The notes beneath the pieces were generated by a model, which ran no database searches, was not told where the DNA came from, and worked only from the letters and a program-made list of their open reading frames with translations. A DNA stretch of 64,000 bases from Deltaproteobacteria bacterium. Its GTDB lineage: Bacteria > Myxococcota > Myxococcia > Myxococcales > 40CM-4-68-19. The stretch's first letter is position 1; the number at the start of each line of letters is the position of its first letter. The position numbers were made by a program, and so were the translations under genes. Shown in pieces: positions 1-64,000 of this stretch. The DNA is taken from the NCBI GenBank assembly GCA_025358085.1, contig JANYKT010000019.1, positions 1-64,000 of the forward strand. The letters run 5' to 3'.

Positions 1-1
1 G

Positions 2-903
<902 letters not shown>

Positions 904-907
<4 letters not shown>

Positions 908-1172
908 GCTGTACCTGCGCGGAGCTCCCGCTCGACGCGAGCATCGGCGGGGAGGCCGACCTGCGCCGCGTGGTGCGCGCCCTGCGCCTCTTGCTGAACG
1001 ACGGGACCTTGACCGCGGTGGGCGGGGGAACCGTGGTGGCCGACCTTGCCGCGGGCCGGGCTACGGGCGAGGTCGAGCAGCTCTTCCGTTGCCTCCGCTG
1101 CCGGGCGCACTTCCGGCTCTCGGTCGAGGCGAAGTGGTCGCGCGGCAGCCTGGTCGCCTCCGACGAGGGCGC

Positions 1173-1176
<4 letters not shown>
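904..1176 (+). CDS. Small Cys-containing hypothetical protein in MoxR operon
   Basis: GTG start overlapping moxR stop (GTGA); 90 aa with CxC and CLRC motifs; stop overlaps start of the next gene. Confidence 0.6.
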
Positions 1177-2081
<905 letters not shown>

Positions 2082-4241
2082 ATGGGCTTCGCGCATCCGC
2101 TCTACCTGTGGGGCCTCGGGGCGATGGCGCTGCCCATCATCGTCCACCTGCTCAACCAGCGGCAGCCGCGCCCGCTCGCCTTCGGCGCCATCGAGTTCGT
2201 GCTGCGCTCGCAGCGGCAGAAGTCGCGGCGGCTGCGGCTGCGGCAGATCCTGCTGCTCGCGCTGCGCTGCCTGCTCATCGCGGCCGTGGCGCTGGCGCTG
2301 GCGCGGCCGTCCATCAAGCCCAAGGGAACGCAGGCTGCCGTCGCATCCGGGCCGCAGGCGACCGTGCTGGTGCTGGATGCTTCGTTATCGATGCGTTATC
2401 GAATCGGCTCGACGACCCTCTTTTCGCGCGCGCGCACCGAGGCTCTGGCCGCGCTGGATCGCCTCGGCCCCGACGAGCCGGCGGGCGTGCAGCTCTGCTA
2501 CCAGGGCGCGCCTGCCCAGGCGCCCGCGCCCTCGTTCGACCGCCTCGCCGCGCGCCGCGCGCTGCAGGAGGCGGAGCCGACTTACCTGGGCAGCGACCTG
2601 ACCGCGTGCCTCGCCGCGGCCGCGCGGGCGCTGGGCGAGAGCCCCGTCAAAGGCAAGCGCATCATCGCCTTCAGCGACCTGGCCGCGCACTCCATCCGGC
2701 TCGACGCGTTGCCGCCGCTGGTGCCTTCGGCTCCGGCCGCGGGCTCGACCACGCCGGGTCCTGGCGTGCGCCCAAGCATCGTCCTGGTCGACGCCGCGCA
2801 GGGCCGCGAGCTGCCCAACACCGCGATCACGGGCGTGCTGGTGCGGCCCTCGGCAGCACTGGGTCCGCGCGGCTACGAAGTCGTCGCCACGGTCGCCAAT
2901 TTTTCCGGCGCCGCGGTGTCCGCGCTGCCTGTCCTCCTGCGCATCGGCGCGCAGACGCTCGCCAAGGGCTTCGTCGACGTTCCCGCGCGCGGCAGCGCTC
3001 GCAAGACGCTCGGCGCGGTGCTGCCGGCCGGCGTGGTCACCGGACGCATCGAGCTCGCGCGCGACGACGCCCAGGGCCTCGACGAGGACGACGGCCAGGA
3101 CTTCACGGTCCACGTCCCGCGCGACGTGAAGGCGCTCATCGTGGACGGCGCGCCCTCGTCGTTGCGCTCGCGCGACGAGGCCTTCTTCGTCGAGGCTGCG
3201 CTCGGGCCCGCGCGCACCGGCGGCCGCATTGTTGCGCAGACCCTCGACGCGGACGCCGCGGCAGGCAATTCGCTGGACGGCATCGACGTAGTGCTGCTGC
3301 TCAACATCCCCGCGCCGCCGCGCGCCTTTGCCGAGCGGCTGCGCGCAGCGGTGACCCAGCGTGGACTGGGGCTCTTCATCGCGCTCGGCGATCACGTCGA
3401 TCCCGACGCTTACAACGACGCCTTCGGCGATCTCCTGCCGCGGCCGCTGCACCTGCTCAAGACCGCCGCGGAGCCTGGGACGCTCGAGGCCGAGGAGCAC
3501 GCCGCGCGCTTCGGCGCGATCGACTGGACGCACCCGCTCTTCCGCATTTTTGCATCGACCGAGCGCGAGGGGCTCGAGAGCGCGCGCACCTACCGCTATG
3601 CGCTTTTGAAGGTTGACCCTGCCGCCCAGGCGAAGACGTTGGCCTCTTATGACGACGGTGCTCCGGCGCTGGTCGAGGGGCGCCTGGGTGCCGGCCGGGT
3701 GCTGCTCTACACCTCGACCGCGTCGCAGGCCTGGAGCGACTGGCCCATCCGCTCTTCGTTCCTCCCGGTGCTGCAGCAGGCGGTGAGCTACCTCGCGTCG
3801 GCGCTCGACGAGAAGGTCTTGCAGGCGTCGCTGGTCGGCAACGAGCGCGTGCTGTCGCCTGCGCCGGGTCTGTCCCTGTCCTCGGTCGCGGATCCCGATG
3901 GCAAACCGGCCCCGCTGCGCCGCGAGAAGGCCGACAAGGCCGAGGTGGTGCTCGGCCCGCTCCTGCTGCCGGGGCTCTACAAGCCGCTGGTCCAGGCGCC
4001 CGGCGCGGCCGCGCGCGAGGAGCCGGATCTCTTCTTCGTCGCCACGCTCGACGCCCGCGAGAGCGATCTGCGCCGCGTCGACGAGTCCGACCTCAAAGCC
4101 CAGCTGGGTGGCGCCGGCAGCGCGCAAGTAGCCGCTTCCGCGCAGGCGGCAGAAGGCGCCCGCGGCACGCCTCTGTGGGGCGGCCTGCTGCTGCTGGCCG
4201 CGCTGGCGCTGCTCGGCGAGGGCGCGCTCACGCGGCGCTAG
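2082..4241 (+). CDS. BatA/VWA-type membrane protein (Aerotolerance regulator N-terminal-like)
   Basis: N-terminus MGFAHPLYLWGLGAMALPIIVHLLNQRQPRPLAFGAIEFVLRS is typical of BatA/DUF4159-type proteins; VWA-like LVLDASLSM; C-terminal TM; operon with MoxR/DUF58. Confidence 0.88.
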   Translation: MGFAHPLYLWGLGAMALPIIVHLLNQRQPRPLAFGAIEFVLRSQRQKSRRLRLRQILLLALRCLLIAAVALALARPSIKPKGTQAAVASGPQATVLVLDASLSMRYRIGSTTLFSRARTEALAALDRLGPDEPAGVQLCYQGAPAQAPAPSFDRLAARRALQEAEPTYLGSDLTACLAAAARALGESPVKGKRIIAFSDLAAHSIRLDALPPLVPSAPAAGSTTPGPGVRPSIVLVDAAQGRELPNTAITGVLVRPSAALGPRGYEVVATVANFSGAAVSALPVLLRIGAQTLAKGFVDVPARGSARKTLGAVLPAGVVTGRIELARDDAQGLDEDDGQDFTVHVPRDVKALIVDGAPSSLRSRDEAFFVEAALGPARTGGRIVAQTLDADAAAGNSLDGIDVVLLLNIPAPPRAFAERLRAAVTQRGLGLFIALGDHVDPDAYNDAFGDLLPRPLHLLKTAAEPGTLEAEEHAARFGAIDWTHPLFRIFASTEREGLESARTYRYALLKVDPAAQAKTLASYDDGAPALVEGRLGAGRVLLYTSTASQAWSDWPIRSSFLPVLQQAVSYLASALDEKVLQASLVGNERVLSPAPGLSLSSVADPDGKPAPLRREKADKAEVVLGPLLLPGLYKPLVQAPGAAAREEPDLFFVATLDARESDLRRVDESDLKAQLGGAGSAQVAASAQAAEGARGTPLWGGLLLLAALALLGEGALTRR

Positions 4242-4786
4242 AGCTCGAAGCCAAGCGCGAGCGTCACGTCCGGCGCCGCCTGCGCATGGCTGGAGCCTTG
4301 CACCTTGTCAGAGTGCAACAGGAAGTAGAGCCCACCGCCCGCGCCCGCTTCGATAACAAACGCGCTCCACTTCCATTGCCAGCCTGCGGTCAGCGTTGCG
4401 GCGCTGGAGTGGATCCAGTTGCCGGGCTGGTGCTCGGCCGGATCGCCTGGCGTCTTTTGGGTGTTGAAGGCAAACAGCGGCGAGACAAAGAAGCGGCCGC
4501 CGCGGTCGCCGCTGTACCAGCGCGCGCCAGCGACGGCGCCATAGCCGGGACCGCCGTAGGAATCGCCGAAGCCGAACGGGAGCGGGCTGACGTCCACGGT
4601 GGTGGAGGCGATCAGGCCGGTTCCGGCGAAGAGGGCGAAGTGGCCCGCGCGCACCTCGAGGCGCGCGCCGGCCTGGCCTTGCGCGAGACCGAGGCCCGCC
4701 AGCAGCGCGACGTGCACGCCTTCGTCGGCGCGGGCTGGCGTGGCGAAAAGAACCACGGTTGCGAGCAGGGCGGGGATCGGGCGCAC
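4238..4786 (-). CDS. Hypothetical secreted/outer-membrane protein
   Basis: GTG start at 4786; signal-peptide-like VRPIPALLATVVLFATPARA; Gly/aromatic-rich beta-barrel-like remainder. Confidence 0.6.
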   Translation of the reverse strand: MRPIPALLATVVLFATPARADEGVHVALLAGLGLAQGQAGARLEVRAGHFALFAGTGLIASTTVDVSPLPFGFGDSYGGPGYGAVAGARWYSGDRGGRFFVSPLFAFNTQKTPGDPAEHQPGNWIHSSAATLTAGWQWKWSAFVIEAGAGGGLYFLLHSDKVQGSSHAQAAPDVTLALGFEL

Positions 4787-4878
4787 CGGAAGAAGGAGTC
4801 CGCGCAACGGAGATTGGCCACCGCCACCGCGCCGCTTGGCCGTCCGCGGCCAGGGCTCGCAGGCGCCCGACCGTCGGG

Positions 4879-5565
4879 CTAGAGACCCTTGACGTCGACC
4901 AGTTCCCATTGCGCGTCTTCGACGAGGCCGACGCCAGCGGCATAGGTCTCGGTGTACTTGCGCAACGTCTTTTTGCCTTGGCGCTGCACCACGGCCAGCA
5001 CCAGGCAGTCGGCGAAGCTGCGCCCGGCCGCCTTGCAATTCTTGCCCGCGCTGCGGACGTTGCGCTCGAGAGCGACCGGGCCCAGGCTTTCGCGCCAGCC
5101 GGCCCCCACTCGCAGCGGCGCGGGCAGCACCAGCCGGTCCATCGTCTGCGGTTCCTGCGTACCCTCGCCCTTCGCGCGGACCATGAAGATGCCGGCTTTG
5201 CGCAGCTCGTAGGTGAGTTCGGTGGACGGCTTTGCCAGGCGGGCAATGATCATGGTGCAGGACTCGCGCAGCGTTCCGGCAGTGTCTGCGTCCGCCGGGC
5301 GGCTCTCGAGCACCTCGCACGAAGCGCCAGCGGGCGGCAGGTCTTCACGCCCGGCCGCGCGGCCCTCGTAGATGCGGATGAGCCCGGTACGAGAGGCAAA
5401 CCAGTGCGTCGGGTCCTTCGATGCCTGCCCGTTTGCGTTGCCGATCGTTCTTCCGGTTGTCGGGCCGGGAGGCTTGACCGGCACCCGGTGCGAGGTCTTT
5501 CGCGCCGACGCAGTCCCTGCCGCGCAGAAAAGCAGCGCGCAAAGCCAGAGCTTCAAGCGCGCCAC
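4879..5565 (-). CDS. Hypothetical secreted protein
   Basis: 228 aa ORF with signal-peptide-like MARLKLWLCALLFCAAGTASA. Confidence 0.65.
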   Translation of the reverse strand: MARLKLWLCALLFCAAGTASARKTSHRVPVKPPGPTTGRTIGNANGQASKDPTHWFASRTGLIRIYEGRAAGREDLPPAGASCEVLESRPADADTAGTLRESCTMIIARLAKPSTELTYELRKAGIFMVRAKGEGTQEPQTMDRLVLPAPLRVGAGWRESLGPVALERNVRSAGKNCKAAGRSFADCLVLAVVQRQGKKTLRKYTETYAAGVGLVEDAQWELVDVKGL

Positions 5566-6695
5566 TCGGTCGGGTCATTGCGGCGGCGCTCGGCAACTGG
5601 GCTCGCGGGATCGAACAACTGCTCGGCGAACGCTTTGTGCTCGGGGGTGCCGCACGCAGCCTTGGCGCTCGCCGGATCAATCGCGCTCGCCGGCCGCGCG
5701 AACTTCTGCAAGATCGCCACGCGCGCCGCAGCCTCGGCCAGCCGCGGGCGCGGGAGCGGGCCCGATCGAGCGCCGCGCGCGAGACCGTCGATGGCGTCGT
5801 ACTGGTGCGCGAGCGTGTGGCAGATGAGCACGGCGTCCACCCCGGCCTCGAGGGCAAGCTCCGCAGCGTCGGCGATGCCATAGATGTCGGCGATGGCCTT
5901 CATTTCCAGGTCGTCGGAGATGCAGCAGCCCTTGAATTCCACTTCGTCGCGGAGCAGCCGCATGGCGCTGCTCGAGAGCGTGGCCGGGGTGCTCTCGAAA
6001 GCCTCGAACCGCACATGCGCCGTCATGACTGACGCGAGACCCGCCCGCGCGGCCGCTACGAATGGCACCAACTCCACTTCCCAGAGGCGGCTCTTGTCGT
6101 GCGCGAGGCGGGGCAGCGTCATGTGCGAGTCCTGCGAGGTGTCGCCGTGGCCAGGAAAGTGCTTGGCGCACGAGGCGACGCCCTGAGACTCAAGCCCCTT
6201 CGCCAGCGCCACGCCGAGCTTCGCGACCCGCTGCGGGCTACGGCCGAAAGAGCGATCGGCGATGACTGGGTTGTCCGGGTTTGTGTCCACATCCATGACC
6301 GGCGCGAAGTCGAGATCGATGCCGCAGGCCGCAAGTTCGACCGCGATCATCCGGCCGACGCGGTCGGCGATTGCGACCCCGCTGAGTCCGTCCAGGCCGC
6401 CCGCCTCGTCGATGACGCCGAGCCTGCGCATGTTGGGCCACTCGGTCCAGTGCGGCCCGCACAGCCGCTGCACGCGCCCACCTTCCTGGTCGATGGACAC
6501 CAACAGCGGCCCGGGCGCGGCGGCCTTGAGCGAGCGCGACAGCTCGGCTACCTGCGCCGGATCGTGGATGTTGCGCGCGAAGAGGATCACGCCTCCAATG
6601 CCGCGGCGGACCAGCGCAAGCTCGTCGGGCGTTGCCTCGGTGCCCTGGATTCCGACGATGAGACAATGCGCGGCGTCGCGGTCGAGGTCTTGCAT
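5553..6695 (-). CDS. nagZ: Beta-N-acetylhexosaminidase, glycoside hydrolase family 3
   Basis: GGVILFARNIHDPAQ, VSIDQEGGRVQRL, CAKHFPGHGDTSQDSHMTLP, VMTAHVRFEAFE, ISDDLEMKAI. Confidence 0.93.
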   Translation of the reverse strand: MQDLDRDAAHCLIVGIQGTEATPDELALVRRGIGGVILFARNIHDPAQVAELSRSLKAAAPGPLLVSIDQEGGRVQRLCGPHWTEWPNMRRLGVIDEAGGLDGLSGVAIADRVGRMIAVELAACGIDLDFAPVMDVDTNPDNPVIADRSFGRSPQRVAKLGVALAKGLESQGVASCAKHFPGHGDTSQDSHMTLPRLAHDKSRLWEVELVPFVAAARAGLASVMTAHVRFEAFESTPATLSSSAMRLLRDEVEFKGCCISDDLEMKAIADIYGIADAAELALEAGVDAVLICHTLAHQYDAIDGLARGARSGPLPRPRLAEAAARVAILQKFARPASAIDPASAKAACGTPEHKAFAEQLFDPASPVAERRRNDPTEWRA

Positions 6696-6824
6696 CGTTC
6701 ACTCTCCTTGGGGGCCCGACGAAATCGTCGCACTCTCGCATGGCGGGATGCGACGGGGAAGATCGCGTGTTGTGCTGTTGGGCAGCGCTCAATGCAATGT
6801 ACAAAAGCCTGCGCAAAGGTTTGA

Positions 6825-6851
6825 TTACCCGACAGATTCATTGCCGGGTAA
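6825..6851. promoter_or_regulatory. Candidate operator (inverted repeat) in the nagZ/dacB divergent region
   Basis: TTACCCG-acagattcattgc-CGGGTAA, perfect 7-bp inverted repeat with 13-nt spacer. Confidence 0.35.
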
Positions 6852-6904
6852 GCGGGCGCTTGGTACCATTGACAAACGGCGCCCGTGGGCCGGAAAGAGG
6901 ATTT

Positions 6905-9538
6905 GTGCAGCAGCGTTTCACCCCTCGAAACTTGATCGCTCTCACGGTGCTCTGCCTCGCCGCGCCCGCCGCGCATGCTGGCGCGGGGGACCGCGAGGTT
7001 TTGCGCCGGGCCATCGATCAGCTGCTCTCACAGCAGCCGCTCGCGGGCGCGCACGTTTCGGTGCAGGTCGACTCATTGGAGGACGGCCAGACCGTCTTCT
7101 CCCGCCGGCCGGATGACCTGCTCAACCCGGCCTCGAATACCAAGCTCGTCACCAGCGCTGCGGCGCTGCTGCGGCTCGGCCCGGAATATCGCTTCACTAC
7201 CGACTACCTGGCGGACAAGCCGCTGCAGCGCGGGCGGGTCGCCGTCCTCTATGTGAAGGGCCGCGGCGACCCTTCCGTCACCACCGAGCGGCTGGCCGGA
7301 CTGGTCGCAGATCTCTGGCATCGCGGGGTGCGCAGCGTCGGCGACATCGTGCTCGATGACACCCACTTCGACCGCGAGCAGTATGGCGCCGGCTGGGAAC
7401 AGGAGTCGTCCGACAAGTCCTGGGCAGCCGGCGTTGGCGCGCTCTCGCTGAACCACAACTCGATCGCTATCTACATCACGCCCGCCGAGCGCACGGGCCA
7501 GCGGGCGCGCGTCGAGGTGGAGCCAGACGCGAGCGACTATTTCATCATCGAGAACCAGGTCCAGACGGTGCGCGCGAACGCGCGCCGCAAGCTCCGGCCC
7601 CACACCAGTGCCGACGGCGAGCGCACCCGCGTGCTGGTGGAGGGCCGGGTGGCGGTCCGTGGCGACGCGACGGTGATGTACCGGCGCGTCGGTGACCCCA
7701 CCTTTTATTACGGCCAGGTGCTGAAGCTGTTGCTCCGGCAGCGCGGCATCCGGGTCGCCGGAGCGGTCAAGCGTGGCGCTGCGCCCGAGACGGCCACGCT
7801 GATCGAGACCTACGAGTCGCCCGAGCTCGCCGAGATCGTGCGCGACATGAACAAGGTGTCCTCGAATTTTATCGCCGAGATGCTGGTGAAGACGCTCGGT
7901 GCCGAGCTCAAGGGAGCGCCCGGCACCTGGCCAAAGGGTCTCGAGGTTACCGAAGATCTGCTGGGTGAGCTGGGCCTGCCGCGGGGCACCTACCAGCTCA
8001 AGAACGGCAGCGGGCTGAACGACACCAACCGCTTTTCGGCGCATCAGCTGACGACCTTGCTGGGCGCCATCTGGAAGCGCTTTCCGGTGGCGTCCGAGTT
8101 CATCGCCTCACTCGGAATCGCGGCGCGCGACGGCACCATGCGGTTGCGTATGGAAGGCACCGACGCCGCTGGCCGGCTGCGCGCCAAGACCGGGACGCTC
8201 GAACATGTGACCGCGCTCTCGGGCTTCGTGCAGAGCCTGGGCGGCGAGCGGTTCGTCTTCTCCATCCTGGTCAATGACTGGGCGGGGAAGAGTGGGCCGG
8301 TGCTTTCGTCGATCGACCGCATGGGCGGCATGCTGGCCTCGTCGGGCGCGCCGGAGCAGTCGGCGCGCGACGCAGCGCTGGCGGCGCTCATCTCGGCCGC
8401 GCCGGTCGAGGCGCAGCCGGCAGAGCTGAAGGCGCGCATCGCGACCTATGCGGCGCTGGCGACCGCTGCCGACAAGCGCAACCTGCCCTTCCTGCGATCA
8501 GCGTTGCGGACCGAGCGCGACCCGCTCCTGCGCGTGGCGGTGGCAGACGCGCTCTACCGCAGCGACCCCGATCAGGGCGGCGGCCCGCTGATCGAGGCGA
8601 TGCCGGCTTCGCCCGATTTCTTCCTGCGGTTGCGGGCGGTGGGGCGAGAGCTCGCGCTGCCGGTGCCGGCGGTGTCGTCGCTGCTCGACCTCGCGGTAGA
8701 CGGCAACGGCGAAGCGCTGCTGCGGCTTCTTGCCATCGCGCCGCTCGCGCGCGGCTTAGGTCATGACGAGCAGCTCGAGGGCATGCTCTCGGATGGTTTG
8801 CTCGAAGTGGGCGAGGCTTCGCCAGAGGAGCTGACGGTGGCACTGCGCGGCGCGCCCGCAGCGCAGGCACTCGCGGCAGTGGAGCTGCTCTCCGTCGGGC
8901 TTGCCCAGGCGCATCGGGACGCGGGGCAGTTCCCCCTCTCGGCCACGCTCAAGGCCGCGGTCAGCGTGGCCGGCCCGCAATCCGACGACCTGCAGCGATG
9001 GATTGGACTGCTCGAACATCGCACACCAACACCGGGGGCGGCGCCCGCCACTGCAGCGCCGCAATCGCCCTCCACCTCTCCTCTCGCGCAGGCCTCAACC
9101 GCTCCGTCGATAGCGCAGGTCGCCACCGCTCCCCTCGCGACGCAGGTTGCCGACGCTCCGTTTGCAACGCAGGTTGCCGCCGCTCCGCCCGCACCGCAAG
9201 TCGCCATCGCTCCGTTTGCAACGCAGGTTGCCGGCGCTCCGCCCGCACCGCGCGGCTCCGACGCTCGCTTTGCAACGCAGGCCTCTGACGCTCGACCCGC
9301 ACCGCAAGGCTCCGACGCCAGAAACGCCGCGTTCGTCGTTTCCGCATCACCGGCGCTGTCGACGGCCTCGGCGGGAACTCCGGGAAGCAACCTTCCGGCG
9401 CCGGTCGCCGCGCCCGGTTCCAGTGCGGTCAAATCCGGACGCAGCGGTTCGAGTGCAGACGGCGTGCCGTCCCCCGGCGCCAACGTCCTTTTGCCTGCGG
9501 CGCTGTCCGCGCCGAAGACCGCCGAGCCCGCTCGCTAG
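6905..9538 (+). CDS. dacB: D-alanyl-D-alanine carboxypeptidase/endopeptidase (PBP4, S13 family) with long C-terminal extension
   Basis: GTG at 6905 preceded by [29 protein letters not shown] (SxxK), SLNHNS, KTGTLEHVTALSGF; extension ends in Ala/Pro repeats. Confidence 0.9.
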   Translation: MQQRFTPRNLIALTVLCLAAPAAHAGAGDREVLRRAIDQLLSQQPLAGAHVSVQVDSLEDGQTVFSRRPDDLLNPASNTKLVTSAAALLRLGPEYRFTTDYLADKPLQRGRVAVLYVKGRGDPSVTTERLAGLVADLWHRGVRSVGDIVLDDTHFDREQYGAGWEQESSDKSWAAGVGALSLNHNSIAIYITPAERTGQRARVEVEPDASDYFIIENQVQTVRANARRKLRPHTSADGERTRVLVEGRVAVRGDATVMYRRVGDPTFYYGQVLKLLLRQRGIRVAGAVKRGAAPETATLIETYESPELAEIVRDMNKVSSNFIAEMLVKTLGAELKGAPGTWPKGLEVTEDLLGELGLPRGTYQLKNGSGLNDTNRFSAHQLTTLLGAIWKRFPVASEFIASLGIAARDGTMRLRMEGTDAAGRLRAKTGTLEHVTALSGFVQSLGGERFVFSILVNDWAGKSGPVLSSIDRMGGMLASSGAPEQSARDAALAALISAAPVEAQPAELKARIATYAALATAADKRNLPFLRSALRTERDPLLRVAVADALYRSDPDQGGGPLIEAMPASPDFFLRLRAVGRELALPVPAVSSLLDLAVDGNGEALLRLLAIAPLARGLGHDEQLEGMLSDGLLEVGEASPEELTVALRGAPAAQALAAVELLSVGLAQAHRDAGQFPLSATLKAAVSVAGPQSDDLQRWIGLLEHRTPTPGAAPATAAPQSPSTSPLAQASTAPSIAQVATAPLATQVADAPFATQVAAAPPAPQVAIAPFATQVAGAPPAPRGSDARFATQASDARPAPQGSDARNAAFVVSASPALSTASAGTPGSNLPAPVAAPGSSAVKSGRSGSSADGVPSPGANVLLPAALSAPKTAEPAR
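9101..9316 (+). repeat. 27-bp (9-aa) tandem repeat, about 8 degenerate copies, in the 3' end of dacB
   Basis: Encodes APSIAQVAT/APLATQVAD/APFATQVAA/APPAPQVAI/APFATQVAG/APPAPRGSD/ARFATQASD/ARPAPQGSD. Confidence 0.9.
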
Positions 9539-9619
9539 CAGAGATCGGGGCGCCCCTTCGCGACCCGATGTCAGGGCCCTGTGCTACGTTCCGTGCTCCA
9601 CAACGCAAGCGAGGCGAGC

Positions 9620-10132
<513 letters not shown>

Positions 10133-10141
10133 AAAACGACC

Positions 10142-11974
<1,833 letters not shown>

Positions 11975-11988
11975 AGATTCCTTTTCGT

Positions 11989-12672
11989 TCAGCTGCCGTC
12001 CGCGGCGCGGACGATTGGAAGTGGGTCTGCAGAGCCCGATGCCCAGGGCGGTGAACAGTGGCCGGTGCGCGCGCTGTGCACGCCGCCTTCCGCCAGCACG
12101 AGATGGTCGGCGACGCCGATACCGAGCGCGCGTCCGACCTCGTCGAGGTGCATCGCCAGCCGGTGATCTTCCGCCGAAGGCGAAGGATCTCCCGAGGGGT
12201 GGTTGTGGGCGAAGACGACGGACGCCGCGCCGCGTACGATGGCCGGAACGAAGGCGTCGCGCGGCAGGACCGAGCACTGCGTGAGGCCGCCGGCGGCAAT
12301 GCGCACCGTCGCGATCTCGTCCAGCCGCGCGCTCAGCAGGATCACCCAGAATTCTTCGTGCGACAGGTGCGCGAGCCGGGGCCAGAGCACACGCGCGGAG
12401 TCCTCGGCGCGCAGGAGACGCGGCCGCTCCGGGCCACGGGCGATCACGGCGCGCCGTCCCAACTCGAGCGCGGCCAGGAGCCGGCTCGCTTGTCGTCTGC
12501 GCAGCCCCTGCGTCTCGAGAAGCTCTACAGGCCGCGCCCGGCGCAGGCTGGCGAGGCCGCCGCGCAGGATTCGCAGCGCGAGCAGATCCGGCTCGTTGCC
12601 TCCCAGCAGGGCTGCAACCAGCTCCTGTTCGGAGAGGTCGGCGGTGCCTTCCGCGAGAATGCGCTCATGCAT
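11989..12672 (-). CDS. radC: RadC family JAB/MPN domain protein
   Basis: LSHEEFWVILLSARLDEI...VVFAHNHPSGDPSPSAEDHRLAMHL...VADHLVLAEGG. Confidence 0.92.
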   Translation of the reverse strand: MHERILAEGTADLSEQELVAALLGGNEPDLLALRILRGGLASLRRARPVELLETQGLRRRQASRLLAALELGRRAVIARGPERPRLLRAEDSARVLWPRLAHLSHEEFWVILLSARLDEIATVRIAAGGLTQCSVLPRDAFVPAIVRGAASVVFAHNHPSGDPSPSAEDHRLAMHLDEVGRALGIGVADHLVLAEGGVHSARTGHCSPPWASGSADPLPIVRAADGS

Positions 12673-12787
12673 GAAGAACCATGCTGGACGCTGATTGCAG
12701 CGAGTGTGCCAGCGGCCGCGCAGAGACGAGCGCGCTTTTGATCCTCGCCAGAATCGGGGCTTAAGCGCCCAGAATCGGACCCCGAAT

Positions 12788-13249
12788 CTAGAAGCGCGCC
12801 GAGAGCGCGAAGAAAGCCTTGATCTTGTCGTTCGTCTCGCGCAGTCGCGACGAAAGCGTGCGGACGAAGGTCCAGAGCAGCTCGTAGGCGAGGTCCTTGT
12901 GCAGGAACATCAGCTCCTCGAGGTCCGCCTTCTGGATCACATAGAGCGTGCACGCGAGGTGCGAAGTGGCGTCGGCCGAGCGGGGCGTGTCATCGATCAG
13001 CGCCATCTCGCCGAAGTAACTGCCCGGCTCGAGGATTGCGAGAGCCTCTTCACCAACCCCCGGCACCATCTTGGAGATACGCACCTTGCCCTGCGCGATG
13101 ATGTACATCTCGGTGCCGACCTCGCCCTCCTGGAATACGCGCTCGTTCGCCTTCACCTGCTTCTGCGAAGCGATTTCCGCAACCTTCTGCAGATGGTCGA
13201 TAGTGAGGTTCGCGAAGAGGGGAATCTTCTTGAGCTGAGCAGTATCCAA
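12788..13249 (-). CDS. Cyclic nucleotide-binding domain protein
   Basis: LKKIPLFANLTIDHLQKVAEIA...GTEMYIIAQGKVRISK...LAILEPGSYFGEMALIDDTPRSADATS. Confidence 0.9.
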   Translation of the reverse strand: MDTAQLKKIPLFANLTIDHLQKVAEIASQKQVKANERVFQEGEVGTEMYIIAQGKVRISKMVPGVGEEALAILEPGSYFGEMALIDDTPRSADATSHLACTLYVIQKADLEELMFLHKDLAYELLWTFVRTLSSRLRETNDKIKAFFALSARF

Positions 13250-13350
13250 GGGCCTCTCCGGTAAGGATAAGACTGTAACAGAACACCCTTTCGCGCGCGC
13301 CTTTTCGCCGCCCGCCGATTAGACTCACATCCTCTGAAGGAGGCACCTAA

Positions 13351-14286
13351 GTGGAGCATCACCAGGTCGTCATCATTGGAAGCGGGCCCGCTGGATACAC
13401 CGCAGCGATTTATGCCGCGCGCGCGAACCTCAAGCCCGTGATCTTCACCGGTCTGCAGCCGGGTGGTCAGCTGATGATCACCACCGACGTCGAGAACTAC
13501 CCGGGCTTTCCCAAGGGCGTGCTCGGGCCGGAGATGATGGAACTCTTCCGAGCGCAGGCCGAGCGCTTCGGCACGCAGATGATCGACGGACTGGTCGAAA
13601 AGGTCGATCTCTCGAAGCGGCCGTTCCACGTCACTGGCGAAGGCAAGGAGATGCTCGCCGATACGCTCATCATCGCCACCGGCGCGACGGCCAAGTGGCT
13701 GGACATCCCCAGCGAGAAAAAGCTCTCCGGCCATGGCGTCTCCGCCTGCGCCACTTGCGACGGGTTCTTCTTCAAGAACAAGGAAGTCGGGGTGGTGGGC
13801 GGCGGCGATACCGCGATGGAGGAGGCGACCTTCCTCACCAAGATGTGCGCGAAAGTGACGATCATCCATCGCCGCGAGACCTTCCGCGCGTCGCAGGTGA
13901 TGATTGAGCGCGCGCGCAAGAATCCGAAGATCGCCTGGGCGTTGAATCAAGGGGTGGTGGAAGTGCTGGGGGAGAAAGCTTCAGGCGTGCGGGGCGTGGT
14001 CACGATCGACACGGTGACCGGTGAGAAGCGCGAGCTGCCAATGGGCGGGCTCTTCATCGCCATCGGACACTCGCCCAACACCAACCTCTTCCAGGGGCAG
14101 CTGGAGATGGACGAGGTCGGCTACTTGAAGGTGGTGCCCGGGACCTCGCGGACCAACGTTGCTGGAGTGTTTGCGTCGGGCGATGCGGCCGACCCGACGT
14201 ACCGGCAGGCCGTGACTGCCGCGGGCACTGGCTGCATGGCGGCCATCGACGCGGAGCGGTTCCTCAGCTCCGGCGGCCAACACTGA
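13351..14286 (+). CDS. trxB: Thioredoxin-disulfide reductase
   Basis: VVIIGSGPAGYTAAIYAARANLKPVIFTG, CATCDGFFFKNKEVGVVGGGDTAMEEA, VAGVFASGDAADPTYRQAVTAAGTGCMAAIDAE. Confidence 0.97.
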   Translation: MEHHQVVIIGSGPAGYTAAIYAARANLKPVIFTGLQPGGQLMITTDVENYPGFPKGVLGPEMMELFRAQAERFGTQMIDGLVEKVDLSKRPFHVTGEGKEMLADTLIIATGATAKWLDIPSEKKLSGHGVSACATCDGFFFKNKEVGVVGGGDTAMEEATFLTKMCAKVTIIHRRETFRASQVMIERARKNPKIAWALNQGVVEVLGEKASGVRGVVTIDTVTGEKRELPMGGLFIAIGHSPNTNLFQGQLEMDEVGYLKVVPGTSRTNVAGVFASGDAADPTYRQAVTAAGTGCMAAIDAERFLSSGGQH

Positions 14287-14287
14287 T

Positions 14288-14797
14288 CTAGCGCGGCATT
14301 TTGCGGCTGCCGCGCGCCGGCGTGGTGGCTGGCTGTGCACTGCTACGGGCTGCTTCGTCGCCCCGATCCCAGGTGCCACTCCGGCCGCCACTCTTGTGCA
14401 CCAACCGCAGCGAAACCAGCTCCATGCCGCGGTCGTAGCGCTTCATCATGTCGTAGACGGTCAGCGCGGCCGCGCAGGCCGCAGTCATCGCTTCCATCTC
14501 GACGCCGGTGCGGTCGATCGCGTGCACCCGTGCCTCGACCCGCACCACTCCCGCCACCTCGTCGGCCGCGACCTCGACGTCGGCGCCCGAGATCAACACC
14601 GGGTGGCAGAGGGGCAGCAGATCCGGTGTGCGCTTTGCCGCCATGATGCCCGCGAGCCGCGCTGCCGCGAGCGCGTCGCCTTTCTCGAGCCTTCCTTCGT
14701 TCAGCAGCTTGAGCGCTTCCTTCGAACAGCGCAGCTCGGCACGGGCTACTGCCACCCGCGACGTCCTCTCTTTGTCGGCGACGTCGATCATCTTCAT
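14288..14797 (-). CDS. moaC: Cyclic pyranopterin monophosphate synthase MoaC
   Basis: GDALAAARLAGIMAAKRTPDLLPLCHPVLIS...TGVEMEAMTAACAAALTVYDMMK. Confidence 0.95.
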   Translation of the reverse strand: MKMIDVADKERTSRVAVARAELRCSKEALKLLNEGRLEKGDALAAARLAGIMAAKRTPDLLPLCHPVLISGADVEVAADEVAGVVRVEARVHAIDRTGVEMEAMTAACAAALTVYDMMKRYDRGMELVSLRLVHKSGGRSGTWDRGDEAARSSAQPATTPARGSRKMPR

Positions 14798-14809
14798 GGA
14801 TTTGATCCC

Positions 14810-16093
14810 TCAGAGCCCGCGATCGCGGAGCTGCTCGTCATCCTCGCCATTGAGATGTCCAACCTCGTGCATCAGGGTATCGCGGACCTCGCGACGAAGC
14901 TCTTCGTCATTGTGCGCCGCGCGGGCGAGGTTGCGCCGGTAGAGCAGGATGGCGGGCTTGACGCCCTCCGCCGCACCTTCAGCCGGAGGACGGAAGAGTC
15001 CCAGGATTCCGGGCGACAGCGGCGGGTCGGTCGCGACCAGATCGGAGACCTCGGGCAGGTCTTCGACCTGGAACTGGCTGCGCGCAAGGCCCGTGCGGAT
15101 GTCGGGGGGCAGCTTGGCGATCTCTTCCTGCACGACCTTGCCGAAGAAGGAGCTAGAAGCCTGAGCGGTCGGTTTGAAGGCTTCGGAATCCAGGGATTGA
15201 GCGCGCGCGAAGTGCGCTGCGGCGGCGACGTCATCTTCCGCCCGCTCGGCGATCAAGCCCAGATAGTGCTCGGCCCACGCGTCGGGTTCTTCGGCGGCCA
15301 AGCGGGACAGCTCCGCGCGCGACTGGTCGAAGTGACAGAGTTCAAAGAGGGCGACGCCCTTCTCGCGGCGGGCTTCGCGGTCGGACGGGTCGAGCTCGAC
15401 GGAGCGACTGGAGGCAGCGAGCGCCTCGGCGGGACGTCCGAGGTCGTCGAGCGCCATGGCCTGGAGCAGGAATAGCTCCTTCTGCAGCGCGTGGTCCTTG
15501 CCCTTCATGGCTCGCGGGAGAGCGCGGTGGACGTAAGCGAGGGCGAGTTCCAGATCATCGCGGCTGCCGAGCCTGCGGACATACAGGTCGGCGACCGAGC
15601 GGAGCACTTCGGGGTCATCAGGATCGAGCGCGAGCGCGCGGGCGTAAGCTGTGCGCGCTTCTTCGATGTGGCCGAGCTCCGAGAGGGCGGCTCCGCGGAA
15701 GTGGTGCGCGGCGACACTCTGGCCGTCCACGCGGGAAGCCTCGCGCGCGCACTCCAACGCGTCCTCGTAGCGGCCCTTGTCGAAGTCCCGTCCGGCCTGA
15801 TCCAGCAGATCCGGCAGCGGGGGGTCGCGGCCATTGGCGGTCTCCAGACAAGGCGAAGCCGGAGGGGCGGGCTCGTGGGTGGCCTCCCGCGGGGCATTGC
15901 TCGCGTCGAGCTGCTTTGCCTTCATGGCTGCGGCCACCAAGGGTGACGGCGGCGCAACCGATGACTTGGCGATGGGCAGTGCGGAGGGGGCCGCCTCGCG
16001 ACGCGTGCAGGAGGCGACCGTGACCGCGCTTGCGGCAGCGAGGAGAATCAGGGGAAGGTGGCGGAGTGTGTTGGTCATCGCTGCCATGGTCAA
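14810..16093 (-). CDS. Lipoprotein with TPR repeats and a C-terminal zincin-like metallopeptidase domain
   Basis: Lipobox-like VTVASC; repeated TPR helices; C-terminal RDTLMHEVGHLNGEDDEQL (HExxH as in Zincin_1/DUF1025). Confidence 0.75.
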   Translation of the reverse strand: MTMAAMTNTLRHLPLILLAAASAVTVASCTRREAAPSALPIAKSSVAPPSPLVAAAMKAKQLDASNAPREATHEPAPPASPCLETANGRDPPLPDLLDQAGRDFDKGRYEDALECAREASRVDGQSVAAHHFRGAALSELGHIEEARTAYARALALDPDDPEVLRSVADLYVRRLGSRDDLELALAYVHRALPRAMKGKDHALQKELFLLQAMALDDLGRPAEALAASSRSVELDPSDREARREKGVALFELCHFDQSRAELSRLAAEEPDAWAEHYLGLIAERAEDDVAAAAHFARAQSLDSEAFKPTAQASSSFFGKVVQEEIAKLPPDIRTGLARSQFQVEDLPEVSDLVATDPPLSPGILGLFRPPAEGAAEGVKPAILLYRRNLARAAHNDEELRREVRDTLMHEVGHLNGEDDEQLRDRGL

Positions 16094-16499
16094 CAGGCGG
16101 AGTCAGGCCCCGCCTTCCCGGAAAGCGAGCGAATCTGCGTAAACTACACCGTAACACAAGGGGGAGCGAGGCACCTTGCCCCCGCTCTCCAGTCTGACTG
16201 ATTTTCGACCGAGCGCCAATTTGCTGGCGAAGGACCCGGGCGGGGACCAAGCGCCGACGCCGTGAGAGGCGCAGCGACGCCGCGATGCCGGCGATCGTGG
16301 CCCGAGGAAAGCAGGCCGCCCGGCGCGCCGCCCTTGCCGACGCGGTTGAAGTTGGCGTGGCCGCGTGGGTTCAGGGCTCCAGGCCCTTGTTGTTGTTCCT
16401 CCGTTCAGGTCTTTTGTCGCTCCCTCCAGGACAAAGCCGGGGCCCGCCTTCTTCCCAAATATGTAGAGAACCTCAAGGAAGGAAGAACAATGAGGTGCC

Positions 16500-17261
16500 T
16501 CAGCTCTGCCCGAGAAAGGCGAGCGGACCCTCGTACAGGGCGCGATGAATGAGCTCCGTGGAGAGCCCCGCCCGGCGCAGGGCTTCGGCGGCGCGCGGAA
16601 GAGCCAGCAGGTCGCTTGCGCCTTCGCCGATGTCGCCCGTCAACACGATCCGCTCAGCGCCGTGCTTCGACAGCAGGGTGGCAGCCATGGTGGGCCCGAG
16701 CGCTTCCGGCTGCATGCTGAAGCCGGACCAGTGACCACACGCGTGAACGACCGCGAAGGTCTCAGCGATGACGTGATCAACCAGCACCTGGTCCGGCGAA
16801 AGTCGCGACTCGCGCACGATCGACAGCAGCCGCCTGGTGCGCGACACCTTCTCGGTTGCCGGCGTGCGCAGCAGCACGGGGCGTCGTAAATCGACCGCAA
16901 GCTGCAGCTGCCGGGCGAGGATCTCCTCCTCGCGCGCTCCGCCTTCTTGCAGCCCCAGCTCGCCGAGGGCGACCACGCGCGGATCATCGAAATAATGTGG
17001 CAGCCGAGTCAGCAAGTCGTCGACGCCGTGCCAGGGGATGCTCGACGGATGGACGCCGAGCGCCACGAGCGGCCGGATGCCCGCAGCCTGGAGGCGCCGC
17101 GTCTGCACGGTCACCAAATCGTCCCAGTGCTTGTGCAGGTCGCCCGCGCTCCCGGAGCAGGTGACCGCCGCCTTCAGCCCGAAAAAGGCCAGGGTCTCCA
17201 GGTCCGCGAGGCCGAGGCCTTCTGCGTGGAGATGCAGGTCCACGAACGGCGGGGGGTCCAT
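16500..17261 (-). CDS. TatD-family metal-dependent hydrolase
   Basis: FVDLHLHAEGLG (HxH), ALGVHP, VALGELGLQ, VDHV, VLTGDIGEG. Confidence 0.8.
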   Translation of the reverse strand: MDPPPFVDLHLHAEGLGLADLETLAFFGLKAAVTCSGSAGDLHKHWDDLVTVQTRRLQAAGIRPLVALGVHPSSIPWHGVDDLLTRLPHYFDDPRVVALGELGLQEGGAREEEILARQLQLAVDLRRPVLLRTPATEKVSRTRRLLSIVRESRLSPDQVLVDHVIAETFAVVHACGHWSGFSMQPEALGPTMAATLLSKHGAERIVLTGDIGEGASDLLALPRAAEALRRAGLSTELIHRALYEGPLAFLGQS

Positions 17262-17383
17262 TTTGAAACGCTAACATGCGGCATGGGGCTCGCATGCTCG
17301 CTTGACGATGTCACTAACGGTACCTACCAAGAGCAAACGTAAAGCGCGCCGCAGCGTCGTCGGCCGCTCGAAAGGGTTCGGAA

Positions 17384-18817
17384 ATGGATAAGTCGGCAAG
17401 ACCTCTCGCGGCCGTGATTCTCGCTGCAGGCAAGGGCACGCGGATGAAGTCCGAGCGAGCGAAGGTGCTTCACGAGGTATGCGGCCGCCCTCTTGCCTTC
17501 TACCCCGTGCGCGCGGCTCTCTCTTTGGACTGTTCGCCCGCCGTGGTGGTCGTCGGCCACCAGGCTGCGGAGGTGGAGCGGGAGCTGGAAGCGCTGTTCG
17601 GTACGCAGCTGCGCTTCGCCGAGCAGAAGGAGCAGCTGGGCACGGGCCATGCGGTCCTCTGCGCGAAGGCCGCGCTCAAAGGGTTTGCCGACACGGGCAG
17701 CATCCTCATCCTGGCGGGAGACGTACCGCTCCTGAAGACCGAAACGCTGCAGCTGCTGGTCCAGGCCAAGGCGCGCACCGGGGCGGAACTGGCGCTGCTG
17801 ACCATCCGGCCGGAGAGCCCCACGGGCTATGGCCGCATCGTGCGCGATTCGCGCGGCGAGGTGCAGCGCATCGTCGAAGAGAAGGACGCGAGCGCGAGCG
17901 AGAAGCAGATCGGCGAAGTGAACGCGAGCATCTATCTCGCGGACGCGGGCTTCCTCTGGAAAGCGCTTGCGGCGGTCACCCGCTCGAACGCGCAGGGAGA
18001 GTTCTATCTGACCGACATCGTGGGCGCGGCTGCGGAGGAGGCCCGCGCGGGCAATGGAGCGGCGCCGGTAGCGGTCGAAGCCGACGAAAACGAAGTGTCG
18101 GGTGTCAACGACAAGGCGCAGCTCGCCTGGAGTTCTGCGCAGCTGCGCGAGCGGCAGAACGCCCGGCTCATGCGCGACGGCGTGGTGATGATTGACCCGC
18201 AGGTCACCTATGTTGACGAGGGTGTCGAGGTGGGCGGCGATACCGTGCTGGAGCCGATGGTCTCGCTGCGCGGCAAGACCCGCGTGGGCCGCGGTGTCGA
18301 GATCGGCCAGGGCTGTGTGGTCGTGGACAGCGAGATCGCGGATGGCGCAAAGCTGCTTCCTTACAGCCACGTCGAGGGGGCCGAGGTTGGACCCTTGGCG
18401 ATCGTGGGACCGTTTGCACGCTTGCGTCCTGGTGCACAGCTTGCAGAGCGAGCGCACGTAGGAAACTTCGTGGAACTCAAGAAGACGTTCCTTGGAAAAG
18501 GAAGCAAGGCAAACCACCTTGCCTATCTGGGGGACGCGGTGATTGGAGAGGGCTGCAACATCGGCGCAGGCACCATCACCTGCAACTACGACGGGGTGAA
18601 CAAGCACACGACCACCATCGAAGACGGAGCCTTCATTGGCTCCGACTCGCAGCTGGTGGCGCCGCTGACCATCGGGCGCGGCGCCTACGTCGGCACCGGG
18701 ACGACCGTGCGGGAAGACGTCCCCGCAGGGAGTCTCGCGGTGAGCGCCGGGAAGCAGCGAAACATCGAAGGCTGGGTCGAAAAGAAGGCGCCGAAGAAGA
18801 AGGCGTCGAAAGCTTAG
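17384..18817 (+). CDS. glmU: Bifunctional GlcNAc-1-P uridyltransferase / glucosamine-1-P acetyltransferase
   Basis: AAVILAAGKGTRMKSERAKVLHEVCGRPL; hexapeptide repeats; NHLAYLGDAVIGEGCNIGAGTITCNYDGVNKHTT. Confidence 0.97.
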   Translation: MDKSARPLAAVILAAGKGTRMKSERAKVLHEVCGRPLAFYPVRAALSLDCSPAVVVVGHQAAEVERELEALFGTQLRFAEQKEQLGTGHAVLCAKAALKGFADTGSILILAGDVPLLKTETLQLLVQAKARTGAELALLTIRPESPTGYGRIVRDSRGEVQRIVEEKDASASEKQIGEVNASIYLADAGFLWKALAAVTRSNAQGEFYLTDIVGAAAEEARAGNGAAPVAVEADENEVSGVNDKAQLAWSSAQLRERQNARLMRDGVVMIDPQVTYVDEGVEVGGDTVLEPMVSLRGKTRVGRGVEIGQGCVVVDSEIADGAKLLPYSHVEGAEVGPLAIVGPFARLRPGAQLAERAHVGNFVELKKTFLGKGSKANHLAYLGDAVIGEGCNIGAGTITCNYDGVNKHTTTIEDGAFIGSDSQLVAPLTIGRGAYVGTGTTVREDVPAGSLAVSAGKQRNIEGWVEKKAPKKKASKA

Positions 18818-18864
18818 GCAGGTCGCGCAGTCCCGGATTGTTCAAGCATCAAGGAGAATCAAAC

Positions 18865-20712
<1,848 letters not shown>

Positions 20713-20720
20713 CCGGATCT

Positions 20721-20755
20721 CGCCTTCGCGGGCGGCTGTCAAAACCGCGAAGGCG
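20721..20755 (+). terminator. Candidate hairpin between glmS and ugd (no U-tract)
   Basis: CGCCTTCGCGG-gcggctgtcaaaa-CCGCGAAGGCG, perfect 11-bp inverted repeat 8 bp after the glmS stop. Confidence 0.45.
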
Positions 20756-20842
20756 CGAAGGCGCCGGCCGAGGCTGGGCGACCGTTGCGGCTCGCGGGGC
20801 GCGCGGGTAAGGTCCGCGGCCTTCATTTTCCGGGAGCAGTCA

Positions 20843-22150
20843 ATGCGCATCGCAGTCATTGGAACCGGGTACGTCGGACTCGTCGCGGGCACCTGCTTTG
20901 CGGACTCGGGACACACGGTGGTCTGCGTCGATGTCGATGCAGCCAAGGTGGCCCAGCTCAAGGCCGGAAAGACGCCAATCTACGAGCCCGGGCTTACGGA
21001 GCTGCTGGCAAAAAATCTCAAAGCCGAGCGCCTCTTCTTCACCACCGAGCTGAAAGCCACCGTGCGCGCGAGCGACGTGGTCTTCATTGCCGTCGGCACG
21101 CCGATGGGCGAGGACGGCAACGCCGACCTGCGCGTGGCGCTCAAGGTCGCGCACGAGATCGCCGAGGCCGCCGAGCGCTACACGGTCATCGTCAACAAGA
21201 GCACCGTGCCGGTGGGCACCGCGACGCGCATGCAGGCAGAGATCGCCGCGCGCACGCAAGTCGAGATCGACGTGGTCTCCAACCCGGAGTTCCTCAAGGA
21301 GGGCGCGGCCATCGACGACTTCCAGCGGCCCGACCGCATCGTCATCGGCGCGCCCAGCGAGCGCGCGCGCGAAATCGTCGCCGAGCTCTACGCGCCGTTC
21401 GTGCGCACCGAGAGCCCCATCTACTTCATGGACCCGCGCTCGGCCGAGCTGACCAAGTACGCCGCCAACGCCATGCTCGCGACGCGCATCAGCTTCATGA
21501 ATGAGGTCGCCATGCTCTGCGAGCGCGTCGGCGCCGACGTCGACTCGGTCCGCAAGGCGATGGGCTCCGACCGCCGCATCGGCCAATCGTTCCTCTTCCC
21601 GGGCGCGGGCTACGGCGGGTCCTGCTTCCCCAAGGACGTCAAGGCGCTCGTCGCCACCGCGCGCAATCACGGGCTCGATTTCGCGCTGCTCGCGGCCGTG
21701 GACGCGGTCAACGATCGGCAGAAGCGATTGCTCGCCCAGAAGGCGCGGGCGCACTTCGGGGCCGGCGGACTACGGGGCAAAAAAGTCGCCGTCTGGGGCC
21801 TCGCCTTCAAGCCCAAGACCGACGACGTGCGAGCGGCGCCCGCGCTGGCGCTCTGCGAGGAGCTGATTGCCGATGGCGCCCTGGTCACCGTGCACGACCC
21901 GGTGGCCATGGACACCTCCCGCGCGCAGCTGGGCGATCGGGTCACCTATGCGGGCAACCCCTACGCCGCGTGCGACGGCGCCGAGGCGCTCTTCCTGATG
22001 ACCGAGTGGAACGAGTTCCGGCAGCCCGACTTCGCGCGCATCCACAAAGCCATGAAGCAGCCGGTGGTGTTCGACGGCCGCAACATCTGGAACGCAGCGC
22101 GGCTGCGGGCCCAGGGCTTCAGCTACTTCGGAGTCGGCCGCGGGGCCTGA
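20843..22150 (+). CDS. ugd: UDP-glucose/GDP-mannose 6-dehydrogenase
   Basis: MRIAVIGTGYVGLVAGTCFADSGHTVVCVDVD; GAGYGGSCFPKDVKAL; GLAFKPKTDDVRAAPAL. Confidence 0.95.
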   Translation: MRIAVIGTGYVGLVAGTCFADSGHTVVCVDVDAAKVAQLKAGKTPIYEPGLTELLAKNLKAERLFFTTELKATVRASDVVFIAVGTPMGEDGNADLRVALKVAHEIAEAAERYTVIVNKSTVPVGTATRMQAEIAARTQVEIDVVSNPEFLKEGAAIDDFQRPDRIVIGAPSERAREIVAELYAPFVRTESPIYFMDPRSAELTKYAANAMLATRISFMNEVAMLCERVGADVDSVRKAMGSDRRIGQSFLFPGAGYGGSCFPKDVKALVATARNHGLDFALLAAVDAVNDRQKRLLAQKARAHFGAGGLRGKKVAVWGLAFKPKTDDVRAAPALALCEELIADGALVTVHDPVAMDTSRAQLGDRVTYAGNPYAACDGAEALFLMTEWNEFRQPDFARIHKAMKQPVVFDGRNIWNAARLRAQGFSYFGVGRGA

Positions 22151-22848
22151 ACGGGTGCGGCTGCCTCTGCCGGGCCTTGGACGATGGAGGGCGGAAGGAG
22201 CGGCTGCAGCAGCGACTCCATCTCGCGCCAGAGGCGCGGCAGATCGCTCGCGAGATCGTGGCCGTCGTCCAGTTCGACCAGCCGCGCGCGGCCCTGCATC
22301 AGCGCGGTGAACTCGCGGGCGAGCTGCGGCTCGACCACCTCGTCGCGCGAGCCCTGCAGCACCAGCGTGGGCGCCTGCGGAAGCGGGAACGGCTGGTGCT
22401 GCAAAGCATCGTCGAGGAAGGCGATACCCAAGCGCTCTTTTCTATTGGTCGCGTAGTGTTCGAATTCGAAGCTCTTCTCCTTCCGCCAGCGTGCGAGGTC
22501 TTCGGGTTTCATGCCCGCGCTCCACCGCTCGCCGAGCCCGAAAGCGGGCGCGAGCAGCACCAGCGCGGCCGTGCGGTCCCGACGGGTTGCAGCCCAGGTG
22601 GCTGCGGTGAAGCCGCCCAGGGACGAGCCGAACAGCACCACCATTCCCTCGCCCTGCGCGAGCTCGTCCACCTTCGACAGCATGCGGGTGACCGTCAGGT
22701 CGAAGAAGGCGGGCAGGTTGAGATCAGGGATGACGAGGTGCACGCCGCGCTCCTCGAGCCGGTCGCGCAAATAGAGGCCCTTGCGGGATTGCGGGCCGCT
22801 GGCGAAGCCGTGCAGCCAGATGAAGCGGGTCTGTGTAGCAGCGTTCAT
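22123..22848 (-). CDS. YqiA/YcfP-like alpha/beta-fold hydrolase
   Basis: FIWLHGFASGPQSRKGLYLRDRL, VVLFGSSLGGFTAATWA (GxSxG), VLQGSRDEVV; 3' end overlaps ugd by 28 bp (convergent). Confidence 0.82.
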   Translation of the reverse strand: MNAATQTRFIWLHGFASGPQSRKGLYLRDRLEERGVHLVIPDLNLPAFFDLTVTRMLSKVDELAQGEGMVVLFGSSLGGFTAATWAATRRDRTAALVLLAPAFGLGERWSAGMKPEDLARWRKEKSFEFEHYATNRKERLGIAFLDDALQHQPFPLPQAPTLVLQGSRDEVVEPQLAREFTALMQGRARLVELDDGHDLASDLPRLWREMESLLQPLLPPSIVQGPAEAAAPVQAPRPTPK

Positions 22849-22898
22849 GACCGCATTTTGCAAGCGTGGCGGCAACTTGTCGTGCTAGATCGCGCGCG

Positions 22899-23240
22899 AT
22901 GATTCGCTCGATGCCCGTGCGCCGGCCCGTCCAAACGTTGCGGCTACTCGCCTCCGTGCTCAGTTTCGTGCTTGCGGCTGGATGCGGGGACGCCTGTTTG
23001 AGCCTCGCAAACCAGGTCTGCGGTTGTCTGCCGGATGACGGGACCAGAGCGGGATGCTCGGCGCGGGCAAAGGCGCAGGAGGCGAACTTCAAGGTGCGGT
23101 CGCAAGATCAGGTCTTCTGCCAGAAGCAGCTCGACAGCCGCGCCTGCGACTGCAGCAAGTTGCAAACGGCGGAGGGCAAGCTGGGCTGTGGACTTTCATA
23201 CAGCCCCGCTGTCGCTGCTCCGGACGGAGACCAGCGCTAG
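22899..23240 (+). CDS. Cys-rich lipoprotein immediately upstream of the Sec-peroxiredoxin
   Basis: ATG at 22899; signal/lipobox-like LLASVLSFVLAAGC; 8 further Cys in about 80 aa; stop TAG (23238-23240) abuts ATG at 23241. Confidence 0.7.
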   Translation: MIRSMPVRRPVQTLRLLASVLSFVLAAGCGDACLSLANQVCGCLPDDGTRAGCSARAKAQEANFKVRSQDQVFCQKQLDSRACDCSKLQTAEGKLGCGLSYSPAVAAPDGDQR

Positions 23241-23699
23241 ATGCGGGCAAATTCCATGTTTCTCGATGCCGGATCTCTCTTCCCCGCGCTGCGCGTGCAG
23301 ACGGTGGGCGGAGCTTTGCTCTCGCTGCCCGTCGACCTTGCGCACGAGTGGACCGTGGTGCTCCTCAATCGCGGACATTGGTGAAGCGTCTGCCGGCAGC
23401 AGTTGGCTGCCTTCCAGATCGCCCTGCCCAAGCTCGAGGCGGAAGGGATCGGCGTGGTCTCGGTTTCGGCCGATTCGCAAGCGGACGCCGAGCAGGAGGC
23501 TCTCGAGCTGAAGCTGACTTTCCCGCTGGGCTACGGCCTCGACGCGCTGCAGACGGCCGCCGCGGTGGGAGCCTTTCACGGCGAGGCCGCACCGCCCAGG
23601 AATCGCTTCATCCAGGCTACCGGGTTTGTGCTGAACGCGCAGCACAAGGTGGTGAACGCTGTCTACAGCTCCGGCGCGTACGGCCGCCTCACCTGGTAG
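23241..23699 (+). CDS. Putative selenocysteine-containing peroxiredoxin/redoxin (AhpC/TSA-type); in-frame TGA at 23382-23384 read as Sec
   Basis: Continuous frame: MRANSMFLDAGSLFPALRVQTVGGALLSLPVDLAHEWTVVLLNRGHW-[TGA]-SVCRQQLAAFQIALPKLEAEGIGVVSVSADSQADAEQEALELKLTFPLGYGLDALQTAAAVGAFHGEAAPPRNRFIQATGFVLNAQHKVVNAVYSSGAYGRLTW, stop TAG. TGA occupies the peroxidatic Cys position of the RGxWCxxCRxQL motif. Confidence 0.8.
23389..23418 (+). promoter_or_regulatory. Candidate bacterial SECIS (bSECIS) stem-loop
   Basis: UCUG-cc-GGCAGC-(AGUUG)-GCUGCC-uuc-CAGA directly downstream of the TGA; apical loop begins 17 nt after the TGA with G as second loop base. Confidence 0.65.
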
Positions 23700-23758
23700 G
23701 AGGTCCTCAGTCTGGTGGGGTATCTGAAGGCGGCCCGTGCCCCAGCCGCCGCGCCGAA

Positions 23759-23782
23759 GGCTTAGGCTTGGCTACCTAAGCC
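23759..23782. terminator. Candidate bidirectional hairpin between the peroxiredoxin and RluA-type genes
   Basis: GGCTTAGG-cttggcta-CCTAAGCC, perfect 8-bp inverted repeat spanning the convergent gene ends; no clear U-tract. Confidence 0.45.
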
Positions 23783-24780
23783 TCGAGCGTCTCGAGCAGC
23801 GACTGGATGTCGGCTGGCAGCGGCGACTCGAAGCGCATCAAGTCGCTGGTCTCTGGATGCGGAACCACCAGCTCGCTCGCGTGCAGCGCCTGGCGGAAGA
23901 GTCGCAGCCTCGCCCGCTCGTCCGGCGTGATCAGCTCATCGAACTGGCCCTGCGGCGCCGGCCGGCCCCCGCTTTCGGCGAGGCGCAGGAAGATGTTTTC
24001 GTCAGGCCCGTAGAGCTTGTCGCCGACCAGCGGCAGCCCCACCGCCAGCAGGTGCGCCCGGATCTGGTGCTGCCGCCCTGTCCTGGGCACGCAGCGCAGC
24101 AGGGTCAAGGATGCGCCGCTCGAATCGCGCAGCCGCCGCAGCACGGTGCAGGAGGTGACCGACAACGCCCCCAAAGGATCGACGCGGACTTTCACCTTGA
24201 TGCGCTCGGTGCCGACCGCGAGCGGCAGATCGATCTCGAACGAGTCGCTCGTGGGCGCGCCTTCTACCAGCGCGAGATAGGCCTTCGCGACCTGCCGCGC
24301 CGCGAACGCCGCCTTGAGCCGCTTGGTCCAGCGCGGCTCCCGTCCGCAGACGACAAGTCCGGAGGTCTCGCGGTCGAGCCGGTGCGCGGGGTCGGGCTTC
24401 TGTCCCGTGGCATTGCAATGGTGCGTCTCGAGAGCGCGGGTGAGCGTGGAGACGTGGTAGCGCGCGGTGGGGTGCAGCGCGAGCCCGGCGGGCTTCTCCA
24501 CCACCAGCATCGCCTCGTCCTGGAAGACGACCGCGAGAGGCTTTGGCTCCTGGCCGTCATCGCCCGGCGATCGCTTGCGCAGCCCGAAACGCAGGCCCGG
24601 CCAGACCAGTGTCTCGGGCCGAAGTACTGCCTCCGCGTGCACCAATGATCTGCCGCGCAGCAGCCGGTCCAGCTTCTCTTTCGCGAGTGGCCGCTTGAGC
24701 TTCTCGGCGACATAGGCCGCGAGGGTCCACCCGCCGTAGTTGGGCTCGACGACGAATTCGATCACCTGCGGGTCATCCAT
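23776..24780 (-). CDS. RluA-family pseudouridine synthase
   Basis: LAVVFQDEAMLVVEKPAGLALHPTARYH...DPAHRLDRETSGLVVCGRE...GRQHQIRAHLLAVGLPLVGDKLYG. ATG at 24780. Confidence 0.93.
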   Translation of the reverse strand: MDDPQVIEFVVEPNYGGWTLAAYVAEKLKRPLAKEKLDRLLRGRSLVHAEAVLRPETLVWPGLRFGLRKRSPGDDGQEPKPLAVVFQDEAMLVVEKPAGLALHPTARYHVSTLTRALETHHCNATGQKPDPAHRLDRETSGLVVCGREPRWTKRLKAAFAARQVAKAYLALVEGAPTSDSFEIDLPLAVGTERIKVKVRVDPLGALSVTSCTVLRRLRDSSGASLTLLRCVPRTGRQHQIRAHLLAVGLPLVGDKLYGPDENIFLRLAESGGRPAPQGQFDELITPDERARLRLFRQALHASELVVPHPETSDLMRFESPLPADIQSLLETLEA

Positions 24781-24849
24781 GTGACTTGCACTGTAACGTG
24801 GTGGACAGCTGCCGTTGACGCGATGATCAGGCGTGCGCACGCTCCGCTG

Positions 24850-25959
24850 ATGAAGATTCTGCACGTTGTCGGCGCGCGCCCGAATTTCATGAAGGTCGCG
24901 CCCATCCTCGCCGCGCTCCGCAGCCGCTCGGGCCTCACCCAGATCCTGGTCCACACCGGCCAGCACTACGACGCCAAGATGTCGGACGTTTTTTTCCAGG
25001 ACCTCGGCATGCCCGCGCCCGATGTGCACCTGGGCGTCGGCAGCGGCTCGCACGCGCAGCAGACCGCCAAGGTGATGACCGAGATCGAGCCGGTCCTGCT
25101 CCGTGAGAAGCCGGACGTGGTGGTGGTCGCTGGCGACGTCAACTCGACCATCGCGGTGGCGCTGGTGGCGGCGAAGATGGGGATCGGCGTGGCCCACGTC
25201 GAGTCGGGCCTGCGATCGCGCGACTGGTCGATGCCCGAAGAGGTCAACCGCGTCCTCACCGATCGCCTGAGCGATCTGCTCTTCACGCCCTCACGCGACG
25301 GCGACGAGACCCTGGCCAGGGAAGGGATCGATCCCCGGCGCGTGCACTTCGTCGGAAACGTGATGATCGACAGCCTGCGGGCCGCGCTGCCACGGGCGCT
25401 CCAGAGCAGGATCCACCAGCAGCTCGAGCTCACGCCCAAGGCGTACGCGCTCGCCACGCTGCACCGGCCGGCGAACGTGGACGACCCCAAATCGCTTTCG
25501 CGGGTGCTCTCCGCGCTCTCGCAGATCGCGACGAAGCTGCCGGTGGTCTTCCCCATCCACCCGCGCACGCGGGCGCGGCTCGAGGCGGACCCGGGACTCA
25601 AGCAAGAGGCCTCGTCGCTCAAGCTGACCGACCCGCTCGGCTATCTCGACTTCCTCGCGCTCACCAACAGCGCGCGCGTGGTGATGACCGACTCGGGCGG
25701 CATCCAGGAGGAGACCACCGCGCTGGGCGTTCCCTGCCTGACCATGCGCGAGAACACCGAGCGGCCCGTGACCTGCGAGATCGGCACCAACACGCTGGTC
25801 GGCACCGACCCGCTGCAAGTAGTGCCGGCCGCGCTTGCGGTGCTGGAAGGCCGCGGCAAGCAGGGCACCATTCCCGAGCTGTGGGACGGCCACGCCGCCG
25901 AGCGCATCGCGACCATCCTGGTGGATTTCTGCCGCGCGCGCGGGCAGGTGGGCACGTGA
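24850..25959 (+). CDS. wecB: UDP-N-acetylglucosamine 2-epimerase (non-hydrolysing)
   Basis: MKILHVVGARPNFMKVAPILAALRSR...VHTGQHYD...VAHVESGLRSRDWSMPEEVNR...TDSGGIQEETTALGVPCLTMRENTERPVT. Confidence 0.95.
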   Translation: MKILHVVGARPNFMKVAPILAALRSRSGLTQILVHTGQHYDAKMSDVFFQDLGMPAPDVHLGVGSGSHAQQTAKVMTEIEPVLLREKPDVVVVAGDVNSTIAVALVAAKMGIGVAHVESGLRSRDWSMPEEVNRVLTDRLSDLLFTPSRDGDETLAREGIDPRRVHFVGNVMIDSLRAALPRALQSRIHQQLELTPKAYALATLHRPANVDDPKSLSRVLSALSQIATKLPVVFPIHPRTRARLEADPGLKQEASSLKLTDPLGYLDFLALTNSARVVMTDSGGIQEETTALGVPCLTMRENTERPVTCEIGTNTLVGTDPLQVVPAALAVLEGRGKQGTIPELWDGHAAERIATILVDFCRARGQVGT

Positions 25960-26115
25960 GGCTGCGCCGGCGGTTCTGCCGCTTGCGCCGCCTGCGCGGG
26001 CGGCTCTGCTGACACGCGGGCCTGGGATTTGCGCACCCTCAGCTTTCGACGACGTGCTGGTGCCGGCCTGTTGAACTCGCTGGCGGGCGAGATGCCGCGT
26101 CGATAGAAGTCGGCG

Positions 26116-26535
26116 ATGGTCTGGACGCTGGGCGCAGGGGTCGCTGTCTGCTGGCTCTATTTTCTTGTGCTCGCCCGCGCGCGAGGTGGCGTAAAGCGAC
26201 TCGCGCTGCGCGCCACCCTTCTCGCCGTTGCCGGAGGGCTGGTTTTCGCGGCAAACCAGCGCGGACTCTTCGCTCGCAGCACTCCGGGCTTCCGCATCGC
26301 GCTCTTGCTGGCGCTGCTCGCTGTCGAGGTCGGCTACCTCTACACCACCCGCTTCTGCCCGGCTTGCGGCCGGATGGTCCGCAACCTCAGGCCCGCGCAG
26401 TGCCGCCGCTGCCAGGCCTTCCTGCCGCGCCACGGAATGACCGCCTCGCTGCGCCACGCTGACAACACCGATTCCAGAGATCCGCTCAAGCCCCGCCTCC
26501 GCCCGCCGACCCCAAGCGATCCAGCTGGTGAGTAG
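26116..26535 (+). CDS. Small membrane protein with C-terminal zinc-ribbon-like motif
   Basis: N-terminal hydrophobic helices; TRFCPACGRMVRNLRPAQCRRCQAFLP. Confidence 0.6.
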   Translation: MVWTLGAGVAVCWLYFLVLARARGGVKRLALRATLLAVAGGLVFAANQRGLFARSTPGFRIALLLALLAVEVGYLYTTRFCPACGRMVRNLRPAQCRRCQAFLPRHGMTASLRHADNTDSRDPLKPRLRPPTPSDPAGE

Positions 26536-26699
26536 CCTGATCCTGCAACCTGGTTGTTGCGCATCGGCTGCTACGGCTCAGGCTGAAGCCGCGCCGGACG
26601 TGCGGGTCCACGGGTTCTGCTCGACCCCGCGGCGCGGCGGTGGATTGGAGCTTCCGCCCCGGCAGGTCGCTGCAGCGCGCGCGAGCGGGCTGGCCCGGG

Positions 26700-27920
26700 T
26701 CACGGCGCGTGCCGCCGCTGCGCGGCCTCGACCACCCGGGTGAAGTCGCGCGCGACTTTCTCAGGACCCAGCGCCGCGACCGAGGCGCGCGCGAGCGGCC
26801 GTAGTGCGGCGAGGTCCGCGCTCATGGCGCCCCGCAGCGCTTCCGCGAGCGAGAGGACGTCGCCCGCGCGCGCGACGAAGCCGTTCGAAGGCGTGACCAG
26901 ATCGCGCACCGAGCCGCACGCATCGGTTCCGATCACCGGCAGGCCCGCTGCCAGCGCCTCGACCACCACCACCGGCCACGCGTCGACGCGCGAGGGAAGC
27001 ACGAAGGCGTCGGCGGCGGCCCAGTAGCGGGGCAGCCCGGAGTTGTCCATCGACGGAATGAAGCGGACCCACTCGTCGATCCCGAGCCGGGTCGCCTGCG
27101 CCCGGAAGTCGGCCAGCTCCGCGCCATCGCCGATCGCCAGCAACAGCGGCCGTGGCCCCGGCATCTGCTGCAAAAGGGCCAGCGCGTCGAGCAGCACATC
27201 GATGCCCTTGCGCCGTATCATCTGCCCGACGAACAAGAGTGCGCGCACGCCGGGCGCGATACCCAGCTTGCAGCGCATCGCGGCCCGCCCGTCGGGTCCC
27301 GTTTTGAGTCCCGGATCCTCGCCGGAGATCCGATCCACCTCGCGAGTGATCCACGCGGTGTCCACCACGAACGGCAGCACCTGGGTCCGCTCGCGCCGAA
27401 CGCCTTGCTCGAGCAGCGCTGCCCGGCCCGCCTCGCCGGACGTCAGGCAGAGGCTCGAGCGCGAAAGGAACCAGCGCCGGACCGCGCGCCAGTAGAACGG
27501 GTCCGAGGGCGCGGGGAGCGTGTTGGTCCAGAAGACCCACGGCCGCCGGAGCGCGCCCAGCGCGAGTCCGGCGCCGAGCATCGCGGGCAGATGATAGCTG
27601 GTCAAGAACGGCAGCCGCTCGGGCGAGGCGAGCAGCTCGGGCGTCAACGTCGGGTTGGTCGGGACTCCGCGGATCGAGGCCTTGAGCAGGAAGCGATGTC
27701 GAGCGACCCGCGGGCCCTCGCCGCTCCCGGCCCGGCCGGGCATGACACGGCGGCAGAAGAGCACCTCCAGATCCACCTCGCCCAGCCGCGCCACCGCGTC
27801 GAAGAAGAGGTTCTGGTGCGGCGACGGCGCTTCCGCAACCACGGTGACTTTCAGCCCAGTGGTCGGCTTGGCTCGTCTCGTCTCGGTGCCCACGGCGCAC
27901 AGGATAGCGAAAGCTTGCAA
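26700..27920 (-). CDS. Glycosyltransferase family 4 (start ambiguous; GTG at 27893 possible)
   Basis: ALLFVGQMIRRKGIDVLLDALALL...AIGDGAELADF...FVLPSRVDAWPVVVVEALAAGLPVIGTDACGSVRDLV. Confidence 0.87.
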   Translation of the reverse strand: MQAFAILCAVGTETRRAKPTTGLKVTVVAEAPSPHQNLFFDAVARLGEVDLEVLFCRRVMPGRAGSGEGPRVARHRFLLKASIRGVPTNPTLTPELLASPERLPFLTSYHLPAMLGAGLALGALRRPWVFWTNTLPAPSDPFYWRAVRRWFLSRSSLCLTSGEAGRAALLEQGVRRERTQVLPFVVDTAWITREVDRISGEDPGLKTGPDGRAAMRCKLGIAPGVRALLFVGQMIRRKGIDVLLDALALLQQMPGPRPLLLAIGDGAELADFRAQATRLGIDEWVRFIPSMDNSGLPRYWAAADAFVLPSRVDAWPVVVVEALAAGLPVIGTDACGSVRDLVTPSNGFVARAGDVLSLAEALRGAMSADLAALRPLARASVAALGPEKVARDFTRVVEAAQRRHAP

Positions 27921-27960
27921 CGCGTGCGAAGCGCCCCTGCAGGATTGCTGTGCCGGCGGT

Positions 27961-28659
27961 TCACGGCTTTCCGAGCGTCACCAGCACGGGCAGGCCCAGC
28001 TCGGCGCGCACCTCGGCAAGGAGACCCGCGCGATCGGCCTCCGGCAAGTGTGCCGAGGCAATGGCGGCGATGGCCTCTTCCCCGCGGCCGGTCAAGAGGC
28101 GCAGTTGGGTCCAGAGCGAGTAGAAGCGCACCCAGTCGTCGGCGTCCTCGGTAGCGTCCAGCAGCCGCTCGCTCTCGGCCCAGACCAGCAGGGACTCGTC
28201 GAGCGGAACCTTCACCGCATTGTCGCTGCCGTGCGCCGAGCGCAGATCGCCCAGCTCGTTCGCGACCTCAAGCAGGGTGAGCACGACCTCTTCGGCGCCG
28301 GGCGGCAACTCTTCGGCGGACTCGCGGAAGCCCTGCACGTCGCGCGCGATGCCAAGGAGCGCGCGCTCGAGGCCCGCGTCGGCCTCCTTCACATCGCCCT
28401 GCTCGCGCAGCACTCGTGCGAGCCCCAGCTCGGCCGCGGAGAGGCCGGGCGCGAGTCGCAACACCTCCCGGAATTCGTGTTCGGCGCCGTCAAGATCGGC
28501 GAACTCCTCGAGGTAGATCTCGCCCAGCGCGCCCCGGGCCAGCACTTCCGCGTCGCCGCCTGCCGCAGCCGCGCGGCGGAGAACGCGGACGGCTTCCTGC
28601 GGGTCGGTCTGGCGCAGCTCGAAGGCGGCGCGGCGGATCTCATCGAGCGGGTCGCTCAT
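27961..28659 (-). CDS. TPR-like hypothetical protein
   Basis: Helical repeats (AAFELRQTDPQEAVRVLRRAAAAGGDAEVLARGALGEIYLEEFADLDGAEHEFREVLRLAPG). Confidence 0.65.
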   Translation of the reverse strand: MSDPLDEIRRAAFELRQTDPQEAVRVLRRAAAAGGDAEVLARGALGEIYLEEFADLDGAEHEFREVLRLAPGLSAAELGLARVLREQGDVKEADAGLERALLGIARDVQGFRESAEELPPGAEEVVLTLLEVANELGDLRSAHGSDNAVKVPLDESLLVWAESERLLDATEDADDWVRFYSLWTQLRLLTGRGEEAIAAIASAHLPEADRAGLLAEVRAELGLPVLVTLGKP

Positions 28660-28778
28660 GGCCGGCGAGCAGTTATCACGATCCCGCGCACGATCGGGTC
28701 GCTCGGCAGTGGCGCACCACCCGGGTTGCGCGGCTGGTGCGGGTTGCGCCGGCCGGGGCGGGCGACGTAGAACGCGCC

Positions 28779-32040
<3,262 letters not shown>

Positions 32041-32062
32041 CCCCGCGTAGTTTCCGTTGACC

Positions 32063-32854
32063 ATGAGTAGTTTGATCACCTACCCTGCGGAAATCGTGTC
32101 CAAACTTTCGTTCACTTTTACACTTGCTGTGAGCGCGGCCTGCGGGGGCAACGTTCCCATCCTCATGTATCACTCGGTCGCGCCCTCCGGCGACCCGCTC
32201 ACGGTCTCGGAAGTCCAACTCGACGAACAGCTCGATTTCCTCAGCCGTGGCGGCTTCACCACGATGACGGTGAAGGAGGTTCTCGATGCCGAGGATGGGC
32301 ACGGCTCGCTCCCTGATTATCCCATCGTCCTCACGTTCGACGACGGCTTCGTCGAGCACTACTCCAAGGTGCTTCCGCTGCTGCAAAAGCGTCACCAGAA
32401 GGCAACTTTCTTCATCGTCTCGGGATGGACCGGCACCGACGCCGCGCATCGGAAGACCGACCCCCAGGGCCATCGGCCGCATCTGATCTGGAGCGAGGTT
32501 CGCGCGCTGCGCGACGCCGGCATGGAGATCGGCTCGCACACGGTCACGCATAACAGCCTGGTCAAACTCAAGCGCGCCGAGCTGCGGGTCGAGCTTGAGC
32601 AGTCCAAACTCGACCTCGAACGCGAGCTGAACATACCGATCAACGTCTTCGCTTACCCCTTTACCCGCCAGGACATCCGTGTGCGGCAAGCCGTGCAGCG
32701 CGCCGGTTATCGCGCTGCGCTGGTCGGTCCGCGCGGCGGCGCCGACCGGCGGGAGCTGCAGCGGATCACCATCCGCGGCAGCGTCTCGCTCAGCGACTTT
32801 CGCGGCCTGTTGGCCGAGAGCTGGGGCACCGGCTACACCACCGGCGGCGGGTAG
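32063..32854 (+). CDS. Polysaccharide deacetylase family protein
   Basis: VPILMYHSVAPSGDPLTVSEVQLDEQLDFLSRGGFTTMTVKEVL...PIVLTFDDGFVEHY...SHTVTHNSLVKL. Confidence 0.92.
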   Translation: MSSLITYPAEIVSKLSFTFTLAVSAACGGNVPILMYHSVAPSGDPLTVSEVQLDEQLDFLSRGGFTTMTVKEVLDAEDGHGSLPDYPIVLTFDDGFVEHYSKVLPLLQKRHQKATFFIVSGWTGTDAAHRKTDPQGHRPHLIWSEVRALRDAGMEIGSHTVTHNSLVKLKRAELRVELEQSKLDLERELNIPINVFAYPFTRQDIRVRQAVQRAGYRAALVGPRGGADRRELQRITIRGSVSLSDFRGLLAESWGTGYTTGGG

Positions 32855-33399
32855 TGCTGGCGCTGCTCCTCGCGGTGGCCTCGGTGGGCCCGGTGCTGGG
32901 GGGCGAGACGGCGCTGACCGTAACGGCGGGACGCCCCTTCTACTCGGTGCGCCTTGACCATGGGCTCTCTGACCGCTTCGACGCCGGACTGGGGCTCGAC
33001 GTCTCTGCGAGCGGTTTTCTCAGGCCCGTGCTCCGGTCCCGCATGCGCGTCTGGAGCAACGACACCCTGCGCGTCTCGCTGCGCGCGGCCGTCGCGTACG
33101 TGGTGCCGGCATTCCGGTCGAGCGCGTTCGGGCCGCAGCCCCTCGCGCGAACGGGAGATGGCGAGCTCGGGCTGAACCTGGACTGGGCGGTGGTGCCCAC
33201 GATGTGGTTCTTTGCCGAGCTGTCGACGCTGGGGCAGACCGATGGCAAGGCCGAGCACAGCGCCGCCTTCGCCCAGGCGCTCGGCGGCCTGGAGGTGTCC
33301 TTGCAAAGCTCACTTTCGCTGATCGCGCGCGGCGGGGTCTTGCAAGGCTCTCGCGCCCGCGCTCCCATAGGCTCGGCCGGCGTCGTCTGGCACTTCTGA
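32854..33399 (+). CDS. Hypothetical outer-membrane beta-barrel-like protein
   Basis: Signal-like MLALLLAVASVGPVLG; alternating pattern; coupled to the upstream gene (TAGTG overlap). Confidence 0.55.
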   Translation: MLALLLAVASVGPVLGGETALTVTAGRPFYSVRLDHGLSDRFDAGLGLDVSASGFLRPVLRSRMRVWSNDTLRVSLRAAVAYVVPAFRSSAFGPQPLARTGDGELGLNLDWAVVPTMWFFAELSTLGQTDGKAEHSAAFAQALGGLEVSLQSSLSLIARGGVLQGSRARAPIGSAGVVWHF

Positions 33400-33423
33400 G
33401 CCAAGGGCCCGTGCTAAGGAGCC

Positions 33424-33948
33424 TTGGTGCGACGCCCTTCAAAGACTTTGCTCGCGCGCATTCGGTTGCTCGTTCTGGACGTCGATGGGACGTTGACCGA
33501 CGGGCGCCTTTACTACGGCCGGGACGGCGAGGCGCTCAAGGCCTTCGATGTCCGCGATGGCCACGGGCTGCGGCTGCTCTCGCTGTACGGCGACGTCAAG
33601 CTCGCGGTGCTGACCGGTCGGCGCCCCGATTTGGTGATGGCCCGCTGCAAGGAGCTGTCCATCGATCATGTGGTCGGCTCGTCGCGCGCCAAGGGGCCCG
33701 CCATCGAAGAGATCTCGCGGGCGATGGGCATCCCTCTCGAGCAGACCGCCTTCATGGGCGACGACGTCAACGACCTCCCGGCCTTGCAGCGCGTGGCGCT
33801 CTCGCTCGCTCCGGCCGATGCCGCGGCCGAAGTGCTGGGGGCGGTCGACTACGTCACAGCGCACGACGCGGGCCGCGGCGCGGTGCGAGAAGTCTGCGAA
33901 CTCCTGCTCGCATCCACGGCCGGCTGGCCGCCGCCCGAGCCCGGATGA
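33424..33948 (+). CDS. kdsC: KDO-8-phosphate phosphatase (HAD)
   Basis: IRLLVLDVDGTLTDGRLYYGRDGEALKAFDVRDGHGLRLL...LTGRRPDLVMARCKELSIDHVVGSS...FMGDDVNDLPAL. Confidence 0.94.
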   Translation: MVRRPSKTLLARIRLLVLDVDGTLTDGRLYYGRDGEALKAFDVRDGHGLRLLSLYGDVKLAVLTGRRPDLVMARCKELSIDHVVGSSRAKGPAIEEISRAMGIPLEQTAFMGDDVNDLPALQRVALSLAPADAAAEVLGAVDYVTAHDAGRGAVREVCELLLASTAGWPPPEPG

Positions 33949-34883
33949 TTCCCTGGCGCAAGCGCTTCCGCCGCGAGCTGCGGGTGCGGGCTCTGCTCTT
34001 CTTCCTCCCGCTGCTCTCGCGGCTGCCGCTGCGACTGGCCGTGGCAATCGGGGCCGCCTTCGGCTTCCTCGGCTGGTACCTGGTGCCCCGCGAGCGGCGG
34101 CTCTCCCTCGAGCATCTGGCGCTCGCGTTTCCCGAGCGCGACCAGGCCTTTCTCCGGCGCGTCGGTCGGGCCTCGTTCGTGAACCTGGGGCGATCGGCGC
34201 TGGAGCTCGCCTGCATCGCGAGCTACCAGCACCGGCTCGCGCGCCTCGTCGAGCTGTCGCCCGGCGACGCCTTGCTGCTGAAGGAGGCGCACGCGGAAGG
34301 CAAGGGCGTGGTGTTCATCTCCTGCCACGTCGGCAATTGGGAGCTGCTCGCCCGGCGCATCGGTCTCGAGGGCTATCCGTGCGGGACGGTCGCGCGCGAA
34401 GCCCAGGACCCGCGGCTCACCGCGCTCCTCGACGAGTCGCGCCGGGCCGCGGGTGTGCGGGTGCTCTGGCGCGGCAGCCCCCGGCTCGCCCGGGACCTCT
34501 TGCGGCTGCTGCGGGACGGAGGCTTCGTCGGGCTGTTGATCGATCAGGACATCGACGTGCAGGGCTACTTCGTTCCCTTCTTTGGCAGGCCTGCATTCAC
34601 GCCGCGTGCCGCCGGCGACCTTGCGGTCCGCACCGGCGCGCCGATGCTCTTTGGCTGCGTGCACCGCTTGGCCCCTACCGTGCACCGGGTGACCTTGCGT
34701 CGAATCGAAGCTCCACGCACCGGCGACCGCGAGCAGGACTCGCGTGCGCTGACGGCCGCAGCCACGCACGCCATTGAGGACGAGATCCGGGCGCGACCCG
34801 ACGAGTGGGTCTGGATGCACCGCCGCTGGCGCACGCAACCCCCCGCGAACACAAGCCTTCCGATCGGCTCCTCCGTCGAGTAG
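33945..34883 (+). CDS. Lysophospholipid/lipid A acyltransferase (LpxL/HtrB-like)
   Basis: RRLSLEHLALAFPERDQAFLRRVGRASFVNLGRSALEL...GVVFISCHVGNWELLARR...GFVGLLIDQDIDVQGYFVPFFGRPAFTPRAAGDLAVRTGAPM. Confidence 0.9.
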   Translation: MIPWRKRFRRELRVRALLFFLPLLSRLPLRLAVAIGAAFGFLGWYLVPRERRLSLEHLALAFPERDQAFLRRVGRASFVNLGRSALELACIASYQHRLARLVELSPGDALLLKEAHAEGKGVVFISCHVGNWELLARRIGLEGYPCGTVAREAQDPRLTALLDESRRAAGVRVLWRGSPRLARDLLRLLRDGGFVGLLIDQDIDVQGYFVPFFGRPAFTPRAAGDLAVRTGAPMLFGCVHRLAPTVHRVTLRRIEAPRTGDREQDSRALTAAATHAIEDEIRARPDEWVWMHRRWRTQPPANTSLPIGSSVE

Positions 34884-34898
34884 GAAACGGAAAATCGG

Positions 34899-35501
34899 AT
34901 GGTGTACGCCTCGACTCCCGACGACCTCAGTGCTAGCGTTACCTTGCAAATGTGGAGCCATCGCCTCCAGGCCGTCATTCTCCTGACCGTCCCCCTTGCT
35001 TGTGGGCAGGGTGTGGGTTCGTCAGGGTCGACGGTTTCCACACCCGAGGACTCGCCTGACCTGACCCTGCAATCCGTTGCTTTCGCCCGGATGTCCGAAG
35101 GACGCGTGGTCGCACGTGGCACTGCTCGTACGCTCGACTACCGACGGCAAGGCGGTCGACTGCTGGCAACCGAAGGCGCCGTGACACTCGAGCCGGGGGC
35201 CAACGCAGGGTTTGCAGCTTTTGGCGCGATGACGCTGCGGGCGAGGACCGTTGACGGCGAAGTCAGTGGCAAGCGCGGAACTGCTCGCGGGGACGTACGC
35301 CTCGACGCGGCTCGCGGCGACCGCGCCCGCACCGAGCAGCTTGACTATGACGGCCCGGTCGTCCGCACCGAAAGCCCGGTCGACGGCCAAGGCCCTGGGT
35401 ACACCGTCCATTCCGAGGGACTGCTCGCGCGCACCGACGGCAGCTCCATCCAGCTGACGCACCATGTGAACGGCACGCTGGAAGTGGGAGCGCAGCCTTG
35501 A
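34899..35501 (+). CDS. lptC: LPS export ABC transporter periplasmic protein LptC-like (true start possibly ATG at 34950)
   Basis: Lipoprotein-like WSHRLQAVILLTVPLAC; position directly upstream of lptA-lptB; LptC-like beta-jellyroll repeats. Confidence 0.75.
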   Translation: MVYASTPDDLSASVTLQMWSHRLQAVILLTVPLACGQGVGSSGSTVSTPEDSPDLTLQSVAFARMSEGRVVARGTARTLDYRRQGGRLLATEGAVTLEPGANAGFAAFGAMTLRARTVDGEVSGKRGTARGDVRLDAARGDRARTEQLDYDGPVVRTESPVDGQGPGYTVHSEGLLARTDGSSIQLTHHVNGTLEVGAQP

Positions 35502-36436
35502 TCGCGCTCGCGCTCGCGGCCGTGGTGCAGCAGGCGGTGCCTGCGGGACCGGTCGATTTCGACGCGGACCAGGCCACCATGGAGCCGCGCGAGCACCGCA
35601 CCCTACTCGACGGAAAGGTCCGGCTTCGGCGCGGCGACCTGACGGTAACCGGCGATCACGCCATTGCCGAGTTCAGTCAGCAGCCGACCGCCGACGTTCC
35701 CGCGCGCTCGAAGAAAACCAGGGCAAAGGCGAAGGCGCCCGCGGCCGGCAGCGTCGTCGGCCAGCAGCTGCAGCGCTTCACCATTGACGGACATGTCCAC
35801 ATCGAGCGCGGCACGCGCACCGCGGACGGGACGCACGGCGTGCTCGATCTGCCGGGTCAGACCCTGCTGCTCACCGGCAGCCCCGACGAGGAGCCGGTGC
35901 TCAAAGACGGCTCCGAGACGCTGCGAGGCGAGCGCATCCTGCTGCACCTCGAAAATGACGACGTCGACGTTCTGCGCCCCAAGCTGACGCTGCGGCGCTC
36001 GCTGCCCGAGGAAGGCGCTAAAGCCAAGGCAGCGAAGCCGACTCCCGTTCGCGTCGAGGCGCTCAAGCTCTTTCTCGATCAAGTGCGCCATGTCGCCCGC
36101 TTCTCCGACGATGTCGTGGTCCACCGCGGCGACGCAGTCGTTCGCAGCCCGCGCATGGACGCACGCTATGACGCCTCGGGACAGGTCACGCGGCTGGAGA
36201 TGCGCGGTGGCGTCGACCTGCGCCAGGGAGACCGGTGGAGCACCAGCAAGAATGCCGACTACGACGCGCAGACGCGCGAGGTGGTGCTGACCGGCGAGCC
36301 GAAGCTTTATGATCGCGGCGACATCCTCGAGGGCGATCGCATCGGCCTTGGTCTCGACTCGAAGGAAGTGAAGATTGAGAAGGCTCGCGGCAGGGTCCGG
36401 CCCGAGGTTCACCAGGATGAGGGCCAATCCCGATGA
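35498..36436 (+). CDS. lptA: LptA/OstA-like protein
   Basis: VDFDADQATMEPREHRTLLDGKVRLRRGDLTVTGDHAIAEF... OstA-like repeats; directly upstream of lptB. Confidence 0.85.
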   Translation: MIALALAAVVQQAVPAGPVDFDADQATMEPREHRTLLDGKVRLRRGDLTVTGDHAIAEFSQQPTADVPARSKKTRAKAKAPAAGSVVGQQLQRFTIDGHVHIERGTRTADGTHGVLDLPGQTLLLTGSPDEEPVLKDGSETLRGERILLHLENDDVDVLRPKLTLRRSLPEEGAKAKAAKPTPVRVEALKLFLDQVRHVARFSDDVVVHRGDAVVRSPRMDARYDASGQVTRLEMRGGVDLRQGDRWSTSKNADYDAQTREVVLTGEPKLYDRGDILEGDRIGLGLDSKEVKIEKARGRVRPEVHQDEGQSR

Positions 36437-37167
36437 CCGCCGTGCTCCAGGCGCGCGGGCTGCGCAAGAGCTTCCGCGGCCGCCGCGTGGTGGACGACGT
36501 CTCCTTCGACGTCAAGCCCGGCGAGGTGGTGGGGCTGCTCGGCCCGAACGGCGCCGGCAAGACCACCAGCTTCCATTGCGTGGTCGGCCTGCTGGTCCCC
36601 GACGCGGGCGAGGTGATGCTGGGCGGGCGCGACCTGTCGGGCCTGCCGCTGCACTCGCGGGCGCGGCTGGGCATCGGCTACCTTCCGCAGGAGCCATCCA
36701 TCTTCCGCAAGCTGACGGTGCGGCAAAATCTTTTGCTGGTGCTCGAGGGCTCGGGGATCTCGCGCAAGGCGCAGGTCGAGCGGACCGACTCGCTTCTGTC
36801 TGAGTTCGACCTGCTGCGCGTGGCCGAGTCGCTGGGCGAGACGTTGTCCGGCGGCGAGCGGCGCCGCGCTGAGATCGCGCGATCGCTGCTCACCGACCCG
36901 AGTTTCATCCTCTTTGACGAGCCGTTCGCCGGCGTCGATCCGATCGCCGTGCATGATCTGCAGCGGCTGATCGGGCGGCTGCGGGCGCGGGGCCTGGGGG
37001 TGCTGATTACCGATCACGCCGTTCGCGAGACGCTGGGCATTTGTGATCGCGCCGTCTTGTTGGTCGAGGGCAAGCTTCTCGAGGCGGGGACCCCGGCAGA
37101 AATTGCCGGGTCGGAACGCGCCCGGGCTGTCTACCTGGGCGAACGCTTCAAGCTGGACAAGCCTTAA
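36433..37167 (+). CDS. lptB: LPS export ABC transporter ATPase
   Basis: GLLGPNGAGKTTSFHCVVGLLVPDAGEV...LSGGERRRAEIARSLLTDPSFILFDEPFAGVDPIAVHDLQRLI...VLITDHAVRETL. Confidence 0.96.
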   Translation: MTAVLQARGLRKSFRGRRVVDDVSFDVKPGEVVGLLGPNGAGKTTSFHCVVGLLVPDAGEVMLGGRDLSGLPLHSRARLGIGYLPQEPSIFRKLTVRQNLLLVLEGSGISRKAQVERTDSLLSEFDLLRVAESLGETLSGGERRRAEIARSLLTDPSFILFDEPFAGVDPIAVHDLQRLIGRLRARGLGVLITDHAVRETLGICDRAVLLVEGKLLEAGTPAEIAGSERARAVYLGERFKLDKP

Positions 37168-37186
37168 ATAGGGGAGGGCGGGGACC

Positions 37187-38851
37187 ATGGGATTAGAGCT
37201 ACGGCAGAACCTGAAGCTCAGCCAGACGCTGGTGATGACGCCCCAGCTGCAGCAGGCCATCAAGCTGCTCCAGCTCTCGCGGTTGGAGTTGGTCGATCTC
37301 ATCCGCACCGAGATCGAGCAGAACCCGCTGCTGGAGGAGCCGGGAGAAGGTTCGGAAGTGGAGCTGGACGAGGCGTCGCCCGAGCAGCGCTCGACGCTCA
37401 ACGAATCCATCGAGGCGAGTGAGCAGGTCGCCGAGAAGACGCGCGACTCGGAGCCCGACACCAAGGCCGCCGCCGACGGGGACGTCCAGCGCAGCGACAT
37501 CGACTGGGAGCAGTATCTAGACAACTACCAGACACAGCACACCGCGGGGCCGTCCGGCGGTATCTCGTCCGAGGATCTGCCCTCGTACCAGGACATGCTC
37601 ACCAAGGCGACCAGCCTGGCCGAGCACCTGCTGGAGCAGCTGCGCATGATCGGCTTCACCGATGAGGAAGAGCGCATCGGCGCGATGATCATCGGCAACC
37701 TGAACCGCGACGGCTACCTGGTCATCGACCCGGACCTGACGCCGACGGTGCCGGCGCTGCTGGACGACGACGGCTCGCTGGCGTTGCTGACGCCAATCGA
37801 GGTTCCCGCGGTCACGCCCGAGGCGATGGAGGCCATTCGCGCCGAGTCACGCGTGCGCACCCCGCGCAGCGAGTGCGATCCGATCATTCCGCTGGCGCTC
37901 GAGGCGGGCGTCTCGGCGGTCTGCGCCGAAAAAGTACTCAAGCGCATCCAGCGCTTCGACCCGCTCGGCTGCGGCTCGCGCGACTTGCGAGAGTGCCTGC
38001 TGGTGCAGGCCAAGCACTACATCACCGAAGGCGAGGGCAAGGACGACCCCGACGCCGAGCTGCTGCCGGCCATCATTCAAAAGCACCTGCGCAACGTCGA
38101 AGCAAAGCGCTATCAGGTGATCGCGAAGGACCTGCACGTCGAGCTGTCCGAGGTCGTGGCCTCCATCAAGCTCTTCAGCAACCTGGAGCCCAAGCCGGGC
38201 CGCCTCTTCCACGGCGAAGAGGCGCAGTACATCACGCCGGACGTCTACATCCACAAAATCGGCGACACGTATTGCACGGTGCTCAACGACGACGGTCTCT
38301 CAAAGCTGCGCATCTCCAACCACTACAAGAACGCGCTTCGCAACGGCCAGGGCGCCAAGGCCAAAGAGTACATCCAGGAGAAGATGCGCTCGGCGGTGTG
38401 GCTCATCCGCAGCATCCACCAGCGGCAGCGGACGATCATCAAGGTGGCGGACTCCATCATCAAGTTCCAGCGCGAGTTCCTCGACAAGGGCATCGCCTAT
38501 CTGAAGCCGCTGATCCTGCGCGACGTGGCTGAGGACATCGGCATGCACGAGAGCACCGTCTCGCGCGTCACCACCAACAAATACGTGCACACGCCGCAAG
38601 GCATCTACGAGCTGAAGTTCTTCTTCAACTCGTCCATTTCGAGGGTGGGCGGCGAGGACATTGCCAGCGAAGCGGTGAAGGACAAGATCAAGCAGATCGT
38701 GGCCGCCGAGCCAGGAGACAAGCCCTACAGCGACCAGAAGATCGTCGAGGTGCTTCGCACGCAGAACGTGGACATCGCGAGGAGAACGGTCGCAAAATAC
38801 CGGGAGGTGCTCTGCATCCTGCCAAGCAGCAAGCGCAAAAAGTTCTTCTAA
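37187..38851 (+). CDS. rpoN: RNA polymerase sigma-54 factor
   Basis: GLELRQNLKLSQTLVMTPQLQQAIKLLQLSRLEL...; DVAEDIGMHESTVSRVTTNKYVHTPQGIYELKFFF; RpoN-box-like ARRTVAKYREVLCILPSSKRKK. Confidence 0.97.
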   Translation: MGLELRQNLKLSQTLVMTPQLQQAIKLLQLSRLELVDLIRTEIEQNPLLEEPGEGSEVELDEASPEQRSTLNESIEASEQVAEKTRDSEPDTKAAADGDVQRSDIDWEQYLDNYQTQHTAGPSGGISSEDLPSYQDMLTKATSLAEHLLEQLRMIGFTDEEERIGAMIIGNLNRDGYLVIDPDLTPTVPALLDDDGSLALLTPIEVPAVTPEAMEAIRAESRVRTPRSECDPIIPLALEAGVSAVCAEKVLKRIQRFDPLGCGSRDLRECLLVQAKHYITEGEGKDDPDAELLPAIIQKHLRNVEAKRYQVIAKDLHVELSEVVASIKLFSNLEPKPGRLFHGEEAQYITPDVYIHKIGDTYCTVLNDDGLSKLRISNHYKNALRNGQGAKAKEYIQEKMRSAVWLIRSIHQRQRTIIKVADSIIKFQREFLDKGIAYLKPLILRDVAEDIGMHESTVSRVTTNKYVHTPQGIYELKFFFNSSISRVGGEDIASEAVKDKIKQIVAAEPGDKPYSDQKIVEVLRTQNVDIARRTVAKYREVLCILPSSKRKKFF

Positions 38852-38919
38852 AAGTTCTTCTAGCCGTTGAGCCGCTTCGTCGGCTAATCGTCCCGCTCCA
38901 CGTTGGGAGGTCCCTCGAC

Positions 38920-39516
38920 ATGCAGGTCAACATCACCTTCAGGAACATGTTCGCCACCGATGCGCTGCGGAACCATGTGCAGGAAAAGCTGCAGAAGGTG
39001 GTCGATCGCTACCTGGACAAGGTGACTGAGGTCCACGTCACCCTCTCGCTCGAGCGTTACCTGCACCACGCGGACATCAACCTCCACGCCGGCAACTTCC
39101 ACGTGCGCGGCAAGGAGAAGTCCGAGGACATGTACGCGTCCATCGACATGGCCATCGACAAAATCGAGCGCCAGGTCAAGAAGCACAAAGATCGTCTGAA
39201 GACCCATCGGGCCGCGCACGTGCACGCGAACGGACCGGTCCTGGTGCGCTACGAGATCTTCTCCGCCAAGGAAGAAGAGGGCATGGCGCCCGAGATGGTC
39301 CGCTCCAACGAATTCCTCGCCAAGCCCATGTCGGTCGAGGAGGCGCTGATGCAAATGGACCTGCTCAACAATGACTTCCTCGTCTTCACGCCGCCGAACA
39401 GCACCGACGTGAACGTGGTCTACCGGCGCAAGGACGGCAACTTCGGGCTGATCGCGCCCGGTGGCTCCGAGAGCACGTTGCCGCCGAAGAAAGAAGCAGC
39501 GGCGGCGGCGAAGTAG
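38920..39516 (+). CDS. hpf: Ribosome hibernation promoting factor (long form)
   Basis: MQVNITFRNMFATDALRNHVQEKLQKVVDRYLDKVTEVHVTLSLER...DMYASIDMAIDKIERQVKKHKDR; C-terminal MSVEEALMQMDLLNNDFLVFTPPNSTDVNVVYRRKDGNFGLI. Confidence 0.95.
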   Translation: MQVNITFRNMFATDALRNHVQEKLQKVVDRYLDKVTEVHVTLSLERYLHHADINLHAGNFHVRGKEKSEDMYASIDMAIDKIERQVKKHKDRLKTHRAAHVHANGPVLVRYEIFSAKEEEGMAPEMVRSNEFLAKPMSVEEALMQMDLLNNDFLVFTPPNSTDVNVVYRRKDGNFGLIAPGGSESTLPPKKEAAAAAK

Positions 39517-39531
39517 TACGGTTCCGCGGAA

Positions 39532-39987
39532 ATGAAGATCGCGGAGTTCCTGCGCGAGGACCTGATCCTCCCCGACCTCGCCTCGAGCGAGAAGCCGGCT
39601 GTGTTGGCCGAGCTTTGCACTGCTCTCATTCGAAGTCCGGTGCCGCAGGCCCTCCTCACCGATGCGCTGGTGGAACGCGAAAAGCTCGGCTCCACCGGCA
39701 TCGGCGAAGGCGTGGCCATTCCGCATGGCAAGCTGGCTGGCCTTCCGGGGCTGCTCGCGGCTTTCGGGCGCAGCCGGACGGGCGTGGATTTCGCCGCCAT
39801 CGACGGGAAGCCGACCTTCCTCTTCTTCGTGCTGTTCGCTCCGGAGAACTCGGCGGGCATTCACCTCAAGGCGCTGGCGCGCATCTCGCGGCTTTTCAAG
39901 AGCGCGCAATTCCGCCAGGGCATCATGGACGCCAACGGCGCGGCGGGCATCTTCAAGCTCATCGCCGAAGAAGACGCGAAGTATTAG
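39532..39987 (+). CDS. ptsN: PTS IIA-like nitrogen regulatory protein
   Basis: LVEREKLGSTGIGEGVAIPHGKLAGLPGLLAAFGRS...FLFFVLFAPENSAGIHLKALARISRLFKSAQFR. Confidence 0.93.
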   Translation: MKIAEFLREDLILPDLASSEKPAVLAELCTALIRSPVPQALLTDALVEREKLGSTGIGEGVAIPHGKLAGLPGLLAAFGRSRTGVDFAAIDGKPTFLFFVLFAPENSAGIHLKALARISRLFKSAQFRQGIMDANGAAGIFKLIAEEDAKY

Positions 39988-40002
39988 CCAGCACTGTCCA
40001 AG

Positions 40003-42168
40003 CTACTGGCGCAGGCCCAGCTCTTCAAAGAGGAACGCGTAGTCAAACGCCGTCTCCCGCAGCCGGTCGTAGCGGCCGGAAGCGCCGCCGTGCCCCGCGG
40101 GGTCCATGTTGATCTTGAACCAGAGCGGATTGCGATCGGTCTTGAGCGCGCGCAACTTCGCGACGTATTTCGCGGGCTCCCAATACATCACCTGGCTGTC
40201 GTTGTAGCTGCTCTTCACCATCATCGCCGGATAGGCCTTCGGCTCCAGGTTGTCGTACGGCGAATAGCCGCGCATATAGAGATAGTCAGTCTCGAGCTTG
40301 GGATTGCCCCACTCTTCAAACTCCCCGACGGTCAGCGGCAGCGACTCGTCGAGCATCGTATTGATCACGTCCACGAAGGGCACGCCGACGATGGCGGCGT
40401 GAAAGAGGTCGGGCCGAAGGTTCAGCACCGCGCCCATCAAGAGCCCGCCGGCACTGGCACCTTGAATCGCCAGCTTTTCTTTCACTGTATAGCCCGCCTT
40501 GATCAGCTGCTCCGCCGCGGCGATGAAATCTGTAAACGTGTTCTTCTTGTTCATCATGCGGCCCTGGTCATGCCACTTCTTGCCCAGCTCGCCGCCGCCG
40601 CGGATATGGGCGATGGCAAAGACCACTCCCCGGTCAATCAGGCTGAGGCGGTCCGAGTTGAAGGTGACCGGGATCGAGTAGCCATACGAGCCATAGGCAT
40701 TGAGGTAGAGCGGGCTCCCTTTCACCAGCGGCTTCCGGTAGACGAGCGAGATGGGCACGCGGGCGCCGTCGGCAGCCACGGCTTCGATGCGCTCCACCGC
40801 ATAGCGGGCCGGATCGTAGCCACCCAGCACCGGCTGCTGCTTGACCAGCGTCCGCTCTCGCGTGGACATCTCGTAATCAAAGATGGAATCAGGGGTAATC
40901 AAGGACGTATAGCGAAAGCGGAAGGTGTGAGTGTCGAACTCGCGATTGGGCGCGGGCGAAACGTCATAAGCAGCTTCGGGGAAGTCGATTGAATGCGAAG
41001 TGCTCTTGACCAGATCCAGCACGCGCAATTGCGGCAGGCCGTTCTCGCGCTCATAGAGGACGATATGGTCCTTGAAGACATCGATCCCGGCCAGCATCAC
41101 GTCTTCCCGGTGCGGGATGATCTCTTTCCACGAGGCCCGGCCCGGCGCGGACACGGGCGCGGTCACCAAACGGAAGTTGCGGCCGCCCGAATTGGTACGG
41201 ATATAGAAAAGGTCGCCGCGGTGCTCGACATCATACTGGTGCTCGGGCGAGCGCGGCTCGATCAGTGTCAGTTGCGCCGCGCCAGGCCTTCCGGGCTCGA
41301 AAGTCCTGAAGACCCGCCACTCGCTGGCGGTGTGGCTGGTCGAGCCCACGAAGATGAATTGCCGGTCGCGCGAGCGATTGACCTCGAGATTGAATTTCTC
41401 GTCTTTCTCCTCGAAGAGCAGAGGGTCCGCCCCCGCCTGGCCGACGACGTGACGATACAACTGGTACGGCCGCTTCGCGACCGGATCTTCAATCACGTAA
41501 TAGAGCGTACGTCCCGCCCAGGCGAAGTCGTCGACCCGCGGAATGCGCTCGGCGAGGACCTCGCCGGTCTTCAGATCTTTCACCCGCAGGTCATATTGTC
41601 GAAAGCCGGTTTCGTCGGTGGTGAACGCCAGCAGCGTCGCATCATCATTGGGCTGCCAATTCCCCAGGCTGAAAAACTTCTTGCCCGCCGCGAGCTGGTT
41701 GACGTCGAGAAAGACCTGCTCGGGCTGTCCGGCCGCGGCCTTGCGGCAGAGGATCGGGTATTGTTTTCCCTCCTCGGTGCGCGAATACAAGAGCCAGCCG
41801 CTCTCGCGGAAAGCGGGCTGGTCATCGGTCTGCCTGGTGCGAGCGAGCATTTCGCCGTAAAGCTTCTCGCGCAGCGGCGCGGTGCGAGAAGCAAAAGCAG
41901 CGTCGCTATAGGCGGCCTCGGCGTGCAGGTACTCGAGCACCGCGGGTGTGTCTTTTTCGCGCAGCCAGAAGTAATCGTCATTGCGCTTGTCGCCGTGGAC
42001 GGTCACGTCCCGGGGAACTTTCTTCGCGGCAGGCGGGGCGAGCAAAGTCGCGGGCGTGGCGGCGTCGTGCTTCGTGACCGGAGCGGACACGCAGGCGGCG
42101 AGCAGGAGACCAGCACCCAAAAGGACGCGCGGCAGGGCAGCGAGGCGATTCGGCTTCTTCGATTGCAA
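40003..42168 (-). CDS. S9-family prolyl oligopeptidase/oligopeptidase B-like lipoprotein
   Basis: TTG start at 42168 with GGAGG upstream; LLGAGLLLAAC lipobox; NDDYFWLREKDTPAVLEYLHAE; IQGASAGGLLMGAVLNLRPDLFHAAIVGVPFVDV; PAGHGGASGRYDRLRETAFDYAFL. Confidence 0.93.
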   Translation of the reverse strand: MQSKKPNRLAALPRVLLGAGLLLAACVSAPVTKHDAATPATLLAPPAAKKVPRDVTVHGDKRNDDYFWLREKDTPAVLEYLHAEAAYSDAAFASRTAPLREKLYGEMLARTRQTDDQPAFRESGWLLYSRTEEGKQYPILCRKAAAGQPEQVFLDVNQLAAGKKFFSLGNWQPNDDATLLAFTTDETGFRQYDLRVKDLKTGEVLAERIPRVDDFAWAGRTLYYVIEDPVAKRPYQLYRHVVGQAGADPLLFEEKDEKFNLEVNRSRDRQFIFVGSTSHTASEWRVFRTFEPGRPGAAQLTLIEPRSPEHQYDVEHRGDLFYIRTNSGGRNFRLVTAPVSAPGRASWKEIIPHREDVMLAGIDVFKDHIVLYERENGLPQLRVLDLVKSTSHSIDFPEAAYDVSPAPNREFDTHTFRFRYTSLITPDSIFDYEMSTRERTLVKQQPVLGGYDPARYAVERIEAVAADGARVPISLVYRKPLVKGSPLYLNAYGSYGYSIPVTFNSDRLSLIDRGVVFAIAHIRGGGELGKKWHDQGRMMNKKNTFTDFIAAAEQLIKAGYTVKEKLAIQGASAGGLLMGAVLNLRPDLFHAAIVGVPFVDVINTMLDESLPLTVGEFEEWGNPKLETDYLYMRGYSPYDNLEPKAYPAMMVKSSYNDSQVMYWEPAKYVAKLRALKTDRNPLWFKINMDPAGHGGASGRYDRLRETAFDYAFLFEELGLRQ

Positions 42169-42222
42169 GGGTGAAACCTCCAGTGGCCGCGGCGGGACAA
42201 GTAGATTACTCTCCTTTCCTCG

Positions 42223-43188
42223 ATGGATTCCATTCGCGTCGGCACTCTCATCGGCGACAAAGACTTCGACCTCCGGCTGGAATTGCTGGGCGGCGAGGCG
42301 GGGCTTGACCGGCGCGTGGTCAGCTCGCGCATCCAGAAGCCGGGTCTCGCTCTTTCCGGTTTCACCGAGCACATCCACAAAGACCGGCTGCAGGTCTTCG
42401 GCAACACCGAGCTCAGCTACCTCGCCACGCTCAAGCCCGACGAGCAGCGCGACCGCCTGCGCTCGCTTTTCTCGCTGCCCATCTCCTGCCTGGTCGTCAC
42501 CAAGAACCTGCCGGTCAGCGAGATGATGCGCCGCGAGGCCAACGACGCAAAGGTCCCGCTGCTCCGCTCGAGCCACCTCTCGAGCACCTTCATCGACAAC
42601 GTCGAGCGCTTCCTGCAGGAGGCGCTGATGGCCACCAGCAGCGTGCACGGCGTGCTCATCGACGTCATCGGCGTCGGGGTGCTGATTCTCGGCAAGAGCG
42701 GTATCGGCAAGAGCGAATTGGCGCTCGATCTGGTGACGCGCGGGCACCGCCTGGTGGCTGACGACATCGTCGACCTCAAGAAGCGCCAGGGCGGCAGCGT
42801 CTATGGCAGCGGCTCCGAGATCATCAAGCACCATATGGAGATCCGCGGAATCGGCATCATCAATATCAAAGACCTGTTTGGCGTCAGCGCCGTGCGCGAT
42901 CGCAAGAAGGTCGAGATGGTGGTCGAGCTGGCCGAATGGGACGACAAGGTCGAATACGACCGGCTCGGCGTCGAGGAGCAGATGTACAGCATCCTCGATA
43001 TCGAAGTTCCATTGCTGATCGTTCCAGTACGGCCGGGGCGCAATCTCACCACCATCGTCGAAGTCGCGGCACGCAATCATCTGCTCAAGCTGCAGGGGCA
43101 CCACTCCGCGCGGGAATTCCAGGAGCGGCTGTCGCGGCAGATCGCGCAGACCACGGTTACGCGCGGCCTCGGGGACGAGGTCGAATAG
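42223..43188 (+). CDS. hprK: HPr kinase/phosphorylase
   Basis: VHGVLIDVIGVGVLILGKSGIGKSELALDLVTRGHRLVADDIVDL...HHMEIRGIGIINIKDLFGVSAVRDRKKVEMVVEL. Confidence 0.97.
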   Translation: MDSIRVGTLIGDKDFDLRLELLGGEAGLDRRVVSSRIQKPGLALSGFTEHIHKDRLQVFGNTELSYLATLKPDEQRDRLRSLFSLPISCLVVTKNLPVSEMMRREANDAKVPLLRSSHLSSTFIDNVERFLQEALMATSSVHGVLIDVIGVGVLILGKSGIGKSELALDLVTRGHRLVADDIVDLKKRQGGSVYGSGSEIIKHHMEIRGIGIINIKDLFGVSAVRDRKKVEMVVELAEWDDKVEYDRLGVEEQMYSILDIEVPLLIVPVRPGRNLTTIVEVAARNHLLKLQGHHSAREFQERLSRQIAQTTVTRGLGDEVE

Positions 43189-44094
43189 GTGGAGCACCCT
43201 TTAGAAAACATCCCGCCACCGCACAACACGCACCGAATCGTGCTGGTGACCGGACTGTCGGGCTCGGGCAAGTCCACTGCCACCAAGGCCCTGGAGGACG
43301 CGGGTTACTTCTGCATCGACAACCTGCCGGTGGTCTTGCTGCCCAAGCTGCTCGAGCTGGTCAGTCACGGCGCGAGCGATGAGGTGCAGCGGCTTGCCAT
43401 CGTGGTGGACGCGCGCGAGGGTCGCTTCCTCGAGCAGACGCCGGGCGCGCTCGACGAGGTCCGCCGCGAGGGCCACCAGCTCGAGGTGGTCTTCTTCGAC
43501 TGCTCGGACGAGGCGCTGATGCGACGCTTCTCCGAGACGCGGCGCCGGCACCCGTTGAGCCCCGACGGCTCGGTCGCCGACGGCATCGCAGCCGAGCGCC
43601 AGATGCTCGCCACCTTGCGCGGGCTGGCGGACCAGATCATCGACACCACGCGCATGAACGTGCACGAGCTGCGCGACGCCATCACCGGCAAGTTCGGTGG
43701 CGCGGGCACCGGCGATACCCTCAATGTGACTTTATTGAGCTTCGGCTTTCGCAATGGAATTCCGCCCGCGAGCGACCTCGTCTTCGACGTGCGGTTCTTG
43801 CCCAATCCTTACTTCGTCGAGGGATTGAAACCGTTTCCCGGGACCGACCCGAAAGTATCGTCCTGGGTGCTCGAACGCACGCAGACGCAGGAGTTCCTGG
43901 CACGGCTGGAATCGCTATTGACCTTCCTGCTGCCTCAATACCGCGCCGAGGGAAAGAGCTATCTGACCGTCAGTATCGGCTGCACCGGCGGGCGGCACCG
44001 CAGCGTCGCGCTCGCGGAAGAGCTCGGCAGGCGGCTGTCCGGGAAGCACCGCGCACAGGTCAAGGTCACCCACCGCGACGTGCTGAAAGTCTGA
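43189..44094 (+). CDS. rapZ: RNase adapter RapZ (YvcJ-like P-loop protein)
   Basis: [38 protein letters not shown]...RRRHPLS...[34 protein letters not shown]...[18 protein letters not shown]. Confidence 0.97.
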
Positions 44095-44125
44095 GCTCGT
44101 TGCAGCGCATCGAAGGTGGTCGAAA

Positions 44126-46741
44126 TCACTTCATCAGCTTGAGGACGCGCATCGCCTCGTCGAGACCTCCCCAGGCGGCGAAGAGTTTCTCTCCCTTTTC
44201 GTGGATCTCCGACGCGCTGGGAATGGTGCCCTGCCCCGCGCCCGAGCCGGGATAGATGATGTAGAGCAGGTCGGGCTCGGCCACTCCCGCGGCGTGCAGC
44301 TTCTGCCCCAGCGCCGGCGAGCCTTCCCCGAAGTGCGCGTCATCCAATCCGCCCAGGTCGGCGAAGATGGCGTGCGCGTAGCGGTGCGCTTCGTCGGCCT
44401 TCGGATTGATTGCGGTCAAAAGATCTCCCAGGCTGCTGGTGTGCCCGGGGCTCACGCGGGTAAAGCGCGAGCCGCGCTTGCCCTCGTTCCAGACTTGCTG
44501 GGGAAAGGCGAGATAAGGGATCTTGCGGGCGTCCACATAGCGGGCCGGGTCGTGCGCCCGCTTGCTCTTGTCCACGAGGCTGGTGGACGCCACGTAGAAG
44601 CCAGGGAACGGATCGTTCGGGCCCTGGACGATGGGCGTGCCGGTCTTTTCGCCGGTATCGGTAACGACGCCGAACCAGTTCTTGTCCTTGCCGCCATTCG
44701 CGAGGTGATCCAGCGATCCCTTCCAGGTCTCCAGGTTGACCGTCAGGTAGCTGGTATTGACGTTGGCGTCCTTGGGGTCGTAGCAGTTGGGCGCGCCGTC
44801 GACGTCGATCTCCAGGCGGCCCTTGATGCACCAGGCCTGCGCCTTGCCGGGCACTTTGTAGCCGACATAAGTGTAATCGCGCTCGCGGCTGCCTTCGCCG
44901 ACCTTTCCCTTGAATTGAAAGAACGTCTCCAGCGCGCCAGCCGGCTGGCCGGAGCGGATGTACAGCGGCGCCTGCCCAGGCAGCTCCAGCGACTTGCCAG
45001 AGCCGAGGTCGCCCTTCACCCGCGCGGCCACCAGCGCGCCCTCGCCGAACTGCGCCGGCACCGGCACGGCAAGCTCGCTCTGCGCGCCCGCGATAGTGAC
45101 GGACAGGCCCGTGTCGATCTCGGCGCCGCCGCCGGGAGCCGTGTTCTTGAGGAAGATCCGCAGCTGCTGTCCCTGCTTCACGTCGACGGTGACGACGCGC
45201 AGCTTTGCGGTTCCTCCGGGAGCAACGGTGTTGCCCAGCCAGTACACCGCGAGCAACGCCGGAGCGAGGCCGTGCTGCGCGTCGGTCGCCGCGTGCGACG
45301 CGACTGCCTCCTGCAGCTTCGTCAGCGTGTCCTGGTCGGGCAGCCCACTCGGGTCCAGTCCATTCTTCGCCTGGAAGTCCTTCACCGCGGCGCGCGTCTG
45401 GGCGTGGTTCGTGCCGTCGGGCGGCCCCGGGTCGCCTGTCAATTTCCCGCCGTTGAAGAGCAGCCCGAGGAAGAGCTGCGCGAATTGTTGCTGCAGGCAC
45501 GCGGGGAGATGTTTGGCGATGGCCGCGCGCGTCTTCGGCCCGGCAATGCCGTCTACCTCCAGCTTGAACTTGCCCTGCAACTCCTTCAGCGCGGCCTGGC
45601 TGTGGGCGTCGTTGAGATTGTCGGAGTCGCCCGGATCGGCGTCGATCCAGAGCGCGCGGTGGAAAGTCTGCAGCGCCGACTCGACGTCGTGCTGCCAGCT
45701 GAGCGGCTTCGTCTTGTCCTGCGGCGCGGGCTTTGGCGGTACCTTGGTGGCCGCGGCTGGATCGGTGGCGAGCACGCTGTCTTTCACCACCGTGGACTTG
45801 ACGTCCAGGTGCCCGGGCGGCTCTTGCGCGGAGGGCGCTGGGGCGGGCGCGCCGCCCTTCATGCAGAAAGGAGCGGGTGGCTCGCCTTCATAGTTGAAGC
45901 GCGCCGCCTTCAGCTCGCCGATGGAGATGCCGAATGGCGACACGGTCTCCGCATAGACGATGTACTTCGGCTTGACCCGGAACGTGCTGGTGTCAATGGA
46001 GCCTGGCGCGACGCCTTTGACACCGAACCAGACCGCCTCGCTGACGAGCTTCTCGTCGTCGACGAAAATCTTCTTGCCGTCGATTGTGGCGAGCGTGCCC
46101 GTGCCCTTGCCGGCCTGGCCGCTCTGGGCGAAGTGTCCGGTCAGCCAGGGCTTGCCGTGGGCCCAATAGATATGGACGCCATAGCCGGGGCTGGGGCCGT
46201 GCGAGCCGAGGATCTGGAAGCAATCCACGTGGCCGTTCTGGTCCAGGTGCACATCCCAGCAGAACACCGAGTGCCCGGAGCCGCGCCACCAATCGATGGC
46301 CAGCTGATCGCCGCGGCGCATGTCCTTGATCTCGACGTGCGTGCCCAGGCCAAAATCGACCACCGAGCCGGCCGGGTCGTTGCGATCGTTGTGCTGTCGA
46401 TAGAAGGCGGCGAACGGCAGCGGGTCCGCTCCGCCATTGCACAGCGGCTGATAGGCGTCGCCCTTCAGGTCGTCGCGGGGATATTTCGGATCGAACGCCA
46501 GAGCGATGACCGTGCCGGTGAAGGGTGAGCAGGTGGTGCCCTTGCCGACGTGGCCTCCGCCATTGATGTTCGCCAGCAGCGTGCCCACTCCCGACATATA
46601 GCCGTCGCTGTTGCGGGCGCGCAGGTCCTCGCAGACCTGGATGAGCCGGTCGACGCCGCCGGGTAAAATGGTCCTCGAGTAGACCTTCTTCGGGGCGGCG
46701 GGCTTCGCCGCAGCGGCGCGCTTCTTCTGTGCCGTGGTCAT
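44126..46741 (-). CDS. Large multidomain putative peptidoglycan/chitosan hydrolase (N-terminal Cys-amidase-like region, two peptidoglycan-binding-like regions, C-terminal GH75-chitosanase-like region)
   Basis: GTTCSPFTGTVIALAF and GSGHSVFCWDVH (possible Cys/His dyad); LQGKFKLEVDGIAGPKTRAAI and VKDFQAKNGLDPSGLPDQDTLTKL (PG_binding_1-like); LEIDVDGAPNCYDP...LDHLANGGKDKNWFGVVTD...PIVQGPNDPFPGFYVASTSLVDKSKRAHDPARYVDARKIPYLAFP. Confidence 0.65.
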   Translation of the reverse strand: MTTAQKKRAAAAKPAAPKKVYSRTILPGGVDRLIQVCEDLRARNSDGYMSGVGTLLANINGGGHVGKGTTCSPFTGTVIALAFDPKYPRDDLKGDAYQPLCNGGADPLPFAAFYRQHNDRNDPAGSVVDFGLGTHVEIKDMRRGDQLAIDWWRGSGHSVFCWDVHLDQNGHVDCFQILGSHGPSPGYGVHIYWAHGKPWLTGHFAQSGQAGKGTGTLATIDGKKIFVDDEKLVSEAVWFGVKGVAPGSIDTSTFRVKPKYIVYAETVSPFGISIGELKAARFNYEGEPPAPFCMKGGAPAPAPSAQEPPGHLDVKSTVVKDSVLATDPAAATKVPPKPAPQDKTKPLSWQHDVESALQTFHRALWIDADPGDSDNLNDAHSQAALKELQGKFKLEVDGIAGPKTRAAIAKHLPACLQQQFAQLFLGLLFNGGKLTGDPGPPDGTNHAQTRAAVKDFQAKNGLDPSGLPDQDTLTKLQEAVASHAATDAQHGLAPALLAVYWLGNTVAPGGTAKLRVVTVDVKQGQQLRIFLKNTAPGGGAEIDTGLSVTIAGAQSELAVPVPAQFGEGALVAARVKGDLGSGKSLELPGQAPLYIRSGQPAGALETFFQFKGKVGEGSRERDYTYVGYKVPGKAQAWCIKGRLEIDVDGAPNCYDPKDANVNTSYLTVNLETWKGSLDHLANGGKDKNWFGVVTDTGEKTGTPIVQGPNDPFPGFYVASTSLVDKSKRAHDPARYVDARKIPYLAFPQQVWNEGKRGSRFTRVSPGHTSSLGDLLTAINPKADEAHRYAHAIFADLGGLDDAHFGEGSPALGQKLHAAGVAEPDLLYIIYPGSGAGQGTIPSASEIHEKGEKLFAAWGGLDEAMRVLKLMK

Positions 46742-47331
46742 GCCTGCTCCGGAGCATTCTCGAGCACGAACTGGTAGGCGGCGCCGTCCGGCGGGTGATC
46801 GCTCGACGGCAGCGCGTGGGCCATGAAGCGCTGGCCGCGCAGCTTGAGTTCATAGGGCGCGTGAAACGCCGAGGACTGGATCCTGCCGGTCTCGTCGGTC
46901 CGCAGGGCGAGGGTCTCGCCGCCCGCGGTCGCCTCCACGCTCTCGCCGACGACCGGCGCTCCCGCAGCGTCGAGAAAGGCACAAACCAGCGAGATGGGCT
47001 GCTCGGTAACCCAGGTCGCCGCGGCGGAGGTGGCTGGTTCCAGCGCGTCGTCAGCCAGCTCAATGCGATAATTGCCCTCTTTGGGAACGCTCGCGCGGAG
47101 GAGGCCCGCCGCGTCGGTTTCGCCTTCGCCAACCTGCTCACCGGTGTCGAGGGAGTAGATGCGCACCGGGTGATTTACAAGCGGCGTATCACCGATGGAC
47201 TTCAGCTGCAGCGCCAGCACGTGCTCGTCACCGGCCTTGCGCACCACGATGCGCGCAGGGCGCCCCGCCGGGAGCTCTACGCCCGCGCGCAGCTGTTCAT
47301 AGGTGAAGACGAGCGGCTTGGTGTCGGCCAT
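46738..47331 (-). CDS. Ig-like/transthyretin-like carboxypeptidase-regulatory domain protein
   Basis: Two repeats: VNHPVRIYSLDTGEQVGEGETDAAGLLRASVPKEGNYRIEL and DAAGAPVVGESVEATAGGETLALRTDETGRIQSSAFHAPYELKL; 4-nt overlap with the downstream gene. Confidence 0.65.
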   Translation of the reverse strand: MADTKPLVFTYEQLRAGVELPAGRPARIVVRKAGDEHVLALQLKSIGDTPLVNHPVRIYSLDTGEQVGEGETDAAGLLRASVPKEGNYRIELADDALEPATSAAATWVTEQPISLVCAFLDAAGAPVVGESVEATAGGETLALRTDETGRIQSSAFHAPYELKLRGQRFMAHALPSSDHPPDGAAYQFVLENAPEQA

Positions 47332-47411
47332 GGAACTCCCCCGGAGCGGGTCACAATCACCAATTTATGCCAAGTCTGCCAGCAGATTCGCCAGAGCGGG
47401 CAGGCCCGGCG

Positions 47412-48446
47412 CTACCGCGGGGAGGGGCGTTTTTTCATCTCCTCGCGGGTGAAGACGCCCTTGTCGAGGCACAGCTCCGCGATGACGCGCATGACCAGCG
47501 CGCCCTTCTCCATCGAGGCGCGGAGCGCTTCGAGCGTGGCGATATCGTCCTCGGCGAGGTCGTCCGAAATCGCTCCCGGCGCGGCGGAAAGCAGCTGATC
47601 GAGTTCGTCCCCCATCCGCGGAGCCAGCGCGGCCGGGCGGGCTGCGGGCGGTCGCGGGGCCGGCCCGCGCGCGCCGACCTGCACGGACGATGGCGGCCGC
47701 GGCAACCCTTGCGGCGCTCCCGGCGGGGGGATGCTCCGCTGCGGCGCCTCTGGCCTTGTGTCGATGCGGTCGAGCGCAGGCTCAGGCTCGCCTTCAATGA
47801 TTTCGATTTCCGCCCGGACAGGCTTGCGGTGCCGGGAAGGCATGTTGGCCGGCACCGCGACGCCGAGCTGCGCCGCGATGCGCGCCAGCTCGGGATTGCT
47901 GCTCTCGTCGCTGACGCCGACCACCTCGAACTCCTCTCCATCCGACTGATCGGCGATCTCGATGGCGGCCAGCTTCTCGGCGGGCGGCGCCTCGGGCTGG
48001 CCGCGGCCTGCATCGGGCGAGGCGTAGAGCACGCGCAAGGCGCGCAGGATCTCGCTCGGCCCCGCGACCGCCGGCCGCACGCGCTTCTGCGCCTTGCGCC
48101 GCACCACCGCGATGGTCTCTTGATCGGTGGGGTCGGCCATGGCGAGCCAGAGCAGCTCGCCGTTCTCGCGCAGCGCGACCGGCAGCACGAAGCGCTCCGC
48201 GCAGGTGCGCGCGTCCAGCAACGCGATGGCCTGCGCCTCCGGCGGTGTCATGCCCAGATCGATGCGAGGCAGTCCCAGCTCGACCGAAATGGCGCGCGCC
48301 ATGCTGCCCTCGGTGGCATAGCCCATCTCGGCCAGCTGCTGGACGATGTGCCCGCCCGACCCGCCCTTGGATCGGCTCATCACCGCGTCGTGCTGGCGGT
48401 CGTCGATCACCTGGACTTTGAGCAGCAAATCAACAATGGCGGCCAA
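47412..48446 (-). CDS. GspE N-terminal/MshEN-like domain protein without ATPase domain
   Basis: GGHIVQQLAEMGYATEGSMARAISVELGLPRIDLGMTPPEAQAIALLDARTCAERFVLPVALRENGELLWLAMADPTD; no Walker motifs follow. Confidence 0.75.
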   Translation of the reverse strand: MAAIVDLLLKVQVIDDRQHDAVMSRSKGGSGGHIVQQLAEMGYATEGSMARAISVELGLPRIDLGMTPPEAQAIALLDARTCAERFVLPVALRENGELLWLAMADPTDQETIAVVRRKAQKRVRPAVAGPSEILRALRVLYASPDAGRGQPEAPPAEKLAAIEIADQSDGEEFEVVGVSDESSNPELARIAAQLGVAVPANMPSRHRKPVRAEIEIIEGEPEPALDRIDTRPEAPQRSIPPPGAPQGLPRPPSSVQVGARGPAPRPPAARPAALAPRMGDELDQLLSAAPGAISDDLAEDDIATLEALRASMEKGALVMRVIAELCLDKGVFTREEMKKRPSPR

Positions 48447-48496
48447 GCGCGTTCCTCGCTAAGAGCGACACTACCTTCTTTGCGCCGCCCCGGAAA

Positions 48497-50053
48497 CTAA
48501 CTGTGCAGCGTATGCGTCCGCGAAACGCTGTCGGGAACAGGCAGCGGGGCGGGTGCGGCCAGGAGCGCGCCGGCATCGGACGGAGTCAGCTGCACCAGGT
48601 ATTCGCCGGTAAAGCAGGCGTCGCACATGGTCCGGGGCTGCGCGTCGACGGCGCCGTGCATTCCTTCGCGCGAGAGATACCCCAGAGTATCGGCGGTGAC
48701 GTATCGCGCGATTTCTTCAATGCTATGCGAGGAGGCGATCAGCTCGCTGCGCACCGGGGTATCGATGCCGTAATAGCAGGGCCAGCGCGTCGGCGGCGCG
48801 CTGATGCGCAGGTGCACCTCGCGGGCACCCGCGTCGCGCAGCATCTTGACGATCTTGCGGCTGGTGGTGCCGCGTACGATGGAGTCGTCCACCACCACCA
48901 CGCGCTTGCCGCGCACCACTTGCTTGACGGGATTGAGCTTGAGCTTCACGCCGAAATGGCGAATGGACTGCGAGGGCTCGATGAACGTGCGCCCTACATA
49001 ATGGCTGCGAATCAATCCCAGATCATAGGGAATGCCGCTCACCTCGGCATAACCGAGCGCCGCGGCCACTCCGGAGTCGGGCACCGGCACGACGACGTCG
49101 GCCTCGGCCGGATGTTCCCTGGCGAGCCTGCGGCCCAGTTCCTTGCGCGTCGCATAGACCGAGCGGCCAAAGACCTGCGAGTCTGGCCGCGCGAAGTAGA
49201 CCAACTCGAAGATGCAATTTCCCGAGCGCTGGCGCGGCGTCGTCTGGACGGTGCGCAGGCCCTGGTCGTCGATCACGACCATCTCGCCGGGTTCGACCTC
49301 GCGAATCAATTCGGCTTCGATCAAATCAAAGGCGCAGGTCTCGCTGGCAAAGACATAGCTGCCGTTCTTGAGCATGCCGAGCACCAGCGGCCTGAACCCC
49401 AGCGGGTCGCGCACCGCAACCAGGCCGGTCTCGGTGAGAAAAAGCAGCGAATAGGCGCCGCGCACATTGGCGAGCGCGCGCTGGATGCGCTGCTCGACGC
49501 GGCCCTCCCTCTCGCGCGCCACCAGATGCACCAGCACTTCGGTGTCGCTGGAGCCGTGGAAGATGGAGCCGCGCAATTCCAGATCGCGCCGCAGCTCTTC
49601 GGCATTGACCAGGTTGCCATTGTGGGCCACGGCGATCTGTCCCGCGCCGGTGCGCGCCATCATCGGCTGCGCGTTCGCGAGACTGGAACTGCCGGCGGTG
49701 GAATAGCGGGTATGCCCGATGGCGGTGTGGCCGGGAAGACGAGCAATTGTTTGCGCGTCGAAGTTCTCGCCGACGAGGCCCATGGCCTTGTGGACGTGCA
49801 TGGTCTTGCCGTCCCAGCTGGCGATGCCGGAGCTTTCCTGACCGCGGTGCTGGAGCGCGTGGATGCCCAGATAGGCGAGGTTCGCCGCTTCCGGGTGCGA
49901 GAAGACGCCGAAGACGCCACACTCGTCGTGGAACTTGTCGTCGTCTGAATCCGGATCCGGCGGGAGGGGCAAGTGCAAGGAGTTTGCTCCAGATAGACCA
50001 AGGGAAGGAAGGTGCGGAGAATAACCCGCGCGAGCGGCCTTCGGCAACGCCAT
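48497..50053 (-). CDS. purF: Amidophosphoribosyltransferase
   Basis: [40 protein letters not shown]...[49 protein letters not shown]. Confidence 0.97.
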
Positions 50054-50069
50054 CTGTTACCCTCCCGCC

Positions 50070-50777
50070 ATGGCCCAGCCGTCCGATCCAGAGACCGACA
50101 AGCAAGCGCGCATCGTCGAGGCGCGCATGAAGTTGCGCGACCGATTCGTCGGCAGGATGCAGGCGACCCCGGCCGCTTCCGACGGCAAGCCTGAGGGGTC
50201 GGGGCCGCCCAACCGGCACGGCATGCCCAGGGTGCCGCCCGGCCAGAGCATCGCCCGCGGGTGGCCAGTCCTCGACCTGGGACGCCAGCCAGCAGTGCCG
50301 CTGCACACGTGGGAGCTGATCGTCGACGGCGACGTGGACGAGCCGCAGAAATTTGCCTGGAAGGACTTTGTCGCCTTGCCGCAGACAAAGGACGTCAGCG
50401 ATTTTCATTGCGTGACGACCTGGTCAAAGCTGGACGTGCCCTGGGAGGGCGTACAGCTGTCCACGATTCTGGCGCTGGCGCAGCCGAAGATCGAGGCGTC
50501 TCACCTGCTCTGCCATGCGTATGACGGATATACCGTCAATGTTCCGCTCGAAGAGGCCTTGAAGGATGACGTGCTGCTGGTGCACACGGCAGAAGGCCAG
50601 CCGCTGACCACGGAGCACGGCGGGCCGGTGCGGATGATCACGCCGCAGCTCTACGCATGGAAGGGGGCGAAGTGGATTCATCGCATCGAGGTGCTCAGTC
50701 GCGATCGGCTCGGCTTCTGGGAACTGCGCGGCTACAGCAACACCGCGCATCCGTGGCGCAACGATCGGTACTCGTAG
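50070..50777 (+). CDS. Sulfite oxidase-like molybdopterin-dependent oxidoreductase
   Basis: WELIVDGDVDEPQKFAWKDFVALPQTKDVSDFHCVTTWSKLDVPWEGVQLSTIL...HGGPVRMITPQLYAWKGAKWIHRIEVL. Confidence 0.9.
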   Translation: MAQPSDPETDKQARIVEARMKLRDRFVGRMQATPAASDGKPEGSGPPNRHGMPRVPPGQSIARGWPVLDLGRQPAVPLHTWELIVDGDVDEPQKFAWKDFVALPQTKDVSDFHCVTTWSKLDVPWEGVQLSTILALAQPKIEASHLLCHAYDGYTVNVPLEEALKDDVLLVHTAEGQPLTTEHGGPVRMITPQLYAWKGAKWIHRIEVLSRDRLGFWELRGYSNTAHPWRNDRYS

Positions 50778-52099
50778 CCGCGGCGCTGGCGCTGGTTTGC
50801 TTCGAGCCATCCCAGACTGCGCACGCCGCCGGGCGGCAGAACGTCATTGAATATGTCCATGCGCAGCTGGCGCGCGACAGCTCGTTGTCGCAGCCGCAGC
50901 GCGACACGCTCGAGCGGGCCATTCACGACACCTTCGCCAACTATGCTTTCAATGTCGTCAACCCGGAAAAGCCCGAGGACGTGCGGGCGCTGCTGCACAT
51001 CATCGCCGAAGGGACGCTTGACGACGCCACCCCTGAGCGCATTGCGCAGGTCGGTTTCGCGGCCTACCAAGCCATCTGGCGCGGCGCGCCCGCCGAGGCG
51101 GTCGACGGCATTGCCTTGTATGGATTCCAGAAGGCAGTGCCGGCGGACAGCATCGCCGCGTGGGCCAATGGCTACCGCGAGGCGGTGCAGGCCGGGGTGC
51201 CGCCGGAGGTGGTCGCCGACGTCATCCACAGCGCCATGGCGCGCGAGTGGGACGACCGGACCTTCAATCAAATCAAGCAGGCATTTATAGTCGCGGCGCA
51301 GAATCGCTGGGACGTGCGGCTCTACGCTTCTTATATGCTCGCCGGAATGGAGAAGGATCCCGGGCATCCGGGCGCGCTGGAGGCGGCGGCGCAAGCCACT
51401 TTCCTGAGCGCCGCGCGCCGGCACCAGCAGCCGGTGGTGCCGGAGTACAAGGGCGTCTTTGCCCTGGAGTCGCCACCGCCCCCCGCGGTCCGCGGCGGGG
51501 GTCCCGCTCCGCGAGTCGATCCGGTCGCCCCCGATGGACCTGGAAACCCGCTCCCCGCGGACAAACTCGTCGATGCGCCGCCCGCGGACAGACCTGTCGA
51601 GGTGCCGCCCGCGAAGCATAAGCAGAGTCCACGCCATGGACACCGCACGCCGGCCCCGGCCGTCGATGTTCCGGTCACGCCGCCACCGCTCGCGCAACAG
51701 CCCGGCGCATCTTCGCGGGCGCGGCCCAACTGGCTCGAGCTCGATCGCGCCGTCCATTCCTATGTCGGCACTCCTTATGTCTGGGGCGGCGTCACGCACG
51801 CGGGAATCGATTGCTCCGGATTGACCATGAGTTCCTATCGGGAGATCGCGATTGGCATTCCGCGCGTCTCGAAACAGCAATGGCAATCGGGCGCGCCGGT
51901 CGCGAAAGAGGCGTTGCGCGAAGGCGACCTGGTCTTCTTCGATACGCTCGGCAACGGCGTCTCGCATGTGGGAATGATCGTGGACGCCTTGAATCATCGG
52001 CTGGTGCATGCATCGTCGTCCCACGGGGTGATTGAAGCCGACTTCAACAAGAAATGGTTTCAGTCGCGCTATCTCGGCGCGCGAAGGATCGGCCGCTGA
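50753..52099 (+). CDS. NlpC/P60-family peptidoglycan endopeptidase
   Basis: GTG at 50753; C-terminal YVGTPYVWGGVTHAGIDCSGLTMSSYREIAIGIPRVSKQQWQSG...LREGDLVFFDTLGNGVSHVGMIVD. Confidence 0.92.
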   Translation: MAQRSVLVAAALALVCFEPSQTAHAAGRQNVIEYVHAQLARDSSLSQPQRDTLERAIHDTFANYAFNVVNPEKPEDVRALLHIIAEGTLDDATPERIAQVGFAAYQAIWRGAPAEAVDGIALYGFQKAVPADSIAAWANGYREAVQAGVPPEVVADVIHSAMAREWDDRTFNQIKQAFIVAAQNRWDVRLYASYMLAGMEKDPGHPGALEAAAQATFLSAARRHQQPVVPEYKGVFALESPPPPAVRGGGPAPRVDPVAPDGPGNPLPADKLVDAPPADRPVEVPPAKHKQSPRHGHRTPAPAVDVPVTPPPLAQQPGASSRARPNWLELDRAVHSYVGTPYVWGGVTHAGIDCSGLTMSSYREIAIGIPRVSKQQWQSGAPVAKEALREGDLVFFDTLGNGVSHVGMIVDALNHRLVHASSSHGVIEADFNKKWFQSRYLGARRIGR

Positions 52100-53382
52100 A
52101 GCTCTTCCGCCTGCTGGGCCTGGTGCTGCTGGCGGGCACGCTGCTGTTGCTGGCAGTTCCGCTGGGGCGTCGCGGGCCGTCGCCACAGCCTTTGCTGGTC
52201 AATGGCCGTGCGGCGCTCACTGTCGTTGGCGAGGGATCGCTGCGCGCGGGCGCGGCACAAGTGGCTCTGCCTTCGCGCGCGCCGATGGCGGGATATCCCG
52301 CGCGCGGCACCGGCTCCGGGGGGCCGCTCTATGCGCGGGCGCTGGTGCTGGAGGCGGGCCCGGTCCGGCAGATCATCGTGTCGCTCGAGACGCTCCTGGT
52401 GCCCGGACCGCTGGAGGAAGCGCTCGTGCGCCGCGCGCAACTGGCACCGTCCGCGTGCCTGCTCCTGACCGCGACGCATACGCATTCGGGCGTGGGAGGC
52501 ACCTGGAGAAACGCGCTGGCCGAGTTCGGCGGCAATGGCCGTTATGACGCTCAGATCGAGTGGGCGGTGGTCGAGGCCGCGGCGCGGGCAATCCATGCGG
52601 CCATTGCGGCGCTGGGGCCTGCGCGGCTTTCGTGGAATCAAATGGATTGGCCGGCGGGGCCCGCCGAGCCGCGCAGCGCGGGGCCGATCGATACGACGCT
52701 CACCGCGCTGCGCATCGAGCGGCCGTCGGGCGCGCCCGTCGCGACGGTGATTGATTACGCGATGCACCCCACCATGGAGCCGCGCAAAAGCGCGCGGCTC
52801 TCGGGCGATTGGCCGGGTGCGCTGTCGGCCGCACTCGAGGTCTCGGGAAATGTTGCGCTGGTCCTGCAGGGCGCCTCGGGCAATGCGACCTGGTCGCGGG
52901 GCGCCGGGACGGAGCAGGCGATTGCCGCGCGCATCGCCACGGCCGCGCAGGCGCTGGTTGAGCGCACCCAGCCGGGCTCGACCGCGTCTGCGCTTCAAAA
53001 GGACGCTGCCGGGGGAGCGCGCGTCCAACTCGGCTGCGAGGTGCGGCTCTTGTCGCTGCCGCCGGCGCAGGCGGCCCCCGGCGTACCGTTCTTGCTGCGA
53101 AGAGGAGCGGGCAATCTCATTGCCTTGTTCGCGGAATCATCGGCGCTGCGGACTACGCTTTTGATCGACGGGCTCACGCTTCTGGGCGTGCCGGGTGAGC
53201 CGGTGGGGGCACTCGCGCAGGCGGCCCGCGCGGGCGCTGGGGGGAAGGTCGCGATCGTCGGACTCTCCGACGGCTATATCGGTTATATCGAGCCACCGGG
53301 TGGCACCGGCGAGGCAGCGCGGACCTATCACGGGCCGGGGCTGGCGGAATCGCTCGGGCTATGGAAGCAGGCGGCGCAATGA
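52054..53382 (+). CDS. Neutral/alkaline non-lysosomal ceramidase-like hydrolase (start ambiguous)
   Basis: [23 protein letters not shown]...[14 protein letters not shown]...[26 protein letters not shown]...[10 protein letters not shown]. Confidence 0.8.
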
Positions 53383-54290
53383 AGATCAGCGACGAAGCGA
53401 AAGAAGCCATCGAGTCGGGCCGCGCGGTGGCGCTGGAGACCAGCGTCATCGCGCAGGGCCTGCCGCCGCCTGCCAATCTGGAAGCCGCGCGCCGCTGCGC
53501 TGCCGCGGTGCGTTCCGCCGGCGCAGTGCCGGTTCCGATCGCCTTGATCGCGGGAGAGATCATTGTCGGCGCGAGCGACGCGCAGCTCGAGCAGCTGGCT
53601 GATCCGCAGCGTCGCCCCGCCAAGGCCGGCTCGCGTGACCTGGCCGCGCTCGCTGCGGCGGGCCGCGATGCCGGCACCACTGTCAGCGCCACCTGCCTTG
53701 TCGCCGCGCGCGCGAGGATTCGCATCTTCGCCACCGGCGGTATCGGCGGCGTGCACCGGCGCAGCAGCTTTGCAGAGCCGGCCGATGTCTCCAGCGATCT
53801 GATTGAGCTTTCGAGACAGCGAGTCTGCGTGGTCTGCGCGGGGCCGAAGATCATCCTTGATTCGCCCGCCACGGCCGAGCTTTTGGAATCGCTGGGAGTG
53901 CCTGTCTACGGATATGCAACCTCCGAGCTGCCCGGCTTCTTTACCGATACCACCGGCATTGAGCTCGAACATCGCTTCCAATCGGTCTCTCAAGTGGCCC
54001 GGGCCTTGCGCACGCACTGGGACATTCTCGGTTCTCCCTCCGGCGTCCTTTTGGCCGTCCGTCCTCCGGCGCCACTGCCGCGCGCCGAGGTGGAAGCAGC
54101 GTTGGCGCCGGCGCTGCGCGAAGCTCACGACCGCAAACTGCCGGGAAAGCAGGTCACGCCATTTCTTCTTGCGGCGTTGTCCAAAGCGACGGGCGGCCGC
54201 ACCCAGACTGCCAACCTCGCGCTGCTGGAACGGAATGCGCTTTTGGCGGGTGAGCTCGCTTGCGCGCTGGCCCCCCTCAGTCAATCGTAA
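53379..54290 (+). CDS. psuG: Pseudouridine-5'-phosphate glycosidase
   Basis: [23 protein letters not shown]...GGIGGVHR...[39 protein letters not shown]. Confidence 0.95.
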
Positions 54291-54628
54291 ACGGGTCGGG
54301 CTTTGAATTCAGTCGTCGCGAGGTGAAACCAATAACCCCCTGGAGATCCCCCGCCGCCTTGACGGGCGAAGACCGGTCCGAGGACTCGATTGAGCCCCGC
54401 CTGTCCGGTCGAGTGCCGGACATCAGGCGCGGCTTTTTCAATCAGGTCACCGTCAATCAGTTCCAGCCGGCGCTCCTCCGGCGCGGCGAGCCAGTCAGCG
54501 ATTGTCTTCTTGTCAGGCGGGTACTCAGCCGTCAGGTTGATAATATCGCGCAGCTCAAGCTGGCGCGGCCGCGCGCTCCAGCCGATCGCGGATGGCGTCC
54601 CAATCGGCGCCGGCCGGGATCTGTTCAA
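54281..54628 (-). pseudogene. Truncated Uma2-family (DUF820) protein remnant
   Basis: KKTIADWLAAPEERRLELIDGDLIEKAAPDVRHSTGQAGLNRVLGPVFARQGGGGSPGGYWF resembles the Uma2 N-terminus; stops before the catalytic half; overlaps the Sua5/YrdC 3' end. Confidence 0.55.
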
Positions 54629-55537
54629 TCAGGATGGTCGTGCAATCAGCATCTTCCAGCTCGCGCAGGGCCGCATAGAGTTCGCGCGCATACCCTGCGG
54701 GAGTGGCCGGCAAGCGTTTGACCAGCACGGCCGCGATTTCTTCTGCCGGAGCGGTGTGCAAAAGAGCGCCAACCTGGCCAGCCTTCGCGGCCGCGGCGGC
54801 GAGGCCGTCGGCATCCACCAGCCGGACCACTCCGGCAGGCGCGTAATGGCGCCGCTGCATGCCCGGAGAAGGAGCGACTAAATCAGTATGGTGTCCCCGC
54901 ATTTCCCGCGTCTCGACGGTGCCGAGGAGCTCTTCGAGTTGAGCGAGCGGGACCGCGCCGGCGCGCAGCAGGAGCGGGCGGGGCATGAGTGCGATGACTG
55001 TCGATTCGATTCCGACAGCGCAGCGGCCGCCGTCCAGCACCGCGTCGATACGTCCATTCAAGTCGCGCAGGACGTGGGCCGCGGTGGTGGGGGAGATATG
55101 CTCCGAGCGATTGGCGCTGGGGCCGGCCAGCGGCGCGCCCACCCGCTGCAGCAACGCGCGCGCGGCCGGATGCGAGGGCGCTCGCACTGCAACGGTGTCA
55201 CCACCGGCAGTGACCTCATCAGGCACCAGCGCGCTGCGCGGCAGGACCAGCGTCAAGGGTCCGGGCCAGAAGCGCGCCGCGAGCTGCTGCGCCTCCAGCG
55301 GCCAGCGAGCGCACAGCGGCCGCGCGTCGTCCTCGCCGAGAACATGAACAATCAAGGGATTGAATGAAGGTCTCCCTTTGGCCGCATAGATGGCGCGCAC
55401 CGCGAGCGGCTCCAGCGCCAGCCCGCCCAGGCCATAGACGGTCTCGGTGGGAAAGGCGACCAGCCCCCCGCGTTTCAACAGCTCTGCTGCCTCGTCGAGG
55501 TCGCGGGGCGACCGCGCACTGAGCAGCCGCGTGTCCA

Positions 55538-55538
<1 letters not shown>
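54555..55538 (-). CDS. L-threonylcarbamoyladenylate synthase (Sua5/YwlC/YrdC)
   Basis: LLKRGGLVAFPTETVYGLGGLALEPLAVRAIYAAKGRPSFNPLIVHV...FWPGPLTLVLPRS...VAVRAPSHPAARALL; Sua5 C-terminal domain. Confidence 0.95.
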
Positions 55539-57787
<2,249 letters not shown>

Positions 57788-57905
57788 GGGGCCGAGCACC
57801 TTAGCAAAAGGGCGGCACAAGTGGCGGCGAGCAAAGACCAAAGGCGCCCTGCCGTTGCGAAGGTGCTCGCCAGCGCTGCACGCCTTGGCCTAAGTTCGCA
57901 CCCGC

Positions 57906-58844
57906 ATGGAGCGCGTGAAGAAGGTCCGCAAGTTCGCCGCCCGTCGCCTGCTCGGTATCCTCTCTCGCAAGAAGACTCTCTACTCGACGCGCCGGCTGGT
58001 GGAGGCGACCCGCGCGCGCGGCTACCAGGCGCGCATCATCGACGTGCTCAAGTGCAATCTCGTCCTCGCGACCGGCCACCCGCGTCTCTTCCACGATGGC
58101 GTCGAGGTAACGGGTCTCTCGGTGGCGCTGCCGCGCATCGGTGCCAGCGTCACCGCGCACGGCCTCCATGTCGTCCGGCAGCTGGAAGCGCAGGGCGTGC
58201 CGCTCGTCAACAATTCGGTCGCCATTGCGCGCAGCCGCGACAAGCTGCGCGCGCTCCAGTTGCTGGCGGGCGCGGGCGTCGATATCCCGCGCACCGTGCT
58301 GGCGCGAGGCGGCGGTGATGTCGAACTCCTGGTCGAGCAAGTCGGCGGGCTGCCCGCCATCCTCAAGCTCATCCAGGGAACCCAGGGCGTGGGGGTGATG
58401 ATCGCGCACAGCAAGGCCGAGGTGGAGAGCATTCTCTCGACCATGTGGAACCTGGGGCAGGAGATCCTGCTGCAGGAGTTCATCGCCGAGAGCCGCGGCG
58501 TCGACGTGCGCGCGCTGGTGGTGGGCGACCGCGTGGTGGGCGCCATGCGGCGAGAGGCGCGGACCGGCGAGTTCCGCAGCAACCTGCACCGGGGCGGGGC
58601 GGGCACGCCGGTCGTGCTCGGCACCGATTTCACCGCCGCCGCCGTGCGCGCGGCACAGGTCCTGGGGCTCGAAGTGGCAGGCGTGGACCTGCTCGAGGCG
58701 AAAGGCGGGCCAAAGGTGATGGAAGTGAATTCGAGCCCAGGCTTCGAGGGACTGGAAACGGCGACCGGCCTGGACATCGCGGGCGCGATCATCGGACACG
58801 CGGCAGACCTCGCCGAGGGGACACGCCGCGCGATGGCGCTATAG
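57906..58844 (+). CDS. rimK: RimK-family alpha-L-glutamate ligase
   Basis: GVPLVNNSVAIARSRDKLRALQLLAGAGVDIPRTVLAR...ILKLIQGTQGVGVMIAHS...LLQEFIAESRGVDVRALVVGDRVVGAMRREARTGEFRSNLHRGG. Confidence 0.94.
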   Translation: MERVKKVRKFAARRLLGILSRKKTLYSTRRLVEATRARGYQARIIDVLKCNLVLATGHPRLFHDGVEVTGLSVALPRIGASVTAHGLHVVRQLEAQGVPLVNNSVAIARSRDKLRALQLLAGAGVDIPRTVLARGGGDVELLVEQVGGLPAILKLIQGTQGVGVMIAHSKAEVESILSTMWNLGQEILLQEFIAESRGVDVRALVVGDRVVGAMRREARTGEFRSNLHRGGAGTPVVLGTDFTAAAVRAAQVLGLEVAGVDLLEAKGGPKVMEVNSSPGFEGLETATGLDIAGAIIGHAADLAEGTRRAMAL

Positions 58845-58863
58845 TGGTGTGTAAGGAGGACGC

Positions 58864-59556
58864 ATGGTTCGCACCGCCGCCGTGCTGGTCTCGGTAGCCC
58901 TGCACACGGTTGCCGTGCTCGCGGCGGTGGGCCTTGCCGAGGAGATTCGTCTCCCGATCGTTCTCGAGTCTGGAGCCCCGTCCGTCGGTCCGATTCGGGT
59001 TCTCGTGCCATCGAAGCGTCCCCTCGCGCAGCGGACAGGCGCGCCTGCAGAAGAGATTCATCACCCCCGCAGCGCGGGCACCATCGGCCGCGGGCTGCGC
59101 ACCAACGGCCGGCCGCAATTCAGCGAGACTGTACTGGTCGAGGCTCGGCATCCCTCGCCTTCGCCCGCTGCCGCACCGTCGCCTTCGCCCGCGCTTTCGG
59201 ACGGCGAAAGCTCCCGCCGCAGGCCGGGCCGGGCAGACCGATTGCCTTGGTCCGCACTGCTGATCGTTGGATCCGGCGAGGCCCGCGCGCCAGCGCCTTC
59301 CGAGTTCTGCGTCCCGCGCGCTCCCGCCATGCCCGAGGCCGCCGTCGAGCAGGACGTGAGCGGCCGCGTGGTCGCGCGCTACGATGTCCTGGTCACTGGC
59401 GAGGTCGGTGCTATCGAGTTCATCAACCGGCCGCCGGAAGCGCTGGCGGGCGCGGTCCGCGACTGGCTGCGGGGCTGTCTGTTCGAGCCCGCGATGCTCA
59501 ACGGACACCACGTCCCCGTGCGCCAGGAGCAGTCTTTCCTCTTTGTGTTGCAGTGA
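58864..59556 (+). CDS. TonB-like energy transducer/C-terminal domain protein
   Basis: N-terminal TM helix, Pro-rich linker, VSGRVVARYDVLVTGEVGAIEFINRPPEALAGAVRDWLRGCLFEPAMLNGHHVPVRQEQSFLF. Confidence 0.7.
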   Translation: MVRTAAVLVSVALHTVAVLAAVGLAEEIRLPIVLESGAPSVGPIRVLVPSKRPLAQRTGAPAEEIHHPRSAGTIGRGLRTNGRPQFSETVLVEARHPSPSPAAAPSPSPALSDGESSRRRPGRADRLPWSALLIVGSGEARAPAPSEFCVPRAPAMPEAAVEQDVSGRVVARYDVLVTGEVGAIEFINRPPEALAGAVRDWLRGCLFEPAMLNGHHVPVRQEQSFLFVLQ

Positions 59557-59625
59557 AGCGGTCGTGCGGGCGAGCGTCTCTAATCCGAACCTGAAATGGC
59601 TTGATCGGGCGCCGCCGCGTACGCG

Positions 59626-60339
59626 ATGCTTCCCCGCATGGCGATCCGCATTGGAGGGGGCAGCAGCGCGCCGTTTTACCGCGCGACCGAAGAGTCTGGC
59701 GCGGTAGAGATCGTGCTCTACCATGACGTTCTCTGCTCCTGGTGCTACGTGGCCGACGCGCGGCTCGACTTCCTGCGCGACGAATACGGCGCCAGCATCC
59801 GGTGGCGGTTTCGCCCTTATCCGCTGCGGCCGGAAAATCAGTTGCCGGACAAGAAGCAGCGCGCCGTTCTGGCCCGGCACTTCCGCCGCGTTGCAAAGGA
59901 GTCCGAGGGCAAAGGGGTGAAGCCGGATCTCTGGTCAGGGCAAGATCCGCCCTCGAGCAGCCTGCCTCCGCTGGTGGCGCTCGAAGCCGCGCTGCCGCAG
60001 GGCGAGCACCTGCAGCACGAACTTTTGCGTGCCATGCGCAAGGCCGCTTTTCTCGACGGCATCAATGTCGCGCGGCGCGATGTGCAGCTCGAGCTGGCGT
60101 CCCGCGTGGGGCTCGATCTGCACTGCTTCCTCGAGCGGTTGGACGACCCGCGCACCGCGCAGTCGGTCAGCGACGCGACCGGCGAGGCCGACGCGCTGGG
60201 CATCAAGGGCTGCCCCGCGCTGGTCATCGGCGGCGAGTGGCTGATGCAGGGGTGCCGCGAGCTGTCTGAGTACCGACACGTCATCGACAAGTACCTGCGC
60301 GAGCGCGCGGTCAGCATGCCCCTGCGCATGATGCACTGA
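59626..60339 (+). CDS. DsbA-family oxidoreductase
   Basis: VEIVLYHDVLCSWCYVADARLDFL (CxxC)...GIKGCPALVIGGEWLMQGCRELSEY. Confidence 0.85.
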   Translation: MLPRMAIRIGGGSSAPFYRATEESGAVEIVLYHDVLCSWCYVADARLDFLRDEYGASIRWRFRPYPLRPENQLPDKKQRAVLARHFRRVAKESEGKGVKPDLWSGQDPPSSSLPPLVALEAALPQGEHLQHELLRAMRKAAFLDGINVARRDVQLELASRVGLDLHCFLERLDDPRTAQSVSDATGEADALGIKGCPALVIGGEWLMQGCRELSEYRHVIDKYLRERAVSMPLRMMH

Positions 60340-60352
60340 TTGGGGACACCAC

Positions 60353-60396
60353 ACGCAACTCCCCGTGCCAACCTTCAAACTTGGCACGAGTTGCGT
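60353..60396. repeat. Long imperfect inverted repeat (hairpin)
   Basis: ACGCAACT-ccc-CGTGCCAA-ccttcaaac-TTGGCACG-AGTTGCGT; 16 paired bases with a 3-nt bulge. Confidence 0.8.
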
Positions 60397-60615
60397 AGGG
60401 TTTCCCCGGCACGGGCGTGAGACAGCGCGCAATGCTCGTCCTCGTGACCACCTCGCGGGTGACGCGCACCGACCCCTACGACGCGCCGCCCTTTGTCATC
60501 GGCAATGGCACTTCCGCGGCCTCGCTCGACGTCATTGCGTTCCAGGTGGCGGCGAGTCTCTGACCACGCTTTCGTTCCCCTGTGCAACAGCCCACCCCGC
60601 GAGCGCCCTTTTGTT

Positions 60616-62796
60616 ATGATGACGAACATGGCCCCTGTACTCGCGTCGCTGCTCATTCTCGCCGGCCTCGGCTTCTTCTTCTGGACGATGTCGTATCGGA
60701 TCCGCCCGCTGCTCTTCGCCCGCAAGGACGTCCGCTGGGACGAGCCGGCCGCGCGCACGGAAAAGCTGCTCGAGTATGGCTTCGGCCAGAAACGCATGCC
60801 GTCCAAGCCCGAGCGCGCGGCCGGCATGGCGCATATCTGGATCTTCGTTGCCTTCATCATCGCGCAGCTCGGCACGCTGACCTCGTTCGGCCTCGCCTAC
60901 GACGCTAACTTCCATCTGCCCTTCCTCGGCCATGAGGCGCGACTCGGGCAGCTCTACCTCTTCGGCAAAGACCTGGTCGATATCCTCGGCACGCTTGGCT
61001 GCGCGGTCTTTCTTTACTTGCGCGTGGTGCAGAAGAAGGAGCGACTGACCCTCTCGTGGGAGGGGACTTTCATTCTCTGCATGATCATCAGCGTGCTCTG
61101 GACCGACGTGCTGATCGACGCAGCCGTCCTCGCCAGGAGCGCTGGCCCCGTTCCCTGGTATCTCCCGGTCTCGGGCCACGTCGCGTCTTTCTTCCTCTAT
61201 GGAATGTCGCCGTCGGCCGTCGGCACTTTGATTACCACCGGCGTGCTCCTGCACATTGCCATCGTCATGGCTTTCCTGAATTTCCTGCCGCTGGGAAAGC
61301 ACTTCCACATCATCACCGGACTGCCGACCGTCTATTTCCAGCGGCTGACTCCGCAGGGGCAATTGTCGAAGCTCGACCTCGAGAACAGCGAGAAGTTCGG
61401 CGTCGCCAAATTGACCGATCTCTCGTGGAAAGAGGTGCTCGATACCTATTCATGCACTGAATGCGGCCGCTGCCAGACCTATTGCCCAACCTATGTGACC
61501 GGCAAGCCGCTGACGCATAAGGAAGTCAATCGCGCCATTCGCCACCACGCGCAGGAGGTGGCGGAGGAGATGCCGCTTCCGCTGACCATGCTGCTGCGCC
61601 AGTTGAATCGCATCCAGCCGGTGGCGGGCGGGGCCGGCTCCGGAAACGGACACTCGAATGGTGACGGCGCCGGTAATGGACACGCGACCGATCCGGCGAC
61701 CGGGAGCGCGGGCGCGTTCGCGAGCGGCCTGCAGCTCCCGGCCGAGATGATTGAAAAGCTGCAGCCATTGGTCGGCGATCATGGCGTTTTGCCTGATGAG
61801 ACCATCTGGGCGTGTACCACCTGCGGCTGGTGCGAGCAGGCTTGTCCGGTCTTCATCGAGCAATTGCCGCGCATCATTGATATGCGCCGCAATCTCGTCT
61901 TGATGGAGTCGCGGTTCCCCGAAGCGGCGGCGCGCGTCTTCAAGGGAATGGAGACGCAGGGCAACCCCTGGGGAATGGGCAGCAACCGCCGCGCCGAGTG
62001 GTGCGCCGATCTGGACGTGCCCACCGCCGCGTCGATGAAGGAAGCCGCGCAATCGTATGAATATCTCTTCTTCGTCGGCTGCGCGGGCTCCTTCGACGAC
62101 CGGCAGAAGAAGGTCTCGCGCGCGCTGATCCAGATCCTGAAAGAAGCCAAAGTCAGTTTCTGCATCCTGGGCGAGGAGGAGACCTGCACTGGCGATTCCG
62201 CCCGCCGCCTGGGGAATGAATACCTCTTCCAGGCGCTCGCCACGCAGAACGTCGAGACCCTCAATGGCTATGGGGTGCGAAAGATCATCACGCAATGCCC
62301 CCATTGCTTCAATACACTCGGCAAGGAATACCCCCAGTTCGGCGGCGACTTCAAAGTCCTGCACCACAGCGAATTGATTGCCCAGCTCATCGCCGACGGC
62401 CGGCTCAAGGTCGGGCAGGTCACGCTCGATGAGCCGGTAACACTCCACGACAGCTGCTACCTCGCGCGCCACAACGGCGTGACCGAAGCGCCGCGCCAGG
62501 CGCTGGTCTCGCTCGGAATCAAGATCACGGAGATGGACCGCAATCGCACCGAGACCTTCTGTTGCGGAGCGGGCGGCGGACGCATGTGGCTCGAGGAGAC
62601 CATCGGCCAACGCATCAATCAAAACCGGGTTGAAGAGGCGGTCGCGACCATCGGCAACAAAGGCATCATCGCCACCAGCTGTCCTTTCTGTCTGACCATG
62701 ATCAAGGACGGCATTAGCGAGACGGGCAATGCCGATACCATGCAGGCAAAGGACATCGCCGAGCTGGTGGCCATGGGTCTGCAAACGCGCCCGTGA
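60616..62796 (+). CDS. Heterodisulfide reductase-related membrane iron-sulfur protein
   Basis: N-terminal TM helices; CTECGRCQTYCP and CTTCGWCEQACP; C-terminal CCG-type domains CPHCFNTLGKEYP...DSCYLARHN...FCCGAGGGRMW...SCPFCLTMI. Confidence 0.93.
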   Translation: MMTNMAPVLASLLILAGLGFFFWTMSYRIRPLLFARKDVRWDEPAARTEKLLEYGFGQKRMPSKPERAAGMAHIWIFVAFIIAQLGTLTSFGLAYDANFHLPFLGHEARLGQLYLFGKDLVDILGTLGCAVFLYLRVVQKKERLTLSWEGTFILCMIISVLWTDVLIDAAVLARSAGPVPWYLPVSGHVASFFLYGMSPSAVGTLITTGVLLHIAIVMAFLNFLPLGKHFHIITGLPTVYFQRLTPQGQLSKLDLENSEKFGVAKLTDLSWKEVLDTYSCTECGRCQTYCPTYVTGKPLTHKEVNRAIRHHAQEVAEEMPLPLTMLLRQLNRIQPVAGGAGSGNGHSNGDGAGNGHATDPATGSAGAFASGLQLPAEMIEKLQPLVGDHGVLPDETIWACTTCGWCEQACPVFIEQLPRIIDMRRNLVLMESRFPEAAARVFKGMETQGNPWGMGSNRRAEWCADLDVPTAASMKEAAQSYEYLFFVGCAGSFDDRQKKVSRALIQILKEAKVSFCILGEEETCTGDSARRLGNEYLFQALATQNVETLNGYGVRKIITQCPHCFNTLGKEYPQFGGDFKVLHHSELIAQLIADGRLKVGQVTLDEPVTLHDSCYLARHNGVTEAPRQALVSLGIKITEMDRNRTETFCCGAGGGRMWLEETIGQRINQNRVEEAVATIGNKGIIATSCPFCLTMIKDGISETGNADTMQAKDIAELVAMGLQTRP

Positions 62797-63764
62797 TCGT
62801 CACCGTGCGCGAGTTCCTGCTCGAACAGGACCTCGAACGAGCGTGTGAGTTGGGCGTGCGCGCGCGCGAGGATGACCCAGCGGTGGAACCTTTCGCGCAG
62901 CGCTTGCCGGTCATCGCCTCGGGCCCGCGCGCGTTGTTGGAGCTGTGGCAGGTGGCCGAGGGTGAGGACGGACTTTTATATGGCATCGCCTTCGCCGCCG
63001 TCCGCGAGGCGCGAAGGCGTAAGCCCAGCAAGGCCGAGCACCAGTCGCCCATGCTGGCCGGACTCTCGGCTCCCGAGTCTTCGCAGCCTTTTAGCCCCGC
63101 AGATGCGCACCTGAGCATTGAAGTTTACGGAGTGGTCGATCGCACGCTGCGGCGCCAGGGACTGGGCCGGCAGCTCTTCGAGCCTGTCGTTCAGTTCGCC
63201 CTCAATGCGCCGGGCACCACGCTGCGGGCGCGCATCCCCGAGGCGCCGCCGGCGGAGAAGTTCCTCACGGCGTTGGGCTTTGGGCAGGCGTCGGCGCAGC
63301 TGTCTCTGGCGCGCGCCGTGGAAGCGCCGGCGCCGCGCGAGACGCCGGGCGTGATCGTCAAGCCTCTCAACCGGCGCGACCGGCGCTCTACCGAAGCTTA
63401 CCGAAAGTTATCGAATGAAGCCTGGGTGGACGCGCCCGATGCATTCGAGACCCGCGCCGATGAGCTTGCGCAACTGCTCGGCGACCTGGGCCGGGTATTG
63501 CTGCTGGCCGAAATGGAATCGAGACCGGCGGGATACTTGTCGGCGGTCTGGCTGGGGGAAACCCTGGCTATCGAAGAGGTCGCGGTCTTGCCGCACTATC
63601 GCCGGAGCGGAATCGGCCGCGCATTGGTGACCGCGGCACTTCAGCAAGCGCGAACGGTCCTGTTGACCGTCAGCGAAAGGAACGCGGCGGCGCGCGCCTT
63701 GTATAAAGGTCTGGGGTTTCAACAGGTGGGCCGCCGGCTGGTCTGGGAGCTCAAAGCAGCGTGA
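62793..63764 (+). CDS. GNAT acetyltransferase (tandem GNAT-like domains)
   Basis: Two GNAT-like folds; second with LAIEEVAVLPHYRRSGIGRALVTAALQQARTVLLTVSERNAAARALYKGLGFQQVGRR. Confidence 0.85.
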   Translation: MIVTVREFLLEQDLERACELGVRAREDDPAVEPFAQRLPVIASGPRALLELWQVAEGEDGLLYGIAFAAVREARRRKPSKAEHQSPMLAGLSAPESSQPFSPADAHLSIEVYGVVDRTLRRQGLGRQLFEPVVQFALNAPGTTLRARIPEAPPAEKFLTALGFGQASAQLSLARAVEAPAPRETPGVIVKPLNRRDRRSTEAYRKLSNEAWVDAPDAFETRADELAQLLGDLGRVLLLAEMESRPAGYLSAVWLGETLAIEEVAVLPHYRRSGIGRALVTAALQQARTVLLTVSERNAAARALYKGLGFQQVGRRLVWELKAA

Positions 63765-64000
63765 GTGTTCTCGTGCGCCGGGCGCGGCCGGAAGACGACG
63801 CGGCCATCGGTGAGGTGTTGATTCAGGGATATGTCACCGCTTATGCGCGGAAGATGCCGCACGTCATCGTCGGAGAGGAGCGCCGCGCGGACTTGCGCAA
63901 CGTTTCCCAGCGCCGCGGGTATGCAACCATACTCGTTGCCGAGCTTGACGGCCGCGTCGTCGGCACCGTCGCGCTGTTTGCCTACGGCGCGCCGACCTGC
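63761..64000 (+). CDS. GNAT acetyltransferase (3' end outside window)
   Basis: GTG overlapping previous stop; VSVLVRRARPEDDAAIGEVLIQGYVTAYARKMP...ATILVAELDGRVVGTVALF. Confidence 0.75.
   Translation, partial: MSVLVRRARPEDDAAIGEVLIQGYVTAYARKMPHVIVGEERRADLRNVSQRRGYATILVAELDGRVVGTVALFAYGAPTC

Follow-up and report, generated by a model that had tools for sequence, protein, structure and literature searches.

A predicted Prx-like UxxC selenoprotein gene in a Myxococcota draft genome, with a second in-frame stop codon at the start of its C-terminal helix

We analysed a 64,000-nt stretch of contig JANYKT010000019.1 (the window), assigned to the phylum Myxococcota. The gene that begins at ATG 23241 is best explained, with a probability that we put at about 90 %, as encoding a Prx-like selenoprotein of the UxxC type in which UGA is read as selenocysteine (Sec) by way of a SECIS hairpin, this particular copy being cut by an in-frame TAG. 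With it, a Prx-like UxxC subfamily present in many phyla gains a further well-supported selenoprotein gene, one that ordinary ORF calling misses.

The reading frame and its in-frame TGA

A single frame runs from ATG 23241 through the TGA at codon 48 to TAG 23697, as a sequence-only reading of the same DNA had described, and direct reading likewise bore out its remark that ORF callers yield just a fragment, which starts at TTG 23403. With the TGA read as a residue, the AhpC-TSA family (PF00578) matched residues 12–137 at E 9.3e-13 and 48.6 bits against a cut-off of 26 bits, whilst the 3′ fragment alone scored 22.1 bits, under that cut-off. The claim that family similarity is found on both sides of the TGA therefore holds, the match spanning codon 48. 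The AhpC/TSA domain and a UxxC motif (U48-S-V-C51) are both present in the protein, and none of the curated NCBIfam models describes it, the best score being 24.6 bits where 211 would be required. For annotation purposes, the gene should not be named as a 98-residue fragment.

Immediately upstream lies a Cys-rich ORF (Table 1) whose stop codon abuts the ATG, making translational coupling of the two genes possible. Neither a Pfam family for this ORF nor a relative among the loci fetched was found, and no gene neighbourhood was conserved across the family beyond close relatives.

Table 1. Coordinates of the gene, its predicted recoding elements and adjoining features in the window
Feature	Position	Strand	Remarks
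Upstream Cys-rich ORF with lipobox-like LAAGC, 113 aa	22899..23240	+	Stop TAG abuts ATG 23241 (TAGATG)
Prx-like (AhpC/TSA fold) selenoprotein gene, predicted	23241..23699	+	152 residues, Sec at 48, motif RGHW-U-SV-C
In-frame TGA, predicted Sec codon (residue 48)	23382..23384	+	TGA in 39/53 relatives, TGC/TGT in 14
Predicted SECIS including short lower stem (23390–23392 with 23415–23417)	23390..23417	+	75.6 % of cells paired
TGC for Cys51, partner in UxxC	23391..23393	+	Aligns with peroxidatic Cys of true peroxiredoxins
Predicted SECIS upper hairpin GGCAGC-AGTTG-GCTGCC	23395..23411	+	Apical loop 23401–23405, 16 nt after TGA
TAG, probable nonsense mutation or sequence error	23697..23699	+	Gln column in relatives with W-Q-D-V-L tail
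Conserved remains of C-terminal tail (EVLSLVGYLKAARAPAAAPKA) and ancestral end TAG 23763–23765	23700..23765	+	Modelled helix 152–166

Relatives were sought with a profile built from four sequences of the window's phylum and scanned, in a motif-based search, over 85,462 species genomes; a single-sequence search of genome contigs gave no match where the profile search succeeded. The bacterial relatives of the subfamily (n=53, window excluded) carried TGA at exactly codon 48 in 39 cases and a Cys codon, TGC or TGT, in the remaining 14. All 53 thus have either Cys or the Sec codon in this column. The TGA forms were spread over approximately eight phyla (Nitrospinota/Tectomicrobia, Acidimicrobiia, Verrucomicrobiota, Gemmatimonadota, Pseudomonadota, Thermodesulfobacteriota, Nitrospirota and Myxococcota). 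Recurrence of TGA at this codon in 39 of the 53 relatives indicates that the open frame across it is not due to chance, and neither decay nor sequencing error can yield such a pattern in relatives of many phyla. Within Myxococcota, the nearest relative with TGA at codon 48 belongs to another genus of the family (genome G001) and is 42 % identical, and the nearest Cys forms come from two genomes of the window's order, the named records being Anaeromyxobacter. Nine positions (P15, R44, W47, Sec/Cys48, C51, Q54, L55, Y142 and R149) were invariant in 41 aligned members, window included. The window copy has changed a common Gly (column of residue 135) as well as the usual Pro-Tyr between Sec and Cys.

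On the tree the Cys forms made up one clade (100/97), for which one Sec/Cys change suffices; once paralogous Sec genes were added as an outgroup, this clade was nested among the Sec forms. This nesting favours a single Sec-to-Cys replacement, provisionally, as other Cys forms may have escaped the motif-based scan. The adjoining Sec branch (94/90, not starred) is the window's gene, with a long end branch of 0.65–0.71 against a median near 0.24. Since no other Sec branch lies closer to the Cys forms as a whole, it offers a useful point from which to study the replacement of Sec by Cys.

A conserved hairpin and the Sec machinery

The bases that follow the TGA in most TGA members, CGT CAG CAG TTG GCT GAC, fold as GUCAGC-AGUUG-GCUGAC with the loop 16 nt on, an arrangement that fits the published bacterial SECIS model (PMC13188914). 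The predicted element of the window has the same loop at the same distance on a 6-bp stem, with −19.2 kcal/mol when the lower stem is included. Upper-stem pairing was maintained in 99.4 % of cells (26 distinct sequences), with three of the six pairs altered on both sides, whilst the lower stem was less well kept across the family. For the structure as a whole the covariation score was 0.168, a value that none of 500 shuffles and none of the slid controls attained. Compensation is visible in the window copy: its Asp-to-Ala change (GAC to GCC) would break a stem pair; a silent change in the Arg codon, CGT to CGG, re-establishes it, so that U-A has become G-C. The stem and loop retain codons that are rare in the genes of the window (TTG at 7 % of Leu codons, GCT at 6 % of Ala codons), and when the peptide was recoded with synonymous codons, 0.7 % of draws gave a stem of equal length at the same place. 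Because the 66-nt stretch has a minimum free energy that is ordinary relative to shuffles (z −0.06), the case for the hairpin stands on conservation and not on folding energy. These data point to a SECIS specific to this family, which limits the choice of codons and has been retained through an amino acid change.

The Cys members, compared with the TGA members, lacked the conserved AGUUG hairpin. Nitrospinota/Tectomicrobia-type Sec members (L053–L058, L060, L063–L065 and L069) also lacked the AGUUG hairpin of other phyla, and their SECIS may therefore belong to another class. One such locus, L053, was seen to carry a second, tandem Sec copy (YRSHWUPYC) at approximately 4611–5189, just downstream of the first. 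The window's genome itself contains two further RGHWU Prx-like Sec genes (L022 and L023; G000:C95:26092 and G000:C148:3444) with GGU-loop hairpins after the TGA; the hairpin, CAGCTC-GGT-GAGCTG, was also observed in L012, another RGHWU Prx-like selenoprotein gene of the family.

This genome is a 5.42-Mb draft of 217 contigs, 98 % complete. It encodes SelA (E 9.5e-109), a SelB that scored over the curated cut-off and has the winged-helix SelB-wing_3 domain, and a SelD (G000:C203) whose own gene is a Sec gene, the active site carrying a TGA in the context GAG-U-ACK. No selC turned up in the assembly of 217 contigs with Rfam RF01852, two tRNA-Sec patterns or a DNA search whose query was a tRNA-Sec sequence modelled on selC of relatives, nor did ARAGORN report a tRNA-Sec around selA, selB and selD. 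The best RF01852 matches in the genome were rejected as ordinary tRNA-Leu and tRNA-Ser. A 99-nt tRNA-Sec was recognisable in five of 11 family relatives. The missing selC is probably an assembly gap. Of the four sel genes on which the sequence-only reading had made its proposal depend, selA, selB and selD are present, and selC was not found in this assembly, which counts against Sec decoding. Together, the cross-phylum TGA, the covarying hairpin, and SelA, SelB and the TGA-containing SelD support Sec at the TGA, and TGA 23382 is very likely a Sec codon. SelB and Sec-tRNA would decode it as Sec under the direction of the hairpin, an insertion event that we infer from these genomic comparisons.

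The second stop codon and the state of the gene

The gene had been taken to end at TAG 23697. A stop codon does stand there, but it is not the natural end of the family, as homology runs to TAG 23763. Past TAG 23697 the frame stays homologous over 21 conserved residues up to that second TAG, the profile match crosses both in-frame stops (‘1 TGA, 1 TAG’) at E 1.6e-54, and many relatives have W-Q-D-V-[LV] and a similar tail at the same place. The tail was modelled as a confident helix (residues 152–166). The TAG falls within the conserved domain and the terminal helix is lost as the sequence stands; the helix is counted as part of the domain by a criterion derived from relatives, which the papers do not state as defining. 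Among the matches listed, the window copy was the sole one from Myxococcota with an internal TAG. UAG acts as a normal stop codon, with TAG ending three of the eight window genes checked, and no pyrrolysyl-tRNA synthetase (PylS) was found in the genome. TAG 23697 stands at a Gln column of the relatives with the most similar tails and is one transition from CAG. These observations point to one of two simple origins for it where the C-terminal helix begins, namely a nonsense mutation of recent date (CAG to TAG) or an error in the consensus. Translation would stop before the last helix, and the protein may miss approximately 21 residues and may be impaired.

Which of the two applies bears on whether the gene is intact. 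We entertain, tentatively, an assembly or consensus error, under which the gene would be whole and end at TAG 23763: this is a draft of 217 contigs, one C/T difference would be enough, relatives with the same tail have Gln, and the tail is otherwise intact and forms a confident helix in the model, although nothing else in the gene resembles an error. We consider it rather unlikely that a former Sec gene is now decaying, with the TAG removing the last helix, the lineage perhaps losing Sec decoding and the TGA persisting as a relic. Such a history would accommodate a TAG that interrupts the conserved domain in this copy only and leaves a homologous tail readable beyond it, together with the missing selC, the changed Gly and Pro-Tyr pair and the long end branch, but the last of these says little because the family is sparsely sampled near the window's branch. 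Moreover, all nine invariant residues are kept, the SECIS hairpin has been preserved via compensatory change, GC3 between TGA and TAG is 0.865 against 0.873 in intact genes, and selA, selB and selD are intact.

Readthrough of UAG 23697 on the same mRNA in which UGA is read as Sec, such that truncated and full-length selenoenzymes would both be made, is highly improbable. That a Cys codon TGC was mutated or misread to TGA, with no Sec involved, is close to refuted: TGA is one change from TGC, the nearest clade is the Cys clade and selC was not found, yet 39 relatives from many phyla share the TGA at this codon, followed at a fixed distance by a conserved covarying hairpin that Cys members lack. 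Scarcely credible, too, is a recoding of UAG (e.g. as Gln or pyrrolysine) with two stops read through in one mRNA, which continued homology past the TAG might suggest, given the lack of PylS in the genome, the use of TAG to end other window genes, and a column that is Gln in relatives with the same tail and is not catalytic. Our preferred reading remains a UxxC selenoprotein gene with UGA decoded as Sec and this copy cut by a TAG.

Active site and relation to known systems

The model of the fold has a pLDDT of 91.8, and structures of peroxiredoxins and of ResA match it; the predicted 152-residue form was also modelled well, without the last helix. Profile alignments paired Sec48 with the Thr of the peroxiredoxin PxxxTxxC motif and with the first Cys of the ResA CxxC, and paired Cys51 with the peroxidatic Cys. 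The sequence-only reading had placed Sec at the peroxidatic position, which is therefore off by one turn. When aligned to SiPrx (6q5v), the family lacks the canonical Thr/Ser three residues before the peroxidatic Cys, Sec48 standing there instead, and the Arg before the AxFIID strand (VRAVFIID in 6q5v), which we take to be the catalytic Arg of peroxiredoxin, aligns with Gln (LQATGFVL). Sec48 and Cys51 would occupy the N-terminal end of the first active-site helix and alternate between selenol/thiol and selenenylsulfide, the enzyme reducing peroxides or disulfides with a thioredoxin-like protein as electron donor. We infer this selenenylsulfide cycle as the likeliest chemistry from the alignments and the model.

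Several known systems share features with the predicted protein. SelL-related proteins (NF040769) are AhpC/TSA-fold redox kin and their model was among the nearest for the other two Sec genes of the genome, but these scored 47.7 and 40.0 bits, far under the cut-off of 120, and the window protein scored 16.1. ResA/TlpA proteins have a CxxC in register with the UxxC, and a search with the family profile recovers ResA structures at E 2.2e-13; by contrast, the window gene has no evident signal peptide, has Sec for the first Cys and carries a C-terminal YSSGxIGR segment. PrxU (TxxU; NF040737) likewise combines the AhpC/TSA fold with an active-site Sec, but there the Sec occupies the peroxidatic position, whereas the window protein has Sec at the Thr position and Cys51 at the peroxidatic one, and it reached 14.4 bits against the NF040737 cut-off of 270.

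The closest resemblance is to the Prx-like UxxC selenoproteins (PF00578). A UxxC-type ‘Prx-like protein’, with UxxC instead of TxxU, was described from the Sargasso Sea survey in 2005 (PMC1088965); ‘Prx-like 1’ was named in the GOS survey (PMC2398784) and a ‘Prx-like thiol:disulfide oxidoreductase’ in a further study (PMC13188914). A match between the second Cys of the CxxC and the peroxidatic Cys has also been drawn for Cys members of the Prx-like group (PMC3514251). The sequence-only reading had noted Sec forms with a UxxC motif in several Prx-like bacterial families, and the predicted protein is of the kind described in 2005, in which Sec is the first residue of the motif (PMC1088965). The AhpC/TSA fold, a distant similarity to peroxiredoxins, Sec as the first residue of UxxC and the existence of Cys homologues are all shared, and the window gene is on solid ground a new member of this known kind. 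Its subfamily, likened to the published ones by description, is marked by RGHWU..C and YSSGxIGRL, and the window copy carries an extra in-frame TAG.
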